From Candidatus Zymogenus saltonus (GTDB lineage Bacteria > Desulfobacterota > Zymogenia > Zymogenales > Zymogenaceae): DNA of 64,000 nucleotides. How positions within the stretch are numbered: position 1 is the first letter of the stretch; every line of letters begins with the position of its first letter. Shown here piece by piece: positions 1 through 64,000 of the stretch. The stretch is taken from assembly GCA_016929395.1 (NCBI GenBank), contig JAFGIX010000085.1:1-64000 (forward strand), given 5' to 3'. The notes beneath the pieces were generated by a model. It worked only from the letters and a program-made list of their open reading frames with translations, was not told the DNA's origin and did not search any database. The position numbers and the translations under genes are program-made.

Positions 1-267
1 ACTTATCACCTTGGTATAGTCCGCTATCGCCTCGTTGTATTTCTTCAAAGCCGTGTATGCACTCCCCCTGGCGTTGTAGGCCCAGGCATAATTCGGGTCG
101 ATACTTATTGCCTTGGTGTAATACTCGATTTGCTTGTTGGGATCTGTTTCTTTATATCCCTTTATCGCCCATTCTTTCGCGGCATCGCTCTGTGCGCTTA
201 CCACAGCCTGCGCCAAAAGAAAGGCGCCAACAATAAACAAAATCACGGTCAGTCTTAAATTTTTCAT
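1..267 (-). CDS. Secreted TPR-repeat protein, 3' end beyond window
   Basis: The first 89 residues of a protein are visible, reading off the left edge of the window. It opens with a charged start (MKNLRL), a hydrophobic stretch at about residues 6-22 and a VSA-Q cleavage-like site, which together look like a Sec signal peptide. Two tetratricopeptide units follow, with the typical DPNYAWAYNARG and YNEAIADYTKVI consensus. TPR proteins of this type act as periplasmic or envelope scaffolds; no specific partner can be named. The start is the ATG at 267, the only one that gives a complete signal peptide. A decayed relative of the same repeat type lies at 44243-44434. Confidence 0.8.
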   Translation of the reverse strand, partial: MKNLRLTVILFIVGAFLLAQAVVSAQSDAAKEWAIKGYKETDPNKQIEYYTKAISIDPNYAWAYNARGSAYTALKKYNEAIADYTKVIS

Positions 268-301
268 TCTTGAACCTCATGTTAATGATTTTTATATTAA
301 T

Positions 302-514
302 CTGGATTCCAGTTTTCACGGGAATGACATATATTGTTCCGTCCTCCTTGCAATGACAAAAAGGGGTGAAAGATAGAATAAATATTCTGTCATCCCCAAC
401 TTGATTGGGAATCCAGCCTGTCCCCGCGTATGCGGGGGAAAAATATCTATCTGGATTCCCGTTTTCACGGGAATGACATATAATTCTGGATTCCCGATTC
501 CCAAGGGAATGACA
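302..514. repeat. Cluster of dRS3-like short palindromic repeats
   Basis: Several copies of a short palindromic element lie between the TPR gene and the apgM-like gene. Direct copies are at 302-329, 451-478 and 486-514. Each has a CTGGATTCC half, a short loop and a GGGAATGACA half. An inverted copy is at 389-416 (TGTCATCCCC...GGGAATCCAG). A separate CCCCGC/GCGGGG hairpin sits at 422-437. The ATTCCC-N-GGGAAT core resembles the dRS3 class known from Neisseria and the similar dispersed repeats of many deltaproteobacterial genomes. They could act as hairpins at transcript ends or as recombination targets; this is inferred. The stretch 268-566 holds no other gene. Confidence 0.75.
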
Positions 515-566
515 AATATTATTTCGTTAATTCTTCAGCTCCACGCAGGCACCCTCCACTCCGACG

Positions 567-1775
567 TCAACCGAAGAGCCACCCCATCAGCGCATGGCCC
601 TTATTGACAAAGAGGCCGGTCTTTCCGCATGCGGACTCTGAGAAACCAACAGCGCCGTTACTTTTAAATCCGGTTCCGAAAAACGAGAATGGAACCGGAT
701 CTGTGTCGTGGGTCTTTATCCTCACCGGCGTGCGGTGATCCGGCATGAGGAGAATTCTGTATTTGTCGAACTTCTTCAATCCGGAGAGCACCGGGCCTAC
801 GATATTTTTGTCGAACTCCTCTATGGCCCTGACCTTGATCGCGGCGTCCCCCTCGTGCCCCGCCTCGTCCGGCGCCTCCACGTGGAGGTAGACGAAATCC
901 GCCCCGGAGGAGAGCGCGTTCAAGGCCGCCTCGACCTTCCCCGCGTAGTTCGTGTCTATCCAGCCGGTCGCCCCCTCGACCTTGATAATCGATAGGTCCA
1001 TAAGGACCCCGAGCCCCTGAACGAGATCGACCGCGCTTACCACGGCGCCCCGCCCTATCCCGAAGCGCTCCCCGAATGGTGGAAAGGCAGGCTTTGTCCC
1101 CTGTCCCCAGAACCAGATGGAGTTCGCCGGCCTCTCCCCCTTCGACACCCGTGCCCCGTTTACCGGATGATCCGGCAGTTCCCGCTGGGAGTCCCTCATC
1201 AGCTTCAATATCCTACCCGCCCCGTCTCCGTGGGGGAGGTATGTCCCGATCTCCTCGCCGGAGATATCGTGGGGGGGGGTGGTGACTATACCACCGATGC
1301 CGTTCTTCCAGACCATTATATGGCGGTAGCTCTTGCCCGGATAGAACGAAAACTCGTGGTTTCCGAACTCCCTTTCGATATACTCCACGATCTTTGTCGA
1401 CTCCTCGGTCGTGATGCGCCCTGCGGAGTAATCCTCCATCCGCCTCCTGCCTCTTTTTTCGCTTAACGTAACGAGATTCATCCGAAAGGCGATGTCGGTG
1501 GGCGAGAGGTCGATCCCCATGCTGGCCGCTTCGATGGGCGCCCTTCCTGTGTAAAATTCGGCCGGGTCGTAGCCCATAATCGACATGTTGGCCACATCGG
1601 AGCCCGGCTCGAAGCCATCGGGTACGGTGGACACCAGCCCCGAGACGCCGCCCCTCGCGATCTCGTCCATGTTGGGCGTCTTCGCGTACTGGAGGGGCGT
1701 CTTCCCGCCGAGCTCATCGACAGGCTCATCGGCCATCCCGTCCCCCAGAAGTACGATGTGTTTTATAGATTTCAT
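567..1775 (-). CDS. apgM: ApgM-like phosphotransferase, proposed homoserine kinase
   Basis: A 402-residue protein of the alkaline-phosphatase superfamily, matching the archaeal-type cofactor-independent phosphoglycerate mutase family (ApgM, COG3635). Visible motifs are LLGDGMADEP at residue 9 (metal-binding Asp12), NMSIMGYDP with the likely phospho-acceptor Ser65, APDEAGHEGD, and the late MPDH and KTHDTDPVPF motifs. A subgroup of this family has been proposed to be the missing homoserine kinase because it sits beside hom and thrC. Here it lies 88 nt downstream of thrC, and no GHMP-type homoserine kinase (thrB) is in the window. I therefore infer homoserine kinase; phosphoglycerate mutase remains possible. 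Confidence 0.8.
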   Translation of the reverse strand: MKSIKHIVLLGDGMADEPVDELGGKTPLQYAKTPNMDEIARGGVSGLVSTVPDGFEPGSDVANMSIMGYDPAEFYTGRAPIEAASMGIDLSPTDIAFRMNLVTLSEKRGRRRMEDYSAGRITTEESTKIVEYIEREFGNHEFSFYPGKSYRHIMVWKNGIGGIVTTPPHDISGEEIGTYLPHGDGAGRILKLMRDSQRELPDHPVNGARVSKGERPANSIWFWGQGTKPAFPPFGERFGIGRGAVVSAVDLVQGLGVLMDLSIIKVEGATGWIDTNYAGKVEAALNALSSGADFVYLHVEAPDEAGHEGDAAIKVRAIEEFDKNIVGPVLSGLKKFDKYRILLMPDHRTPVRIKTHDTDPVPFSFFGTGFKSNGAVGFSESACGKTGLFVNKGHALMGWLFG

Positions 1776-1863
1776 CGCTTCATACCAATATTAAATTAAA
1801 CTATTGATTATATGCCAATCCCCCCGGTGCAGCTTCAAGGAGATGATAGAATTCAGGGTTGAA

Positions 1864-2934
1864 TTACAGACCCATCGCCTTGAGGACATCCGCCATGTCC
1901 GGCTTGACCGATGTGGTCTCCGGGGCGACCCTTATCGCGTTGTCCGGGTCTTTGAGGCCGTGGCCGGTGAGCGTGCAGACGATCGTATCGCCTGGCTTGA
2001 ACATGTCCCTCTTCTTTATAACACCGGCGATAGACGCCGCCGATGACGGCTCGCAGAAGACCCCTTCCCTGAATGCGACAAGCCGGTAGGCTTCGAGGAT
2101 CTCCTCGTCCGTTACTATATCGATCAGCCCCCCCGACTCGTCCCGGGCCGCCTCCGCCCTCTTCCACGATGCAGGGTTTCCGATCCTGATGGCGGTGGCC
2201 ACGGTCTCCGGGTTCTTGACTATCTCGCCCCTCACTATCGGCGCCGCCCCCTCAGCCTGAAAGCCGATCATCTTGGGGAGCTTCTTGGCGATCCCATCCT
2301 TGTGATACTCGGTGTATCCCATCCAGTAGGAGGTGATGTTCCCGGCGTTACCCACAGGAAGGGAGTGATAGTCTGGTGCGTCTCCCAGCGCCTCCACTAT
2401 CTCGAAGGCCGCCGTCTTCTGCCCGACAATCCTGTGCTCGTTTAGGGAGTTGACCATCGTTATGGGGTGGTTCTCCGAGATGTCACGGACGAGGGCGAGC
2501 GCCTCGTCGAAGTTTCCTTTGACCTCGATGACCTTCGCCCCGTGCATCACTGCCTGGGAGAGTTTCCCCAGGGCGATCTTCCCCTCCGGTATCAAGACGA
2601 AGGCCTTGAGCCCGGCCCTCGCCGCGTAGGCGGCGGCGGAAGCGGAGGTGTTTCCCGTCGATGCGCAGATCACAGCGGTCGATCCCTCCTCCACCGCCTT
2701 CGTCACCGCAACGGTCATCCCCCTGTCCTTAAACGAGCAGGTGGGGTTCATGCCGTCGTACTTGAAGTAGAGAGTGATCCCCTTCTTTTCGTTGCCGAAT
2801 ATTTCCGCCTCGATGTTTCTCGCCCTAATTAGGGGGGTGTTACCCTCCATCAGGGTAATTACGTTTTCCCTCTTTTTAACGGGAAGCCTGTCCCAATATT
2901 TATCGATAAGCCCCGAATATCTATCGCCACTCAT
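1864..2934 (-). CDS. thrC: Threonine synthase
   Basis: Converts O-phosphohomoserine to threonine with pyridoxal phosphate, the last step of threonine synthesis. The 356-residue length fits the short bacterial class. The PLP-binding lysine is Lys69 in CSFKDRGM, and the phosphate-cradling loop is [10 protein letters not shown] around residue 190. Other family signatures are [15 protein letters not shown] and [10 protein letters not shown] near the C-terminus. The ATG at 2934 overlaps the end of hom by 14 nt and is preceded by a strong GGAGGGAG site inside hom, pointing to coupled translation. It belongs to the aminotransferase-hom-thrC-apgM operon. Confidence 0.95.
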
Positions 2935-4279
2935 CTTTTCTCCCTCCCTTTTTCATCGCCGTATCCTCGATCCTTATGAAAATCGACGGCCTGCTTATAA
3001 CGTCGAGAGCGTCAATCTCTTTTAGCGCCACGCGAATGTCCTTTTCCCTCGCCTCGTGGATCATCATGACTATTGGGACGTCCTCGTGTCCCTCTGCCCT
3101 CCCCTTCTGGATCACCGAGGCTATGCTGATATTAAACTTGCCGAGAATTCCGGAAATCTTCGAGAGGACGCCCGGCTTATCCAAGGCCGAAAACCTGAGG
3201 TAGTAGTTGGTAACGACGTCTTCCATCGGCTTCGGCCTTACCTTCTTGATATCGGCGTAGTCAAACGAGAGGGGCGGGACCCTCTTCTTTGTCTTCGATA
3301 TGACGTTTCTCGAAAGCTCGATGACGTCCGAGACCACCGCCGTCCCTGTCGGCATCATTCCGGCCCCCTGACCGTAGAGGAGGATCGTCCCCACCGCCCT
3401 CCCCCTGATGTAGATGGCGTTCAGGTTAAAGCTGACGTTGGAGAGGAGATACCTGAAGGGTATCAACGTCGGGTGAACCCTCGCCTCTATGCCGTCCTCG
3501 GTGTCCTTTAGGATCGACAGGAGCTTTACCTTGTAGCCCATCTCGCCGGCGAACTTGATATCGATAGGATCTATCTTCGAGATGCCCTCGATGTAGATGT
3601 CCTCGAAGTCCACCTTAACGCCGTAGGTTATGGGGATAATTATGGCAAGCTTGTGGGCGCTGTCTATCCCCTCGATGTCAAGGGTCGGGTCGGCCTCCGC
3701 GTAGCCGAGCTCCTGCGCCTCTTTTAGGGCCTCGGCAAACGCCATCTTGTCGTCGGTCATCCTGGTCAGGATATAGTTACAGGTTCCGTTTGTAATCCCG
3801 AAGATGAACTCGACCCTGTCCCCGACAAGGCCCTCCTTCAGTGTCCTTATGATTGGGATTCCGCCCCCCACCGAGGCCTCGAAGTTTATGTCGACGCCTA
3901 CCTCGTGGGCCGCCTTGTATATCTCCTCTCCCGCTTCCGCCAGAAGCGCCTTGTTGGCGGTGACCACGTTTTTGCCAGATTTTATGGCCGAGAGAATCAG
4001 CTCCTGGGCGATATCGATCCCCCCGACGGTCTCCACCACAATCGATATGTCGGGATTGTCGATTATCTCCTTTATGTCGGTGGTAAGAACCGACCTGTCG
4101 ATATTCACGCCCCTGTCCCTTTTAATATCTATGTCACAGATCTTCTCGATGGTAATGTCATATCCAAGCCTTCTCTTAATCAGGTTGCTGTTCTCGCTCA
4201 AGATTTTAACGACCCCCGTGCCGACGGTGCCGTAACCGATTACACCAACCTTTATTGAATCCAACTTTTTATCCGCCAT
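2921..4279 (-). CDS. hom: Homoserine dehydrogenase with ACT domain
   Basis: Reduces aspartate semialdehyde to homoserine with NAD(P)H, at the branch to threonine and methionine. The order of domains is clear: a Rossmann fold with GYGTVG at residues 15-20, the catalytic region with [20 protein letters not shown] and [15 protein letters not shown], and a C-terminal ACT domain from about residue 365 ([15 protein letters not shown]). The ACT domain in this family usually mediates feedback inhibition by threonine. At 452 residues it is of ordinary length for the monofunctional enzyme. It overlaps thrC by 14 nt and starts 46 nt after the aminotransferase gene, so the genes are probably co-transcribed. 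Confidence 0.95.
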
Positions 4280-4325
4280 AACTCCGCCTCAATAGAAACT
4301 CAAATAGTAAACCGGATTTTTTTAT

Positions 4326-5489
4326 TTACAGGACATTTTTTATCCCCTTCACCGCCTGTTTGATCCTGTGGGTATTTTCCACCAGGGCAAACCTGACGTA
4401 GTCATCCCCCTGGGCGCCGAAGCCGACTCCGGGGGATACGGCCACCTTCGCCTCCCTCAGGAGGAGCTTGGAGAACTCCAGAGATCCCATCTCTCTGAAC
4501 TCGTCGGGGATCTTCGCCCAGACGAACATTGTGGCCTTGGGCGGCTCTATCTCCCAGCCTGCCCTCGAGAGGCCGTCTATGAGGGCGTCCCTCCTCTTTT
4601 TATAGTTGGCCCTTACCTCCTCCACGCAATCCTGATCCTCGTTTAAGGCTATTATCGAAGCGACCTGAATAGGCTGGAATACGCCGTAGTCGAGGTAGCT
4701 CTTCATCCTCGCCAAGGCGGAGACAAGTTTTTTATTTCCGGCGGCGAAGCCAACCCGCCACCCGGGCATGTTGTAGCTCTTGGACATCGACGTGAATTCT
4801 ATTCCCACCTCCTTTGCCCCGTCCACTTCGAGAAAGCTCGGCGCTTTGTAGCCGTCGAACACGATATCCGAGTAGGCGAAATCGTGAACGACTATGACGT
4901 CGTTTTCGTGGGCGAAGCTCACCACCTCCTCGAAGAAGCCCTTGTCCACAACTCTGGTCGTCGGATTATGGGGAAATGAGATGATCATCATCACCGGCTT
5001 TGGCCATATCAGCTTCATCGCCGTCATAAGATCCGTAAAGAAGTCCCTGTCGGGACTCAAGGGGATGCTCCTTATATCACCGCCGGCGATTATCACCGAA
5101 TAGGTGTGAATGGGGTATGTTGGATTCGGGACGAAGACGGAGCTTCCCGGCTCCACGACCGAGAGGACGAAATGGGAGATGCCCTCCTTTGCCCCTATGG
5201 TCACGATGATCTCCTCCTCAGGGTCAAGCTCTACGTTGTACTCCCGCCTGTATTTCTCCGCCACGGCCGCCCTCAGCTTGTAGATCCCCCGAGAAGAGCT
5301 GTAGCGGTGGTTCTTCGGATTGCCGGCCGCCTCCACAAGCTTTTCCACTATGTGGGGGGGCGTAGCCTTGTCGGGGTTTCCCATCCCGAGGTCGATGATG
5401 TCATCCCCCTTTCGCCTCGCCTCGATCTTCAGGGCGTCCACCTCGGCGAAGACGTAGGGGGGGAGCCTCTTTATCCTGTGAAAATCCAT
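4326..5489 (-). CDS. alaC: AlaC-type class I aminotransferase
   Basis: A PLP aminotransferase of the AlaC group (glutamate-pyruvate type), recognisable from the start [17 protein letters not shown], the DLGMGNPD motif, the SFPHNPTT motif and the PLP lysine in [11 protein letters not shown]. Related family members act as LL-diaminopimelate aminotransferases or aspartate aminotransferases. The threonine operon context would suit supply of aspartate or a transamination of the aspartate family, but substrate cannot be read from sequence. I favour the ATG at 5489, because [12 protein letters not shown] aligns with the family start. The upstream GTG at 5516 has its AAGG only one base away, too close to work well as a ribosome site. 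Confidence 0.85.
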
Positions 5490-5552
5490 ATCTTTGTCGT
5501 TTTCCTTTACCTGCACACCTTAAACTGCGATGATTTCCATCTTCGTGTTTGA

Positions 5553-5583
5553 CATCGTTCAAATAAATGCGTTTCAAACGATG
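5553..5583. promoter_or_regulatory. Imperfect dyad in leader of threonine operon
   Basis: An inverted repeat with arms CATCGTTCAAA and TTTCAAACGATG surrounds a short AT-rich centre. It lies about 25-55 nt downstream of the predicted start of transcription of the aminotransferase-hom-thrC operon. It could be an operator or an RNA hairpin in the leader. There is no upstream leader peptide rich in threonine codons that I can see, so classical attenuation is not supported. Confidence 0.3.
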
Positions 5584-5614
5584 ATTTACACTTTCGGCTT
5601 AATAAATTTCAGTT

Positions 5615-5642
5615 ATTCTATCACACGGAAAATCGGTGTCAA
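5615..5642 (-). promoter_or_regulatory. Sigma70-like promoter of threonine operon
   Basis: On the minus strand TTGACA (5642-5637) and TAGAAT (5620-5615) are separated by 16 bases. The -35 box is a perfect match and the -10 box has one mismatch. Transcription would start near 5608 and lead into the aminotransferase gene with a leader of about 120 nt. Confidence 0.55.
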
Positions 5643-5824
5643 ACCATTTCGTCTCAATTTTATACTTCGGTTTTACTATATTGACCGAGCACGGCCCAAA
5701 GCGGCTGTTACCCCATATGACGAGCCGCATCAAAACCCGGCAATTGGAATATACCCCCAGTTCGGACCGTCCTCTATTCCCCATCCCAAAAAAACAGGAC
5801 TGCAAACCTCTCTCTCCCAAAATA

Positions 5825-7270
5825 TCAATCCTCAAGCTGGCGGCCGTATCCCAGCTCCCTTATGGTATCCGAGACGATTCTCCTTATCACGGGGGGATTC
5901 GCCTTAAGCCAGATCGCGATCAGATCATCGGCCGTAATATCGACAAGCTTAATCCCCTTTTCAATATCCTCCATCTCGGATATTCCCCTGACCACCAGGT
6001 CGTGGGACTTGTGTCTGAAGAGGTTTGGGATCATCTTCAGAAGCCTCCTATGGAGCGACTCAACTTCATCCCTCGCTCCCAGGCTCTCCTCAACTATATT
6101 CTTCCTCTCGTAAAACTCCTCCCACAGAGACCTCACCCCCTCCTCCAATTCCTCGGGGGTCATCTTCTCGGGGGTAAAGACGGCGTGGGTGGTGTTGTAG
6201 CGGGACCAGCCGCGGTCTATTATCCTCCCCTTAGCCGTAAGCTTATCATGGAGGGGGGTCCCGGGGTAAGGGGTCAATATGAGAAACTCCGGCTCCACCA
6301 GGCCGCTCCTCTCGATGAATCCAAGTGTCCTCTCAAAGATCGACTCGTCGTCGTGATCAAAGCCGAATATGAACGACCCCATTACCTTGATGCCGGCATC
6401 CTGAAGCCTTTTGATATGCTCCATCGATCTCTCGACCGTGCTTTTATACGAGGATATATCCCTCTTCAGTCCGAAGGAGACGGAGGGTCCTATGTCGACG
6501 TACATCGACCAACAGCCTGACCTCCTTATCAGGTCGACGTAGTCCTTGTCCGACGCTATGTGAAGGGGGGCCATCCCCGTCCATTTCTTGTCCATTTTCG
6601 ACATCCTTTTGAAGAGCTCGGTGAAATTTCTCTTCTTTATCAGGATGTTGTCGTCGACAAAATAGACGTGGGAGGGGAGCGCCTCGAGGTCCGATACCAC
6701 CTCTTCCATGGAGCGGATTCTGTATTTCCTGCCGAAGTTCTTCGGGACCGCGCAGAACTCGCAGTTCAGAGGGCATCCCCGCGTTATCTGTATCGAACGG
6801 ATCGGAAGGTAGTTCTCCTCCTTCAGGAGGTCGTACCGGGGACGTGGAAGCCCCGTCAGGTCAGGCTTGTGCTCGCATATGTAGAATCCCTTCGACCGCC
6901 CCTCCTCGAGATCCTTGATAAGCCCCTCCCACAGCCCCTCAGCCTCTCCCACGAGCACCGCATCCGCGTGCTCCATCGCCTCCCCGGGGAGGAGGGAGGG
7001 GTGGGCGCCGCCGAGCACGACCTTGATCCCCCTCGACCGAAAACCGTCGGCCAGCTCATAGGCCCTCTCGGCCTGCGGGGTCATCGCGGAGATGACGACC
7101 ATATCGGCCTCGAGGTCATCCGGAACGGGCTCCAGACGCTCGTCTATAAACTCGATGTCATATCCTTCGGGGGTGTTAGCCGCCAGAGTTATTAACCCCA
7201 GCGGAGCTATGAAGGCCCGATACTTCAAGGGGAGCCCCTCGAAATCGGGAAATATCATCGTCATCTTCAT
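5825..7270 (-). CDS. B12-binding-type radical SAM protein
   Basis: A 481-residue radical SAM enzyme. The N-terminal 130 residues have the Rossmann-like fold of the cobalamin-binding domain (MVVISAMTPQAERA, VVLGGAHPSLLP). However, the classical DxHxxG cobalamin ligand motif is not seen, so base-off B12 binding is doubtful. The cluster motif CPLNCEFC is at residues 166-173, within ITRGCPLNCEFCAVP. The C-terminal half after the TIM barrel resembles the region found in BchE/HpnP-like methylases and cyclases. Substrate is unknown. The adjacent lipid acyltransferase gene, ending 55 nt upstream, hints at modification of a membrane lipid or quinone-like molecule, but this is only contextual. Confidence 0.85.
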   Translation of the reverse strand: MKMTMIFPDFEGLPLKYRAFIAPLGLITLAANTPEGYDIEFIDERLEPVPDDLEADMVVISAMTPQAERAYELADGFRSRGIKVVLGGAHPSLLPGEAMEHADAVLVGEAEGLWEGLIKDLEEGRSKGFYICEHKPDLTGLPRPRYDLLKEENYLPIRSIQITRGCPLNCEFCAVPKNFGRKYRIRSMEEVVSDLEALPSHVYFVDDNILIKKRNFTELFKRMSKMDKKWTGMAPLHIASDKDYVDLIRRSGCWSMYVDIGPSVSFGLKRDISSYKSTVERSMEHIKRLQDAGIKVMGSFIFGFDHDDESIFERTLGFIERSGLVEPEFLILTPYPGTPLHDKLTAKGRIIDRGWSRYNTTHAVFTPEKMTPEELEEGVRSLWEEFYERKNIVEESLGARDEVESLHRRLLKMIPNLFRHKSHDLVVRGISEMEDIEKGIKLVDITADDLIAIWLKANPPVIRRIVSDTIRELGYGRQLED

Positions 7271-7325
7271 TATATATATTTACTCTCTCTTATAATGGTT
7301 TTTGGCATTCAATGGCTCCCACCCT

Positions 7326-8267
7326 TCAGCTCCCCCCTTTCCAGAAGGGATAGAACATGTACCACTGGTCGGGGTACTCTCTGATAAATTTCTCTACCAC
7401 CTCGGCCACCTTTTTCACGTTCCTCTCGATGTCCAGCTTTCTGTTTCCGCTCTTTTCCGGGAAGATCGGCTCACACACGATCGGCTGATATTTCCCCTCC
7501 CCGTTCAGCACTACAAAGGTCGGGACTATGGGCGCACCGGAGATGTGGGAGATCAGAGAGGGCCCCAGGGGAAATTCGGTGTCCCTGCCGAAGAACTTGA
7601 TCGTGATTCCCTCTCCGAGGATCACCCTGTCCCCCTTCATCGCCACTATCTCCCCCTCTCTCAAGAGGCGAATCAACTTCAAGGATATTTCGTAAGTGCC
7701 TCCCATGGGTATGCTCTCAACGTTCTTTGTAGACCTCGTCTTTCCCCTGAATCTCTCGAAGGCCTCAAACCTGTCCGGGATATAGACCATATGGACCTTC
7801 TTTTTCGATTCTGCAAGCGCAATCCCCCCCACCTCCCAGTTGCCGATATGCCCCGTTACGAAGATGGCCCCCTTCCCCGCATCAAGCGCCCTGTTCACAT
7901 TCTCCCAGCCTATCGGCCGCTCCACAATCTCGTTCTTTCTCTCGTCCGGGATTGAGGCGGTGTAAAAGAGATCCACGAAAGACTTCGTCACGTTTAAAAA
8001 GACCCTCCACGTGAGCTTTTTTATCTCCCAGCTTGAGGCGGAATCCTTTAGTGCGACTCTCAGGTTTCCCTCGACCGCCCTTCTAAACCTCCCCCCAACG
8101 ATGAAATAGAAAAGGGCGAAAAGGTAACGGATAACGTGGGGAACCCACCTCGGAAAGGTCGCCATGAACCAGGGTGTAATCGAAAGGAGGAACCTCACTA
8201 TTATAGAATTGTGGTACCACCAAAAAAACCTGGACTGCTCCGAGCTTCTTTCTCTCTCGTCTTCCAT
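7326..8267 (-). CDS. Lipid A biosynthesis-type acyltransferase
   Basis: A lysophospholipid acyltransferase of the LpxL/LpxM (HtrB/MsbB) family, which transfers an acyl chain to lipid A precursors at the inner membrane. The catalytic HX4E motif reads HIGNWE in GAIFVTGHIGNWEVGG. A hydrophobic membrane anchor (VIRYLFALFYFIVGG) lies near residue 50, and the acyl-binding region contains PMGGTYEISLKLIRLLREGE. A length slightly above 300 residues is normal. An in-frame TTG at 8303 would add 12 residues, but it lacks a usable ribosome site; the ATG at 8267 has AAGGA upstream at a rather long spacing, so the start is uncertain. The acceptor could also be another glycolipid. Confidence 0.8.
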   Translation of the reverse strand: MEDERERSSEQSRFFWWYHNSIIVRFLLSITPWFMATFPRWVPHVIRYLFALFYFIVGGRFRRAVEGNLRVALKDSASSWEIKKLTWRVFLNVTKSFVDLFYTASIPDERKNEIVERPIGWENVNRALDAGKGAIFVTGHIGNWEVGGIALAESKKKVHMVYIPDRFEAFERFRGKTRSTKNVESIPMGGTYEISLKLIRLLREGEIVAMKGDRVILGEGITIKFFGRDTEFPLGPSLISHISGAPIVPTFVVLNGEGKYQPIVCEPIFPEKSGNRKLDIERNVKKVAEVVEKFIREYPDQWYMFYPFWKGGS

Positions 8268-8309
8268 TGTTTTTATGCTATCCTTAAAACGGCCGAAAAT
8301 CAAGCCTTT

Positions 8310-8335
8310 TTCAAGAAGGAACGAATCTTCTTGAA
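8310..8335. promoter_or_regulatory. Perfect 9-bp inverted repeat between divergent genes
   Basis: TTCAAGAAG (8310-8318) and CTTCTTGAA (8327-8335) form a perfect inverted repeat with an eight-base centre. It lies between the divergent acyltransferase and REC-PilZ genes, where a shared operator would be expected. A smaller ATGCT/AGCAT repeat sits at 8362-8376. No T-run follows on either strand, so a terminator is unlikely. Confidence 0.4.
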
Positions 8336-8395
8336 CTGGCTATTTACATCTCCTAAAAGATATGCTATTTTAGCATCACGAAAGAGGTTGATATT

Positions 8396-9145
8396 ATGAA
8401 GAGTAAAATACTTATAGTAGACGACTTGAGGTTCTTCCTGGACGTTCAAAGATCGATGCTCTCCCAGGTGGACTGCGATATTTTAACGGCCCGATCCGGG
8501 ATCGAGGCGTTGAAGATAATCAAGAAAAGCAAGCCCCAGCTTGTCCTTCTGGACTATGAGATGCCGGATCTCAACGGCGACAAGGCCTGCGAAATACTGA
8601 AGAAGGACCCCCGCTACAAAGATATCCCCATTATCATAACATCCAGCAAGGCCGGAAAGGAGGCGAAGCTCAAATGCATGGGGGCCGGGGCGGACTGCTA
8701 CCTCACCAAGCCGGTGGACCAGAAGGAGCTCGTCGAGGCGGTCAGCAAGCTCCTCAAGGTCAGGAGCTCCCTCTACTACCCCAGGGCCGCCATGAGGGGG
8801 GAGGTCTACGTCAAGTTTAATGACGAGGTGGATAAATACCTCAGCGTGGATATCTCGGTGACAGGGATCTTCCTCGAATCGACAGATCCCCTAATCCCTA
8901 ACGATGTCGTCACCCTCCACTTCACCATCCCGATGCCGAAGAGGGATGTTCGGACCCAGGGAAGAGTAAGCCGTATCCTGACGATAGAAGATATGGAAAA
9001 TTTCGGGGTGTTCCCCGGAATGGCTGTGGAGTTTTTAAACCTTGACCTGGAGGACAGGAGATACATCGAGCAATACATCGATAACGCCCTCAAGATGAGG
9101 AAACACGACCTCTTGGACAACAATCACAACATCCACTTCATTTGA
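8396..9145 (+). CDS. Response regulator with C-terminal PilZ domain
   Basis: A 249-residue two-domain regulator. Residues 1-120 are a receiver domain with the acidic pair VDD at 8-10, phospho-acceptor Asp53 (LVLLDYEMPD), and Lys105 in LTKP. Residues 125-245 form a PilZ domain. Both halves of the cyclic di-GMP binding motif are present: RxxxR at 130-134 (RAAMR) and DxSxxG at 152-157 (DISVTG). Binding of c-di-GMP is thus likely. It would couple a phosphorelay to c-di-GMP control, possibly of motility or surface polysaccharide. It has no DNA-binding domain. It stands alone, divergent from the acyltransferase, with no adjacent kinase. Confidence 0.9.
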   Translation: MKSKILIVDDLRFFLDVQRSMLSQVDCDILTARSGIEALKIIKKSKPQLVLLDYEMPDLNGDKACEILKKDPRYKDIPIIITSSKAGKEAKLKCMGAGADCYLTKPVDQKELVEAVSKLLKVRSSLYYPRAAMRGEVYVKFNDEVDKYLSVDISVTGIFLESTDPLIPNDVVTLHFTIPMPKRDVRTQGRVSRILTIEDMENFGVFPGMAVEFLNLDLEDRRYIEQYIDNALKMRKHDLLDNNHNIHFI

Positions 9146-9407
9146 CGACAGGCTCTCCCCGATCCCTTCGGGTTGATTCGGCGGGATAAATGAGGAATTT
9201 TAGAAAGCTTCCTTCCTTCCCGATCCCAAAATCACCCAAGCAGAATGTTAAAAAGAACACGACCAAAAGGAAGCAATATCTTTATACCGGACTCCATCCT
9301 TCTGAAGGCACAAGCGGTCCCAGAACTCAAGCCCGAATAATACCGGAGCCTTTTGCTACACTTATCTTCGCCGGATTAATCCCCCACATCCCAAACCATT
9401 CCAACCG

Positions 9408-10724
9408 TTACAGGTTTACGGTAATGATAAACTCTATCTTGATGTCGGACAGCTTGTGGTGCTTGCCGAGTATCGTCTTCTTTAGATCCTCTATTTGATA
9501 CTTCTTCGGGAGGGTCCCCCCCTTGAGCGTAAGGTACAAAACGCTGCCTTCGTCGTCCTTCTTGATCTCCATATTGTAAACCGTAGTATTGGAAAGCTCT
9601 TTCTCCACATAGGCGTTCGTCCGGCTCTTTATCTTCTCGTCAGAATAGCGCTCCCACATGAAATAACTCACAGGGATCGTTATGGCGGTCAGGATTACAA
9701 CGGAGACTATTATCTGACGGATGGCGCGCTTCTTGACCATTTCCACGTCCGCAAAGACGGGATGGATTCTCATGATCCAGAAGATCACAGCGCTGGACAA
9801 AGATATGGAGATGAGGTTTATAAGAAACAGGGTCATCGCCCCCAGGGTTATGTCCAGGTTCAGCGTCCCGACCCCTATACCGATGGTGCAGAGCGGGGGC
9901 ATGAGGGCCACCGCAATCGCGATTCCCACAAGGGTATTGCTGACCTTCCTGTTGGCGTTGCCGTATGCGCCCACCGTTCCGGAGGCAATGGCTATAATAA
10001 CGTCGAAGAGATCGGGGCGGGTCCTGGCCAGTATCTCCGCCGAGTACCCCGAAATCGGTGTAAAAAACGCTATGCCGGCGGAGATGAGCACGGCTAGCAC
10101 GGTACCCCTCAAGATCGAAACCGTTGAGTTTCTGATGAGATTCAGGTCGCCCCATATCACGCCGAGGGAGAAGGCGAGGATGGGCGTCATTAGGGGCGCC
10201 ACGATCATCGCCCCGATGATTACTGCTGTGGAGCCTTGAATCAGCCCCGCCGTCGCTATTATCGCCGACAGCGTGGTCAGGATGTAGTACTCGATTGTTG
10301 GCGTGGCGCCTTCGGAGAGCATCCGATGGACGTTGAAATCCTCGGCCTCCTTCTCCTTTATCTTCTTGTACTCCTCACGCTTCTTCTTCCAGAAGTTGAC
10401 GCTGAGATAGTTCTTTAGGGTTCTCTCCTCCGGATTAATTACGTGGTCTATTATCTCCCTGACCTCTTTGGTCTGGGACGTGATCTTTTCCGCCAGGGTG
10501 GTTTCGTCTTCCTTGTCGGGATGGTTTTCGTGATGACCCTTGTTTTTATGGTCATCGGCATTCGGTGTTTCCTCTCTATGCTTTTTGCCATCGTCGAGGC
10601 CGAAATATCTCATCAACCTTGAATAGAGGGGGAGCTTCTCCCGGCCGGTCTCCTCCGGCCCGGTTATCTCCCTTTCTTCCTCGCTCCACTTCCCCGTTGA
10701 TTTTAAGTCTCCCGGCTTTTTCAA
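9408..10724 (-). CDS. DUF389 multi-pass membrane protein
   Basis: A 438-residue inner-membrane protein of the DUF389 family (TIGR00341-like hydrophobic domain), of unknown biochemical role. The first 140 residues are soluble and highly charged, with a His/Lys/Asp-rich stretch (HKNKGHHENHPDKED). A core of about six membrane helices follows from residue 145, including the family hallmark AVIIGAMIVAPLMTPILAF and the segment GTVGAYGN. The C-terminal 70 residues are again soluble. The start is a TTG at 10724 with AAGGA about 10 bases upstream. It is convergent with the REC-PilZ gene and appears to be a single-gene unit. Confidence 0.85.
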   Translation of the reverse strand: MKKPGDLKSTGKWSEEEREITGPEETGREKLPLYSRLMRYFGLDDGKKHREETPNADDHKNKGHHENHPDKEDETTLAEKITSQTKEVREIIDHVINPEERTLKNYLSVNFWKKKREEYKKIKEKEAEDFNVHRMLSEGATPTIEYYILTTLSAIIATAGLIQGSTAVIIGAMIVAPLMTPILAFSLGVIWGDLNLIRNSTVSILRGTVLAVLISAGIAFFTPISGYSAEILARTRPDLFDVIIAIASGTVGAYGNANRKVSNTLVGIAIAVALMPPLCTIGIGVGTLNLDITLGAMTLFLINLISISLSSAVIFWIMRIHPVFADVEMVKKRAIRQIIVSVVILTAITIPVSYFMWERYSDEKIKSRTNAYVEKELSNTTVYNMEIKKDDEGSVLYLTLKGGTLPKKYQIEDLKKTILGKHHKLSDIKIEFIITVNL

Positions 10725-10804
10725 GATTTAGACATCCTTTAAAGCTAAACCAACGGATGTAAAATACTAACTCAAGCAGTAGAATGCAAGATGAACTTTC
10801 ATTA

Positions 10805-10833
10805 CCCTTCTCCCCTTCTCCCCCTCTCCCCCC
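10805..10833 (-). other. G-tract element, potential G-quadruplex
   Basis: On the plus strand four C-runs (10805-10807, 10812-10815, 10820-10824, 10828-10833) are separated by loops of 4, 4 and 3 bases. The minus strand therefore has four consecutive G-runs that meet the usual G-quadruplex pattern. It lies in the gap upstream of the DUF389 gene and downstream of the ThDP enzyme gene, on their coding strand. Confidence 0.45.
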
Positions 10834-10958
10834 TTCCTCCTCGATCCAGCCACGTCCTGCAGAAAACGACCGAAAATTGCCGTTCCCACTCATCCCCCTC
10901 CCCTTTAAGTCAATCACCACCCATTCCAATATCCAACTAAGATTAAATCCCGAACAGT

Positions 10959-12614
10959 CTACACGTTTAACGCCGCCACAAATATGTAGGTTATGGGGCT
11001 TGTTACCGTCGGGTCGGTTATGATGTTTACCACCGCCGTCTTCTTTGAATCTTGAGCCCTCTTCAGGGCCGGAATAATCTCCTTTGCCTCCGTGACGTAC
11101 TCTGCGTGGGCGCCCAGACCCTGGGCCATCAGGTCGTAGCGTACCGGCCCCAGGTCTGTCCCCACGACCCTGTTGTACTGGAGCTCCTGTCCGTGCTTCA
11201 CCATCCCCCAGGCCTGGTCGTTCAAGATCACGATGATTATCGGGATATTGTGGCGAATAGAGGTCTCGATCTCCATTCCGTTAAGCCCGAAGGAGCCGTC
11301 CCCTGTGACCACAACCGCCTGCCTGTCCGGCCTCGCGAGCTTTCCCGCGAGGTTCAGGGGGATTCCGCTTCCGAGGCAGCCCATGAGGTTTCCCACGTTT
11401 GAAAGCATCTGCCCGGGGCCGCCCGCCTTCAGATGAACGGCGCCGAAATAGGAAACGTCGCCCCCATCGACGGAATAGGTGGCCTTATTCCCGAACGTCT
11501 TGTAGACGTCGCTCACGGCCCTCACCGGGTGGATCGGGGAGGCGTCGGAGTCCTTCAGCTTGTTTTCCTCCGCCATCATAGCGACCCCTGTATCGATCGC
11601 CTCCTTGGCCCAGGCGGAGTGATCGCACTTTCCGATTCTTTCAGCTATCGCCGCCGTAACCATTCCGACGTCACCGACAATCCCCACCTCGTGGGGGACA
11701 TTTTTCCCCACCTCGTCTCCCGAGATGTCGACCCTTATGATCTTCGCGTTAGGATATATCGCCCCGTAGGAGGCGAGCCAAGTCATCCTTAGGCCAAGGA
11801 CGAGTATGACGTCCGCCTGAGCGGCGGCAAAGGTCAGGCCCATCAGCCCGCCGTCCCAGAGACTCATCGGGTGGGTATCCGGCACCATCCCCCTCCCCTC
11901 GTTGAAGAGGATAAACGGGATATTCGTCTTCTCGACGAGCTTCGTAAGTGCCTCGCCGGCGTTTCCCCACCTTACCCCTCCCCCCCCGATAATGAGCGGC
12001 TTTTTCGCTTCTTGAAGGAGTTTTGCCGCTGCATCAATAGCCTTTGGGTCGCCCGCCGGTTTGTATTCGGCCCTGTTCGGGCGGGGAAACTTGATCGTAT
12101 CCAGATCCACCCTCTCCTTCAGAATATCGACTGGGATTTCAAGATAGACCGGCCCGGGGCGGTCGCTCAGGGCGTGCCTGAAGGCGACCCCGATATACTC
12201 GGGAATTCGCTCCACGTCGTTTACGAGGAAGGTAGACTTCGCCACCGTCCGCATGATCGCCATCTGGTCTACGTCCTGGAGCGCCCCGAGATCGTTCTCC
12301 TTCCTTGGGCTCCTTCCCCCAATAACCAGCATAGGGATGTGGGAGCATTGGGCATCCATGACACCCGTTACGGCGTTGGCAAGGCCCGGCCCGGCGGTGA
12401 CGAGGCAAACGCCGAGCTGGTCAGACGCGATCGACCATCCCATTGCCATAAACGCCGCAGCCTGCTCGTGCCTTACGTCGATGACCTTGATCTTGCTGTC
12501 GATACACGCATCGTATATTTTATCTATGTGCCCGCCCGACAGCGTAAAAATATAGCTTATCCCCTCCTCTTCGAGGGCCTTTACAACCAGCTGACCTCCA
12601 TGTACTTCAGGCAT
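10959..12614 (-). CDS. ThDP-dependent enzyme, acetolactate synthase-like
   Basis: A 551-residue thiamine diphosphate enzyme with the three-domain layout of the acetolactate synthase/benzoylformate decarboxylase superfamily. The activating Glu50 lies in VRHEQAAAFM. The central domain has the KPLIIGGGGVRWG signature. The ThDP-magnesium motif runs from GDGSFGLNGMEIET to NDQAWG near residue 430-465. Likely reactions are carboligation or decarboxylation of a 2-keto acid or of oxalyl-CoA; no IlvH-type regulatory subunit is adjacent, so it is probably not the main IlvB. A strong AAGGGGGG ribosome site precedes the ATG. It has its own promoter overlapped by a palindrome. Confidence 0.85.
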   Translation of the reverse strand: MPEVHGGQLVVKALEEEGISYIFTLSGGHIDKIYDACIDSKIKVIDVRHEQAAAFMAMGWSIASDQLGVCLVTAGPGLANAVTGVMDAQCSHIPMLVIGGRSPRKENDLGALQDVDQMAIMRTVAKSTFLVNDVERIPEYIGVAFRHALSDRPGPVYLEIPVDILKERVDLDTIKFPRPNRAEYKPAGDPKAIDAAAKLLQEAKKPLIIGGGGVRWGNAGEALTKLVEKTNIPFILFNEGRGMVPDTHPMSLWDGGLMGLTFAAAQADVILVLGLRMTWLASYGAIYPNAKIIRVDISGDEVGKNVPHEVGIVGDVGMVTAAIAERIGKCDHSAWAKEAIDTGVAMMAEENKLKDSDASPIHPVRAVSDVYKTFGNKATYSVDGGDVSYFGAVHLKAGGPGQMLSNVGNLMGCLGSGIPLNLAGKLARPDRQAVVVTGDGSFGLNGMEIETSIRHNIPIIIVILNDQAWGMVKHGQELQYNRVVGTDLGPVRYDLMAQGLGAHAEYVTEAKEIIPALKRAQDSKKTAVVNIITDPTVTSPITYIFVAALNV

Positions 12615-12650
12615 ATTTCCCCCCTTATTTTCTAATAAATCAATGGAAAA

Positions 12651-12679
12651 TCTATATCACGATATAGTTTTAGGGTCAA
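12651..12679 (-). promoter_or_regulatory. Promoter with overlapping palindromic operator
   Basis: On the minus strand TTGACC (12679-12674) and TATAGA (12656-12651) are 17 bases apart, a good sigma70 promoter for the ThDP enzyme. A perfect CTATATC/GATATAG inverted repeat (12652-12667) covers the -10 box. Binding of a dimeric repressor there would block transcription. Confidence 0.6.
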
Positions 12680-12732
12680 ACTAAAATTATTAGTAAAATT
12701 TTTTCGTAAATCGATAAAACAGAACCAATTCC

Positions 12733-12762
12733 TTGACACCGCCACATAAAATCGCTTATAAT
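12733..12762 (+). promoter_or_regulatory. Consensus sigma70 promoter of DUF2330 gene
   Basis: TTGACA (12733-12738) and TATAAT (12757-12762) are both perfect consensus hexamers with an 18-base spacer. Transcription would start near 12769, giving a leader of about 40 nt to the ATG at 12812, which has a GAGG site just upstream. Confidence 0.75.
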
Positions 12763-12811
12763 ATGAATTTGAGATAAAAGTATAACAACTTTGCTAATTT
12801 GAGGTATAATA

Positions 12812-14401
12812 ATGAGACATTTAATGAAATATTATTTAAAAATAGAGGAAGTTTTATATTCTCCTGACAAAAAAGTATCCAAAAATACAAGAATCGTTAT
12901 ACTCCTTTTTATATTATTGACCCTCTCCCTTACAATCCCCATTTCACGGGCCTCGGCCGACAGGGGGTCAATCGCGGTAACGGCGGAGGTGGATTCATCG
13001 GTCTTCGAGCCCTCCCAAAACGCCGTCATCGCCTGGAACGGTGTCGAGGAGATATTGATACTCACCACCGATTCTCACACGTCAAAAAGTGGAAAGATCT
13101 TGGAATTTATCCCCCTTCCGGCAAAACCCACGGCGGTCGAGGAGGCCCCCGAGAAGACCTTTGAGAGGGCTTTGAGACTCATAATAAAAAAGGCTCCCAG
13201 AATGGATTTGGGAAGGGGAACGAAAAACGGCAGGGAAGTCAAGGGTAAGGTCCCTGGTATCGAAGTGGTGATGGAGACGACCATCGGCCCCCACGACGTC
13301 ACCGTGGTCAGGGTCGAAGACGTGGATGATTTCTACAGATGGTTAAAGAACTTTTTTGAAAAGGAGGGGTTTTCGGAAACACCAAGACAAGTGACCGGCT
13401 TCAAGTCAATAGTATCCTCCTACATTGACAGGGGAATCAATTATTTCGTCTTCGATCTGGTGGACGCAAAGGAGAATCCCGAGGCGGTAAAGCCGCTTCT
13501 CTATCGTTTCAGGACGGAGCGCCTCTACTATCCCCTCTATATTTCTTCAAGGATAGCAGGGGACACCAAGATAACCCTATTCCTCGTGACCCCCGGAGTT
13601 CCAAAGGAGAAGTCCCTTCCCCGCGGCTTCTCATTCGAGAACTACGTTCTCTCTATCCCGGATCAAAAGGAGACCAAAAGAATCGTGGAAAAGATGGTCC
13701 CCATCTCCTTTCCCATAAGCTTGATCGAGAGGGTTTTTCTCTCCCCCCCGATAGCGACCCTTATATCCGGCTTCGACACCAGGGCGTATTTTTCCGTAGT
13801 ATACTACGAAGGCCCACCGAGGTATCTCAGGTACGATTTCGAGCTTTCCATGGAAGATTTCATTTCTTCAGATTTTGAATGCGCCGAGAGGTCGAGAGCC
13901 AAGAGAGAGGGCTTTGAAAATTCGATTCCTGAGGGGTATAAAGACATCGTTCTTGATCATCCGTCGAATCGATTCAAGACCGGCGGCTCGGACGATTACA
14001 CCTCTTCGGCCTCCATAGACGGCGATCCTGAAACGCCCTATACGCTCAACATAGGCGGGTCCTGGTGGATAGACCTGGGCTCCGAGACGGAGATCGATGC
14101 CGTTGAAATCTTAGCGGCCGTAAAGGTCCCTGACATCGACCCCTCAAAAAACAGCCTCTACCTCTTCGGCTCCGATACTGGGGAGTTTGGAGGAGAAGAA
14201 AAACGGATTAATACTACCTACCTCGAGAGCCACACAACCCCCTATTCGTCCGACAATCCCTATCACAACGCAAAGAGGTTGAGGCTAAACGAAAAGCGGT
14301 TCAAGGCGCGCTATATAAAGATCACCTACCCCTATTCCGAATCCACAAGCCCGATTTATCTCTTCGAGGTCATGGTACTTTTAAAGAAGAGAATAGATTA
14401 A
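12812..14401 (+). CDS. DUF2330-like envelope protein with discoidin-like C-terminus
   Basis: A 529-residue exported protein. A membrane-spanning signal segment (IVILLFILLTLSLTIPIS) lies at about residues 28-45 with an ASA cleavage-like site after it. The body from residue 50 (GSIAV...SQNAVIAWNGVEEILILTT) matches DUF2330, a family of secreted bacterial proteins of unknown function. Residues 395-525 contain a jelly-roll-like segment (SASIDGDPETPY, GGSWWIDLGSETEIDAVEI, RYIKITYPY), resembling the F5/8 type C carbohydrate- or lipid-binding domain. This fusion suggests a surface protein that attaches to a glycan. No catalytic motif is visible. It has its own strong promoter and no operon partner. 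Confidence 0.7.
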   Translation: MRHLMKYYLKIEEVLYSPDKKVSKNTRIVILLFILLTLSLTIPISRASADRGSIAVTAEVDSSVFEPSQNAVIAWNGVEEILILTTDSHTSKSGKILEFIPLPAKPTAVEEAPEKTFERALRLIIKKAPRMDLGRGTKNGREVKGKVPGIEVVMETTIGPHDVTVVRVEDVDDFYRWLKNFFEKEGFSETPRQVTGFKSIVSSYIDRGINYFVFDLVDAKENPEAVKPLLYRFRTERLYYPLYISSRIAGDTKITLFLVTPGVPKEKSLPRGFSFENYVLSIPDQKETKRIVEKMVPISFPISLIERVFLSPPIATLISGFDTRAYFSVVYYEGPPRYLRYDFELSMEDFISSDFECAERSRAKREGFENSIPEGYKDIVLDHPSNRFKTGGSDDYTSSASIDGDPETPYTLNIGGSWWIDLGSETEIDAVEILAAVKVPDIDPSKNSLYLFGSDTGEFGGEEKRINTTYLESHTTPYSSDNPYHNAKRLRLNEKRFKARYIKITYPYSESTSPIYLFEVMVLLKKRID

Positions 14402-14584
14402 CGGGAAAAATCAGGTAATTACGAAACCGAACTACAACGGGGATAAATGGTTCGAAAACTCTGGGGTATGGGGAGGTACGGACATTATTGTTTATGATCT
14501 ATTTGTATTTAATAACCACAATACCATTTTCCAAAAAAACGGGCCTTCAGCAACTCACAGTTTTCAAAGAAAGCTCTTCAATCT

Positions 14585-15268
14585 TCAGCCGTTTAACCCC
14601 ACCTTTCTCGTCGGTCGACATCTGCCCTCCTTGACAAGCCTTACGATGTCTGAGATCTCACCTATCTCCTCAGGGAACAGGGTTAAGGCCTTGCCCACTC
14701 CCCAGGGGAAGTGGGCGTCGCTTCCGGCCACCTCCGGTATCCCGTAGGGATTGTGGAAGACGCCCCTGATTCCGTTGTAGCGCTCTATGGCATCAAACAT
14801 AACTTCATTTTTTCCCGGGCAACTGTGGGGATGCGCGAGAACCGACAATGCCCCCACTTTATCAGCGGTCTCAACGACCTCCCCCACATCGAAGTCCATC
14901 CTCCCCAATCCCCCCGGCAGCTTATCCACAAATGCGGTTATATCTTCCGGGTAGATCAAAATGTCATTCTGTCCGCACGTTACCTCCATGCCGATCAAGG
15001 CCAGAACGCCGTGCTCCTTAAACGATTTCAACAGCTTGTCGTATCTCTGAACCGTGACATTGTCCGCCGCCCAGCCGAAGTTGTGGTCTGTAATCACGAT
15101 ACCGTCGAGGTTTTCCAAGTTGGCATAATGGGGAATCTGAAGGGAGTCGTAGTTAGCACAGGGAGAGCCGATTACCGTATGAACATGTAGATCCCAGCGA
15201 TGGATGTATTCTTCATGGTAAGTCTCATCATCGTTAATTTCGATATTTTCTCCGTTTTTCTCTTTCAT
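14585..15268 (-). CDS. PHP-domain metal-dependent phosphoesterase
   Basis: A 227-residue protein of the PHP family. The metal-binding motifs are all present in order: WDLHVHT near residue 25, GIVITDHN near 58, GMEVT near 92, LAHPH near 143 and AGSDAHF near 182. Related proteins hydrolyse phosphomonoesters such as histidinol phosphate or 3',5'-nucleotide bisphosphates, but the substrate here is not evident. The protein is short and lacks any polymerase or other fused domain. It is a single gene, convergent with the DUF2330 gene and divergent from the amino-sugar cluster. Confidence 0.85.
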   Translation of the reverse strand: MKEKNGENIEINDDETYHEEYIHRWDLHVHTVIGSPCANYDSLQIPHYANLENLDGIVITDHNFGWAADNVTVQRYDKLLKSFKEHGVLALIGMEVTCGQNDILIYPEDITAFVDKLPGGLGRMDFDVGEVVETADKVGALSVLAHPHSCPGKNEVMFDAIERYNGIRGVFHNPYGIPEVAGSDAHFPWGVGKALTLFPEEIGEISDIVRLVKEGRCRPTRKVGLNG

Positions 15269-15755
15269 AGATCTTAAGGCTCTTTTCGCTTCTTATTAGG
15301 CCAATCAGCGCAGATATAAAAATAAAGTGTCTTACATTTTAGCATAGATTTCAGGTAGAAAAACCTTAAAAAGCGTGTTATAATTACAATTAAATACCTA
15401 TTTAACGAATTATGATGTATAATTATTATATTATATTAATATGATATTATATACTATCGTATATTTTTGTATTAAACACCTTATTTAGCGTCGTACTGTC
15501 AAAATCGTATATGCTTTATTTGACAACATTGATTATACCCAAATAAAGTCTTTATGATGATTCTAAAATTACTTTAACGAAATTATAAAATACTAAGATT
15601 CCGTAATATACAATTTATAAAATATTCTCAATATCATAAATGTATATTTTAGATAGTCTATGTTAAGGCTATATTTTTACAAAAAAAGTCACATTAAAAA
15701 CCTTATTCCTTGACTTGATAATATTTACAGATTATAGTTATTCTATATTGGAACA
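15269..15755. other. Very AT-rich intergenic region
   Basis: Almost 490 bases with long runs of A and T (for example around 15411-15470 and 15590-15650) separate the PHP gene and the amino-sugar cluster. No open frame, RNA gene or long repeat is apparent. A probable promoter for the cluster lies at its right end. The rest could hold upstream activator sites or bind a nucleoid protein such as H-NS-like factors; this is inferred from composition only. Confidence 0.6.
15710..15738 (+). promoter_or_regulatory. Promoter of amino-sugar cluster
   Basis: TTGACT (15710-15715) and TATAGT (15733-15738) are separated by exactly 17 bases. Transcription would begin near 15745, about 10 nt before the ATG of the acetyltransferase-like gene, so the leader is very short. 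Confidence 0.55.
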
Positions 15756-16565
15756 ATGATGCGCAAAAAGGAAATAGGAAAGGAGGAGATAAAAGAAGGG
15801 CTTAAGACCCTTGGTATTGGTCTCGGGGACAAATTTTTAGTTCACTCCAGTCTCAAGATGATGGGATGGGTTAATGGGGGCGCAAACGCTGTAATCGATG
15901 CCTTGATGTCGCTCGTAACGTCTTCCGGGACGATTATGATGCCGGCTTTTACTTTTCCTCCAGTAGAGCTTTTCGATCCCAAATCCACCCCCACTACCCT
16001 CGGGGCAATAGCCGAAACTTTTAGAAAACACGAAGATGTAGTAAGGAGCCTCCATCCATCTCACTCGGTGGCCGTATGGGGAAAAGACAGCGAAAAATAC
16101 GCCGACCTCCATCTTGATTCCACGGCCTTGGGAATCGGCTCTCCCGTTCACGGATTGATAGAGGCTCATGGGGATATATTACTTCTGGGAGTGGGACACT
16201 GGGCGAATTCTGCTATTCACGTCGCCGAGGCGATAGCAAAAGTCCCATATCTCAATATCCCTTACAGTGAAGACTATGCAAAACCCCTGGCCGTAAAGAC
16301 GGCCGATGGTTCGATAAAAGAGGTTCCGACCAAGGAAAATCCTGGATGCAGTATCAATTTCGTCGCGGCAGAAACCCCTTTAAGAAATGCCGGCCTTCTG
16401 AAGTATCAGCGAGTTGGTGATGCGCTTTTTCAGAGGGTCGACGGGAAAGGACTGATAAGCCTGTTGAAAAATATATTGATCAAAAATCCGGACGCTCTTC
16501 TTTGTTCTTGGAACTTATGCCCCTTTTGCCACAGGGCAAGGGCGGTAATTTCTTCAACAAAATGA
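15756..16565 (+). CDS. AAC(3)-family N-acetyltransferase-like protein
   Basis: A 269-residue member of the aminoglycoside 3-N-acetyltransferase (YokD-like) family. Family signatures include FLVHSSLKMMGWVNGG near residue 28, GTIMMPAFTF near 58 and SLHPSHSVAVWG at 98-109, with the expected His100/His103. Members use acetyl-CoA to acetylate an amino group. Here it is the first gene of an amino-sugar catabolic cluster, so its natural substrate is more likely an amino sugar or a cell-envelope amine than a drug. The C-terminus has a compact cysteine group (Cys250, Cys255, Cys258) that could bind metal. The gene is followed after 19 nt by the SIS gene. Confidence 0.8.
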   Translation: MMRKKEIGKEEIKEGLKTLGIGLGDKFLVHSSLKMMGWVNGGANAVIDALMSLVTSSGTIMMPAFTFPPVELFDPKSTPTTLGAIAETFRKHEDVVRSLHPSHSVAVWGKDSEKYADLHLDSTALGIGSPVHGLIEAHGDILLLGVGHWANSAIHVAEAIAKVPYLNIPYSEDYAKPLAVKTADGSIKEVPTKENPGCSINFVAAETPLRNAGLLKYQRVGDALFQRVDGKGLISLLKNILIKNPDALLCSWNLCPFCHRARAVISSTK

Positions 16566-16584
16566 TTTAGAGGAACAGAAATTT

Positions 16585-17319
16585 ATGTGGGAAAAATTTT
16601 TCGATCACATTTCGGACATGATTACCGAAGTAAAAAACTCGCAGGGTAACAACTTGAAAGCATCTGCAGAACTCGTTGCAAAGGCTATCGAATCCGGAGG
16701 TATCATTCATACATTCGGAACTGGTCATTCATCGCTGTTGGCTCAGGAGATATTTTGCAGAGCGGGTGGAATAGTCCCCGTTAATGCAATTCTCGATCCT
16801 TGCTTTCTACTCTCCTACGGGGCGATCAGGAGCTCATCGATGGAGAGGACCCCGGGCATTGCCAGCTCCGCGATAGAGGGCCATACAATAAGGTCCGGAG
16901 ACGTGGCGATAATCATCTCAAACTCGGGGAGAAATGTAGCCCCGGTAGAAATGGCCCTCAAACTAAAAAAGATGGGTCTGTCCATAATAGCCCTCACAAG
17001 CCTTAAACATTCAGAAAGCGTTAAGTCCGGTCATCCTTCCGAGAAAAAGCTTTACGATATAGCCGATGTCGTGTTGGACAATTTGGGCCCAAGGGGCGAT
17101 GCCTCTTTTCAGGTGCCGGGAGTAAAGGCCCCAATGGGAGCTACTTCCGGAATTATAGGCTCTATACTCCTTCATTCCATAATCATAGAAGCGGTATCGA
17201 TCCTCGCCTCAAAGGGAAAGGCCCCCGCGGTATTTCAGAGCATTAACGCAGAGACCGATCAATTGGAAGAGCTTACAAGAGAGTTTATGAAATACAAGGG
17301 GAGAATCAAGCATTTCTGA
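16585..17319 (+). CDS. UPF0309-type SIS domain sugar-phosphate protein
   Basis: A 244-residue single SIS-domain protein of the UPF0309 (COG4821) group. The phosphosugar-binding motifs HTFGTGHSSLLAQEIFCRAGG near residue 42 and IIISNSGRNVAPVE near 113 are clear. SIS proteins bind or isomerise phosphorylated sugars, and this group is often encoded with N-acetylglucosamine genes, as here. It could act as an isomerase, an etherase or a ligand sensor; it lacks a DNA-binding domain, so direct repression is unlikely. An AGAGGAAC ribosome site precedes the ATG. Its last bases overlap a possible upstream extension of the next gene. Confidence 0.85.
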   Translation: MWEKFFDHISDMITEVKNSQGNNLKASAELVAKAIESGGIIHTFGTGHSSLLAQEIFCRAGGIVPVNAILDPCFLLSYGAIRSSSMERTPGIASSAIEGHTIRSGDVAIIISNSGRNVAPVEMALKLKKMGLSIIALTSLKHSESVKSGHPSEKKLYDIADVVLDNLGPRGDASFQVPGVKAPMGATSGIIGSILLHSIIIEAVSILASKGKAPAVFQSINAETDQLEELTREFMKYKGRIKHF

Positions 17320-17404
17320 TCCGATCCAAATTGAAAGCGATACTACGGTCATTTCGATCCTTCCGGTCCCCGAAACAACGGAAGGTCTTGGCGTAAGGTT
17401 TGTA

Positions 17405-18205
17405 TTGGGAGGTTGGATAGCCGACTTTCATGACAAAACCGGTTACTCGTTCATTTCCGACGATTTTCCGAAAGACAGGGTTGTGGGCTTTGGATTCCCG
17501 GACGAGTTTATAAGCCCGATTATTCCCCTCGATGATCCCGGAAAAGCCGATAAGGGGGTTAAAATCGGCGTCGGAAGGATCAACCTCTTAAGGCTCGGAA
17601 GCTACAGGTTTACCGAGGAGCCGGGACTGATCGAGATTTTCCCCTGGAACATAGAAAAGAAAAAAGACGCCGTAAAATTCATCCAGGAGTTCATAGAGAA
17701 CGAAATAGGTTACAGGCTCGAAAAGAGGATCGAGCTCCATTCAGGAAGGGAGGCCGGCTTCACAATCTCGTTTGAGCTCAAAAACCTCTCCAGAAAACGG
17801 ACCATCCAGACCCTCTGGTATTACCACCCCTTTGTGGCGCCGGGGGGCATGGGCGCCGACTGCTATATAGTCCTGCCGGAAACACTGAGACCCGCCTTTG
17901 ACTTCATCAAACCCCTTACAGAAGACGACTCCGGCAGACTTCGCCTCCCCGACGACTTCAGCGAGATAAAGACACAGCTCATGGAGTTTACCCCTGCCGA
18001 CATGGGTCATCTGAACAGGTTTTCTGTGGGGAACGTCAACCACAGAGCGGCCCTCCTTATCGAGGGGGACTTTCCCCTCGCCTTTCTCAGAATCTGGTAC
18101 GAGCCGAGGACCTACTCCCCGGAGCCCTTCTACTATATAACACTTCCCGCCGGCGATAAAATATCATGGTCGATAAAAAACAGTATCATTGAATCCAAAT
18201 TATAG
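17405..18205 (+). CDS. Aldose 1-epimerase-like protein, start uncertain
   Basis: At least 266 residues of a beta-rich protein that resembles the galactose mutarotase fold (LGGWIADFHDK, GLIEIFPW, GFTISFELKNLS, WYYHPFVAPG, and a late FLRIWYEP). It may convert sugar anomers or act as a related sugar-binding lyase. The first standard start codon is TTG at 17405 with AAGG six bases upstream. The frame stays open back to 17291, and the translated stretch (DTTVISILPVPETTEGLGVRF) looks like the missing first beta strands. An ATT codon at 17312, eight bases after a GGGGAG site at 17298-17303, could be the real, non-AUG start. No ATG, GTG or TTG is available there. Confidence 0.6.
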   Translation: MGGWIADFHDKTGYSFISDDFPKDRVVGFGFPDEFISPIIPLDDPGKADKGVKIGVGRINLLRLGSYRFTEEPGLIEIFPWNIEKKKDAVKFIQEFIENEIGYRLEKRIELHSGREAGFTISFELKNLSRKRTIQTLWYYHPFVAPGGMGADCYIVLPETLRPAFDFIKPLTEDDSGRLRLPDDFSEIKTQLMEFTPADMGHLNRFSVGNVNHRAALLIEGDFPLAFLRIWYEPRTYSPEPFYYITLPAGDKISWSIKNSIIESKL

Positions 18206-18252
18206 TTATAATATGCGAATTGTAACCCTATATATTTTTAGAGGGGAAGATT

Positions 18253-19599
18253 ATGGCAGAGAAGTTTACAAAGAAGCTCACAAACAAGGAGATATTTTTC
18301 TATAACTGGGGCTCCATAAGCCTCAACTTCATTGAAGGAGTGCTTTTTGCGTGGATCATGTTTTTCTACGCCCCAACCGATCCCAAACCGGGCCAGATCG
18401 TCTATATACCGATCGTATTAACTGGGATCATCCTGGCGCTGGGAAGGGTTTTCGACGCCATCACCGATCCCCTTATCGGAAATTTCTCCGACAATCTGAA
18501 GAGCAGGTGGGGGCGGAGAAAGCCCTTTATCGTCTTCGGAACACCCTTGATGATCATCGCCTTTATATTTTTCTGGACACCGCCCGTGGTCGGGGAGTCG
18601 TTGTATAACGTCCTCTATCTGGGAGTTCTGTTCTTGATCTACTTCCTCTTCTACACCGCCATAGGAATCCCCTACGACGCCCTCCTTGCCGAGATAGCCC
18701 TGACCTCGGAGGACAGGGTAAAGCTAACTTCCTGGAAGCTCGTCTACGCAATTATCGGCTTTATGCTGGTCGCCGCCGCGGCTCCTATGTACCAACACTG
18801 GGGGCCCTTCAAGATGGGCCTTGTCGTGGGGGCCATCGGCTTTGTTACCATGTATATGTGTCTTCCGGGTATTAAGGAGCTTCCCGCGGAGTTTTCCGGC
18901 GCCGATAAAAAGATCGGCCTCTGGGACTCTTTAAAGGCCACGTTCGGCAACAGGCAGTTTCTCTTCTTCGGGATAGCCATCATCCTCCTCTACATGTGTT
19001 ATATGGTTTTAATTCCGGTCGTCCCATATTTGAACGATGTAATTTTGGATAAGGAGCCGGAATTCGTCATGTACCTTCAGATAGAGTTCATACTCTTTAT
19101 GGTGGCGTCGGTTCCCCTCTGGATGTGGCTCAGCAAGAAATATGCGAAAAGAACTCTTCTCCGTGTCGTGTCTTTATTGTTGGCTCTCTTTTTCCCGCTG
19201 TTTTTCTTTGTGGGAATGATTCCCGGGGTGCCGGTTATCGTCCAGCCCTTTATAGTGTTTCCGTTTGTGAGCATACCCCTCGGGGGATTTATGATCCTCG
19301 TCTACGCAATGATGGGGGACGTCGTTGACTATGACCAGATGCTCACGGGAAAGAGGCGTGAATCGATGTACTACGGCGTCTTCGGCTTCTCCCGAAAGGT
19401 GGGATTCGCCTTTGCGGTTTTTTCATTCCCGATCCTCTTTGATATTTTCGGAGCAGTGCCCGGAAATGATTTGGGGATCCGGCTGGTCTGGATTATGCTG
19501 AGTGTAGTCTCCCTTATAGGCTTCTTTGTGCTTTTCGGCTACAAGCTTGGCGACTCCCCCGAAGAGACGAGGGAGATCATGGGTATTAAGCAGAGGTGA
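18253..19599 (+). CDS. GPH-family sugar:cation symporter
   Basis: A 448-residue inner-membrane transporter of the glycoside-pentoside-hexuronide family (MelB-like) in the major facilitator superfamily. About 12 membrane helices can be traced. The hallmark loop FDAITDPLIGNFSDN followed by KSRWGRRKPF lies at residues 70-95, with the paired Asp residues that bind the coupling cation in MelB. The second half has a matching MMGDVVDYDQ...GKRRESMYYG loop. Given the neighbours, the cargo is probably an amino sugar, N-acetylated sugar or small glycoside. A GAGGGGAAG ribosome site precedes the ATG; the stop is 6 nt from the kinase start. Confidence 0.9.
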   Translation: MAEKFTKKLTNKEIFFYNWGSISLNFIEGVLFAWIMFFYAPTDPKPGQIVYIPIVLTGIILALGRVFDAITDPLIGNFSDNLKSRWGRRKPFIVFGTPLMIIAFIFFWTPPVVGESLYNVLYLGVLFLIYFLFYTAIGIPYDALLAEIALTSEDRVKLTSWKLVYAIIGFMLVAAAAPMYQHWGPFKMGLVVGAIGFVTMYMCLPGIKELPAEFSGADKKIGLWDSLKATFGNRQFLFFGIAIILLYMCYMVLIPVVPYLNDVILDKEPEFVMYLQIEFILFMVASVPLWMWLSKKYAKRTLLRVVSLLLALFFPLFFFVGMIPGVPVIVQPFIVFPFVSIPLGGFMILVYAMMGDVVDYDQMLTGKRRESMYYGVFGFSRKVGFAFAVFSFPILFDIFGAVPGNDLGIRLVWIMLSVVSLIGFFVLFGYKLGDSPEETREIMGIKQR

Positions 19600-19605
19600 T
19601 CTAAC

Positions 19606-20670
19606 GTGAAGAGTGGAGGCGTTATCATCTCCATCGACGGCGGCGGGACCAAAACCACCGCCGTCGCCGTAACCGGTGAGGGAAAGGTCGTCGGGGTCGG
19701 AATGTCCGGCCCTGGAAACCACGTCCTCTCCCCCATAGAGGTAGTGAGAGAATCGTTGAGGGAGGCGGTGACCCTTGCCGTCAAGAGCGCCGGCTTGGTG
19801 GAGAGCGACCTCCTGATCATATGCGGAGACACGGCGGGAATCGGCCACCAGCGGGAGGGCGCCCAGTACGTGGAGGCTATCCTGTCCGAGGTCTTTACAG
19901 ACACCGAGGTCTATCTCGTTGGGGACATGGTGGCCGGGTTCTACGGGGCAGTGCCGAAAGATCGAAGGAGCGGAGTTGTGGCCACCGCCGGCACCGGCTC
20001 CTCCATCTACGGCCTCAACGAGGGGGGCGAGGGATTTCAGGTCGGCGGTTGGGGACATATCATCGGGGATGAGGGGAGCGCCTACGACATCGCCGTCTCG
20101 GGGATGAGGGCCGCCTCGAAGGCCTTCGACGGAAGGGGCAGGCCCACGAGTCTAACATCGGCGTTCCCGAAGTATTTCGGCGTCGACGACATGTTCCTGG
20201 TTCAGATACCGATATACCTCGGCGAGATCATGACGAGGGAGGAGATAGATAAGGGAGACACGGACGTCGAGTACAGCTCGGTCAGCTCCGGGCTCTCCAG
20301 AGAGAAGATCGCCGGGGCCGCCGTGGCGGTTGCCGAAGAGGCAAAAAAAGGCGACAAAGTGGCGATAGAAGTCATGAAGGGGGCTGCCGAGGAGCTCGCC
20401 CTGGGCGTCGTCACGGTGGCGAAAAAGCTCTCCATTTCTAAGGACGATCTCGTTGTCTCATACGCCGGAAGCGTCTTTAACGCGGGAAAGATAATCTTAG
20501 AGCCTTTCTCAAACTACATTCTGAAGGATTATCCGGAAGCGAAGGTAATCGAGCCTTTTCTTCCCACTGTGGGCGGGGGAATCAGGGTAGCCTTTACGAG
20601 GCTCGGCATAGATTTCGCAAGCGCCGCCGACAGGATCAAAGAGGAACTGAAGGCCCGGGGTGTCGCCTGA
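19606..20670 (+). CDS. BadF/BcrA-type ATPase, probable N-acetylglucosamine kinase
   Basis: A 354-residue member of the ASKHA kinase fold, BadF/BadG/BcrA/BcrD group, which includes the N-acetylglucosamine kinases. The phosphate-1 motif IDGGGTKTTAVAV is at residues 9-21, the phosphate-2 region ATAGTGSSIYG near 127, and the adenosine motif SYAGSVFNAG near 285. The BcrA-type iron-sulfur cysteines are not evident, which favours a sugar kinase over a benzoyl-CoA reductase activator. It would phosphorylate the imported sugar at C6 for the NagA deacetylase encoded downstream. The start is a GTG preceded by AGAGGTGAT. Its TGA overlaps the ATG of the next gene. Confidence 0.85.
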   Translation: MKSGGVIISIDGGGTKTTAVAVTGEGKVVGVGMSGPGNHVLSPIEVVRESLREAVTLAVKSAGLVESDLLIICGDTAGIGHQREGAQYVEAILSEVFTDTEVYLVGDMVAGFYGAVPKDRRSGVVATAGTGSSIYGLNEGGEGFQVGGWGHIIGDEGSAYDIAVSGMRAASKAFDGRGRPTSLTSAFPKYFGVDDMFLVQIPIYLGEIMTREEIDKGDTDVEYSSVSSGLSREKIAGAAVAVAEEAKKGDKVAIEVMKGAAEELALGVVTVAKKLSISKDDLVVSYAGSVFNAGKIILEPFSNYILKDYPEAKVIEPFLPTVGGGIRVAFTRLGIDFASAADRIKEELKARGVA

Positions 20671-21980
20671 TGGAGGAGAACTTATTAAGGGCATCGGCGG
20701 CTGTCGTTGACATTACCCCCCCGATAGGCTTTCCCCTGGGGGGCTACATAATGCGAAACGGGGTCTCGACCGGTGTCCTCGATCCAATCCAGGCAAGAAT
20801 AGGATACATCACGGACGGCAAGTCTTCAATCGTAATGGTCGGCTTCGACTGGATTTACATACTCGGCGGATGGGGCCGCTCCCTGAGGAAGGGGATCGGA
20901 GAAGCCCTCGGGATAGATTCCAAAAATGTAATTTTAGCGGCAACCCACACCCACTCCGGCCCCGGGATATTCGGTTCATTCCACACGGTAGAAGACGGCG
21001 GCAGCGGCGAGTACCTGAAGGAGGTCCCGGAGAGACTCATTAATGCCGCGGTCATGCTCTGCTCCGCTTCCAGATTCGTCACCATAAAAAAGGGGAAGAT
21101 CAGGATTGAGAGCATCGGGGCAAACAGGAACGACCCGGACGGTTTTTTTGACGACACCATGGTGGGCCTCCACTTTTTTGATGAGGGGGACGACCTGGTT
21201 ATGCGGCTTCTGAACTACGGCTGTCACCCCACCGCTTTAGGCGCCGATAACCTCCTCTTCTCGGGCGACTTTGTCGGCTACGGCCTTGACCTCCTCGACG
21301 GCAAATGGGGGGGAGCCTCTATCTTCATGAACGGGGCCGCCGGTGACGTCAGCACCAGGTTCACGAGACGGGGCAGGACGTCGGAGGAGCGAAAGAGGCT
21401 CGGCGACATTTTTTTTGAGGCCGCTAATTTCATGCAGAAGACCGCTGTACCCCACACCGGGAATGAAATAAAAATAAGGTCCGAGGCGGTCCCCGTCGCC
21501 TATCGGGAGCTGCCCGCCGTCGAACAATCGGAAGCGATCATCGATGAGATAAAAGGCAGGCTCGACGGCGGAAGAAAGGCGGGGCTTTCCAAAGAGGAAA
21601 TCAGAAAATTGGAGTCCCTGAAGGAGGGGGCGCTGGCAAGGCTCCTGATCTCGAAGCTGGGGGGAATCGAGGCCGTTATCGGCAAAAGGAAGATGGAAAC
21701 CGAGGTCGAACTTTTGATGATCGGGGAGATGGGAATCCTCTTTATACCGGGCGAGGTCATGAGCAAGACGGCGATGAAGCTGAAGACTTTGTCGGAGTTT
21801 CCACTTATGGTGGTGGGATACGCCAACGATTACCTGGGCTACCTCGTCGAGAAAGACGAAAGCAGTGAGGGAGATTACGAGTCGTTCGTAACATTTCTCT
21901 CAGACGGATCGATAAAAGAGATAATCAATACGGCCGAGAAACTTATAGGAGAACAAGCCATTGAAAGACGTTTTGATTAA
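20670..21980 (+). CDS. Neutral ceramidase-like amidohydrolase
   Basis: A 436-residue protein matching the N-terminal catalytic domain of neutral/alkaline ceramidases. Likely zinc ligands lie in THTHSGPG (residues 92-99) and GCHPT (His186), and the nucleophile-like serine of GDVS is Ser228. It has no signal peptide and no C-terminal immunoglobulin-like domain, so it is a shorter cytoplasmic form. Such proteins are common in bacterial carbohydrate clusters, where they probably cleave a different amide, perhaps an N-acyl amino sugar. The ATG overlaps the kinase stop (TGATG), and its 3' end overlaps nagA by 20 nt, so it is firmly part of the operon. Confidence 0.8.
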   Translation: MEENLLRASAAVVDITPPIGFPLGGYIMRNGVSTGVLDPIQARIGYITDGKSSIVMVGFDWIYILGGWGRSLRKGIGEALGIDSKNVILAATHTHSGPGIFGSFHTVEDGGSGEYLKEVPERLINAAVMLCSASRFVTIKKGKIRIESIGANRNDPDGFFDDTMVGLHFFDEGDDLVMRLLNYGCHPTALGADNLLFSGDFVGYGLDLLDGKWGGASIFMNGAAGDVSTRFTRRGRTSEERKRLGDIFFEAANFMQKTAVPHTGNEIKIRSEAVPVAYRELPAVEQSEAIIDEIKGRLDGGRKAGLSKEEIRKLESLKEGALARLLISKLGGIEAVIGKRKMETEVELLMIGEMGILFIPGEVMSKTAMKLKTLSEFPLMVVGYANDYLGYLVEKDESSEGDYESFVTFLSDGSIKEIINTAEKLIGEQAIERRFD

Positions 21981-23121
21981 AGGCGGTCGCCTGATCAGGG
22001 AAAACGAGATCCTCGATGACATGGACGTCCTTCTGTCAGGGGGAAAGATCGCGTCCGTGGACAGGGCGCTTCACGACAAGGCCGAGGGTGCGGAGATCGT
22101 AGACGCCGGAGGACTGTATATCTCCCCCGGCTTTCTTGACATCCACATCCACGGGGCGATGGGGGAGATGTGCGAGATCGCAACCCTCGAGGGAATGAAA
22201 AAAATATCCCTGACCCTCGCCAAATACGGGACTACGGCCTTCCTTCCCACCCTAGGCGCCTCCCCCCACGAGGATACCGTCCGGCTCCTCAAGATCATCG
22301 CCGGAGCAAAGGATAAGGTAGAGGGGGCCGAGATTGTCGGGATAAACATGGAGGGGCCTTACCTCAACCCGAAGTGGGCGGGCGCCCAGAGGGCAGACGC
22401 CATAAGGAACTACAGCAAGGAGGAGCTGAAGGAGTATATTAAAGTGACCGACGGCCTCCTTACCGTCATGGGGCTCGCCCCGGAGGTGGAGGGGGGAATG
22501 GAACTCGTCTCCGACCTGAAGGAGGCGGGTATTATACCCTGCGCCGTCCACACGGACGCAACGTACGACCAAACGACAGAAGCGATGAAGCACGGCCTCA
22601 AGCTCACCGGACATACCTTTAACGCCATGAGGCCTATCCACCATAGAGAGCCGGGAATAATAGTTGCGGCGATGCTTACAGACGATCTTTTTTCGGAGTA
22701 TATCGCGGACGGCTTCCACACCTACACCCCCATAATCGAGATGGCCTACAGACTCAAGGGTGAGAAGAGACTGGTTTTCGTCTCCGACTCCGTGGGCGGG
22801 ATGGGAATACCGGACGGCTACTACGAGTTCTTCGGGACACAGTGCAAGGTCTCAAACGGGAGGATCACCATCGGGGACTCCGACATACTGGCGGGGAGCG
22901 CAAGCCCCCTCCTCTTCGGCGTAAAGAACCTCCATAAGACCTCGGAGATCATCCCCCTTCCTCACATAATACGGATGGCGACACTGACACCGGCCGAAGT
23001 CATAGGCGTTGAAGACCGCCTGGGCAGCATCGATGTCGGGAAGGACGCCAGCGTCATACTGTTGAATGACAAGCTCGACGTCGTCAGGGTATGGGTCAGT
23101 GGTAAGGAGATTAGATATTAG
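21961..23121 (+). CDS. nagA: N-acetylglucosamine-6-phosphate deacetylase
   Basis: A 386-residue amidohydrolase that removes acetate from N-acetylglucosamine 6-phosphate. The metal and substrate motifs are present: DIHIHG (His62, His64), INMEGPYLNPKWAGAQ with Glu131, HTDATYDQTTEA, GHTFNAM, and the catalytic aspartate in FVSDSVGGMG near residue 275. Length is normal. The start is a TTG at 21961 with AGGAGAA seven bases upstream, lying inside the end of the ceramidase-like gene. It is the last gene of the cluster. The product, glucosamine 6-phosphate, would be used by the deaminase-like gene at 35606, which is not in this operon. Confidence 0.9.
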   Translation: MKDVLIKGGRLIRENEILDDMDVLLSGGKIASVDRALHDKAEGAEIVDAGGLYISPGFLDIHIHGAMGEMCEIATLEGMKKISLTLAKYGTTAFLPTLGASPHEDTVRLLKIIAGAKDKVEGAEIVGINMEGPYLNPKWAGAQRADAIRNYSKEELKEYIKVTDGLLTVMGLAPEVEGGMELVSDLKEAGIIPCAVHTDATYDQTTEAMKHGLKLTGHTFNAMRPIHHREPGIIVAAMLTDDLFSEYIADGFHTYTPIIEMAYRLKGEKRLVFVSDSVGGMGIPDGYYEFFGTQCKVSNGRITIGDSDILAGSASPLLFGVKNLHKTSEIIPLPHIIRMATLTPAEVIGVEDRLGSIDVGKDASVILLNDKLDVVRVWVSGKEIRY

Positions 23122-23606
23122 TCTATCTCTTCAACCGAAATGCCAGTAATCAGCTTTTAATATATCCCAAATATCGCAGGTTTGGATCTCGCGGGATGGA
23201 TTTCTTTTCACAAGGGGATAGTCAGATTGGTTAAAGCTGAGTAAGTGCTCCTATAAACAAAAAGGCCCCGAACCGCTCCGGATTTCATCCGGGTCGATCG
23301 GGGCCCCTTAAAAATCAATCAATCAGCCTTGGCCCATTCGCTCCTGTCTCGTCGGGGCCTCGTTTATACAAACTTCATTCGGCCCCTTACCACCGCTCTT
23401 CCCTAATATGTCAGCCAAACCCTACTATTATCGATGTCACCTGTCCTTTTACCAACAATGTCAGCCGGGCCTTTTCAAATCAACCTTTGGGGATCAAAAC
23501 ACCGCCGGCATCTAAACAACAGACCCTGTATATACATTACGCTTTAGAACAAACAATATTACTACCCCCACACCTGCAACGCAATGTTCAAAATTGCTCC
23601 AGTCTA
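23122..23606. other. Intergenic region between convergent gene clusters
   Basis: This stretch separates the amino-sugar cluster (plus strand) from the flavoenzyme cluster (minus strand). Apart from the long hairpin at 23258-23305 I see no open frame, RNA gene or repeat family. Confidence 0.6.
23258..23305 (-). terminator. Long hairpin terminator for flavoenzyme cluster
   Basis: GGCCCCG (23264-23270) pairs with CGGGGCC (23299-23305), with an inner CCGGA/TCCGG stem at 23278-23292. Read on the minus strand, the hairpin is followed by TTTTTGTTT, as expected for an intrinsic terminator. It sits about 300 nt after the reductase stop codon. On the plus strand no T-run follows, so it is a weaker stop for nagA. 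Confidence 0.65.
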
Positions 23607-24767
23607 TCAGTAACTTATCTCCATGTCCGACAGGGGATAGGCCATGCATGAGTGGATGTAATCGTACCACCTGTCCGACTCCCTTATGGGAACCCTGTCC
23701 GGCATGAACGCCTTGCCGACGTGGACCTTCGTACGGCAGTAGCTGCACTCCCCGCTCCTGCAGAGGTAGGGGGACACCAGCCCCGCCCTTTCGAGGCTGC
23801 TAAGGATCGGCTCTCCTGCCTTGGCGTCTATCGTCTTCTCGCCGTTGACTTTTATCTTGAAAACCTTATCCGGAGATACATCCGAGGGCCAGCCCGGCTC
23901 CTTTGTGATGTCCGCCGGCGGGCCGTACGCCTCCTTCTTGATCCTTCTCCCCGGGACCTTCAGCTTTTCAAGCTCGGGCATCACGAAGGAGTACATGAGG
24001 TTCGGCCCGCACATGTAGAAGGTCTTCCCCTTTACGCTGCCCAAAAAGTCCTTTATTACATCGGCCGTGATAAATCCAGTAACACCCTTATAGCCGGCCG
24101 GCGGCTCCGAGACAACGAGCTGGTAGTTGATATTCTTGTGCTTTTCCGATATAGCCTTGAACTCGTCGCCGAAGATCACATCGTCAGTGGTGCGGCTTCC
24201 GTAGATCAACCAGATATTGAAGTCGAGTCCCCGGTCGATCACCTCCCTGATGATGCTCCTAAACGGGGTGATCCCGGAGCCGCCGCCGATGAAGACGAGG
24301 TCTTTTCCGTCGGTCAAGGGCTCGTGATAGAAGGAGCCGGACGGCGCCGATATCTGAAACTCGTCCCCCACCTTTACGTCGTCCATAAGGTAGTGGGAGA
24401 CGAAGCCCTCCTCCATCCTCCTTACCGTGACGTCGTAGTAGCCCCTGGTGTGGGGCGGAGACGAGATCGTGAAGGAGCGCCCCGTCAAGACCTTTCCGAT
24501 CTTTACCTTGAGGCTCACGTACTGGCCGGCCCGAAACGGCGGAAGGTAGCCGTCCTTCGGCGACAGTCTTATTGTCTTGGTGGATGGGGTCTCTTCAATA
24601 ATATCGACCGCCTTTACGTCTATCGACTTCGGGTGGAGGAGGCTAACGAAGCTCTCCACGAAATCCTTGGGGAGGGTGAGATCACCGAAGACCCTTTTCA
24701 GTATCTCCCTCTCCTCTATGGCCTCCTTGAATCCCTCGACGTTACCTAAAAACTCCTGAATATTCAT
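23607..24767 (-). CDS. FAD-dependent oxidoreductase with C-terminal 2Fe-2S ferredoxin
   Basis: A 386-residue electron-transfer protein of the ferredoxin-NADP reductase type. After an N-terminal helical extension of about 50 residues, an FAD domain shows RSFTISSPPHTRG, and an NAD(P)H domain shows FIGGGSGITPFRSIIRE and FYMCGPNLMY. The last 85 residues form a plant-type 2Fe-2S domain (CRSGECSYC plus a late Cys in HSCMAYP). It resembles PaaE and Hcr reductases and would carry electrons between NAD(P)H and a partner enzyme, perhaps the FAD enzyme encoded 13 nt upstream. The N-terminal helical part is unusual for this group. Confidence 0.88.
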   Translation of the reverse strand: MNIQEFLGNVEGFKEAIEEREILKRVFGDLTLPKDFVESFVSLLHPKSIDVKAVDIIEETPSTKTIRLSPKDGYLPPFRAGQYVSLKVKIGKVLTGRSFTISSPPHTRGYYDVTVRRMEEGFVSHYLMDDVKVGDEFQISAPSGSFYHEPLTDGKDLVFIGGGSGITPFRSIIREVIDRGLDFNIWLIYGSRTTDDVIFGDEFKAISEKHKNINYQLVVSEPPAGYKGVTGFITADVIKDFLGSVKGKTFYMCGPNLMYSFVMPELEKLKVPGRRIKKEAYGPPADITKEPGWPSDVSPDKVFKIKVNGEKTIDAKAGEPILSSLERAGLVSPYLCRSGECSYCRTKVHVGKAFMPDRVPIRESDRWYDYIHSCMAYPLSDMEISY

Positions 24768-24780
24768 TTTGGTCTCCCCC

Positions 24781-26289
24781 CTATTTCATTAATTTGCCAA
24801 GGGCCCTGCCGCCGGCGATGGAGCCGGCCGCGATCGACGGCTGAAATCCGCCTCCCGGAATCGTCCAGGCGCCCGCAAAGAACAGGCCGTCTACCGGGGC
24901 CTTGTGCTGAAGCCTCAGAAGACCGGAATCGGACAGATACTGGTCGGTGCCGTAGATGGCCCCTCCCGGGTTTCCGGTGTAGCGCATGTTGGTCACCGGG
25001 GTCGCCACCTCGATCACCTCGATATGCTCCCTCAATCCGGGGAAGTATTTCTCCCCCACCTCGAGCATACCCTCTGCGTATCGGTTCTTCACGTCCACGT
25101 ATCTGTCCGGGGGTATCATGTACCAGGGACGGGCGTAGGCGGTCGCTGTCATCACGATCACCGATGTCCCCGGGGGCGAGAAGAGCGGGTCGGTCACGTT
25201 GTAGCAGGTAAAGAGTATCCCCTCCGGCGGCTTCATGGTGAAGCCCCTCTCCCACGCCTCCTCTATGCCGCTGCCCATGTTGAGGAAGTTCTCGTGGACC
25301 GTAGCCCCTATCGTCTCCGACGGGCAGTCGAGCCCGATGTAGAGGTTCACGGTGGAAAAGCCGATTATCTTGCTGTTCATCTCCCTCTGGAACTCCCTCG
25401 GCGTGTTCTCCGGTCCCACAAGGTTTATCATGGTGGAGAGGGGGTTGGCATTGGACACCACTACCGTGGCCGTCACCTCCTCGTCCTCGTCGGTGACAAC
25501 GCCGGTCACCTTCCCGTCCTTCACGTTTATCTTCTTGACCCCGGTGTTGAACTTTACGACGCCGCCGCTCTCGAAGAAGGTGTCCATGAAGGCGTTGGAG
25601 AGCGCCTGGCACCTCCCCCTTATGTGGTGGGGCGGGTTTGTGAGAAATGCGTCCCATATGGCGGACATGAGCTGAAACGGGACCTTGGAAGGGGGAAGGC
25701 CGGCGTATCCCCAGTAGGGGGATAGTACGCTCTTCAACCTCTCGTCCTTTACAAAGGTATCGAGGACCTCCCCGTAGGTCTTCATCCCGTTTTTTACGAA
25801 TGTAGGGAATTTATCCACGGAGAAGTCGTCCGAGCGGGCAGCCGCGGAGTTGATAATTCCCTTGTAGTCCTTCATGAGGTTTATCGTCGTATCGAAGAAG
25901 TTCTCGATCCCCTCGGCCTCACCAGGGAATTCCTCCATCAACATCTCCTCGCACTCGTCCCGGTTCGCCGGCAGGGTCATGTCGATGTTGTCGTCCACCA
26001 CCCTGTAGAGATCCGGCATCCGGATAAACTCGACCTTGTCGGCCACCCCGATGGCGGTCAGGTACTGGTAGAGGTCTCCCGGCACCCCTTCCGGGCTCTT
26101 CACCCCGGAAAGCTCGTGGAGGGCCACGTCGAATTCGAACCTGCCCCGGCAAAACGAGGTGGCGTACCCGCCGGGAATGTTGTGGCGCTCCAGTAGGAGT
26201 ACGCTTTTCCCCTGCTTTGCGATCAACGTGGCGGCGGACATCCCTCCCAGCCCCGCCCCGATAACGACCGCATCGTATTTCTTCGCCAT
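24781..26289 (-). CDS. Phytoene desaturase-like FAD oxidoreductase
   Basis: A flavoprotein of about 502 residues in the CrtI/phytoene dehydrogenase-like group. The N-terminal dinucleotide fold is AVVIGAGLGGMSAATLIAKQG, and the C-terminal FAD signature is LFFAGAWTIPGGGFQPSIAAGSI, of which GAWTIPGGG is diagnostic. Members desaturate or isomerise polyprenyl chains or saturate retinoid-like double bonds; the true substrate is unknown because no carotenoid genes are nearby. I chose the ATG at 26289, since AAGGAG lies seven bases upstream; an ATG at 26307 would place that ribosome site inside the coding sequence. It is followed by the ferredoxin-fused reductase, a plausible electron partner. Confidence 0.85.
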   Translation of the reverse strand: MAKKYDAVVIGAGLGGMSAATLIAKQGKSVLLLERHNIPGGYATSFCRGRFEFDVALHELSGVKSPEGVPGDLYQYLTAIGVADKVEFIRMPDLYRVVDDNIDMTLPANRDECEEMLMEEFPGEAEGIENFFDTTINLMKDYKGIINSAAARSDDFSVDKFPTFVKNGMKTYGEVLDTFVKDERLKSVLSPYWGYAGLPPSKVPFQLMSAIWDAFLTNPPHHIRGRCQALSNAFMDTFFESGGVVKFNTGVKKINVKDGKVTGVVTDEDEEVTATVVVSNANPLSTMINLVGPENTPREFQREMNSKIIGFSTVNLYIGLDCPSETIGATVHENFLNMGSGIEEAWERGFTMKPPEGILFTCYNVTDPLFSPPGTSVIVMTATAYARPWYMIPPDRYVDVKNRYAEGMLEVGEKYFPGLREHIEVIEVATPVTNMRYTGNPGGAIYGTDQYLSDSGLLRLQHKAPVDGLFFAGAWTIPGGGFQPSIAAGSIAGGRALGKLMK

Positions 26290-26428
26290 GATATTACTCC
26301 TTGTCATTGCAGTAGCAATTTTTAAATTGGACCATCGGCCCAGTCTATTTAAGATTTACAATTACCGATTATTATGGATCTCCCTTGGCCTTTGGTCTTT
26401 GATATCCCGACTCCCACCACAATTTTTA

Positions 26429-26484
26429 CCCCCCTCCCCCCAATCCCCCAAAGATGATTTTGTCCCCCCCTTCCTTCCCCCCCC
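26429..26484 (-). other. G-tract element upstream of FAD oxidoreductase
   Basis: Five C-runs of 5-8 bases occur on the plus strand (26429-26434, 26436-26441, 26445-26449, 26464-26470, 26477-26484), giving G-runs on the coding strand of the genes. The pair 26464-26484 alone can supply four G-triplets. It lies in the 270-nt gap between the old yellow enzyme gene and the FAD enzyme gene, the longest gap in this cluster. Confidence 0.4.
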
Positions 26485-26560
26485 TCCTGAACATCAAATG
26501 ACCACCCCCTTTAATGCCCCACCCCCCCTAAATGTCCAAATCCCGCTTCAGCCGGAAGCC

Positions 26561-28606
26561 CTACAGATTGTACGCCTCCTCGAATCCCTCCTGAACCGCC
26601 TCGGTGATCTTCCTCGGCCCTTTTGCATCACCTATCGTTATCACCTTGATGTCATTTCCGGATACCGCGTCCATAAGCTTCCTCACCGACTTCGCCCCCA
26701 CCGCAGTAATCACGGTGTCCGCCGGTATCGAGTACTGTCTGTTATTCGACTCCACAATAACCGCGTCGTCGGTGATCTCGACGAGCTTCGTCTTGGGCTT
26801 GAGGTTTACGCCCAGGAGCTTCAGGCTCTTCATGAGGGACCACCTCGATGTCTTCCCCACGTTTTCGGCCAGCCTCTCGACCATGTCGATTACGGTTATC
26901 GTCTTTCCGGTCTTGTACAAAAGCTCCCTTGCAAACTCGATCTCCTCGGCGTTGTGGTACAGGATAAACCTCATGGTGTCGGCGTCCGGGGTTCCCATAG
27001 CGGCGATGTAGTGGGCGGTCTCACAACCCGTAGCGCTCCCCCCGATTATCACGATATTGTCCCCGATCTCCGTCACCCTGTCCATCAGGACGTCCCAGGC
27101 GCTTATAACGTGGGGCTTGTTTATTCCGGGGACCTTGATCTCTATGGGCTCGGCGCCGGTGGCGACGACCAGTACGTCCGGGTTCGACTTTTTCACCATC
27201 TCAGGGGTAAGCTCCGTTTCGAGCCTGACCTCAACGCCGAACTTCTTCATCCTGTTCTCGAAGCTCTCTATGATGTTCATAAGCTCTCTCTTCCCCGGCG
27301 GTGACATGGCGAGGTTTATCTGCCCGCCGAGTCTCGATTCCTTCTCGTAGAGCGTGACGTCGTGTCCCAACAATCCCGCCGTGACTGCAAACTCCATCCC
27401 TGCTGGGCCTCCCCCGGCGATCAAGACCTTCAGCTTCTTTTTCGCCTTCCCCTCTTTTTTCGGGAACTCGAGCTCCCTTCCCGCCCTCGGGTTGAGGATG
27501 CAGGAGACGGACCTACCCTCGAATACCGCGTTGAAGCACCCCTGGTTGCAGGCTATGCAGGGGACGATCTCGTCGTACCTCCCCTCCTTTACCTTGTTGG
27601 GAAGCTCCGGGTCGCATATCAGGGGCCTCCCCCAGCAGACGAGGTCGCAGGCCTTCGACCTGATCGCCCTCTCGGCCACCTCAGGGTTGCCGAGGCGGTT
27701 TGACGCGAAGACCGGGATGTTGACCTTCTCCTTTATCCCTCTGGCGAGGTAGAGGTACACCCCCTGCGGGACGTTGGTGGTAAGCTGGGGGATGTAGGTC
27801 TCGTGCCAGCCGCCGGTCACGTTTATGGCGTCGGCCCCCGCTTTTTCGCACTCCGCGGCGAAGATGGCCGACTCCTTGTTTGTGTGCCCGCCCTCCATGA
27901 AGTCGTTTCCGGCAATCCTGATTCCCACTGCGACCGTATCTCCTACCGCCTCCTTTATCCCCTTGACTATCTCTATCCCGAAGCGCATCCTGTTCTCGAT
28001 CGGGCCGCCGTACTCGTCTGTGCGTTTGTTGGTCAGAGGCGAGAGGAACTGGCTTATGAGGTATCCGGTGCACCCCACCGGCTCCACGTAGTCGAACCCC
28101 GCCTCCACTGCCCGCTTGGCGGCGTCAACGAAGGCTCTCTGGACCTCGGCGATATCGTCTTTTGTCATCTCTCTCGGGGTCTCACCGGTTAGCTTTCCGG
28201 GTATTGCGGATGGTGCGACAGGAGTATTTCCCGTGAAGTAGGAAAAGGCGTTCCTCCCCATGTGGAAGAGCTGCGTTCCCGCCTTTACGCCGGTGTCCCT
28301 CTTTATCTCCTCTATGAAGCGGCTAAGCGCCTCGACGTTCCTGTCGTCGAAGAGCTCCGGCACGTAAGGGGCGGCTCCGACTCTGTCTATGGCTATCGGG
28401 CCGATCAGCATCAGCCCCACTCCTCCCTCGGCCCTCTCCCTGAAATATTCCTTGAAGCGGTCGGTGAAAGTATAATCGTCCGTATAGCCAAGCCCCATGG
28501 CCGGCATGACTATCCTGTTCTTTATCTCGATCGGGCCGACCTTGACCCTCTCGAAGAGCCTTACAATCTTGAAGTCGCCTCTCTTATAGGCTTTATCGAA
28601 AACCAA
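26561..28606 (-). CDS. Old yellow enzyme, 2,4-dienoyl-CoA reductase-type (FMN/4Fe-4S/FAD)
   Basis: A 681-residue flavoenzyme with the layout of 2,4-dienoyl-CoA reductase and related ene-reductases. Residues 1-345 form an FMN TIM barrel (KNRIVMPAMGLGY at the start, GTQLFHMGR, VGIRIAGNDF). A 4Fe-4S site follows with CIACNQGC and a further Cys in VSCILNP. From residue 385 a dinucleotide-binding domain (LIAGGGPAGMEFAV) binds FAD and a second (IVIIGGSATGCE) binds NAD(P)H. It would reduce an activated C=C bond, in line with the adjacent hydratase and thioesterase. The start is a TTG with AGGAGG eight bases upstream. Confidence 0.9.
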   Translation of the reverse strand: MVFDKAYKRGDFKIVRLFERVKVGPIEIKNRIVMPAMGLGYTDDYTFTDRFKEYFRERAEGGVGLMLIGPIAIDRVGAAPYVPELFDDRNVEALSRFIEEIKRDTGVKAGTQLFHMGRNAFSYFTGNTPVAPSAIPGKLTGETPREMTKDDIAEVQRAFVDAAKRAVEAGFDYVEPVGCTGYLISQFLSPLTNKRTDEYGGPIENRMRFGIEIVKGIKEAVGDTVAVGIRIAGNDFMEGGHTNKESAIFAAECEKAGADAINVTGGWHETYIPQLTTNVPQGVYLYLARGIKEKVNIPVFASNRLGNPEVAERAIRSKACDLVCWGRPLICDPELPNKVKEGRYDEIVPCIACNQGCFNAVFEGRSVSCILNPRAGRELEFPKKEGKAKKKLKVLIAGGGPAGMEFAVTAGLLGHDVTLYEKESRLGGQINLAMSPPGKRELMNIIESFENRMKKFGVEVRLETELTPEMVKKSNPDVLVVATGAEPIEIKVPGINKPHVISAWDVLMDRVTEIGDNIVIIGGSATGCETAHYIAAMGTPDADTMRFILYHNAEEIEFARELLYKTGKTITVIDMVERLAENVGKTSRWSLMKSLKLLGVNLKPKTKLVEITDDAVIVESNNRQYSIPADTVITAVGAKSVRKLMDAVSGNDIKVITIGDAKGPRKITEAVQEGFEEAYNL

Positions 28607-28708
28607 GAGTCAATCCTCCTTTAGGAGTGCAGATTTGTTTTTGAGCAAACGAGTCCTTTAGGCGGCGAGTCCGCTCAATTCATCGGTCGGTCGGAACAGG
28701 CCCTTGTG

Positions 28709-29188
28709 TTATGTCTTCGGAAAGGGGGCCACCATTCCCTCCGGCATCTGGCGGATCTGCCAGATACCCTTTACGATCGACACGACCTCGCCTTTGGCGT
28801 CTTTCAACTCCAGCTCCATCTCGAAATCGGCCTTTCCCTTATCATCCGCCTCCTTCTGGATCCTGTCCGCCTCCTGTTTGTCCATCGACACCTCGACCGT
28901 GATGTCGGTAAAAGCGGGACGGCGAAAGCGGATGTTGATCTCCTTTACGATCGGGACATACTTGTGCACGTCAAAGGAGCATACGTGGATTATTCCCCCG
29001 TTTATCTCCCCGATGGTAAAGAGGGACCCGGCGTACATCATATTGATGTGGTTGACGTTTCCCTCCAGGGGCATCAGGAGCTTTGCGTACCTCTCCTTCA
29101 TCTCCAGGATCTTTATGCCGGTTCTCCTTATTCCCTCGATGCTGGTTATGGCGAATTCCGCGGCCGGCCTGAATCTTTCCTCAATCAC
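28709..29188 (-). CDS. Hotdog-fold thioesterase, DUF4442-like
   Basis: A 159-residue protein with the hotdog fold, similar to the PaaI/DUF4442 group. Visible features are the hydrophobic helix region NVNHINMMYAGSLFTIGEINGG near residues 44-65 and beta strands EINIRFRRPAFTDITVEVSM. These proteins hydrolyse acyl-CoA thioesters. The conserved acidic residue expected in this helix could be Glu61, though this is tentative. The start is a GTG at 29188 with GGAGG six bases upstream. It lies between the enoyl-CoA hydratase and old yellow enzyme genes, which supports a role on an acyl-CoA. Confidence 0.75.
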   Translation of the reverse strand: MIEERFRPAAEFAITSIEGIRRTGIKILEMKERYAKLLMPLEGNVNHINMMYAGSLFTIGEINGGIIHVCSFDVHKYVPIVKEINIRFRRPAFTDITVEVSMDKQEADRIQKEADDKGKADFEMELELKDAKGEVVSIVKGIWQIRQMPEGMVAPFPKT

Positions 29189-29246
29189 CTTGAACCTCCA
29201 TTGGCTTGATTGTCATAAAATATCCGGGATGTAACGCTGACGCCGG

Positions 29247-30056
29247 TTACCTCCTCTTCCAGTTCGGCTCCCTCCGCTCCATCTTTGCCTGCACACCCTC
29301 CTTGAAGTCCTCCGACCTCAATATCTGGGACTGGAGGTTTATCTCCATGTCGAGCTGGGTCATGAGATTCACCCCCTCACCCTGCTTGGCTATCCTCTTT
29401 ACCGCGCCCACGGAGATGGGCGACGTCTTCGCGATTTCCTGGGCGAGGTTTTCCGCCTCTTTTAGCAGCTGATCCTTGGGGAATATGTGGTTGACGAGGC
29501 CCCACTTCAGCGCGGTCTCTGCGTCGTACATCCTGCCCGTCATCAGAATCTCCATCGCCCTCTGCTGGCCGAGCTGCTTGCAGAGGCGCGCCGTTCCCCC
29601 AAGGTCGGGGATAACGCCGATCTGAAGCTCCTGCATTCCCCACATGCAGTCGTCGCTCATAAGCCTTATGTCGCATGCCAGTGTGAACTCCACGGCCATT
29701 CCGAAAATACGCTCATGGATCGCGCAAATGATCGGCACCTCTATCGCCTCGAGGCGGTTGAGATAATGCTGGTACTTGTGGATGTCGGACCTTATCGTGG
29801 CACCCCCAGCCGCCGAATCCGCCATAAACCTCGTCACGAGCATCCCGAGGGAGTTGAAATCGACCCCGGCGGAGAATAGCTTTCCCTCCCCCTTGACGAT
29901 GATCGCCCTCACCTCCGGATCATTTACAACGCTCTCGACCTTTTCGGCGATGTCGATCAGCATATCGAACGTGATGGCATTTCTCTTCTCGGGGCGGTTG
30001 AGAGTTAAGTAATATATATTCCCCTTCTTTTCACCGAGCACGTGGTTTTCGGACAT
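29247..30056 (-). CDS. Enoyl-CoA hydratase/isomerase family protein
   Basis: A 269-residue crotonase-fold protein. The CoA-binding and oxyanion-hole segments are RPEKRNAITFDML and FSAGVDFNSLG near residue 60-75, and the second hole segment is IFGMAVEFTLACDIRL. The glutamate of QELQIGVIPDLGGTARL near residue 145 could serve as catalytic base. It would hydrate, isomerise or otherwise process an enoyl-CoA. The chain VESVVNDPEVRAIIVKGEG is a standard family signature. It stands 58 nt before the thioesterase gene and 61 nt after a nitronate monooxygenase-like gene, all on the minus strand. Confidence 0.9.
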   Translation of the reverse strand: MSENHVLGEKKGNIYYLTLNRPEKRNAITFDMLIDIAEKVESVVNDPEVRAIIVKGEGKLFSAGVDFNSLGMLVTRFMADSAAGGATIRSDIHKYQHYLNRLEAIEVPIICAIHERIFGMAVEFTLACDIRLMSDDCMWGMQELQIGVIPDLGGTARLCKQLGQQRAMEILMTGRMYDAETALKWGLVNHIFPKDQLLKEAENLAQEIAKTSPISVGAVKRIAKQGEGVNLMTQLDMEINLQSQILRSEDFKEGVQAKMERREPNWKRR

Positions 30057-30117
30057 CTCTCTCCTCCCAATAAAGAACTTTTTCGATCAACTTGACAGTT
30101 GACCTCTCATATCAATA

Positions 30118-31110
30118 TTATTTTACTATTTTCTTGCTTGTCTTCTCAAGGGTTTCCACGGCCTCTTTCGCCATTCTGTCGAGAAGCTCCTTGACCGTCA
30201 CGATCTCCTTTATAAGGCCTATCGACTGACCTACCATCAGGGGCGCAAAATCCACGTTTCCTTTCTCCCACGCCTCCTTGATACGCTGCCCAGAGATCAA
30301 TGGGATCAGATCTTCCAATCCGCCTCCAGACTCCTCGATCTCGATCACCTCTTCTATAACCTTGCTCTTCAAGGCCCTTCCCTGTAGGCCGATCGACTGG
30401 CCGAATATTGTGGTGTCGAACTCCTGTCTCTTCAAAAGCTCGTTCTTTATATTATTATGGCAGGGACACTCCACCGTGGCGATGAAGCGGCTCGCCATCA
30501 TAACCCCCTCGGCACCGAGGGTAAGAGCCGCCGCAACCGAGCGTCCGTCCGCTATCCCGCCCACCGTGACCACAGGGATATCCACCTCTTCGGTTATCCT
30601 CGGGGTCAGGAGCATCGTAGTTACGTCGTCGTTCAAGGGGTGACCTCCCTCCTCGATTCCCGCCGCGTATATACCGTCGTAGCCCACTTTTGCGGCGTGT
30701 ACGGCGTGGCGGACGGCACCCACCTTCTGAAACATCTTGACATTAGCCTTCTTTAGGCTCTCTATCGCGTCCATCCCCAACCCCCTGTCCAGGGGGGCGC
30801 CGGAGATCTCGACCCCTGCGATCTTCTCCTCGGCGCAGACCTTCACGTACATGGCGTGGTGCTCCCCGGTAATCCTCAAAGAGGGGAGGATCGTTATTCC
30901 GACCATGAACGGCTTGTCGGTCAGCTTCCTAACCTCGTTTATAGCGGCCCGAAATTCGTCTTCCGTTTCGTAGTTCGCGGCGGTGAGATTTCCTATTCCT
31001 CCCGCCTCGGAGATTGCGGCGCAGAGGGGCGGAATGGATAGCCACATCATGGCGCCGCAAAATATCGGATATTTAACGCCGAACATCTTGGTTATCTTAG
31101 TTTGGAACAT
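30118..31110 (-). CDS. Nitronate monooxygenase-like FMN protein 1
   Basis: A 330-residue TIM-barrel flavoprotein of the nitronate monooxygenase (2-nitropropane dioxygenase)/FabK superfamily. The start MFGVKYPIFCGAMMWLS, the IEEGGHPLND motif with the family histidine, and the FMN phosphate loop VGGIADGRSVAAALTLGAEG are all present. Real substrates of such proteins in anaerobes are usually unknown; an enoyl-thioester reductase function, as in FabK, is possible. A close paralogue lies directly upstream (47 nt gap), so the pair probably arose by tandem duplication. A strong AGGAGGG site precedes the ATG. Confidence 0.85.
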   Translation of the reverse strand: MFQTKITKMFGVKYPIFCGAMMWLSIPPLCAAISEAGGIGNLTAANYETEDEFRAAINEVRKLTDKPFMVGITILPSLRITGEHHAMYVKVCAEEKIAGVEISGAPLDRGLGMDAIESLKKANVKMFQKVGAVRHAVHAAKVGYDGIYAAGIEEGGHPLNDDVTTMLLTPRITEEVDIPVVTVGGIADGRSVAAALTLGAEGVMMASRFIATVECPCHNNIKNELLKRQEFDTTIFGQSIGLQGRALKSKVIEEVIEIEESGGGLEDLIPLISGQRIKEAWEKGNVDFAPLMVGQSIGLIKEIVTVKELLDRMAKEAVETLEKTSKKIVK

Positions 31111-31157
31111 AATTCCCTCCTGAAATTGTAATATTTACCTTACTATCCGTGACCTTA

Positions 31158-32132
31158 TTATCCGTTAAAGATTCCATTAAGCCTCTTCAAAACTCCCTCC
31201 GCCTCAGCTATCATCCCCTCCACGATCTCCTTGATCCCCTTAATATCGTCAATGAGCCCCACACACTCCCCGACGGCGATGACGCCCATTTTCGTGTCGC
31301 CCGTCTCGTAGGCCTTTTTCCCCACCTTGCCGCTGGCATAGGTGATGAGCTCCTCCAGGGTCGTGCCCCGCGCCTCAATCTCCCTGACCTTCTTTGCTGT
31401 CTCGTTGTTCATGACCCGCATCGGATTGTAGATGCTCCTGAGGAGGACCGTGGTGTCGTTTTCGGTGGCGTTTATGAACCAGTCCTTGAAATTCTTGTGG
31501 ACGATCGACTCCTTGGAAGCCATAAACCTCGTCCCCATGACGACCCCCTCCGCCCCCAGCGACAGGGCGGCGAGAAAGCTCTTCCCGTCTACTATACCCC
31601 CCGCCGCCAGCACCGGAACGTCGAGGACCTTGGACGCCTTGTTTATCAGGATCAACGAGGTCACGTCCGCCATGCCCGGGTGTCCCCCGCACTCGAATCC
31701 CACGATGGTAACGGCGTCCGCGCCTAGGCTCTCCGCCTTCCTGGCGAAGCGCACCTGCGGGACCTTGTGGATCAAGGGGATTCTCGCGTCCTTTATCAAA
31801 GGGGCCAGGGCTTCCGGAGAGCGCCCCGCTGTCTCTATGGCGTTGACCTTCTCCTCTATCCCGACGGCGAGATAATCCATCGTCAGCTCCCCCTCGCTGA
31901 ACTCGGGGAGCATCGATATGTTGAGACCGATAGGTTTATCGGTCAAGTCCCTTGTTCTCTTTATCTCGGCCCTCAGGCCTTCAGGAGTCTCGAAGGAGGC
32001 CGCGGGGATAAATCCCATACCGCCCGCCTCGGAGACGGCCGAAACGAGCTCGGCATAGGACAGCCACTGCATTCCTCCCATGAGGATCGGATACTTGATC
32101 CCCAAAAGCTCGGTAATTCTGGTCTTAAACAT
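31158..32132 (-). CDS. Nitronate monooxygenase-like FMN protein 2
   Basis: A 324-residue paralogue of the adjacent gene, with the same layout: LGIKYPILMGGMQWLSYAEL at the start, the FECGGHPGMAD motif with the family histidine, and AAGGIVDGKSFLAALSLGAEG for FMN phosphate binding. The two share many aligned motifs but differ widely elsewhere, so the duplication is not recent. It is the first gene of the minus-strand cluster that continues through enoyl-CoA hydratase, thioesterase and old yellow enzyme. GGAGGG lies just before the ATG. As for its neighbour, either nitronate oxidation or enoyl-thioester reduction is possible. Confidence 0.85.
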   Translation of the reverse strand: MFKTRITELLGIKYPILMGGMQWLSYAELVSAVSEAGGMGFIPAASFETPEGLRAEIKRTRDLTDKPIGLNISMLPEFSEGELTMDYLAVGIEEKVNAIETAGRSPEALAPLIKDARIPLIHKVPQVRFARKAESLGADAVTIVGFECGGHPGMADVTSLILINKASKVLDVPVLAAGGIVDGKSFLAALSLGAEGVVMGTRFMASKESIVHKNFKDWFINATENDTTVLLRSIYNPMRVMNNETAKKVREIEARGTTLEELITYASGKVGKKAYETGDTKMGVIAVGECVGLIDDIKGIKEIVEGMIAEAEGVLKRLNGIFNG

Positions 32133-32527
32133 GAACCCTCCATATCAAATATTAAAGCAGAATAATACGCCTGACCTTATAGCTTACTCCAGCCGATTTT
32201 ACAGGCTTAAGAGAATAATACGCCATATCTAACAACCGCCCAAACCACCATCTTAAAGTATAACTTTAAGCTTTAAGCTACGTTTTTATACCAGAATATC
32301 TTTGTCGTGTCAACATATTTCGTAAAAGATTTTTCCCATTTTACAAACTATTTCATACTATTGTCTTCCTCAAAACTCGAGGTTTTTTCAAAGAACAGAA
32401 TAAACTTAATATCACACTTTTTGTCTTGACACAAAAAAATTTGAGAATAGAATTCAAAAGGCCCCTGAGGAAAATTTTCAAGGATAAACTTTACATATTT
32501 AAATAGATTATCCGTGACCATCAAAAA
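32133..32527. other. AT-rich divergent intergenic region
   Basis: About 395 bases between the flavoenzyme cluster (minus) and a lipoprotein gene (plus). A promoter for the lipoprotein is listed separately. No convincing promoter for the minus-strand cluster, open frame or RNA gene is visible. Confidence 0.55.
32426..32453 (+). promoter_or_regulatory. Promoter of lipoprotein gene
   Basis: TTGACA (32426-32431) and TAGAAT (32448-32453) are separated by 16 bases, the same boxes and spacing seen before the threonine operon. Transcription would begin near 32460, giving a leader of about 70 nt. Confidence 0.55.
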
Positions 32528-33382
32528 ATGCTGTTAAAAAATATCCTGCGGCGTGAACTAAAAATCGCAATATCGATTTCGCTGTCAATATATCTTGTAT
32601 CGTGTTCCATGATTTCCACCATCATCGGGCCTTTTGATGGGGGAGACTGGAGATCGGAGGCGTGGGAGGAACTCCGGGCCGAGATAAGAGACGAGAGAAA
32701 GGGCCTGTTCAACGACAAGGGCCTCTTCGGAGAGATCGATTCTCTCATCAAAAAGAAGATCGAGGCCACTCCCGTATTCGCCGAAAACGTGAAGGGCCGT
32801 CCGTCGGACGAGATATACCTCCTCTCGCCGAGGAACACGGCTGTCAGGGGTAGCCTCTGGGACGGGACATTTAGGTGGAATTGGGCCGTTGGGGGATCGA
32901 ATTACGTCTTTCACCTCTACAAGGACGGCGCGGAGATAGTCGAGACCCCGAGAAACGGCAAAAGGACGATCAATCTGAAAGATTCAGTGGAATTTATCCC
33001 CGGGGCCCTCTACACGTGGGATGTGACTTGCTGCGTGAATATCTGCAACCTCCCCCTCTCTTCAAACGCCTTTGACCGCCCCGAGTTTTTTATCATCACC
33101 ACGGACGAGGAGAGGGCCGTCGAAAGGGAGATCATAGCTGTCGCGAGGCTTTCTGCCTCACGGGGGACAGGGGGCTCGCCTGTGGACATCGCCCTTAGGG
33201 GACTTGTCCTCGAAAGGCACCGGCTCTACATGGAGGAGGTGAAGCTCCTCTCTGACGGGATTAAAAAGCACCCGAAATCCGCGCTCCTCCACCTCGTCCT
33301 TTCATCGGTCTCGGACCTCACCGCATGTCCCTTGAAGGCGAGAGAGGAGTACGAAAGGGCAAGGGAGCTCTCCACCAAATAG
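32528..33382 (+). CDS. Hypothetical lipoprotein
   Basis: A 284-residue protein of unknown function. A positively charged start (NILRRELK) and hydrophobic stretch end in the lipobox LVSC at residues 23-26, so it is probably lipid-anchored at the cell envelope. The middle (FRWNWAVGGSNYVFHLYKDGAEI, NLKDSVEFIPGALYTWDVT) looks like a fibronectin-type beta sandwich. The C-terminal 80 residues are helical and TPR-like (LYMEEVKLLSDGIKKHPKS, AREEYERARELS). No ribosome site is obvious before the ATG. It has its own promoter and no operon partner. Confidence 0.65.
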   Translation: MLLKNILRRELKIAISISLSIYLVSCSMISTIIGPFDGGDWRSEAWEELRAEIRDERKGLFNDKGLFGEIDSLIKKKIEATPVFAENVKGRPSDEIYLLSPRNTAVRGSLWDGTFRWNWAVGGSNYVFHLYKDGAEIVETPRNGKRTINLKDSVEFIPGALYTWDVTCCVNICNLPLSSNAFDRPEFFIITTDEERAVEREIIAVARLSASRGTGGSPVDIALRGLVLERHRLYMEEVKLLSDGIKKHPKSALLHLVLSSVSDLTACPLKAREEYERARELSTK

Positions 33383-33777
33383 AGCGGCGGGAGTCGATAG
33401 CGGGGCCGGGATTCTCGCAAAAAGCATATCCTGTCAATGCCGGCCAATGAGTGGTAATAAGGTGGAAATCGAATTTGATAAATATCGACGGAAACACGCG
33501 ATGGATGCCCGCCTGCAAGCCGGCCCTACCGATCCCCAAATCGGCGGCGGTTCCGCCCAATCCAAGAGACGTCGGAGAGCGCCGTTTTCAATGGCCCTTA
33601 CCCCATTGTATTACTGATTTGATGGAGCCGAGACCGGTTTTCTATATGAGCGGTAAATAGTTAAATATACTTAACATTCGGCCCGCCGAATCATCCGTAT
33701 TAAATATCCCTGCAAAAGAAGAAATATTAACGTCCCCATCCACCCGAGGCGCCACCTAAAACACCACCAAAAAGATA
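33383..33777. other. Intergenic region with one doubtful small ORF
   Basis: The gap between the lipoprotein and the convergent sulfatase. It holds a possible 51-residue ORF (listed separately) and a short ATTCGGC/GCCGAAT hairpin at 33676-33691 without a T-run. Nothing else is recognised. Confidence 0.5.
33462..33617 (+). CDS. Possible small protein, unrecognised
   Basis: A GTG-started frame of 51 codons encodes a basic, hydrophilic peptide starting VEIEFDKYRRKHAMDARL and containing a run of arginines (KRRRRA). The codon choice resembles neighbouring genes. It has no recognised domain and no strong ribosome site, so it may be a chance frame or the decayed end of an older gene. Confidence 0.25.
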   Translation: MEIEFDKYRRKHAMDARLQAGPTDPQIGGGSAQSKRRRRAPFSMALTPLYY

Positions 33778-35397
33778 TTATTTTACGCCCTTTCCACCAA
33801 TCCATCCCCTCGGGTTTGCCGCCATCTCACCCTCCCACCTCTCCATCTCCTCAAGGAGCCTGCGGCCTATCTCTGGATAGGTGTCGATCACGTTGTAGTT
33901 TTCGCCAGGGTCGTTGTCCATGTCGTACAGAAGGGGCCACTTGCCCAGCCTCCCCCTTCCCATCTTCCCCAGGGGCTTGGTCTCCTTGTCCACCGGCATC
34001 GGATAGACGTAGTGATGGATGTTGCGGAAGTACTTCCACCTACCCATCCTCACCCCCTCAAGCTCGTCCTGGTGATAGAAGAAAAGCGCCTCGTGGGGAG
34101 ACGATTTTGACCTTCCAGTTAAAAGCCCGTTCATGTCCACGCCGTCGATTACGCGGTCGACTGGGGGATTGAGTCCCGCCAGCCCAAGACATGTGGGGAA
34201 GATGTCTATGTTCATGGCCGGCTCTTCGCATAAACTCCCGGCAGGAATATGCCCTGGGAACCTGGCGATCATGGGGACCCTGAATCCGCCCTCGTAGCTC
34301 TGACCCTTCCTCCCCCTCAGTCCGCCGGGGCTCCCCTCGAACCAGGGGCCGTTGTCGCTGGTGAATATCACGAGTGTCTTTTTTTCGAGGCCGTTTCTCT
34401 TCAGACAATCGAGGAGCTCGCCCACGCTCCAGTCGACCTCCTCCACAGTATCCCCGTATATCCCGCCGAGGGACTTCCCCCTGAACCGCTCCGATGCGAA
34501 AAGGGGCTGGTGGGGAAACGTGTGTGCGAAGTAGAAGAAAAACGGGGCGTCCTTGGAGCCCTCTATGAACTCCACCGCCTTGTCGGTGTAAAGCCCGGTG
34601 AGCCTCGCCTGATCGAGCCCTATGTCCGCCTCCATCTCCTCCCTGTTGCTGTAGAGGGGACAGGGAAACATGTCGTTGCTGTGGGGCAGCCCGAAGAAGA
34701 AATCGAAGCCGTGCTCGAGGGGGTTGTACTCCGGCTGTTTGCTCAGATCACCCAGGTGCCATTTGCCCACCATCCCGGTCTTGTATCCGGCCAGCTTCAG
34801 CGCCTCTGAGAGGGTGATCTCCTCATCGGGAATCCCCTCAAGTGTGCTGGGAGACCCCATGTCGGTAACGCCCAGCTTGCCTATCGTGTGGCCCAGCTTC
34901 TGAACCGCAGACCTCTTGAACGACTCATCCTTCGGCCATATCGGCCATGTCACACCGGAGCGCTGGGGGTACCTCCCAGTGAGGAGTCCGGCCCTCGAAG
35001 GCGAGCACAATGCGTTGCAGGAGTAAAAGTCGGTAAATCGAATCCCCTCCCCCGCCAGCCTGTCGATATTCGGCGTCCTGATTGACCCGCCGCCGTAGCA
35101 GCCGAGGTCGCCGTAGCCCATGTCGTCGGCGTTTATTATGACGATATTCGGCCTGTAACCGAGAATAGGCTCTGACTTTGTGATCAACTTACTAACGTCA
35201 AGCTGATATTTATCTAACACGGACGATTTGGGAGCATCGCCGCCGCGGCAGCCGTACAGGGAGCCGGTCATCAACCCTCCCAGAGCGGCGGCGCCAGTCA
35301 GCGCGCTTATCCTCATGAAGTCCCTGCGCCTCAACCTTGAGAAACTCCAATCCCCTTTGCCGAAAAAGGAATAATTATAGAATCCTTTGTCTCCCAT
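33778..35397 (-). CDS. Tat-exported sulfatase lipoprotein
   Basis: A 539-residue arylsulfatase-type enzyme that hydrolyses a sulfate ester. The N-terminus has a twin-arginine motif (RRRDFMRIS, residues 23-31), a hydrophobic segment and a lipobox-like LYGC ending at residue 50, so it may be a Tat-dependent lipoprotein. The sulfatase signature is CSPSRAGLLTGR with the formylglycine-forming Cys131; metal ligands lie in INADDMGYGD and FTSDNGPW. A Cys-type sulfatase needs formylglycine modification, but no maturase gene is in the window. It could act on sulfated glycans related to the amino-sugar cluster. GAGGTGAT precedes the ATG. Confidence 0.9.
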   Translation of the reverse strand: MGDKGFYNYSFFGKGDWSFSRLRRRDFMRISALTGAAALGGLMTGSLYGCRGGDAPKSSVLDKYQLDVSKLITKSEPILGYRPNIVIINADDMGYGDLGCYGGGSIRTPNIDRLAGEGIRFTDFYSCNALCSPSRAGLLTGRYPQRSGVTWPIWPKDESFKRSAVQKLGHTIGKLGVTDMGSPSTLEGIPDEEITLSEALKLAGYKTGMVGKWHLGDLSKQPEYNPLEHGFDFFFGLPHSNDMFPCPLYSNREEMEADIGLDQARLTGLYTDKAVEFIEGSKDAPFFFYFAHTFPHQPLFASERFRGKSLGGIYGDTVEEVDWSVGELLDCLKRNGLEKKTLVIFTSDNGPWFEGSPGGLRGRKGQSYEGGFRVPMIARFPGHIPAGSLCEEPAMNIDIFPTCLGLAGLNPPVDRVIDGVDMNGLLTGRSKSSPHEALFFYHQDELEGVRMGRWKYFRNIHHYVYPMPVDKETKPLGKMGRGRLGKWPLLYDMDNDPGENYNVIDTYPEIGRRLLEEMERWEGEMAANPRGWIGGKGVK

Positions 35398-35432
35398 TTT
35401 ATCACCTCAATAACTATATTAAGCATTTTTTA

Positions 35433-35461
35433 AGAATAGAAAACCCGCAAATCTTTGTCAA
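35433..35461 (-). promoter_or_regulatory. Sigma70-like promoter of sulfatase gene
   Basis: On the minus strand TTGACA (35461-35456) and TATTCT (35438-35433) are 17 bases apart. Transcription would start near 35426 and reach the ATG at 35397 after about 30 nt. Confidence 0.6.
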
Positions 35462-35605
35462 GCGTAATACGGCTCAGATAAAAAAATCCTTTTTTTCTAT
35501 CCTCAATGGACTTGAACTTTCCTGCCCAATTTGATAACATCGACTTTCACAATCACATTGCCATCAATTGATTGAAACCGCACATTATAAAAGGATGACA
35601 TCTAT

Positions 35606-36457
35606 ATGGAAACCGAAAAGCTTATGTCGATTCCGGCGGCGGAGCTGGCAAGGGGGATCAATATCGGGGGCGACATCCCCGTGACTATCGTTAAATACGA
35701 CGAGGCCCTCTCCCAAAACTTCGCAAGGACAATGGCGGACGAGATAGAGAAAAACAACAATACCGATAAAAAAACGAGTTTCATCCTCCCGGTGGGGCCG
35801 AAGGGGCAGTACGAGCCGTTCGTGAATATCGCCATCGATGAGGGGATCGACCTCTCGCGATCCTCCTTCTTCTTCATGGACGAGTACCTGACCGATGACG
35901 ACCGCTACATTTCCACAAACCATCCCCTCTCATTTAGGGCATTTGTCGAGGAGACCTTAACGAAGCGGCTGACCGGAAGGGCGGGATTCGATCCAAAGAG
36001 CGTCCACTTCCCCAATCCGGCAGACGTGGGGGCGTACGGGAATTTGATAGAGGACTCCGGCGGGATAGAGGTATCCTTTGCCGGCGTCGGTATAAACGGC
36101 CACCTCGCCTTCAACGAGCCTCCTGATATGCCGGTAGATATCGAGGAATTTTTAAACCTCCCCACCAGGGTCCTATCCCTGTCGCGCGAGACGAGGACGA
36201 TAAACTCGGTCACTGCGGGCGGCGGCGCCATAGACTACATCCCGAAGAGGGCAGTGACGGTGGGGATGAGGGAGATATTTTCGGCAAAAAAAATCAGGAT
36301 ATACATGAACAGGGATTGGCAGAAATACGGAGTCAGGAGGGCGCTCTACGGGGAGATTTCCCCCATATTTCCGGCCTCTCTGGTCAGGAGGCACGTGGAT
36401 GTCGCCTTCGTGATTACCGAAGAGGTGGCCCTTCCGCCTGCGCCTGAGATAAGGTAG
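35606..36457 (+). CDS. nagB: Glucosamine-6-phosphate deaminase-like protein
   Basis: A 283-residue member of the NagB/6-phosphogluconolactonase superfamily. Family motifs are FILPVGPKGQYEP, FFMDEYL, and GVGINGHLAFNEP near residue 153, plus the AVTVGM motif. It would convert glucosamine 6-phosphate to fructose 6-phosphate and ammonia. The position of the Escherichia coli catalytic Asp141 is Asn here (GING rather than GNDG), as also occurs in Bacillus-type enzymes. It is somewhat longer than the usual 240-266 residues at the N-terminus. Although 12 kb from nagA, it would complete that pathway. A related but different substrate is possible. Confidence 0.75.
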   Translation: METEKLMSIPAAELARGINIGGDIPVTIVKYDEALSQNFARTMADEIEKNNNTDKKTSFILPVGPKGQYEPFVNIAIDEGIDLSRSSFFFMDEYLTDDDRYISTNHPLSFRAFVEETLTKRLTGRAGFDPKSVHFPNPADVGAYGNLIEDSGGIEVSFAGVGINGHLAFNEPPDMPVDIEEFLNLPTRVLSLSRETRTINSVTAGGGAIDYIPKRAVTVGMREIFSAKKIRIYMNRDWQKYGVRRALYGEISPIFPASLVRRHVDVAFVITEEVALPPAPEIR

Positions 36458-36539
36458 CCGGGTGACTTCACATTACTACATTGCGTCACAATCAGCCTGA
36501 ATAACAAAATGGCAATTCAAATTTTTAAACCACTTTCCC

Positions 36540-36568
36540 TTGACCTTCCCCCGCAAATAAACTATACT
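36540..36568 (+). promoter_or_regulatory. Promoter of MoxR/VWA operon
   Basis: TTGACC (36540-36545) and TATACT (36563-36568) are separated by 17 bases. Transcription would begin near 36575, giving a leader of about 55 nt to the ATG at 36630. Confidence 0.6.
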
Positions 36569-36629
36569 AATTATTTAATGCTTTAAAACCCTACAGTTCT
36601 TTTTCACTTTTTGGATATTGGATATAGAA

Positions 36630-37487
36630 ATGAAAGATTACAGCGGAACCGAAAGCTATATCGTCTCCCAACACCTGATGGACTCGGTAAACGTCTCCAT
36701 CGCCTTAAGCAGGCCCCTCCTGGTCAAGGGGGAGCCGGGAACCGGAAAGACGCTTCTCGCCCACTCCATTGCCGAGGGTATAAAAAAGGAGATCATCGTT
36801 TGGAACATCAAATCGACCACCAAGGCCAAGGACGGCCTCTACGTATACGACACGGTGCAGAGGCTCAACGACGCCCGCTTCGGCGAGGGGAACGTCTCCG
36901 ACATCAAGCGCTACATCAAGCTCGGAAAGCTCGGTCAGTCCTTCACGACGGATAAGCAGGTGGTGCTTCTCATCGACGAGATCGATAAGGCCGACCTCGA
37001 GTTTCCCAACGACCTCCTAAACGAAATGGACGTGATGTCCTTTCACATACCGGAGACGGACGAGACGATCACCGCGAAGAACAGGCCCATCGTCATCATC
37101 ACCTCCAACAGCGAGAAGGAGCTCCCGGACGCGTTCCTTCGCCGGTGCGTCTTCCACTACATCGAGTTTCCGGACGATGAGCTGATGGAACGGATAATCA
37201 GGGTCCACTTCCCGAATATCGAAAGAGACCTGATGGACGCCGTCATCGCCAGGTTCTACTGGATAAGGTCCCTCAACCGGCTCAGGAAAAAGCCCTCTAC
37301 CTCGGAGCTTATCGACTGGGTTCAGGCGCTCATCGTTGGGGGGATAGACCCCGACCGGGTGGAGGCCGAGATACCGTTTCTGGGAACCCTTATGAAGAAA
37401 AACGAGGACTACATCACAGTCGAGAGGCACAAGGACTACGACAAGAGCTATCAGGGCTACCGCCAGAGAAACGGACGAGGAGCGTAG
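36630..37487 (+). CDS. MoxR-family AAA+ ATPase
   Basis: A 285-residue AAA+ ATPase of the MoxR type. The Walker A motif is GEPGTGKT near residue 36, Walker B is VVLLIDEIDKAD, sensor 1 is IVIITSNSEKELPDAF and the arginine finger region is LRRCVFHYIEFP. MoxR ATPases with VWA partners act as chaperones that assemble or insert metal centres in enzyme complexes. I chose the ATG at 36630 because MKDYSGTESYIVS aligns with the usual start; a TTG at 36618 would add four residues. The gene ends exactly where the VWA gene begins, marking a two-gene operon. Confidence 0.9.
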   Translation: MKDYSGTESYIVSQHLMDSVNVSIALSRPLLVKGEPGTGKTLLAHSIAEGIKKEIIVWNIKSTTKAKDGLYVYDTVQRLNDARFGEGNVSDIKRYIKLGKLGQSFTTDKQVVLLIDEIDKADLEFPNDLLNEMDVMSFHIPETDETITAKNRPIVIITSNSEKELPDAFLRRCVFHYIEFPDDELMERIIRVHFPNIERDLMDAVIARFYWIRSLNRLRKKPSTSELIDWVQALIVGGIDPDRVEAEIPFLGTLMKKNEDYITVERHKDYDKSYQGYRQRNGRGA

Positions 37488-38654
37488 ATGTTCATCGATT
37501 TTTTCTTCGAGCTAAAATCGAGGGGAGTGCCGGTCTCCCTAACCGAGTGGATCGTGCTACACAAGGTCCTCTCCGAGAACCTCAACCTGACGAGCCTCGA
37601 TCGCTTCTACTACATCGCTAGGGCGGTTCTCGTCAAGGACGAGGCCCTCTACGACAAATACGACATCGCATTCGCCTCCTACTTCAAGGGGATCGAGACC
37701 CCGGAGGAGATGGTCGCCGAGATACTGAAAGGTCTGGAGAGAATTGATGCGCTCGTCCTCACGCCGGAGCAGATGGCCCTCCTTGAAGCCCTCGATCTCG
37801 ACGAGGTCAGGGCGAACTTCGAGCGCCAGTGGGGGGAGGGACGCTACAAGGGACACAAGGGAGGAAACAGAGCGATAGGCACCGGCGGGACGTCTACCCA
37901 GGGGGCCTACGGCTTTCACCCCACCGGCGTGAGGATAGGCCAGGACGGCTCCCGCCACAGGCGCGCCGTCCAGATCGCCGAGGAGCGGAGGTTCAAGAAC
38001 TACTCGTCCGAAGTAATCCTCGACACGAGGAACATCAAGGTCGCCCTGTCGAGGCTGAGGACGCTCCTCCCCCGGGGGCCGGAGGACGAGCTCGACCTCG
38101 ACAAGACCATCGACAAGACCTGCAGGAACGGCGGCGAGATCGACCTCGTCTGGGGAAGAAGCCTCACCAACGCCGCAAAGGTCCTCCTCTTCATGGACTC
38201 CGGCGGGTCGATGAACCCCTTCGTCCAGACGGTGGAGCGCCTCTTTTCCGCCGCCAAGAGCCAGATCAGGGACCTCAGGTACTTCTACTTCCACAACTGC
38301 ATCTACCAGGAGATGTACAGCGACTTCATGAAGAGGGAGAAGGCAAAGACCATCGATGTCCTGAGGCAGTACGGGAGCGACTACAGAGCTATCCTCGTGG
38401 GTGACGCCGACATGGCCCCCTCGGAGCTTCTCAACGTCGACGGCGCCATCTACTACTATTACAGAAACGACACCCCCGGCATCCACTGGCTGAAGATGGT
38501 CAAGGACCACTTCAGAAAGTGCGTCTGGCTGAACCCAAGGCCCGCCCGTATCTGGCCCCACACCGACACGATCCCGATCGTCAAGGAGGTCTTTCCGATG
38601 TACGAGATGACCCTCGAGGGGATTACGGATGCGGTGAAGTATCTGATGAGGTGA
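37488..38654 (+). CDS. VWA domain protein, CoxE-like
   Basis: A 388-residue partner of the MoxR ATPase. The N-terminal part (FFFELKSRGVPVSLTEW) is the standard opening of CoxE-like proteins. The middle is basic and Gly-rich (GRYKGHKGGNRAIGTGG). The C-terminal von Willebrand A domain has the metal-ion site DSGGSM near residue 237 and further motifs LRYFYFHNC and ILVGDADMAP. In carbon monoxide dehydrogenase operons CoxD/CoxE mature the active site, but no such molybdenum enzyme is nearby. The target is therefore unknown. ATPase stop and VWA start are adjacent, indicating translational coupling. Confidence 0.88.
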   Translation: MFIDFFFELKSRGVPVSLTEWIVLHKVLSENLNLTSLDRFYYIARAVLVKDEALYDKYDIAFASYFKGIETPEEMVAEILKGLERIDALVLTPEQMALLEALDLDEVRANFERQWGEGRYKGHKGGNRAIGTGGTSTQGAYGFHPTGVRIGQDGSRHRRAVQIAEERRFKNYSSEVILDTRNIKVALSRLRTLLPRGPEDELDLDKTIDKTCRNGGEIDLVWGRSLTNAAKVLLFMDSGGSMNPFVQTVERLFSAAKSQIRDLRYFYFHNCIYQEMYSDFMKREKAKTIDVLRQYGSDYRAILVGDADMAPSELLNVDGAIYYYYRNDTPGIHWLKMVKDHFRKCVWLNPRPARIWPHTDTIPIVKEVFPMYEMTLEGITDAVKYLMR

Positions 38655-38759
38655 GGGGGGGGAGCTTTAGTTTATAGGTGTATTCAGTATTCAATATTAT
38701 TAAAATTTACTTTTCCTGCTTTCCTTTATCTGATTCTCACCCAATTAAGAATAGGTCTA

Positions 38760-39560
38760 TCAAAAGATGAAATTCCTTGTAATAATATAGACTATTATCC
38801 CGCCAATAATTGTGGTAACTAAACCTATAAACCATGGATTTGATAATAAATCAGAATCATCCTTTTCACTAAAGGTTGGAGAAGTTTTTATTGTCTTGGT
38901 TTCGGTTTCGGTAATTATTTTGGGCTTATTTTCCGGTTTTTTTTCAAGCACTTTTGGTTCAATTATCTTTGGTTTTACAATCACCTTAATAGGCATTACT
39001 GGAACGTCATCAACATGATATCCTGTATCATTTAAGTACGGCCAATTCTGAATATATCCATTTTCATGTGCAAAAAACAAAACTTTATCATCCATATCGT
39101 GAAAATCATTACCATCATACCAAACGATTTTTCTATAAACCCAACTTGTCGAAGAGAAAACCTGTTCCATATTGAATTCACCGTTTGTGCCAAAAATTAC
39201 GTAATATGTTTTTGGTTCAGAAGGAGCCTTCAAATCTATCGGGATATCCCAATTTCTACCGCCTGTCGGAATCCATTTATCAATAGTCACTATTGAACTT
39301 TCACGTTTACCCCAAGTCCAGGTATATCCGAAAGGTACTACGGCATCTGGGCTGTTGCTGTTATATGTTTTGCACTCAATATTTCCTTCTATGTATTCCT
39401 TCGGCTCCACATAAATTGTCCACTTCGATTCAGACAATGATTGCCCCGCCAAAACACCACCTGTAAGCACTATTCTGTTTTTAGCATACAAGTTTATCGA
39501 TAAAGCAATAAGAAGAATAACCTGAAAAGTGACCAGTCTAAAATACATTATTCTGACCAT
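38760..39560 (-). CDS. AT-rich orphan gene, tail-anchored exported protein
   Basis: A 266-residue protein I do not recognise. It has an N-terminal signal-like segment (LVTFQVILLIALSINLYA, about residues 8-25), a beta-rich extracytoplasmic body with many Trp and Tyr residues, a proline/lysine-rich stalk (KVIVKPKIIEPKVLEKKPENK), and a C-terminal membrane helix (WFIGLVTTIIGGIIVYIIT). Such an arrangement suggests a type I-like membrane protein with its domain outside the cytoplasm. Its base composition is far more AT-rich than the flanking genes, and codon use differs, pointing to recent acquisition. No ribosome site is strong. Confidence 0.65.
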   Translation of the reverse strand: MVRIMYFRLVTFQVILLIALSINLYAKNRIVLTGGVLAGQSLSESKWTIYVEPKEYIEGNIECKTYNSNSPDAVVPFGYTWTWGKRESSIVTIDKWIPTGGRNWDIPIDLKAPSEPKTYYVIFGTNGEFNMEQVFSSTSWVYRKIVWYDGNDFHDMDDKVLFFAHENGYIQNWPYLNDTGYHVDDVPVMPIKVIVKPKIIEPKVLEKKPENKPKIITETETKTIKTSPTFSEKDDSDLLSNPWFIGLVTTIIGGIIVYIITRNFIF

Positions 39561-39621
39561 TGAAAAAACCTTTTTAAATCATCTCTTTTTAGTTTTAAAT
39601 CCGCTAAACAACCAAGGGCAT

Positions 39622-39651
39622 ATTAAATCATAAATATTTGTATTATGTCAA
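39622..39651 (-). promoter_or_regulatory. Promoter of AT-rich orphan gene
   Basis: On the minus strand TTGACA (39651-39646) and TTTAAT (39627-39622) are 18 bases apart. Transcription would start near 39615, about 55 nt before the ATG at 39560. Confidence 0.5.
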
Positions 39652-39750
39652 AGAGAACTTATAACAATGATAATAAAAATTTTGAATTTTTATAATGAAA
39701 TTTAAAAGGCTTTATTACATTTTCTATGGCCCTCCCCCCCAACTTTCCCC

Positions 39751-39779
39751 TTGCAAAATTGATAAATACTATATATATT
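39751..39779 (+). promoter_or_regulatory. Promoter of beta-propeller lipoprotein gene
   Basis: TTGCAA (39751-39756) and TATATT (39774-39779) are 17 bases apart. Transcription would begin near 39786, about 30 nt before the ATG at 39816. This also argues against any start codon further upstream in the same open frame. Confidence 0.55.
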
Positions 39780-39815
39780 AGTGAAAATATCCTAAATTTT
39801 CTAAGGGGAAATGAA

Positions 39816-40892
39816 ATGTCTGCGAAAACGAAAAATATTAGCGGGCTGAAAGTCTTATTAATTTTACTGACGGCCGTACCCTTATGCCTCGCCACCGGGT
39901 GCGCAAAGAACATCGAGACGGAGATTCCCATCGACAACTGCATCAGAATCACCGGGATGCCGGGGCCGGAGGACTTCGCCTACATCGCAAGCGAGAATAT
40001 CCTCGTCGTCTCCAGCGACGACAGGAGAAACCATGAGAAAGACGGAAAGCTCTTCTGGATCGACCTTGCCCTCCCGCCCGAGGAGCAGGTGGGAAATCCG
40101 ATCGACATCGAGTACCCGGATAGCTTCAAGCCCCACGGCGTCAGCTACATAACCACGGATACCGGCGGAAGGCTCTTCGTCATCTCCCACCCGAATCCGG
40201 CTGAGGGGCTGCACACCGTAGAGGTCTTCGACATGACGGGCAGTGGAAACAACAGGGAGTGGAAGCACGTCGAGACGCTTAAGAGCGAGCTCTACACGAG
40301 CCCGAACGACCTCGTGGCGCTGCCCGACGGGACGTTATTCGTCTCCAACGACTCCGGCAAGGGAGGAAACACCATCAAGAAGATCAAGGCCCTCTTCAAG
40401 ATAAAAAACGGCGACATCATCTACTACGACGGTGCGGAATATATCGACTTCGGCAACCCGGAGTCCTACGGAAACGGTATCAACTACTTTAAAGCGGACG
40501 GGGCGGAGTATCTGTACCGCGCGGCTCTGATGGACAAGTCGGTCAAGAAATACGAGATCATAAGGACCGAAGGCAAGATCACCGGGCTGAAATACCTCTC
40601 GAAGGTCGACCTGGGCACGATGCCGGACAACCTCGAAATCGAGCCTGACGGCACCATTTACGCGGCATGTCACTTCAACTCGTTTATCTTCTTGAAACAC
40701 GCCAAGGACGGCGCAAACATCTCCCCCACGCAGATATTGGTAGTCTCTCCGGCGGGCGAAGTCAAGGAAATCTACGCCAACAAGGGTCAGGAAATATCGG
40801 CGGGGAGCGTGGGACGCGTCATTAACGGCAGGCTCTACATCGGACAGGTCTTCGAGGGTTTCCTCCTCTCCTGTCCCTGCTGCTCGGAGTAG
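39816..40892 (+). CDS. SMP-30/paraoxonase-like beta-propeller lipoprotein
   Basis: A protein of 358 residues. It has a signal segment (VLLILLTAVPLCLATGC) that ends in the lipobox ATGC, so it should be lipid-anchored. The body is a six-bladed-propeller type similar to SMP-30/gluconolactonase and arylesterase families, with calcium-site-like motifs FKPHGVSY, SPNDLVALPDGTLFVSND, TMPDNLEIEPDGTIYAACH and ISAGSVGRVING. It may hydrolyse a lactone or ester, or simply bind a ligand. The C-terminus ends in CPCCSE. The start is the ATG at 39816 with AAGGGGA upstream; the frame extends to 39726 but there is a promoter in that region. Confidence 0.82.
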   Translation: MSAKTKNISGLKVLLILLTAVPLCLATGCAKNIETEIPIDNCIRITGMPGPEDFAYIASENILVVSSDDRRNHEKDGKLFWIDLALPPEEQVGNPIDIEYPDSFKPHGVSYITTDTGGRLFVISHPNPAEGLHTVEVFDMTGSGNNREWKHVETLKSELYTSPNDLVALPDGTLFVSNDSGKGGNTIKKIKALFKIKNGDIIYYDGAEYIDFGNPESYGNGINYFKADGAEYLYRAALMDKSVKKYEIIRTEGKITGLKYLSKVDLGTMPDNLEIEPDGTIYAACHFNSFIFLKHAKDGANISPTQILVVSPAGEVKEIYANKGQEISAGSVGRVINGRLYIGQVFEGFLLSCPCCSE

Positions 40893-40933
40893 AAAGAATA
40901 TATGATCGAGAGGATTTAAAACATAAAGGACGA

Positions 40934-40970
40934 CGGCGGGAGATGCCGGATTTATCCGACTCTCCCGCCG
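40934..40970. terminator. Bidirectional hairpin terminator
   Basis: CGGCGGGAGA (40934-40943) pairs perfectly with TCTCCCGCCG (40961-40970), and CGGA/TCCG forms an inner stem. It is followed by CCTTTCT on the plus strand and by TCCTTTATGTTTT on the minus strand. It lies between the convergent propeller and HD genes and could stop both. Confidence 0.7.
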
Positions 40971-40996
40971 CCTTTCTACTTGAAAGCCTTTCCTGT

Positions 40997-41506
40997 TTAG
41001 AGATATTTCCCCTCGGCGATCTCCCTTCCACTCTTCGTCCTGAAAAGCTTTTTTATCACACCCGCGAGCTTTCCCTTGTCCTCAACGTCATACAAATCCG
41101 GGATGTTGACTATCCAGTCCGCATCCCAGATGATCCTGAACTCCACTGTGTCGATATCCCTCGCGCTGTGGTGGCTCCCCACGATCCGGCACACGTGGTC
41201 TATCGTGTCGGCGTCGAGGCCCACATCCCTCATTATCCCCTCGGCGATCCTCGGGCCCTCCATCTCCTGGTACTTGGCCGCGGAGGAGCCGTGTTTCCTC
41301 TCCGCCTCCTTGATGCCGATGTCGTGGAGGAGCGCGGCGGAGACCACGACCTTCGGGTCGCCCCCCTCCGCTTTCATTATCTCAGAGGCATACCCGAATA
41401 CGGTAAGGGCGTGGTCGATCCTCTTTTGATCGTCTCCGAACAGTCTCTTTACCTCCTCGATCAACCTATCCTCCAATAACATATCGAAAGCCTCCTTTCC
41501 GTCCAT
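40997..41506 (-). CDS. HD-domain phosphohydrolase
   Basis: A 169-residue HD-superfamily protein. The metal-binding residues are in DHALTVFGYA, AALLHDIG and the later GSHHSARDIDTV and WDADW motifs. Such small HD proteins hydrolyse phosphate from nucleotides or other metabolites; substrate is unknown. The gene begins 29 nt after the DUF2461 gene ends, so the two are probably co-transcribed. There is no GGDEF or response regulator domain, and the GYP motif of c-di-GMP phosphodiesterases is absent. Confidence 0.85.
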   Translation of the reverse strand: MDGKEAFDMLLEDRLIEEVKRLFGDDQKRIDHALTVFGYASEIMKAEGGDPKVVVSAALLHDIGIKEAERKHGSSAAKYQEMEGPRIAEGIMRDVGLDADTIDHVCRIVGSHHSARDIDTVEFRIIWDADWIVNIPDLYDVEDKGKLAGVIKKLFRTKSGREIAEGKYL

Positions 41507-41535
41507 CCCATTAAATCAATAAATCTCAGGGGAGA

Positions 41536-42264
41536 TTACTCCCCCACCCTCTCGACCATCTCAACGAGCCACCGGTGGAGGGGGGCCATCTTTACAAAAT
41601 ATTCGAAGGCGTAGTCGACCATCGCCTCCGAGTAGAACTCCCGAGGAATTGGCGACTCGGCAAAGGCGGTAAGCCCCTTGTTCAAAAGGAGGCCAGCCCT
41701 CTCGTGATCCGGGTCGTAGCCCCGGGGCACCTTCTTGTAGCGCTCCCCGCCGTAGAGCCCGCACCTACCGTCACCCTTGACGGAAGAGCCTCCCTCGACC
41801 TCGCTTATCGCCTCGGCGAGCTTAGGGCCGTGGGTGGGGTGAACCACCGATCTCCTGTACTCGTCCAGGTGCTCCTTGGGAAACATGTATATTCCCGCGC
41901 CGATCAGAAGGAGCTCCGGCTCCACGTGAAAGTAGAACCCCGAGCACTCCATCCTCTTCCTCCTCCCCTCCCAGAATAATATCGCCAGGTGGGTCTTGTA
42001 TGGGGACTTGTCCTTGCTGAACCTGACATCCTTGCTTATCCGAAAAAGGGACTTGTTGACCCTCGGGTCGGCGATGATGTTCGGGGCGATAAGCTCAAGC
42101 CTCTCTCCCATGTCGACGACGAAATCCCTGGCCGGCGCCATGACGTGATCCTCGAAATCACCCCTGTGGTCGTCGAACCACACCTTCTTGTTGTTCACAG
42201 CTAATCCCCTGTAAAACTTCAACGTATCATCGCTGAAGCCCGTGAATCTCCCTTTGTCCCCCAT
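41536..42264 (-). CDS. DUF2461 family protein
   Basis: A 242-residue protein matching the DUF2461 (TIGR02453) family. The start FTGFSDDTLKFYRGLAVNNKKVWFDDHR and the segment KSLFRISKDVRFSKDKSPYKTHLAILFWEG are characteristic. Function is unknown; these proteins are cytoplasmic and common in bacteria and fungi. The ATG at 42264 is preceded by AAGGAG. Its partner gene codes for an HD hydrolase. Confidence 0.9.
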   Translation of the reverse strand: MGDKGRFTGFSDDTLKFYRGLAVNNKKVWFDDHRGDFEDHVMAPARDFVVDMGERLELIAPNIIADPRVNKSLFRISKDVRFSKDKSPYKTHLAILFWEGRRKRMECSGFYFHVEPELLLIGAGIYMFPKEHLDEYRRSVVHPTHGPKLAEAISEVEGGSSVKGDGRCGLYGGERYKKVPRGYDPDHERAGLLLNKGLTAFAESPIPREFYSEAMVDYAFEYFVKMAPLHRWLVEMVERVGE

Positions 42265-42309
42265 CCTTATATACTCCTTAAACTCAATACTATTTTAGTG
42301 CCTAATAAT

Positions 42310-42338
42310 AGTCTACTTTATATGTCGGGATTTATCAA
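42310..42338 (-). promoter_or_regulatory. Possible promoter of DUF2461-HD operon
   Basis: On the minus strand TTGATA (42338-42333) and TAGACT (42315-42310) are 17 bases apart. Both boxes are imperfect, so the call is tentative. Confidence 0.35.
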
Positions 42339-42401
42339 GGACAATGTATTTCCGTGCAAAGGAATTTTTCAATTTATTCATCTATTCCATCCCATTCTTA
42401 C

Positions 42402-42430
42402 TTGTCTTTAGGCCCCGATTCTGATAAAAT
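42402..42430 (+). promoter_or_regulatory. Possible promoter of CrtI-like gene
   Basis: TTGTCT (42402-42407) and TAAAAT (42425-42430) are 17 bases apart, about 50 nt before the ATG at 42483. The -35 box is weak and the -10 box good. Confidence 0.4.
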
Positions 42431-42482
42431 CCAAAATCCGTATAAATATTCTGTTTTACTCTATCCGGTTAAGGAGCTGACC

Positions 42483-44018
42483 ATGACAAATTCGGTAGTG
42501 ATCGGAGCGGGAATGGCGGGACTCACCGTTGCGGCGTATCTCGCAAGGGACGGGATGGATGTTGACGTATACGAGCAGTCTGATTTCATCGGCGGGGTTA
42601 CGATGTCGATGAAGGAGAAGGGATTCACGTGGGACATCGGGCCGATGATAATCGAGGCCGTTGGTCCCGGCGAGCCGGGGGGAGTCGTGCTTAAGGAGAT
42701 AGGTGCCGCCGACAGGTTTAAGCTGATCATGGGAGACCGCGTTGTGGCCTTTCCCGATTACACCGTCAGAAAACCGGAGAAATACAGCGGGCCCTACTGG
42801 AGAAAGGATCTGTTGAAGGAGATATTTCCCGATGAGGCCGACGGTATAGACCGCTTCTACAATATCTGCGACATCGTAACCGACCTCGTCACGCTGGACA
42901 GGATGGCTAAGGTGAGGGGGCCGGTTCGCGCATTCTTCTACAAGATCGGGATGCTGATCCTCTATCTCAGGATAAAAAAATACGAGAAGCTCTCGGCGAA
43001 GGAGCTCCTCGACCTCTACTTCACCGACGAGAAGATAAAGGCCTTCTTCACCGCAATTTTGGCCGACCTCGTCGTGCTCCCCTCGGAGTTTATCGGGCTG
43101 GGCGTCCCCTTCTTCAATCCGGAGACCGCCTACGACTACAGGATCCCCGCAAAGAGGGTCTTCGGCATAGGGCCCAAGAGGGTGCAGTTTTACTACGTCG
43201 CCGGGGGCATCGGGAAGATGGTCGATGCGGTCGCCAAATCGGTAACCGAGGCTGGAGGGAAAATACACACGAATAAAGCTGTCAAGAAAATATTGACCGA
43301 GGGGGAAAAGGTCACGGGCGTCGAGCTTGAAAACGGTAAGGTCGTCGAGGCGGACATGGTGTTTGTAAGCGGCGGCGCCAGGGAGTGCTTCCTTAAACTC
43401 ATCGGCAAGGACCGCCTCCCGACCGACTTCGCGGCAAAGATCGAGGACGTTCCGCTGATGGAGTCGGTCTTCATGGTGCAGCTGGGCGTAGACATGGACC
43501 CAACCCCATACCAGGACAGGCCGGTCGTCTACTACATCAACACCTACGACATCGAGGGGGGCGTTTACCTGACCCGGGACGGCGAGTACCACGAGGGGAA
43601 GGAGGGCTTCGTAGTCTACATCAACTCCTTCCACACGCCGGAGATGGCGCCGAAAGGCATGCACTCGATAACGATTTACACCATCGCCCCGAGCGAGATC
43701 GAGGGGGGTTGGGAGGCGGTCAAGGACGAGATGACCGAAAAGTTATTAGTCGAGGTGGAGAAAACAATCCCGGGGTTGAGGAAGAGCGTTAAGGTTAAGA
43801 TCACGCTGACGCCGGACGACTTCAAGAGGATCACCTATATGCCTGATCACCACTCCTTCGGCGGGATGTGCCCAATCATGGGAAAGGAGGCCCCGAAGTT
43901 CAGGACTCCCTTCAAGAACCTCTGGTTCATCGGGAGCCAGAGCGAGGCGGGCGCCAGCGTCCCGGCCCAGATCATCAACGCCAAGCGGATATTCAAGATG
44001 GCAAAGAGGGAGGTTTAG
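42483..44018 (+). CDS. Second phytoene desaturase-like FAD oxidoreductase
   Basis: A flavoprotein of 511 residues, in the same CrtI-like group as the gene at 24781. The FAD fold is VVIGAGMAGLTVAAYLARDG at residues 6-25 and the C-terminal region contains NLWFIGSQSEAGASVPAQI. The substrate is unknown; no prenyl or carotenoid genes are adjacent, so it may act on another lipid. The start is the ATG at 42483, six bases after AAGGAG (42471-42476). The frame extends upstream to 42354 but the added residues do not resemble the family, and the promoter lies inside that extension. Confidence 0.85.
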   Translation: MTNSVVIGAGMAGLTVAAYLARDGMDVDVYEQSDFIGGVTMSMKEKGFTWDIGPMIIEAVGPGEPGGVVLKEIGAADRFKLIMGDRVVAFPDYTVRKPEKYSGPYWRKDLLKEIFPDEADGIDRFYNICDIVTDLVTLDRMAKVRGPVRAFFYKIGMLILYLRIKKYEKLSAKELLDLYFTDEKIKAFFTAILADLVVLPSEFIGLGVPFFNPETAYDYRIPAKRVFGIGPKRVQFYYVAGGIGKMVDAVAKSVTEAGGKIHTNKAVKKILTEGEKVTGVELENGKVVEADMVFVSGGARECFLKLIGKDRLPTDFAAKIEDVPLMESVFMVQLGVDMDPTPYQDRPVVYYINTYDIEGGVYLTRDGEYHEGKEGFVVYINSFHTPEMAPKGMHSITIYTIAPSEIEGGWEAVKDEMTEKLLVEVEKTIPGLRKSVKVKITLTPDDFKRITYMPDHHSFGGMCPIMGKEAPKFRTPFKNLWFIGSQSEAGASVPAQIINAKRIFKMAKREV

Positions 44019-44765
44019 AGAAACAATCTTTAGCTAATTCATTTTGATGACATGGCACACTGCGGAAGCTTCAAGTCAATAAATCGACATGCCCGGTCAT
44101 ATAAGTTGCGCTTTGGAGTTGAATTTGCCGTTCCTTTTATATATAGGGAATATACTAGTTATCACTCTCAAACGGTAAGAAAAATATCCAACCGGATAAA
44201 ACCCTGCCTCAAGATGTTACGATGTGAGCTAGAGCCTAAAACTCACTTTAACTTTTCACACGCTTCCACCTCCCCGTTGTCGCAGGCTTATTTAAAGTCT
44301 ACAACGGCCTTTTTCGCATCGCCCATCGTATCAAAGATCAACCCCCTCGTGTAATAGTAATAGGCCCAATAGTAATTCGGGTCAATACCTATGGCCCTCT
44401 CAATATCGGCCATCGCCTCCTTCCTTTTGCAGCCTTAAGAACCGCATCTTCGAATTAGATTTAATTAGACTCTATCCTCTGCTAAGGCTTCATCAGGGCT
44501 ATCGATTGAATCCTGTTAGGAACCTCACAAAAATTTTCGCCAATTCTTTTAACCTTTATACAAATAGTTCTTGACATATTTCGGTATATCTATAGTATAT
44601 ATATACTTTGTATATACCTCGAGCATTCACAGCCTACGCATATAATGAAACTCCACATACGATAAACAACTTGTTCACTGAAGGCCCCTTTTTGCCCTTT
44701 TTGTTTGATTTTAGGCCTTGAAATAATTCCGACCATTGTCTTGAGAAAAATCTAGGAGGTTTTAG
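44019..44765. other. Long intergenic region with gene remnant
   Basis: About 750 bases before the aldehyde dehydrogenase gene. A TPR pseudogene lies in the middle (listed separately). A TTGACA at 44571-44576 is followed by an AT-rich, partly palindromic stretch (44584-44604), which may hold a promoter with a long leader; the -10 box is not unambiguous. No RNA gene is seen. Confidence 0.55.
44243..44434 (-). pseudogene. TPR protein remnant
   Basis: The minus strand encodes GCKRKEAMADIERAIGIDP then NYYWAYYYYTRGLIF and DTMGDAKKAVVDFK, clearly a TPR unit of the same type as the gene at 1-267. A TAA at 44290-44288 then interrupts the frame. The frame continues in phase as ACDNGEVEACEKLK to a second stop, which is the usual ending of such proteins. 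One base change (AAA to TAA) explains the break. A stop also lies directly upstream at 44437, and no start codon or signal peptide is present. It is a decayed 3' fragment. Confidence 0.7.
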
Positions 44766-46262
44766 ATGGAAAAGTACCGAATGTACATTGACGGGGAGTG
44801 GGCCGACGCCTCGGACGGAAAGACCACGAAGGTCGTAAACCCCGCCACCGAGGAGGTCATCGCCGAGGCGGCCCTGGGGGGAAAGGCGGAGGTTGAGCGC
44901 GCCGTTAAGGCCGCCCGCGACTCCTTCGAGAGAGGCGAGTGGCGGTTAAAAGATCCCTCCGAGCGATCCCGGATAATGCTCGATCTCCTGAGTAAATTCA
45001 GGGAGCGCGCCCAGGAGATCTTGCCTATCGAGATCGCCAACAGCGGCGCCGCCGCAAAGCAGTGCGGGAGCTTCGTGTCGTCGGCCCAGAACAGGTTCGA
45101 GTGGTACGCCAAGGCGGCCAACCGGGTATTCGAGGAGGCGATGCCGATCTTCAAGTTTCCGGCGGCCGCGTTTCCCTACATCAGGCGGGAGCCTATCGGC
45201 GTCTGCGCCCAGATAGTCCCCTGGAACGCCCCGCTCGTCGGGGGCGTGGGGGCGATCGCCGCGCCCCTAGCCGCGGGAAACAGCGTGGTGGTAAAGCCCG
45301 CGACATTGACCCCCCTATCGCTCTTGGAGTTCACGAAGCTCGTTTCCGAATCGGAGATACCCAAGGGGGTGGTCAACGTGATCGTCGGCCCGGGCGAGTC
45401 GGTCGGGGAATCGCTGGTCTCCCATCCGGAGGTCGACAAGGTCTCCTTTACAGGCTCCACCCAGTCCGGTAGGCGCGTCTGCTCCCTTACAGCCGACGGT
45501 CTCAAGAGGGTGACGATGGAGCTGGGTGGAAAATCGGCTAATATCTTCCTCGACGACGTGGAGCTGAACCTGGCCGTGGACAGCGCCATATTCGGCTGCT
45601 TCTTCCACGCCGGCCAGATCTGCTACTCCGGGACGAGGGTACTCGTCCACGCCTCGATTTACGACGCCTTTGTGGAAAAGTTGATCAAAAAGGTCAAGAG
45701 GATAAAGGTGGGCGATCCGACTGATTTCGCCACCGACATGGGAGCTCTAATCAGCGAAGGTCAGAGAAATACGGTTGAAAAATACGTCAGGATCGGAAAG
45801 GATGAGGGGGCGAAGCTCGCCTGCGGGGGCAGCCGGCCCGAAGGTCTCGAGAAGGGCTACTTCTTCGAGCCCACCGTCTTCGTCGACGTGGACAATAAGA
45901 TGAAGATCGCCCAGGAGGAGATATTCGGCCCGGTAATGTGCGTCATCAAGTTCGAGGACGACAATCAGGCTGTCGAGATCGCCAACGACTCGGAGTACGG
46001 GCTCCTCGGCGCTGTTTGGTCGGGCAACGTAGACCGGGCAATAGGTATCGGCGAGAAGCTCAGGGTCGGAAACGTCTGGATAAACTCCTTTCACCTCCAG
46101 AGCCTCGACCTCCCCTACGGCGGCGTAAAGCAGAGCGGGATCGGAAGGGAGAGGGGGATACACGGCTTCCTAAACGAGTACACCGAGGTGAAGAGCATGC
46201 AGATCGACCTGGGACACACGCGCGAGCAGCGCTTCTGGTACTATCTGGTGGTCCCCAATTAG
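44766..46262 (+). CDS. Aldehyde dehydrogenase
   Basis: A 498-residue NAD(P)-dependent aldehyde dehydrogenase. Active-site residues are all in place: Asn154 in VPWNAP, the glycine motif FTGSTQSG near 229, the general base Glu252 in TMELGGKSAN, and the nucleophile Cys286 in HAGQICYSGTRV. The E-PF motif appears as EEIFGPVMCVIKF. It resembles the betaine/phenylacetaldehyde class, but substrate cannot be assigned. The ATG has an AGGAGG site upstream. It is a single gene, with a long AT-rich leader region. Confidence 0.92.
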   Translation: MEKYRMYIDGEWADASDGKTTKVVNPATEEVIAEAALGGKAEVERAVKAARDSFERGEWRLKDPSERSRIMLDLLSKFRERAQEILPIEIANSGAAAKQCGSFVSSAQNRFEWYAKAANRVFEEAMPIFKFPAAAFPYIRREPIGVCAQIVPWNAPLVGGVGAIAAPLAAGNSVVVKPATLTPLSLLEFTKLVSESEIPKGVVNVIVGPGESVGESLVSHPEVDKVSFTGSTQSGRRVCSLTADGLKRVTMELGGKSANIFLDDVELNLAVDSAIFGCFFHAGQICYSGTRVLVHASIYDAFVEKLIKKVKRIKVGDPTDFATDMGALISEGQRNTVEKYVRIGKDEGAKLACGGSRPEGLEKGYFFEPTVFVDVDNKMKIAQEEIFGPVMCVIKFEDDNQAVEIANDSEYGLLGAVWSGNVDRAIGIGEKLRVGNVWINSFHLQSLDLPYGGVKQSGIGRERGIHGFLNEYTEVKSMQIDLGHTREQRFWYYLVVPN

Positions 46263-46393
46263 GAGCACGTTTTTGTCAGCAGGCTGCCGTTATTTTGTCT
46301 TATTGTAATATTGTTAAATGCCGCCTTACATGCCGGCACTTGCAGCTTTAATGTGGCGAGAGGTTTTTGAAAAGCATCTCGGCGTTTATGTTT

Positions 46394-46427
46394 GGGCGTG
46401 GGCGCTGCCCACGCCCGGCAGCATTTT
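46394..46427 (+). terminator. Possible terminator of aldehyde dehydrogenase
   Basis: GGGCGTGGGC (46394-46403) pairs with GCCCACGCCC (46407-46416) around a three-base loop. A short T-run (46423-46427) follows after six bases. The distance between stem and T-run is longer than ideal. The hairpin may instead be a dispersed repeat. Confidence 0.4.
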
Positions 46428-46512
46428 TGTCATCAACTCCATCAGTCAGTGGTTTTTTTATCGCTCCGCCTTGGGAATAGAGCGGTATTCAATATTCTAT
46501 ACATTTAAAAAA

Positions 46513-49446
46513 TCACTCGGACAAAACTTCATTCAGCATTGAAACCAAGACATCGACGTTAAACGGCTTTTCAATGAACTTGTTATTCGTGTTTTGCAGA
46601 AACGACTGCGTCTCCTTGTTCAAGACGTCGCCGGTAATGAATATTATCTTGTCCGCAATATCGGCGTGACTCTTCTGCAGGTGCAGGTAGAGCTCCTTCC
46701 CGTTGATCCCCGGCATCTTTATATCCGATATCACGGCGTCAAATTCTTTCGCCCCGAGAATGTCTAAAGCTTCGTCACCGGTGGACGTTATCTCGACCGA
46801 GTACCCTGTTTCGGTCAGTGCGTTGTAGAGAAGGTCTCTAAGGGATGCCTCGTCCTCGACGATGAGGATACTCTTTACGCCGTCAGGCGCCTTAATGGGA
46901 GCTTTGACCTCATCCATTATTGGTCTAGCGTTTTTGACTATCGGAATTGAAATGATAAACTTCGTGCCGATACCCGGTTTACTCTCCACCGATATGGTGC
47001 CGTTGTGTTCCTTTATAATACCGTAAGCCATACTTAGTCCCAGGCCGGTTCCTTTGCCCGCCTCCTTTGTTGTAAAAAACGGGTCGAAAATTCTATTTAC
47101 CAGCTCTTCGGGAATACCGGGGCCGGTGTCTTCGAACTCCAAAACAATGTTGTCATTCTCTCTGTACGAGCTGATGGAAAGCACTCCCTGATCCTGCTCT
47201 TCGATGGCATCTCGGGCGTTATTGATCAGATTTATAAAAACCTGCTGAAGCTGATAGGGATCGGCGTATGTTTGAGGCAGATCTCTTGAAAGTGAAGTCC
47301 TTATATCAACATTGCTGACCTTAAGATCATATTCCCTGAGCTTGATCGACTCCATCAGGACATCATTGATATTGATCGTCTTCCGTTCAGGCTTGTGCTC
47401 CCTGGCGAAAGCGAGCAGGCCGCCGACTATCTTCGATGATCTAATGGACTCTCTTAATATGACATCGAGTTTCTCCTTGATCTCATCGGGCACATCTCTT
47501 TTCGATAACAGCTGGGCGTAACCGATGATCGATGTCAGCGGATTGTTGAGCTCATGCGCAACGCCTGACATAAGGGTGCCCATCGTTGACAGCTTTTCGG
47601 TCTGCAAAAGCTGGAACTCCATCTTCTTCTTCTCGGTGACATCCCGGGCGATGCCGAAAAAGCCGATCGGCCCATACGAATCGTCCCTCTTGAGAGATAT
47701 GGAAGTCTCAATATCTATTAACTCCTTGCTCTTTCTGATCAGCCGCCAGTCCGCGTTTTTGGCGGGGACTCCTGTGCGGAACACCTCATTGAATGTCAAA
47801 TAGACCTTATCCGCAATTTCCTTAGTCATATACTTCCGATAGTTGAGTCCCAACATCTTCTCTTTATCGTACCCCAGCATCCTCATCATTGACTCATTGA
47901 AGAAGGTGAAACTGCCCTTCAGATCGACCTCAAAATAGCCGTCCTCAATAGTATTTATAATCGTACGGTATTTCCCCTCGCTCTCCCTCAGCGCCTCTTC
48001 GGCCTTCCTCTTTTTTGTGATGTCGGTCAATACGCCTATCATCCCAACGTGTTGACTATCCTTTTTAATAGGTCTGCTGGAAGTTCTAACGTGATGAATG
48101 GAACCCTTTTTATCTACCATTCTAAATTCATAAGGATTCAAAACACCACCTATAGTTTCTTCACGGCTTCCCATAAGGCCCCCAATATCATCGGGATGGA
48201 CATATTTGGAGAATGAATTTCCGATAATATCTTCGGTACGGTAGCCGAAAATTCTCTCTGCCACAGGATTCATATAGGTAATATTGCCCTCTGCATCGAG
48301 GTTAAAGATGACATCATTGAGATTTTCCACGAGTAATCTGTATTTTTCTTCGCTCTTTTGAAGCAGCTCGTTCGCCTCGACCAGATGCCTTGTCTTGGCC
48401 CCGACCTGCAGGCGCAGGATTTGAATAACTCCGAGCGATAAAACTAAAAACCCCAGAGTAACAAAGATAATCCATTTAAGATAACGCGGCACAACCTTTT
48501 TCGGGGGCTTTTCCATCCATCGAGCCATTGTTATGTAGTATTGGGAATTGGGCTGAACTTGCCAAGAATTCAAATGATAATCAATGGCATCAAGAAGCTC
48601 TAAGTTACGCCCCTGTGCGGTAGCAAAATACAATGACACCGGATTAAAAACTATGGGAGTCTTTATCAATCCGTACTTTTCGAAAAAGTAGTTTCCAATT
48701 AGATGGTTTGAAATCACCGCATCAACAGAGCCTTTACCGGCCAGCCTGAATCCTTCCTCGTATGTTTTGGTCTCTACAATATTTACGTTGAAACCAAATC
48801 CGCTGATCATCTGTTTAAAAACTGTCTCCTGAATACCCCTTTTAAGCAAGGCTATACGTCGTCCTTTAAGGTCCGAAAGTGTTGTCATCGGAATAGATTT
48901 GTTCGCATACACCTGCGACCAGCTGTCCACAACCGGAGCCTTGTGAAAATCATACTTCTCGTCCCGCTCCCGCGAATAGGCTACATCCGGCATCAAATCA
49001 ATCCGGTCATTTTCAAGAGCATCGAGGCACTCCGCCCATTCACATGGAACATACACCAGGTTCCACTTTTCAAGCCTGGCGATCTCTTCGAGAATATCGA
49101 CAAATATACCCGATGGACGGCTGTCTTCGTCAATGAATATCTTCGGCTGATTCTGGTAAATGCCGACACGTACCGTGCGGTTGTAAGACCCGTAGTCGTT
49201 ATTTTTCGACAGGTCGTCCGGCTGATCTTCCCGGACGATTACGACGCTGTCGGTTTTTATTTTAGGATTGGGAAAAAATATTTCTGGCGCGTCGTGTTCG
49301 GCGGCAAGAAGGACGGGCTTATCGGCTTTAAAAAAATGGTTTTGCCGGGCTTCACGGGGAGGGTCGCTGCTGAAATGAAAGGCGGGTATTCCTATCAGTA
49401 CTGCAGTTACAACACTTAGGAGAATTAGTCTCTTCTCAGTGCCCAT
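46513..49446 (-). CDS. Hybrid histidine kinase with periplasmic binding domain
   Basis: A large sensor of about 977 residues. A membrane segment near residue 8-25 leads to a periplasmic family 3 solute-binding domain (about 90-310, [26 protein letters not shown]). A second membrane segment spans about 327-347. Two PAS domains follow (about 367-480 and 490-610), then the dimerisation domain with His633 in [10 protein letters not shown], the ATPase domain ([24 protein letters not shown]), and a receiver domain with Asp910. Residue numbers count from the GTG at 49452. It probably senses an amino-acid-like ligand. The ATG at 49446 has AGAGGT six bases upstream and is preferred. No output regulator is adjacent. 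Confidence 0.9.
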
Positions 49447-49452
49447 AACCAC

Positions 49453-50014
49453 ACCTCTAATTGTTATAGAGCCCGGTTAATACGCTTCTTATAACTGCCT
49501 TTCCTGACGGATTTTGGCGTATCTAAAAACATGATGTAGTCGTGCTTTATGAGTACCGACTCCATATTAATATGGTCTCAATGCTATTTTATCGGTAAAA
49601 ACCCCAAACTTTCAAAAGTGTCATTACCATAAGACCGAGATTTGCCAAGGCTCTTCTTTAACGTTTTTTTATCATTTCCTTGAATTGTATCTATGTATTT
49701 TAACAAAATTAAACGAAACAGTCAAGTTACTATACTTTGGCCAAAACGCCATCTTAAAACAAAAACCGGAAACTTTATAGATCGGTCAGGACTCACGCAT
49801 AGCAAGGAGAGCATCCAATCCGGCAAGGAACTGACTAAGATTTCTAAAAATACGGCAGGGTGATTGTAGGGCTTTGGATTTGGAACGGGATGAAATTTGA
49901 ACTTTTATATGATCAGACGGGATTTCAACCTTATTGACCGCTGTATCGTCTTCTCCCCATGCCGGAAAGGCGAAAAAAAGTGGATGGAGATATAAAATGA
50001 GAAGGCTTTAGTCT
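49453..50014. other. Intergenic region between sensor kinase and MglA operon
   Basis: About 560 bases with a promoter for the sensor kinase (listed separately), leaving a leader of roughly 240 nt. I see no terminator for the MglA operon, no open frame of note and no RNA gene in it. Confidence 0.55.
49697..49725 (-). promoter_or_regulatory. Promoter of hybrid histidine kinase
   Basis: On the minus strand TTGACT (49725-49720) and TAAAAT (49702-49697) are 17 bases apart. Transcription would start near 49690. Confidence 0.5.
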
Positions 50015-51178
50015 TCAGAATATATCCTTGTCCTTTTCGCTGTCGCTTATCTTGAAGCTGATATTCAACTGGACGTCCTTTTTTATATCGTTCAGCCTGA
50101 ACGTGAGGGGTATCTTAAATGCGGTCGCGCCCAGCCTCTCCACCTCGCCCCCGAGGACAAGCTCCACTTCGGCAGGCCTCCGATCCGCGGCTGTAATTTC
50201 AACATCATCCGGCCTTTGAGACGAGACGTCTTTTTCGATCCCGACCTCTATCTCCATCTGTTCGGACCTCGAATCCGACCTTCCGGAAAAATCTCTGCTG
50301 TCGAGATCCACCTCGATCTCTTCGGCCTCCCCGTGCTCGATCTCGATTTCACCACCACCCTTGCCTCTATCGGCATCGTCATACTCTCCCATTACGCCCA
50401 GGTCGTCGGTCTCCGGCCCCATCTCCTCGCCGGTATAAGTCACGATTTCTTCCGACCCGAGGACCTCCTCCTCCGAGCTTCCCAATATCTCTTCCTCCTC
50501 CCTGGTCATTACCTCCTCCTCGGAGGAATAGTCGCCTTTTTGAGCCTCATCCACATCCAAGCCTGACTCGTACCGGAGGATCTTCTGGGCTTCGTAAGAA
50601 TCCTTGAGATGCCGCAACACCATCTTCGATATCCCTGTAAGCGTAGACATCACTCCTGGCCCCTGGGTCGCGATCGCCTCATAATATGGATAGCCTTCCT
50701 TATTGAGGCTTGACAACATATCCTTCACCTCACAGGTGTTTTTGAGATCGCGCTTGTTGAACTGGAAAACAAACGGGAGGGTCTTTATGCTTTTTCCGTA
50801 TTCCATGAGGTTGTCTTCGAGGTTCTTTATGCTTGCTATGTTGTCATCCAGTTTTTCCAATTGCGAGTCGGCCACAAACACAACACCGTCAACGCCCTTT
50901 AGAACCATCTTTCTCGTTGCGTTGTAAAAGACCTGCCCCGGGACCGTGTAGAGGTGAAACCTCGTCGTAAATCCCTTTACGTCCGGGATCTCCACCGGCA
51001 GAAAGTCGAAGAAAAGGGTCCGGTCGGTCTGGGTTGGGAGGGTAATAAGTTTTCCGCGGTGCTCGGGCCTGAGCTTCTGATATATATACTGGATATTGGT
51101 TGTCTTTCCTGAAAGTCCGGGCCCATAATATACTATCTTCGCGTTTATCTCTTTATTTGCATAATTAATCAGGGCCAT
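50015..51178 (-). CDS. MglA-like Ras-family GTPase with C-terminal extension
   Basis: A 387-residue protein. The first 197 residues match the MglA polarity GTPases: the P-loop YYGPGLSGKTT at 17-27, the TVPGQ switch at 78-82, and the guanine motif FNKRD at 140-144. MglA controls front-rear polarity in gliding and twitching cells. Ordinary MglA ends near residue 195. Here an acidic, Glu/Asp-rich linker (about 205-320) is added, then a short beta-rich C-terminal domain (about 325-387, EVELVLGGEVERL, FKIPLTFRLND). Such an extension could bind a partner or anchor a regulator. It follows a helical-repeat protein gene by 13 nt. Confidence 0.88.
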   Translation of the reverse strand: MALINYANKEINAKIVYYGPGLSGKTTNIQYIYQKLRPEHRGKLITLPTQTDRTLFFDFLPVEIPDVKGFTTRFHLYTVPGQVFYNATRKMVLKGVDGVVFVADSQLEKLDDNIASIKNLEDNLMEYGKSIKTLPFVFQFNKRDLKNTCEVKDMLSSLNKEGYPYYEAIATQGPGVMSTLTGISKMVLRHLKDSYEAQKILRYESGLDVDEAQKGDYSSEEEVMTREEEEILGSSEEEVLGSEEIVTYTGEEMGPETDDLGVMGEYDDADRGKGGGEIEIEHGEAEEIEVDLDSRDFSGRSDSRSEQMEIEVGIEKDVSSQRPDDVEITAADRRPAEVELVLGGEVERLGATAFKIPLTFRLNDIKKDVQLNISFKISDSEKDKDIF

Positions 51179-51191
51179 AACTAATCCCCCT

Positions 51192-52277
51192 TTAACTACG
51201 CTTTTCTCTTGCGTACAAGATCTTTTTCGCGTTGTTGGAAATAAGCGACGAAACGTTCCTGCTGTTTGAGATGTCCCTGATGTCCTTTTTGGATAATGTA
51301 TTCATGAGCCTCATCGCCACCGAAGGCGGTGTCTTAGGATTATTGACAAGGGCAAGCTTAATGGAGTATGTCTTCATCCATTCCTTGTTTAAGGTGATCA
51401 ACCTTATCGCCTCGTCGCTCGCCTGCTTGGATTTGGCGACATTGAGTATCTCTTCTTCCGTGATCTTCGGGCTCTTTATCGTGGCCGCCACAACGATCTT
51501 GCTCGAATCTCTGAGGAGAATTGTTCGTTCCTCTTTTTCCGCGATCGTAGCGAGCTTTATCTTCTGTGACACATTCATCTTCATAATTCTTTTCGCCGCA
51601 TTGCCCGTTTCTTCCTCCTCTTCAGAGGAGGTTTTCGCCTTGTCGACTCCCGCCGAAGATACCGGCACCGCAACCCTCCCGGCTCCACCGTAACCCGTCC
51701 CGACCTCGGCCCCCCCGGCCCCTCCCCCGTCCGAATCCACGACGCCCATAACTACAACCTCGGAATCATCGCTTTGACCGAAGGCGGCTTCAGACCTATC
51801 CCTTAATTCTCTCAACCTCTCCTTTGTTGCGACCGATAACATAGGATTGCCCATGAGGGCGTTAAATATTTTATCTGAACGAAAAATCCTTTCGTGGTTT
51901 TGACTTATCATCTCGGCAATGGCCGTGCTTTTTGCCCTGGCGAGATAGGCTATGGTGTCATCGGGAGTGTTCTTGTTTAGAATGGCGCCCTTGATGAGCT
52001 TGTTTCTGTCCTTGTGATATCGAACCAGAAAGTCTATCACTCCGGGCTCGATATCCTTGTTTATCAGCTCGACTATAATATCCGTCGAGAATTCCTTGAA
52101 ATTTCCCTGGGCCCTCTTTTTGACCTCGGTGTCCCTGTCGAAACAGAGGATATAGAGTATTTTAATCAAATCCGCCGGTGGAAGCGGTATGGCGCCGTTG
52201 GCGGCCATCAGCCTCACATTTCTTGGTGACTGTGGACTTACGAACTTCGCTATATCCTTTGTTATCTTTACTCTCAT
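51192..52277 (-). CDS. Helical-repeat protein linked to MglA-like GTPase
   Basis: A 361-residue protein without a named family known to me. The N-terminal 180 residues look like a solenoid of short helices (VKKRAQGNFKEFSTDIIVEL, KNTPDDTIAYLARAKS). A Gly/Ser-rich linker follows near 190-215, then a second helical part with NNPKTPPSVAMRLMNTLSKK and NSRNVSSLISNNAKK. Similar sequences are encoded near MglA-like GTPases in deltaproteobacterial genomes, as far as I recall. It may be an adaptor of the GTPase. It overlaps the SPOR gene by 4 nt (ATGA) and precedes the GTPase by 13 nt. Confidence 0.7.
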   Translation of the reverse strand: MRVKITKDIAKFVSPQSPRNVRLMAANGAIPLPPADLIKILYILCFDRDTEVKKRAQGNFKEFSTDIIVELINKDIEPGVIDFLVRYHKDRNKLIKGAILNKNTPDDTIAYLARAKSTAIAEMISQNHERIFRSDKIFNALMGNPMLSVATKERLRELRDRSEAAFGQSDDSEVVVMGVVDSDGGGAGGAEVGTGYGGAGRVAVPVSSAGVDKAKTSSEEEEETGNAAKRIMKMNVSQKIKLATIAEKEERTILLRDSSKIVVAATIKSPKITEEEILNVAKSKQASDEAIRLITLNKEWMKTYSIKLALVNNPKTPPSVAMRLMNTLSKKDIRDISNSRNVSSLISNNAKKILYAREKRS

Positions 52278-53086
52278 TGTTCCTTGTTTACAATGATGGG
52301 AGTAAATCCCTTTTCCACCAATGCGTTCATATCCCTCTTCGCGTCCTCGATATCATAGTAGCTCCCGATTCTCAGGCGCTTTAACGTAACTTCGACCTTT
52401 CTCCCCTCAATCTCGGCATTGTAACCGAGTTCTTCGAGCCTCTTTAATGACGCCTTCGCATCCTCCTCATAATAGAAGAGCCCCGAGGCCACATCGAAGA
52501 GACCGGCCTTGCCCTTTATTGAAACGGAGTCGAAATCCTCCGAATTGAGCGTTATTATCAAGGCCTCCGCCTCCTTTTTATTGAGGTGCCGCCCGATAAT
52601 CGGGCAGTACATGATTATCTCTCTGTTTATCTCCTTGATGTAAGGGGAGTAGCCGAGCGTGGAGACACCGTCCCTGACCCTGTCAAGGTTTTTGTCGAAA
52701 ATAAACGCCCCCAGCTGAATTGTAAATACTTCTTCAGTCCGACCGGTGTTTTCCCCAACCTCCATTTCACCTCTATCGCCCTTCCCAAAATCAATGAGCT
52801 CGCCGGGTGAGACGGGATGAATTTCATCTCCCGCGTCCCAGGTCGGCTCCGATTCGATCATTATCGGAGTAAGTATACTATCTAAAACGACTTTTGTTGA
52901 TTTATCGTCAAATTCCACGGGAGTCTTGGGCATAGGTCCTTCTTTTTCTTTTTTCTCCCTGCACCCGGTGGAAAATGCAACGACAAAAACAAATACTGAA
53001 AACATGAGAAGGGGAAACAGCATCGACATAAGAGAAAAACTCGGTTGTCTGCTGTACCCTTTTATAAATGAATCATCCGAATCCAT
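52274..53086 (-). CDS. Membrane-anchored protein with two SPOR-like domains
   Basis: A 270-residue protein. A membrane helix at about residues 18-42 (LMSMLFPLLMFSVFVFVVAF) is followed by a Cys and a charged linker. Two SPOR-type repeats follow: FTIQLGAFIFDKNLDRVRDG near residue 115 and FDVASGLFYYEEDAKASLKR near 198. SPOR domains bind denuded peptidoglycan, usually at the division site or cell pole. In an operon with an MglA-like GTPase, it may mark a pole or septum for the polarity module. It is the first gene of the operon; no clear promoter or strong ribosome site is visible. Confidence 0.75.
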   Translation of the reverse strand: MDSDDSFIKGYSRQPSFSLMSMLFPLLMFSVFVFVVAFSTGCREKKEKEGPMPKTPVEFDDKSTKVVLDSILTPIMIESEPTWDAGDEIHPVSPGELIDFGKGDRGEMEVGENTGRTEEVFTIQLGAFIFDKNLDRVRDGVSTLGYSPYIKEINREIIMYCPIIGRHLNKKEAEALIITLNSEDFDSVSIKGKAGLFDVASGLFYYEEDAKASLKRLEELGYNAEIEGRKVEVTLKRLRIGSYYDIEDAKRDMNALVEKGFTPIIVNKEQ

Positions 53087-53409
53087 TTAAGTGATACCCT
53101 AAACCCGACACTAAAATCCGATTTGAAATCTATATTGAAATTGAGATTCCTTAAGAAAGGACTTCGTGAAGAAAATAGCTAATAATTCTGCCTCTATCTA
53201 TACTTTAACTTGATTTCCCGTACGGCTCCGCACAGAAATCAAGGTCTAATCCTTCGATGCCCGTCTGCCCCCCACACAGATTAAGGTCTTTTCCGTCAAC
53301 CCCCACCGGCCCGCACTCAGATCAAGGCCTCATCCGTCAATCACCACCGACCCCACACGCAGATATAAGCCTAATCCGTCAATTCCCGTCAAAAAAATCT
53401 CCTACCCCC
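53087..53409. other. Intergenic region with tandem repeats
   Basis: The gap between the EF-G-like gene and the SPOR gene. Its main content is the degenerate tandem repeat at 53225-53390. No promoter for the SPOR operon was found with confidence. Confidence 0.55.
53225..53390. repeat. Degenerate tandem repeat, four units of 40-43 bp
   Basis: Four successive units lie at 53225-53267, 53268-53309, 53310-53350 and 53351-53390. Each carries a CAGAT(C/T)AAGG(C/T)CT-like block followed by an ATCCGTCAA-like block and a C-rich tail. The units have diverged, and unit length shrinks by about one base per copy. They lie outside genes, just downstream of the EF-G-like gene. Confidence 0.75.
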
Positions 53410-55491
53410 TTATTCTTCCCCCTCTTTTTGGGCCGCCTCTACAATCTTGTCCATAAGCTGCGCGGGGACCTCTTCGTAGTGATCTATCTCCATCGTGAAG
53501 GTGCCCCGACCGCTCGTTATTGATCTGAGGTCGGGTGCATAACTCAACACCTCGGCCATGGGTACAAAGGCCGTTATAATCTGGATGCCCTCCTTTGAAT
53601 CGACGCCGGCAACCTTGCCCCTGCGGCTGTTAAGGTCGCCCATGACATCGCCCACGTTGTCCTCGCTTACAACGATCTCCATCTTCATTATAGGCTCCAG
53701 TATCACCGGCTTGCACTCCTTGAAGCCCTTTTTGAATCCGAGAGAGGCGGCGATCTTGAAAGCCATCTCGGAGGAGTCAACGTTGTGATAGGAGCCGTCG
53801 ACAAGCCCCACCTTCACATCGACCACGGGATAACCGGCGATTACACCCCCCGCCATCGCCTCCACTATTCCCTTTTCACATGCCGGGATATATTGTCTCG
53901 GTATCACTCCGCCGACTATTTTGTCCACAAACTCGAAGCCCTTCCCCCTGGGCTGCGGCTCTATCTCTATCCACGTGTCTCCATATTGGCCCTTCCCGCC
54001 GGTCTGCTTCTTGTATTTTCCCTGTACCCTGGCCTTTCCCTTTATTGTCTCCTTGTAGGGAACCTTCGGCACAAGAAGGTCGACATCCACGCCGAATTTA
54101 CTCTTCAGCTTCGCGATGATTACCTCGAGATGAACCTGTCCCATACCCGACAGGAGGAGCTCTCTGGTCTCGTCATTTCTGTGTATTTTCAGCGTTGGGT
54201 CTTCCTCGATGAGTCTATGGATGGAGGTCATGATCTTGTCTTCGTCCCCCTTGCTCTTCGGGACGAGGGCAAAGGACATAATGTGCGGGGGAATCTTGAA
54301 TCCGGGGAACACCACCTTCCTGGATTCATCCACAAGGGTATCTCCCGTGACGGTATCCTTGAGCTTTGCGACGGCGGCGATGTCCCCCGCCGGCGCGGTA
54401 TTTGTAGGCTTCTGCTCCTTCCCCCTCATATGCATGATCTGCCCGATCCTCTCCTTCGATCCCTTGGTGCTGTTGAAGATGGTCGAGTCCGCCTTTATCG
54501 TTCCGGAGACCACCCTGAACACGGATAGCTTCCCGGCGTAAGGATCGGCGATCGTCTTAAAGATCAATGCAGCCGCCGGTGCGTCTGGATCTGCCTTGAC
54601 CTCGACATCCCCCCCGGAGACCGAGTCCTTTGCCTTAAAGGGCTTCCTCTCCATTGGAGAGGCGGCGATATTTGCGAGGAAGTCGAGGAGGGGCTTTACC
54701 CCGATATTTTTCAGACCCGACCCGCAGAATACCGGCACCAGATTCCCGTTTTTCACCCCCTCCTTGAGGCCCATTGAGAGCTCCTCCTGGGAGAGCTGCC
54801 CCGTATCGAGGTATTTCTCCAGCAGGGAATCGTCCGATTCCGCAATCGACTCGATCATTTCACCCTTAAGATCTTCGATAACAGAAGACAGCTCCGCCGG
54901 GATTTCGTCCTCGGTGAACTTCCCGGATGTATCGTTGGCGTAGTTCAACGCCTTTCCGCTTATCAGATCCACAACCCCCGAAAACGCCGCCTCCTTCCCG
55001 ATCGGGTAGGTCATCGCCGCGAACCTCCCCTTGAACGCCCCTTTTATCGCCTCAAAGGTACGGTCGAAATCCGCCCTCTCTCTGTCCAGCTTGGATATAA
55101 AAATCATCCTTGGGATCCCGAACTCCTCGGCCCTCTTGAACATATTCTCAGTCTGTATCTCCACGCCGCCTACCGCATCCACAACGACAACGGCGTTATC
55201 CGAGACCGAAAGGCTGATCTGGGCCTCCGTGCTGAAATCGGCGTCCCCGGGCGTGTCAATAAGGTTGACCTTTTTCTTCTCCCATTCAAAATCGAAAAAT
55301 GAAGAGCTTATGGATATATTTCTCTTGGTCTCCTCGGGATCGAAATCCATTGTGGAGTTGGAATCATCCACCTTTCCCAAACGATCGATGGCTTTCGCAT
55401 AGAACAGTATCGCCTCGGCAAGGCTCGTCTTTCCACAACCGCCGTGACCAACCAGTGCGGCATTTCTGATATCGGAAGTTTCAAATTTCAT
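53410..55491 (-). CDS. fusA: Elongation factor G-like GTPase
   Basis: A 693-residue translational GTPase with the five-domain layout of elongation factor G. The P-loop reads GHGGCGKTS at residues 15-23 instead of GHIDAGKTT. The G3 motif reads DTPGDADF, so the catalytic histidine of canonical EF-G (DTPGHVDF) is replaced by Asp. Later motifs (ISKLDRERADF, AGDIAAVAKLKDT, GMGQVHLEVI, GGKGQYGD) are kept. These variations are typical of the second, EF-G-like class whose role differs from the main factor. A strong GGGGAG site and a clear promoter precede the ATG. It is not beside rpsL, rpsG or tuf, also unlike the main gene. Confidence 0.9.
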   Translation of the reverse strand: MKFETSDIRNAALVGHGGCGKTSLAEAILFYAKAIDRLGKVDDSNSTMDFDPEETKRNISISSSFFDFEWEKKKVNLIDTPGDADFSTEAQISLSVSDNAVVVVDAVGGVEIQTENMFKRAEEFGIPRMIFISKLDRERADFDRTFEAIKGAFKGRFAAMTYPIGKEAAFSGVVDLISGKALNYANDTSGKFTEDEIPAELSSVIEDLKGEMIESIAESDDSLLEKYLDTGQLSQEELSMGLKEGVKNGNLVPVFCGSGLKNIGVKPLLDFLANIAASPMERKPFKAKDSVSGGDVEVKADPDAPAAALIFKTIADPYAGKLSVFRVVSGTIKADSTIFNSTKGSKERIGQIMHMRGKEQKPTNTAPAGDIAAVAKLKDTVTGDTLVDESRKVVFPGFKIPPHIMSFALVPKSKGDEDKIMTSIHRLIEEDPTLKIHRNDETRELLLSGMGQVHLEVIIAKLKSKFGVDVDLLVPKVPYKETIKGKARVQGKYKKQTGGKGQYGDTWIEIEPQPRGKGFEFVDKIVGGVIPRQYIPACEKGIVEAMAGGVIAGYPVVDVKVGLVDGSYHNVDSSEMAFKIAASLGFKKGFKECKPVILEPIMKMEIVVSEDNVGDVMGDLNSRRGKVAGVDSKEGIQIITAFVPMAEVLSYAPDLRSITSGRGTFTMEIDHYEEVPAQLMDKIVEAAQKEGEE

Positions 55492-55522
55492 TTAGAGTCT
55501 CCCCTGTTTCTCATAATGTTTA

Positions 55523-55552
55523 ATCATATATTTTATTTATAGGAAATGTCAA
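55523..55552 (-). promoter_or_regulatory. Promoter of EF-G-like gene
   Basis: On the minus strand TTGACA (55552-55547) and TATGAT (55528-55523) are 18 bases apart. Transcription would start near 55516 and reach the ATG after about 25 nt. Confidence 0.65.
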
Positions 55553-55609
55553 GGAAAGTTTCAGTTTCGTACCGTTAATCTCGTCCCTTGTTTACCCAGA
55601 AAAAAAATT

Positions 55610-56392
55610 TTAAACATTCGTTTCTCGCGGGCGGTTTATGTCATGAATGATCTTAAGCCCCTTGAGGGTGAGAAAGCCGTCCACCTCATTGATGGTTGTC
55701 GATTCCTTGGCGATTATTCCCGATAGACCGCCGGTGGCTATCACGTAAGGCTCTTCCTTCATCTCCTTTGATATCCTCCTCACAATCCCATCAACGAGGT
55801 CCACATAACCGAAGATTATCCCCGACTGCATACTGTGTATGGTGTTTTTGCCTATAACGGAGTTGGGCCTTATAAGCTCGACCTTGGGAAGCTTGCTCGC
55901 CTTCAAGAATAGGGCCTCGCTCGAAGTAGTAAGCCCCGGAGATATTACCCCCCCTATGTACTCTCCCTTCCTGCTGACGCAGTCAAAGGTCGTTGCCGTT
56001 CCGAAATCTACTACGATCAGGGGCCCTTTTATCTTATGATATGCGGCCACGGCGTTGACGATCCTGTCTGCCCCCACCTCCCTCGGATTGTCGTAAGTTA
56101 TCGGCATTCCCGTCTTTATCCCAGGCTCTATATGCATCGGGATCAGATTAAAATACTTTTTGCACAATTCATCGACCACACCGACCATCGGCGGCACAAC
56201 GCAGGAGACTATAACGCTCTTTATCTCGCCGGGGCTGATCCTCGAAGAGTAATAGAGGTTCTGCAGGAGTACGCCGTATTCGTCCGACGTCTGCTCCGGC
56301 CGCGTAAGCACCCGCCAGTTACTGATCAGCTCGTCTCCCTTGTAAACCCCGATAACTGTGTTCGTATTGCCTACATCCAAAACAAGCAACAT
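55610..56392 (-). CDS. coaX: Type III pantothenate kinase
   Basis: Phosphorylates pantothenate, the first step of coenzyme A synthesis. The 260-residue ASKHA-fold protein has LVLDVGNTNTVIGVY at the N-terminus (phosphate-1, Asp6), NPREVGADRIVNAVAAY in the middle and VDFGTATTFDCV (phosphate-2). This form needs a monovalent cation and is not inhibited by CoA. It starts 7 nt after the biotin ligase gene ends, and the pairing of birA with coaX is common in bacteria. It is the last gene of the nadC-birA-coaX group. Confidence 0.95.
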   Translation of the reverse strand: MLLVLDVGNTNTVIGVYKGDELISNWRVLTRPEQTSDEYGVLLQNLYYSSRISPGEIKSVIVSCVVPPMVGVVDELCKKYFNLIPMHIEPGIKTGMPITYDNPREVGADRIVNAVAAYHKIKGPLIVVDFGTATTFDCVSRKGEYIGGVISPGLTTSSEALFLKASKLPKVELIRPNSVIGKNTIHSMQSGIIFGYVDLVDGIVRRISKEMKEEPYVIATGGLSGIIAKESTTINEVDGFLTLKGLKIIHDINRPRETNV

Positions 56393-56399
56393 CTCGTCC

Positions 56400-57194
56400 T
56401 CATGAATAGGTTTTCAATTCGCCCGATATCACCTTTTTAACGGCCCCCTTCTCATCTTCTACCAACAGAAAGCCGTCCTCGTCAACCCCCAGGGCAAGCC
56501 CGTCGACAACTTTGTTCTCCTCCACAACCACCGAAATCCTTTTCCCTATTGTAGTGCACATAGCCCTGAACTTCTTGATTATCTCCTCGAAGCCTTGATT
56601 ATTGTACTTTTCGTACCAAGAATCGAGACGATAAAACAGCTTGAAAATAACATCCTTGACTGATACGGCATAACCGATTTCGAGATAGAGAGATGTCGCC
56701 GTATCCGTCAAGACGGTTGGAATCTCCATCTTGGTGCTGTTCACGTTTATCCCGATTCCTACCACGAAGAAACGGTCTCCGTTTCTGTCCGTTCCCATCT
56801 CCAACAATATTCCCGATACCTTCTTGCCGTCAATCAGGACGTCGTTGGGCCACTTTATAGAAACCCCCTTTGAAACATAGTCGTTTACGGTTTCGGCAAC
56901 CGCCAGGGCCGAGAGTATCGTAAGGAGCGAGGCCTTCTCCGCCGAGACCTTGGGCCTCAAAACCAGCGAAAGGTAGACATTCTGCCCGCCGGGAGACGAC
57001 CAGACCCTCCCCCTGCTCCCCTTTCCCCTTCTCTGGTTTCTCGCTATCACGACCCACCCTTCGTCAACCCCGTTCACAGCCAGCCTGTAGGCATCCTCGT
57101 TGGTGGAGTCGGTCTCGTCCATGTAGATGACCTCTCTCCCCACAATACTGGTTTTGAGCCTGCCTTTCATAAAAAAGGAGAGTTTCTCGATCAT
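56400..57194 (-). CDS. birA: Biotin-[acetyl-CoA-carboxylase] ligase
   Basis: Attaches biotin to carboxylases via biotinyl-AMP. The 264-residue protein has the active-site loop RRGKGSRGRVWSSPGGQNVYLS near residue 55, WPNDVLIDGKKVSGILLE near 113 and the C-terminal SH3-like domain (VDGLALGVDEDGFLLVEDE). It lacks the N-terminal helix-turn-helix of the Escherichia coli BirA, so it cannot act as the biotin operon repressor. Its ATG overlaps the nadC stop by 4 nt (ATGA), and coaX follows after 7 nt. Confidence 0.95.
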   Translation of the reverse strand: MIEKLSFFMKGRLKTSIVGREVIYMDETDSTNEDAYRLAVNGVDEGWVVIARNQRRGKGSRGRVWSSPGGQNVYLSLVLRPKVSAEKASLLTILSALAVAETVNDYVSKGVSIKWPNDVLIDGKKVSGILLEMGTDRNGDRFFVVGIGINVNSTKMEIPTVLTDTATSLYLEIGYAVSVKDVIFKLFYRLDSWYEKYNNQGFEEIIKKFRAMCTTIGKRISVVVEENKVVDGLALGVDEDGFLLVEDEKGAVKKVISGELKTYS

Positions 57195-58048
57195 GGAACT
57201 TCTATCTTCATATTGATATCCACCGATCTGGCCCCGTGGGTCAGATAACCCATAGATATAAAATGAACGCCGTCAACGTCGTAATTTTTAATATTCTCCG
57301 GGGTAACTCCGCCGGACACCTCTATCAGGGCGCGGCCGCTGATCTGCTTCACGGCGTCTTCCACTTTCCCCCGATCCATGTTGTCCAAAAGAAGGACGTC
57401 CGCCCCGGCATTTATCGCCTCCTCGATCTCCTCTGGATTTTTCACCTCCACCTCGATCTTCAGTGTATGGGGGACATACTCCCTTGCGCTTTTTACGGCC
57501 CCCGTTATTCCCCCGGCCGCGGTGATATGGTTGTCTTTGATCAAGACGCCGTCTGTTAGCGAGAAGCGGTGGTTGTGTCCGCCCCCCACCCTCACCGCAT
57601 ATTTTTCGAGGTAGCGCCATCCGGGCGTCGTCTTTCTGGTGTCGACCACCTTGACGCCGCTCTTGCCCAGCTTTTTTACCACACTCGAAGTCAGCGTGGC
57701 GATGCCGGATAGCCTCATCAGGAAGTTCAAGGCCGTCCGCTCACCCATCAGAAGGACCCTCGTGGGCCCTTTAACCCTCAAGATCGTATCACCGGCTTTG
57801 ATCTCGTCGCCGTCGCATTTCTCTTCGGTGAACTCGACGCCGCCGCCGCAGCACCTGAAGACCTCCTCGAAGACGTCTATCCCCGCGATTACAAGGGGCT
57901 CCTTTCCCCTCACAACGGCCCTCGACATTGTCTCCCCCCCTCCCCTCCCTTCCCCCCTGATTGTTGCGGCCGTGGTCACATCGCCGCCGGCTGCGTCCTC
58001 GGCCAGGGCAAGACCGATAAGCTCTGTGACGCTTCGCGTAATCTCCAT
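57191..58048 (-). CDS. nadC: Nicotinate-nucleotide pyrophosphorylase, carboxylating
   Basis: Converts quinolinate and PRPP to nicotinate mononucleotide in NAD synthesis. The protein of 285 residues has the NadC order of motifs: LAEDAAGGDVTTAA near the start, ERTALNFLMRLSGIATLT, DTRKTTPGWRYLEKYAVRVGG with a GGHNHRFSLTDGVLIKDNH continuation, and late VEVKNPEE and LLLDNM. I chose the ATG at 58048 (MEITRSVTELIG) because this fits the family and GGGG lies just upstream; the frame extends to 58102 with no similarity. It overlaps birA by 4 nt and begins 60 nt after valS ends. Confidence 0.94.
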   Translation of the reverse strand: MEITRSVTELIGLALAEDAAGGDVTTAATIRGEGRGGGETMSRAVVRGKEPLVIAGIDVFEEVFRCCGGGVEFTEEKCDGDEIKAGDTILRVKGPTRVLLMGERTALNFLMRLSGIATLTSSVVKKLGKSGVKVVDTRKTTPGWRYLEKYAVRVGGGHNHRFSLTDGVLIKDNHITAAGGITGAVKSAREYVPHTLKIEVEVKNPEEIEEAINAGADVLLLDNMDRGKVEDAVKQISGRALIEVSGGVTPENIKNYDVDGVHFISMGYLTHGARSVDINMKIEVP

Positions 58049-58108
58049 CGAATCCCCGGAATATCGATCAGTCAAAAAACGTCGATCGAAAAAAATCGTC
58101 AAAAAACG

Positions 58109-60796
58109 CTACGAAGACGCGCCCAGGAACTTCTCCACCTTCTTCAGGCTATCGAGGAGGTTGTCCCTCTTGGCGATGATCGTCTCCCTCTTGTTCCTCT
58201 CCTTTGCGACCACCTCTTCGGGCGCCTTGGAGACGAAGTTTTCGCTCCCAAGCTTTCCCTCCACCTTCATGAGGTCGCTTTTAAGCTTTTCCATCTCCTT
58301 ATCGAGCCTCTTCTTCTCTTCCGTGAAATCCACAATCCCGACAAGGGGTACGTAGATGGCATAGGGCCCCGTGATAGAGGTGGCGGAGCCCTCCGGCTGC
58401 TCGAGGTTTTGTCCCGTCTCGATTTTATCCACCCCCGCCAGCGACTTGATGTATACGCCGTACTCCTTTATCAGCTCAAGGTCTTTTCCGTCGGCGGACG
58501 AGATCATAACGGCAAGCTTCTTCTTAGGGTGGATGTTCATCTCGCCCCTGATGTTCCTGATGTTTGTCACGATGTCTCTGATATGCGCAAAGGAGGACTC
58601 TGCGTCGGGAAAGGTAAGGGAATTCTCCTTTTCAGGAAAGGGCGACTTCATTAGAAAGTCGGGGGCGTCCTTCGCTTTATCCTTTATGTTACCCATTATA
58701 TTGGAGTATATCTCCTCCGTGACGAACGGAATTATCGGGTGAAGGAGCTTTAGGGTCCTCGTAAGGGCGTATGTAAGGACGTTTTTCGTCCTCTCCCTCT
58801 CGGACTCGTTTTCGGAATATAGATATATCTTGCTTATCTCGATATACCAATCGCAGAGCTCGTGCCAGACGAACTGGTAGAGGGATGCGGCGGCAACATT
58901 GAACTCATAGTTTTCCAGGGCGTTCGTCACCTCCTCCGTGACGGACTGGAGACGGCTCAAAAGCCACCTGTCGGCCAGGTTCAGATTCTCCTTGGCAAAA
59001 TCTAAATCGGGGGCATAGCCGTCGCCGATGTTCATCTGGACGAACCTCGCGGCGTTCCAGAGCTTGTTTATGAAAAAACGGTACCCCTCGATCCTCGACT
59101 CCGATAGCTTGATGTCCCTCCCCATAGCGGCAAAGGCGGTCAGCGTGAAGCGGAAGGCGTCGGCGCCGTACTTTTCTATTATCGTCAAGGGGTCGATGAC
59201 GTTCCCCTTCGACTTGCTCATCTTCTGGCCCATCTCGTCACGAACGAGGGCGTGGATGTAGACGTCCTTAAACGGCACGTCCTTCATGAAGTAGAGCCCC
59301 ATCATCATCATCCTGGCCACCCAGAAGAAGATGATGTCAAAGCCGGTGATGAGTGCCGAGGTTGGATAGTAGACATCGAGGTCCTTCGTCTTATCCGGCC
59401 AGCCCATAGTCGAGAAGGGCCACAGGGCGGAGCTGAACCATGTGTCGAGGACGTCTGTGTCCTGCGTGAGCTTTTTCCCCTTGCAGGCGCTGCACTCCTT
59501 CGGGTCTTCCATAGAGACGATCACCTCGCCGCAGCCGTCGCAGTACCAGGCGGGGATTCGGTGCCCCCACCAGAGCTGCCGGGAGATGCACCAGTCCCTG
59601 ATATTCTCCATCCAGTCGAAATAAGTGTTCTCCCACTGTTTGGGTATAATCCTCGTCCTCCCGTCCCTAACGGCGGCGATCGCCTCCTTTGCCAGGACGT
59701 CCGCCTTGACGAACCACTGCTTCGAGACGAGCGGCTCCACCACTGTGTGGCACCTGTAACATTTCCCGAGCGGAACGGGGTAGTCCTCTATCTTTTCCAG
59801 AAGCCCCATCTCCTCGAGGTCGGAGACGACTTTTTCCCTCGCCTCGTATCTCTCCATCCCGTTGTATGGGCCGGCGCCTTCGTTTAAGGTGCCGTCCTCG
59901 TTGATTACCACGATCCTCTCGAGGCCGTGGTTGTTTCCTATCTCGAAGTCGTTGGCGTCGTGTGCCGGCGTTATCTTCAGCGCCCCTGTTCCAAACTCCA
60001 GGCTCACGTAATCATCGAATATCACCGGAAGCTCGCGCTTGATTATGGGGAGGACGAGCTTTTTACCCTTAAGGTCTTTATACCGCTCGTCGTCAGGATT
60101 TACCGCCACGGCGGTGTCGCCGAACATCGTCTCGGGCCTCGTCGTGGCGACCACAACGAACTTCTTTTCGTCATCCAGATAGGGGTACCTGATATAGTAG
60201 AGGTGTCCCTTTGTATCCTCGTGCTCCACCTCGAGGTCCGCAAGGGCGGTGTGGCACCTGGGGCACCAGTTGCTGATGTAATCTCCCCTGTAGATCAGCC
60301 CGTCCTTATAGAGCGTCACGAAGACGAGCCTGACCGCCTTCGATAATCCCTCGTCCATCGTAAAACGCTCCCTGCTCCAGTCGCAGGAGGCGCCGAGCTT
60401 CTTCAGCTGCTTGATGATCAGTCCGCCGTGCTCCTCCTTCCACTCCCATACGCGGTCTACGAACATCTTCCTGCCAAGGTCGTGTCTGGTCTTTCCAATC
60501 TTGGCCAGATTCTTCTCGACGACGTTCTGTGTGGCGATTCCGGCATGATCGGTCCCGGGCATCCAGAGGGTGTTTCTCCCCTGCATCCCCTTGAACCTGA
60601 TAAGGATGTCCTGAAGGGTGTTGTTGAGGGCGTGCCCCATGTGGAGTGATCCTGTGACATTAGGGGGGGGTATTACGATGGAGTAGGGTTCGGAGGTCGA
60701 TTCGTTATCGGCCCTGAAGAGTCCCTTTCGATCCCAAAATTCATACCATTTGTCTTCGATCTCGGCGGGATTGTATCCCCTGTTTCCACCTTCCAC
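58109..60796 (-). CDS. valS: Valyl-tRNA synthetase
   Basis: A class I aminoacyl-tRNA synthetase of about 895 residues. The HIGH motif reads HMGH in PPNVTGSLHMGHALN, and the KMSKS motif reads KMSKSKGNVIDP. The editing domain (TTRPETMFGDTAVAV) and a C-terminal coiled coil (EEKKRLDKEMEKLKSDLMKVE) are present. I favour the GTG at 60796 (VEGGNRGYNPAEIE) with AAGGGGAG upstream, although the spacing of 11 is long. The TTG at 60835 that would give a longer protein lies inside the T-run of the upstream terminator, which argues against it. valS precedes nadC-birA-coaX and may be co-transcribed with them. Confidence 0.95.
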   Translation of the reverse strand: MEGGNRGYNPAEIEDKWYEFWDRKGLFRADNESTSEPYSIVIPPPNVTGSLHMGHALNNTLQDILIRFKGMQGRNTLWMPGTDHAGIATQNVVEKNLAKIGKTRHDLGRKMFVDRVWEWKEEHGGLIIKQLKKLGASCDWSRERFTMDEGLSKAVRLVFVTLYKDGLIYRGDYISNWCPRCHTALADLEVEHEDTKGHLYYIRYPYLDDEKKFVVVATTRPETMFGDTAVAVNPDDERYKDLKGKKLVLPIIKRELPVIFDDYVSLEFGTGALKITPAHDANDFEIGNNHGLERIVVINEDGTLNEGAGPYNGMERYEAREKVVSDLEEMGLLEKIEDYPVPLGKCYRCHTVVEPLVSKQWFVKADVLAKEAIAAVRDGRTRIIPKQWENTYFDWMENIRDWCISRQLWWGHRIPAWYCDGCGEVIVSMEDPKECSACKGKKLTQDTDVLDTWFSSALWPFSTMGWPDKTKDLDVYYPTSALITGFDIIFFWVARMMMMGLYFMKDVPFKDVYIHALVRDEMGQKMSKSKGNVIDPLTIIEKYGADAFRFTLTAFAAMGRDIKLSESRIEGYRFFINKLWNAARFVQMNIGDGYAPDLDFAKENLNLADRWLLSRLQSVTEEVTNALENYEFNVAAASLYQFVWHELCDWYIEISKIYLYSENESERERTKNVLTYALTRTLKLLHPIIPFVTEEIYSNIMGNIKDKAKDAPDFLMKSPFPEKENSLTFPDAESSFAHIRDIVTNIRNIRGEMNIHPKKKLAVMISSADGKDLELIKEYGVYIKSLAGVDKIETGQNLEQPEGSATSITGPYAIYVPLVGIVDFTEEKKRLDKEMEKLKSDLMKVEGKLGSENFVSKAPEEVVAKERNKRETIIAKRDNLLDSLKKVEKFLGASS

Positions 60797-60833
60797 TATA
60801 TAAAATGCTCCCCTTACTATATTTGCTTTATAC

Positions 60834-60862
60834 AAAAAAATCAGGGGAAGAAATTCCCCTGA
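60834..60862 (-). terminator. Intrinsic terminator of CheW-response regulator operon
   Basis: On the minus strand a perfect 9-bp stem (TCAGGGGAA at 60862-60854 pairing with 60849-60841, loop of four) is followed directly by seven T residues (60840-60834). This is a textbook Rho-independent terminator placed 27 nt after the response regulator stop codon. Confidence 0.9.
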
Positions 60863-60888
60863 AGAGATTCAACTTATAATCGGAACTC

Positions 60889-62634
60889 CTATCTATTCTT
60901 TTCACCCTTAAGTCTGCGTATCTCGTCCTTTATAAGCTCTTCCGCCAATTCGGGCACGACCTCCCAGACCACCTTCTGCACGATCTCCCTCGCAATTTTG
61001 TCGACGGCGGTTGCCACCTCCCCCTCGCTCATATCCTTCCTTACGGCATCCGGTATTACTCCCTCTTCTATCACCCTCTCCTTGACCATTCGGGATATTT
61101 CTTTCGCGCGCCCCCCGATTTCACCCATATCCAAATCGTCACCGGAAAAATCCATTGCGTCTTTCGTCCCTATAACGGGCTCTTCACCCATATCTATTAC
61201 CATAGTATCATCAACTTCGTCAAATCCACCGAAGGAATCCGACTCGGACTCGGTCCCTTCCATATTCCAGTCCACCTCGTCGAAGGATTTTTCGGACGGT
61301 GCGGATTCAAAACGAGAGGGTTTATCCATATCAAAGCCGCCGCCCATATCACCCATATCTACGCCCATGTCTCCATTAAATGCGAAATCATCGCCGGAGC
61401 CGGAAATCGCGTCGGATTCATCCCCCCAATCCAGCTCGATGGAATCCTCTTCCCGAGACCCGCCAACGGGAAAGTCGTCCGTATCCCCCGGCATTTCGTC
61501 CGAATATTCGACATCATTCAGCTCTATCTCCCGACCGGAAGTTTCTTCGCCAAATCTATCATCCCCAAACGCCCCATCCTCCGGCAGGGACACCTCCTCG
61601 TCGACAAAGGAACTTTTTTCTGTATCTTCGGAAAAAATACCTTCACGGCCTATATCTTCTCTTGTATCTACATCCTCATCCCATCTCGTGCCTACAGTGC
61701 CGGTCTCGAGATCTCCCATCGAGATCTCATCTCCCAGCTCGAAGCCGTCATCCGCAAAACCGGTCTCTCCGGCAAGGGGGGTGTCCGTCTCATCTCCTAT
61801 CGTAAAGTGCTCTTCGGGGATCCTTGTCTCCTCTATTACCATGGTCTCCGAATCGGCCGTGTCCGATTCCTCTGAATGGTCTTCATCACCCCAAAGCTCG
61901 TCCGTACCCCCTATGTCCGAAGGCTCTCCTCCGCCCGAAAGATCATCATACTCTTCAACCGACCAGATATCATCCTTACTGGCAGGCTCCTTATTTTTAG
62001 GAGGACTATCCATATAATCATTTCTTAATATCCGCTCTTTAGGCTTAATCGTGTCAAACGGCTCTTCGACGGGGAAATCCGTCGAGTCCAATCCCCCTTC
62101 CGATAATTCGATATCCTGAGTATCCATGGAGGTATTATATGCCCTATCTTCCGTCGGTGTCTTAAATTCATCGAAGTCTCCGAGATCGTCAATCCCCTCC
62201 AGATCATCGAGTCCACCGATATCGTCGATTTCGGTCTCGGCCGCCCTGACAGGCGCCCGGGCGCCGCCCTTAAATACCATCTCTTTGATCTTGTTTACAA
62301 GAGAGTGGGACTCGAAGGGCTTCTTTATAAAGTCATCGGCGCCCACCTCCGCCGCCCTGTCCTCGTCAAAAGGCTCGAAGGTTCCGGTCAGAAGTATCAC
62401 GGGTATTTTTGCCAGACCGTCGCTCGCTTTTATCTCCTGGCATACCTCATAACCGTCCTTGTCGGGCATTACCACGTCCAGCAGGATTACATCCGGCCTA
62501 AGCTCATTCGCCTTGGCCACGGCTTCCGTTCCGTTGTCAACGATGGTAAGCTCGAAGTCCTCGTGAGCAAGGGTAATGCTGACTACCTTCTGAATCGTTA
62601 CACTATCGTCCGCCAAAAGAATCTTTTTTGACAT
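60889..62634 (-). CDS. Response regulator with long acidic linker
   Basis: A 581-residue protein. Residues 1-120 are a receiver domain with KKILLADDS at the start, phospho-acceptor Asp53 (VILLDVVMPD) and a Lys in FIKKPF. Residues 130-495 are a low-complexity linker rich in Asp, Glu, Ser and Gly, without a stable fold. The last 85 residues are helical (ISRMVKERVIEEGVIPD, AREIVQKVVWEVVPELAEEL), a tail seen in several deltaproteobacterial motility and polarity regulators. It would take signals from a kinase and dock to a partner through the tail. It lies 12 nt after the first CheW-like gene and is closed by a strong terminator. Confidence 0.85.
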   Translation of the reverse strand: MSKKILLADDSVTIQKVVSITLAHEDFELTIVDNGTEAVAKANELRPDVILLDVVMPDKDGYEVCQEIKASDGLAKIPVILLTGTFEPFDEDRAAEVGADDFIKKPFESHSLVNKIKEMVFKGGARAPVRAAETEIDDIGGLDDLEGIDDLGDFDEFKTPTEDRAYNTSMDTQDIELSEGGLDSTDFPVEEPFDTIKPKERILRNDYMDSPPKNKEPASKDDIWSVEEYDDLSGGGEPSDIGGTDELWGDEDHSEESDTADSETMVIEETRIPEEHFTIGDETDTPLAGETGFADDGFELGDEISMGDLETGTVGTRWDEDVDTREDIGREGIFSEDTEKSSFVDEEVSLPEDGAFGDDRFGEETSGREIELNDVEYSDEMPGDTDDFPVGGSREEDSIELDWGDESDAISGSGDDFAFNGDMGVDMGDMGGGFDMDKPSRFESAPSEKSFDEVDWNMEGTESESDSFGGFDEVDDTMVIDMGEEPVIGTKDAMDFSGDDLDMGEIGGRAKEISRMVKERVIEEGVIPDAVRKDMSEGEVATAVDKIAREIVQKVVWEVVPELAEELIKDEIRRLKGEKNR

Positions 62635-62646
62635 ATTAAACGACCA

Positions 62647-63093
62647 TTATTGAAGTTGTCTATCCGCCACAACAAGGGCACCAACATCGAGGATTATAAA
62701 TCTTCTGTCTTTCTGCTCGGCCCTCGCCCTAAAATATTTTTTGACCACCCCTTTAAATTCCGGAGGGAGGGGAGCGGGGTCCAATTCAAGTTGAATGACC
62801 TCGTAATCACCGTCAATACTCAGGCCGAAGGTTTCATCACCGACCTTAACCAAAAGGGCCATGTCTCCTCTCTCATCTTCCTTCAATCCAAGACGTCTCT
62901 TCAAGCTCAGATAAGGTATCGGCTCCCCCTGGTGAACAATAAAACCGAGAACAAAATCCGACAGCAACGGGGCCATAAAAACCTTCTCAACCAGAACAAC
63001 CTTTACGACCTCTCTTATCGATATTCCGAAACTTCTATTTCCAAGAGAAAATATAAAATACCGCTTTTCAATGTCACCGTCTAAAAGTCTCAT
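62647..63093 (-). CDS. CheW-like domain protein 1
   Basis: A 148-residue single CheW-like domain. Family features are RYFIFSLGNRSFGISIREVVKVV, the segment DFVLGFIVHQGEPIPYLSLKRRLGL and EDERGDMALLVKVGDETFGLSID. CheW proteins link chemoreceptors to CheA in a signalling array. No cheA or receptor gene lies in the window, so partners must be encoded elsewhere. It is the second gene of a CheW-CheW-response regulator operon, 18 nt after the first. Confidence 0.8.
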   Translation of the reverse strand: MRLLDGDIEKRYFIFSLGNRSFGISIREVVKVVLVEKVFMAPLLSDFVLGFIVHQGEPIPYLSLKRRLGLKEDERGDMALLVKVGDETFGLSIDGDYEVIQLELDPAPLPPEFKGVVKKYFRARAEQKDRRFIILDVGALVVADRQLQ

Positions 63094-63111
63094 TGCTTCA
63101 TTTATAAAGGC

Positions 63112-63741
63112 TTAATCCGATGGCAAAATCATCTCCATCAACCAGGGGATATTCAGAAGTAAAACCATATTGCCCGAGATCATCAGCAGCTCCTGATATA
63201 TCTTGGTCGATTCATTAACGGCTATTTCAGGAAACGGGAACCTGTCAAACGACCTTTCGTCCAAAACCCCCTCTATATAGTCTACAATAATCCCTCCCCT
63301 CTGCAGCTCTGAGCTGTCTCCAAGACCCCTTTTTATGATTACCATGCTGTTGACGGATTCCATCCCCCTCCCTCCTCGTCTGACCGATTTCCCTCCACCC
63401 CCCCTTTGTCTTAACGATTCTCCCCTTCCCCCCTCGCCTTTCCAGTCTGTGTCTGAATCTCCATTCCCGAGTCTGAAGTAACCCTTGATATTAAACACGG
63501 GGATTTTTTCGTCCCTTATATTTATAGAACCGAGGATATTCTTGGTCTTTGATCCTTTATCGTTATAATTCACATCTCCCGTCTGGATAATCTCCGCCAA
63601 GAAAACGGCGTTCAACCCGAAGAGTACCCCTCCCACGGAAAATACCAAGATGAGCTTTTTATCTACGGCAAACGTATCGTATCTGCCAACCGAATATCTG
63701 CTGCCCTTGAAATTTCCGATCTCCCCTCTGTCAGCCGCCAC
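63112..63741 (-). CDS. CheW-like domain protein 2 with Gly/Arg-rich insert
   Basis: A 209-residue CheW-like protein. Residues 28-90 give the first half of the domain (LILVFSVGGVLFGLNAVFLAEIIQ, ILGSINIRDEKIPVFNIKGYF) and residues 130-209 the second (VNSMVIIKRGLGD, IIVDYIEGVLDE). Between them lies an insert of about 30 residues that is nearly all Gly, Arg, Ser and Lys, at a loop of the fold. The charge is strongly positive, in contrast to the acidic linker of the response regulator encoded two genes on, so the two might interact. It is the first gene of the operon. Confidence 0.75.
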   Translation of the reverse strand: MAADRGEIGNFKGSRYSVGRYDTFAVDKKLILVFSVGGVLFGLNAVFLAEIIQTGDVNYNDKGSKTKNILGSINIRDEKIPVFNIKGYFRLGNGDSDTDWKGEGGRGESLRQRGGGGKSVRRGGRGMESVNSMVIIKRGLGDSSELQRGGIIVDYIEGVLDERSFDRFPFPEIAVNESTKIYQELLMISGNMVLLLNIPWLMEMILPSD

Positions 63742-63854
63742 GCTTTATTACCCCCCCTTTAATTTGTAACAAGACCTTCCCTAATGTATCACATCCGTTT
63801 ACAGATTGCCCAGCAGCTAAAAATGCCGAACTCCCCTATTATTCCGTTTTATCG

Positions 63855-63897
63855 TTCCCCCACCACCCAGATTACCCAACCCACAACCCCCCGTCCC
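63855..63897 (-). other. G-tract element upstream of CheW operon
   Basis: The plus strand carries C-runs at 63857-63861, 63866-63868, 63875-63877, 63880-63882, 63887-63892 and 63895-63897. On the coding strand this gives six G-runs with loops of 2-6 bases, well within the G-quadruplex pattern. It lies 115-155 nt upstream of the first CheW gene. More C-runs follow at 63909-63939. Confidence 0.5.
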
Positions 63898-63964
63898 AAA
63901 AATATATACCCCCCCACACAATTGCCCACCCCCCCTGATTTATGATGCTACAATTCCCTAATAG

Positions 63965-63993
63965 AAGTTATCATAATTAGAGATTAGTGTCAA
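63965..63993 (-). promoter_or_regulatory. Possible promoter of CheW operon
   Basis: On the minus strand TTGACA (63993-63988) and TAACTT (63970-63965) are 17 bases apart. The -35 box is perfect but the -10 box is weak. Transcription from here would run through the G-rich element before reaching the first gene. Confidence 0.4.
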
Positions 63994-64000
63994 GTTTTTA

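Follow-up and report, generated by a model that had tools for sequence, protein, structure and literature searches.

A seven-gene cluster of Candidatus Zymogenus saltonus linking NagA with a NagS-like SIS protein and a short ceramidase-like hydrolase: a candidate for salvage of an N-acylated hexosamine

Introduction

In Streptomyces, the SIS protein NagS dehydrates GlcNAc-6-phosphate to 6P-chromogen I, which is then deacetylated by NagA, and residues H53, R64, E94 and D179 are essential for the NagS reaction (PMC12680351). The UPF0309 SIS family is related to MurQ; homologues of NagS outside Streptomycetaceae, with 26–36% identity, showed no or negligible activity on GlcNAc-6-phosphate and failed in complementation, and NagS orthologues have been delimited as Streptomycetaceae proteins with at least 58.7% identity whose genes adjoin dmdR1 (PMC12680351). 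For the AAC(3) acetyltransferases, the catalytic His and Glu lie within the motif T/S-x-hydrophobic-H-hydrophobic-A-E (PMC8956665). Our literature searches for a ceramidase/SIS/NagA operon, for UPF0309 and for Zymogenus brought up only the NagS paper (PMC12680351).

Here, we describe a cluster in which these families meet, located in a 64,000-nucleotide stretch of Candidatus Zymogenus saltonus DNA (contig JAFGIX010000085.1; hereafter the window). With about even confidence, we regard the cluster as dedicated to the cytosolic salvage of an N-acylated hexosamine other than free GlcNAc.

Results

Organization and conservation of the cluster

As listed in Table 1, seven co-directional plus-strand genes occupy positions 15756–23121 with a spacing of 4–47 nt, and the last three overlap each other, by 1 nt at the BadF/ceramidase-like junction and by 20 nt at the ceramidase-like/NagA junction, in agreement with the first-pass annotation of this DNA. 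Profile scores likewise bear out its family names for six of the genes; the name "epimerase-like" for the third protein was not upheld. Its proposal of a single promoter could not be sustained, since the AT-rich leader region contains 15 consensus matches against 7.7 expected, so that the match at 15710–15738 is no evidence for one. An Rfam scan of the window gave no match, nor did a defence-system search with four of the cluster's proteins.

Table 1. Genes of the cluster, with coordinates in the window and supporting matches
Feature	Coordinates	Strand	Evidence
AAC(3)-like (Antibiotic_NAT) acyltransferase, 269 aa	15756..16565	+	Pfam PF02522 174 bits
UPF0309 / NagS-like SIS phosphosugar protein, 244 aa	16585..17319	+	SIS_2 138 bits; PRK02947 264.8 bits; PDB 3cvj, 9eol NagS
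Family-specific third protein, no recognised fold	17318..18205	+	55–68% identity in three Zymogenaceae
GPH-type MFS sugar:cation symporter, 448 aa	18253..19599	+	PF13347 (MFS_2) 206 bits
BadF-type amino-sugar kinase, 354 aa	19606..20670	+	PF01869 (BcrAD_BadFG) 131 bits; 8zo3 E 7e-34
Short neutral-ceramidase-like hydrolase, 436 aa	20670..21980	+	PF04734 (Ceramidase_alk) 46.9 bits, cut-off 32; 2zws/4wgk profile match E 1e-31
NagA, N-acetylglucosamine-6-phosphate deacetylase, 386 aa, TTG start	21961..23121	+	TIGR00221 304 bits; PDB 2vhl E 3e-60

The identical seven-gene order is found in two other Zymogenaceae genera (loci L013 and L014/L021), and six of the seven genes are kept in order in a further Zymogenaceae genome (L012), whose contig ends within the cluster; identities across these loci range from 44 to 88%. 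A convergent trio of redox genes beside the cluster is also conserved within Zymogenaceae, so that the conserved gene order is weaker evidence than it appears. Contig searches with the single ceramidase-like sequence returned no relative, and those with the third protein returned two Zymogenaceae. Among the loci examined, the AAC(3)-like, GPH transporter and third genes accompany the SIS/NagA/ceramidase-like core only in Zymogenaceae.

The ceramidase-like hydrolase and the core module outside Zymogenaceae

The zinc tetrad of neutral ceramidase (H97/H204/E411/Y448) corresponds to H93, H186, E362 and Y391 of the window protein, which also carries Ser228, and is invariant in an alignment of 13 short ceramidase-like proteins. 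In a fold search with a weak structure model (pLDDT 53), neutral ceramidases were the only significant matches; the full-length neutral ceramidase equivalog NF041649, which includes the C-terminal domain, scored 21.8 bits against a cut-off of 1200. Annotations of short bacterial ceramidase-like proteins usually follow the lipid enzymes by analogy. That such proteins recur in two phyla next to NagA and a sugar-phosphate SIS protein points instead to amino sugars.

This recurrence is seen on alphaproteobacterial plasmids, where SIS, NagA and the short ceramidase-like hydrolase form the core of operons in Martelella, Devosia, Nitratireductor, Ponticoccus and Microvirga (NagB-like/SIS/NagA/ceramidase-like/ABC transporter, with homology confirmed), and in genome G057, from another family of the same phylum as the window, where SIS and NagA are 15 nt apart and BadF and ceramidase-like genes lie within the same 14 kb. 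From this linkage, the ceramidase-like gene belongs with nagA, as judged by gene neighbourhood. The SIS gene also adjoins or lies near nagA in Planococcus, Priestia, Rhizobium and a second Martelella locus. The amino-sugar function initially proposed for the cluster is supported, and the co-occurrence of ceramidase-like gene and nagA, whose absence from other genomes would have counted against it, is present in alphaproteobacteria. Linkage of the AAC(3)-like gene to nagA held in Zymogenaceae and was lacking in every other nagA/SIS locus examined. Within the phylum, five of the six genomes with the SIS gene also carry the ceramidase-like gene (hypergeometric 1.5e-6), a figure driven by one family and no longer significant when that family is left out (1/2 genomes, p 0.085).

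The alphaproteobacterial operons (LacI/NagB-like/SIS/NagA/ceramidase-like/ABC/UgpC) share the three-gene module with the window; unlike the window cluster, they contain an ABC transporter and a NagB-family gene and have neither BadF kinase nor AAC(3). Two phosphate-binding serines are missing from their SIS proteins, and Asn replaces the catalytic Ser in their ceramidase-like proteins. Given these changes and the missing BadF kinase, their chemistry may differ from that of the window cluster.

These data bear on the route first suggested for the cluster, an acyl exchange in which an N-acyl hexosamine would first lose an acyl group other than acetyl (a fatty, glycolyl or different one) to the ceramidase-like enzyme and would then be re-acetylated by the AAC(3)-like enzyme, ahead of the kinase and NagA. 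Catalytic residues are kept in both enzymes, and the two genes are packed into the same compact unit in those three loci of Zymogenaceae that have both cluster ends. However, elsewhere the ceramidase-like gene accompanies SIS and NagA without any AAC(3), and replacing an acyl group by an acetyl that NagA then removes would be wasteful unless acetyl is required at the kinase or SIS step. We consider this exchange, one of several routes compatible with the data, rather unlikely.

Kinase, NagA, transporter and the missing downstream steps

Catalytic residues are kept in the kinase, NagA, SIS protein, hydrolase and acetyltransferase of the cluster. The nearest solved relative of the BadF kinase is the MurNAc/GlcNAc kinase MurK (8zo3, Table 1); catalytic D107 and the GGWGH motif are conserved, as in the NagK/MurK motif pair (GGWGH/GDEGS), and the score for the NagK_SO3507 equivalog is 79.9 bits against a cut-off of 370. 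The residue preceding D107 is Gly106, where glucose-type kinases mostly have Asn and Tannerella MurK has Thr, and this glycine may leave room near O3/O4. NagA matches TIGR00221 over residues 4–382, above the curated cut-off of 225.65 bits, and its metal-binding and HREPG substrate motifs align with 2vhl (DIHIHG, MEGPY, VHTDA, GHTFNAMRPIHHREPG and SDS). The symporter, assigned through Pfam MFS_2, scores 187 bits for TIGR00792 (cut-off 231.35).

For the third protein, the first canonical start is a TTG at 17405, yet conserved sequence begins at about 17324. Neither the single sequence nor a family profile gave a credible match in Pfam, NCBIfam or PDB, and the structure model was poor (pLDDT 36). 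An identity as aldose or hexose-6-phosphate epimerase is thus unsupported by sequence, neither search having found such a match in Pfam or PDB.

No NagB-family gene was found in four Zymogenaceae genomes, so the standard Nag steps that had been expected to follow cannot do so as usual. Nothing in the genome exceeded the cut-off for the MurQ etherase (TIGR00274, 302 bits), none was detected in Zymogenaceae, and searches of the Zymogenaceae genomes for the anhydro-MurNAc kinase AnmK and for GH20 hexosaminidase were negative. Ordinary GlcNAc uptake and deacetylation by the GPH symporter, BadF kinase and NagA, in which the genes for the SIS, ceramidase-like and AAC(3)-like proteins would be passengers, would accord with the NagA score and with a kinase of the NagK/MurK kind; it is nevertheless improbable, as NagB is missing and as nagA is repeatedly accompanied by SIS and ceramidase-like genes in different phyla.

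The SIS protein and the AAC(3)-like acetyltransferase

Alignment to 9eol revealed that H53, S54, R64, S91, E94, S119, S121, D179 and N228 of NagS are all kept in the window SIS protein, among them the four essential residues and the phosphate serines. With NagA as cluster partner, this is what a NagS-type checkpoint would predict, in which the SIS step would convert GlcNAc-6-phosphate by dehydration into 6P-chromogen I, which NagA would then deacetylate, as in Streptomyces (PMC12680351). We hold this for a similarly improbable explanation, since the host is not a streptomycete, no regulator gene, and hence no dmdR1, adjoins the SIS gene, homologues as distant were inactive or nearly so (PMC12680351), and the remaining cluster genes would be left unexplained. 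The cluster does supply a partner set for UPF0309, a family whose tested members beyond Streptomycetaceae are inactive or almost so on GlcNAc-6-phosphate (PMC12680351).

The AAC(3)-like protein has the Antibiotic_NAT domain and a H155/E158 dyad within SAIHVAE, conforming to the catalytic motif, and a C-x4-C-x2-C motif at its C-terminus. Detoxification or use of an aminoglycoside or aminocyclitol, with this enzyme as key step, would fit the family, the intact dyad and haloarchaeal relatives (39–42% identity) located among aminotransferase, deacetylase and sulfatase genes, but is highly improbable because all AAC(3) equivalog scores fall far under their cut-offs (best 138 vs 420 bits) and the gene is embedded in the kinase/NagA unit. 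For an enzyme of the AAC(3) fold, the cluster offers a native context outside resistance.

Discussion

We return to the proposed salvage route, for an N-acylated hexosamine distinct from free GlcNAc. From the families, catalytic residues, linkage and absence of NagB, MurQ and AnmK, all read from the sequence, we infer the substrate, the order of steps and every reaction as follows. The GPH symporter would import the unphosphorylated sugar and the BadF kinase would phosphorylate it at O6. The NagS/MurQ-related SIS protein would act at C2/C3 of the acylated 6-phosphate, by elimination, hydration or isomerisation, and NagA would remove the acetyl group. The ceramidase-fold protein is predicted to be a zinc amidase whose target is an additional or atypical amide of that sugar; in Zymogenaceae, acetylation of an amine by the AAC(3)-like enzyme would make the downstream steps possible. 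NagB being absent, the glucosamine-6-phosphate product would probably enter UDP-GlcNAc and cell-wall synthesis. By analogy with muramic acid, a bulky 3-O substituent might be present on the substrate. This salvage reading leaves the third protein unexplained.

A bolder and distinctly unlikely version is that the SIS/NagA/short ceramidase-like module serves amino sugars of muramic-acid-like or lactam type by a route not yet described. Here, a ceramidase-fold cytosolic amidase or lactamase would free the amine, the AAC(3) fold would re-acetylate it, the MurK-like kinase, together with a SIS lyase resembling MurQ, would release the 3-O group, and NagA would yield glucosamine-6-phosphate for the cell wall.

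Comparison with known systems

The Streptomyces NagS/NagA pathway has the SIS residues and the NagA partner in common with the window cluster, which differs in lying outside Streptomycetaceae and without dmdR1, at a distance where homologues were inactive (PMC12680351). GlcNAc clusters of the NagE-NagA-NagB-(SIS) and nagK-nagA types resemble it in NagA, in an amino-sugar kinase or PTS and, in some Bacillota, in a UPF0309 SIS protein; the window cluster has no NagB, a GPH transporter, and in addition the ceramidase-like amidase, the AAC(3)-like enzyme and the family-specific protein.

Compared to the neutral ceramidases (PaCD 2zws, human 4wgk; 646–688 aa), the window hydrolase, at 436 aa, matches only within the catalytic domain and has no evident hydrophobic leader at its N-terminus, whereas catalytic domain, zinc tetrad and serine are held in common. 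Finally, with respect to MurNAc use (MurK kinase, MurQ etherase, NagA), the window has a UPF0309 SIS protein rather than MurQ (the TIGR00274 cut-off is not reached) and no AnmK; its kinase is nonetheless closest to MurK, and its SIS family is MurQ-related (PMC12680351).

Gene layout and products of the amino-sugar cluster

The seven plus-strand genes occupy the whole cluster interval in an assembly of 3.76 Mb that is 99.6% complete. They are separated by 19, about 4, 47 and 6 nt, and neighbouring genes overlap by 1 and 20 nt at the last two junctions. The cluster leader is so AT-rich that consensus matches cannot decide on the single promoter proposed in the first-pass annotation. Family searches agree on six products, namely an AAC(3)-like acetyltransferase (Antibiotic_NAT), a UPF0309-type SIS protein (PRK02947), a GPH-type transporter, a BadF-type kinase, a short ceramidase-like hydrolase and NagA. 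The third gene product matched no known family, and its earlier label of epimerase-like was not reproduced and is without support. Used as query of a genome scan, it retrieved Candidatus Zymogenus sp. and another Zymogenaceae bacterium, and among 396 genomes of the phylum it occurred only in four Zymogenaceae. The true start of this gene is in doubt because its conserved N-terminal part precedes the first usual start codon; at the conserved 5' end such a codon is absent in the window and in the relative G001 and an ATG is found in the relative G003, indicating either a non-standard start or an assembly issue.

Coordinates of the cluster and associated features
Feature	Position	Strand	Remark
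Seven-gene cluster	15756-23121	+	
C-x4-C-x2-C motif	16503-16529	+	AAC(3)-like protein, C-terminal
Conserved N-terminal part, third gene	17318-17405	+	
First usual start codon, third gene	17405	+	TTG
Redox trio	23607-28606	-	convergent, beside nagA

Conservation of the cluster within and beyond Zymogenaceae

All seven genes are present in identical order in the Zymogenaceae genomes G003 and G002 (L014 and L021 denote one locus), while the 8-kb contig of G001 ends inside the SIS gene and holds the last six only. Protein identities within the family range from 44% (ceramidase-like) to 88% (SIS, G001, partial), and in G003 a metallophosphoesterase-like gene on the opposite strand lies between the kinase and ceramidase-like genes. 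The downstream redox trio is also kept in the family (partly cut in G001), and within-family gene order therefore partly reflects general synteny; of the upstream flanks, two genes were tested and neither was conserved. From their sequence appearance, we take the trio to encode a 2Fe-2S ferredoxin reductase, a phytoene-desaturase-like FAD oxidoreductase and an old-yellow-enzyme-like reductase, the middle gene being duplicated in G003.

The first-pass annotation was borne out in taking the cluster for an amino-sugar unit and the ceramidase-like gene for no accident. Beyond the family, Martelella, Devosia, Nitratireductor, Ponticoccus and Microvirga have plasmids that carry, in this order, genes for a LacI regulator, a NagB-family protein, SIS, NagA-like and ceramidase-like proteins and an ABC transporter, the SIS, NagA and ceramidase-like genes being homologous to those of the window by tblastn; in two further Nitratireductor plasmids, judging by match positions, about 2-2.5 kb separate the SIS gene from the ceramidase-like gene. 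SIS follows nagA-nagB-GntR in Planococcus and Priestia and nagA in Rhizobium sp. NLR16a, and lies near nagA at a second Martelella locus. A NagA-like gene lies within 7 kb of SIS in nine of 16 annotated SIS neighbourhoods, which were hand-picked rather than random; a ceramidase-like gene is present in five and an AAC(3) gene in none. The genome G057, a member of a different family in this phylum, has SIS and NagA separated by 15 nt, followed at a distance of 8-12 kb by the BadF kinase and ceramidase-like genes, so that a 14-kb stretch contains all four. The SIS, NagA and ceramidase-like module recurs across phyla and lends itself to direct testing. The proposed AAC(3) link holds in Zymogenaceae but so far not beyond that one family, the AAC(3)-like score being 510-539 bits there versus at most 93 bits in any other genome of the phylum.

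Other SIS contexts were also encountered. In G236 (L100), KDPG aldolase, PfkB kinase, LarA-like and TRAP transporter genes accompany SIS and NagA-like genes. A Listeria operon (L054: PTS, phosphotriesterase-like, creatininase-like, KDGP-aldolase) ends with a UPF0309 SIS gene, so that this family also takes part in a pathway of another kind.

Active-site residues

The window SIS protein keeps all NagS residues whose loss impaired or abolished activity, together with the three phosphate serines, two of which are lost in the alphaproteobacterial operons. The zinc residues of the P. aeruginosa ceramidase are unvarying in 13 aligned ceramidase-like sequences. Zymogenaceae and G057 retain the catalytic serine, which the other aligned proteins replace by Asn; these catalytic roles are those generally ascribed to neutral ceramidases. 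The BadF kinase, whose nearest solved relative is MurK, keeps the catalytic Asp107, the AAC(3)-like protein its His/Glu dyad and NagA its motifs. The C-x4-C-x2-C motif (also at L055, L056, L057 and L115) marks an AAC(3)-like subfamily that is present in Zymogenaceae, on haloarchaeal plasmids and in one further genome of this phylum. On two such plasmids (L055, L056), AAC(3)-like and ceramidase-like genes lie about 10-12 kb apart amid sulfatase, aminotransferase and PIG-L deacetylase genes, possibly as sulfated amino-sugar or aminocyclitol clusters.

A putative pathway and its relation to known systems

Sequence evidence establishes the families and residues, and we infer the rest, namely substrate, step order and reactions. 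Sugar import would come first, followed by O6 phosphorylation, chemistry at C2/C3 by the SIS protein and deacetylation by NagA, with amide cleavage by the ceramidase-like protein as an additional step and N-acetylation as an extra one in Zymogenaceae. The standard Nag ending previously envisaged is unavailable in the genomes examined: no NagB-family gene exceeded the cut-off in the four Zymogenaceae genomes (two about 99% complete), G002 giving a single weak, sub-threshold match. Assigned on size and number of domains alone, the other SIS proteins found looked GlmS-like (two SIS domains), KdsD-sized or GmhA-sized, and MurQ, AnmK and GH20 were sought in the genomes and not found. No known NagB is therefore available to deaminate the glucosamine-6-phosphate that NagA releases, which probably enters UDP-GlcNAc synthesis instead; conceivably the SIS protein is itself a deaminase.

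Distant NagS homologues (26-36% identity) assayed by others showed negligible or zero activity on GlcNAc-6P (PMC12680351), which argues that the SIS proteins of these clusters act on some other acylated sugar phosphate. Muramic acid or another hexosamine substituted at 3-O would be a candidate that fits a kinase resembling MurK and a SIS protein related to MurQ. The residue preceding the catalytic Asp is Gly in the window kinase, in contrast to Asn in most other sugar kinases and Thr in Tannerella MurK.
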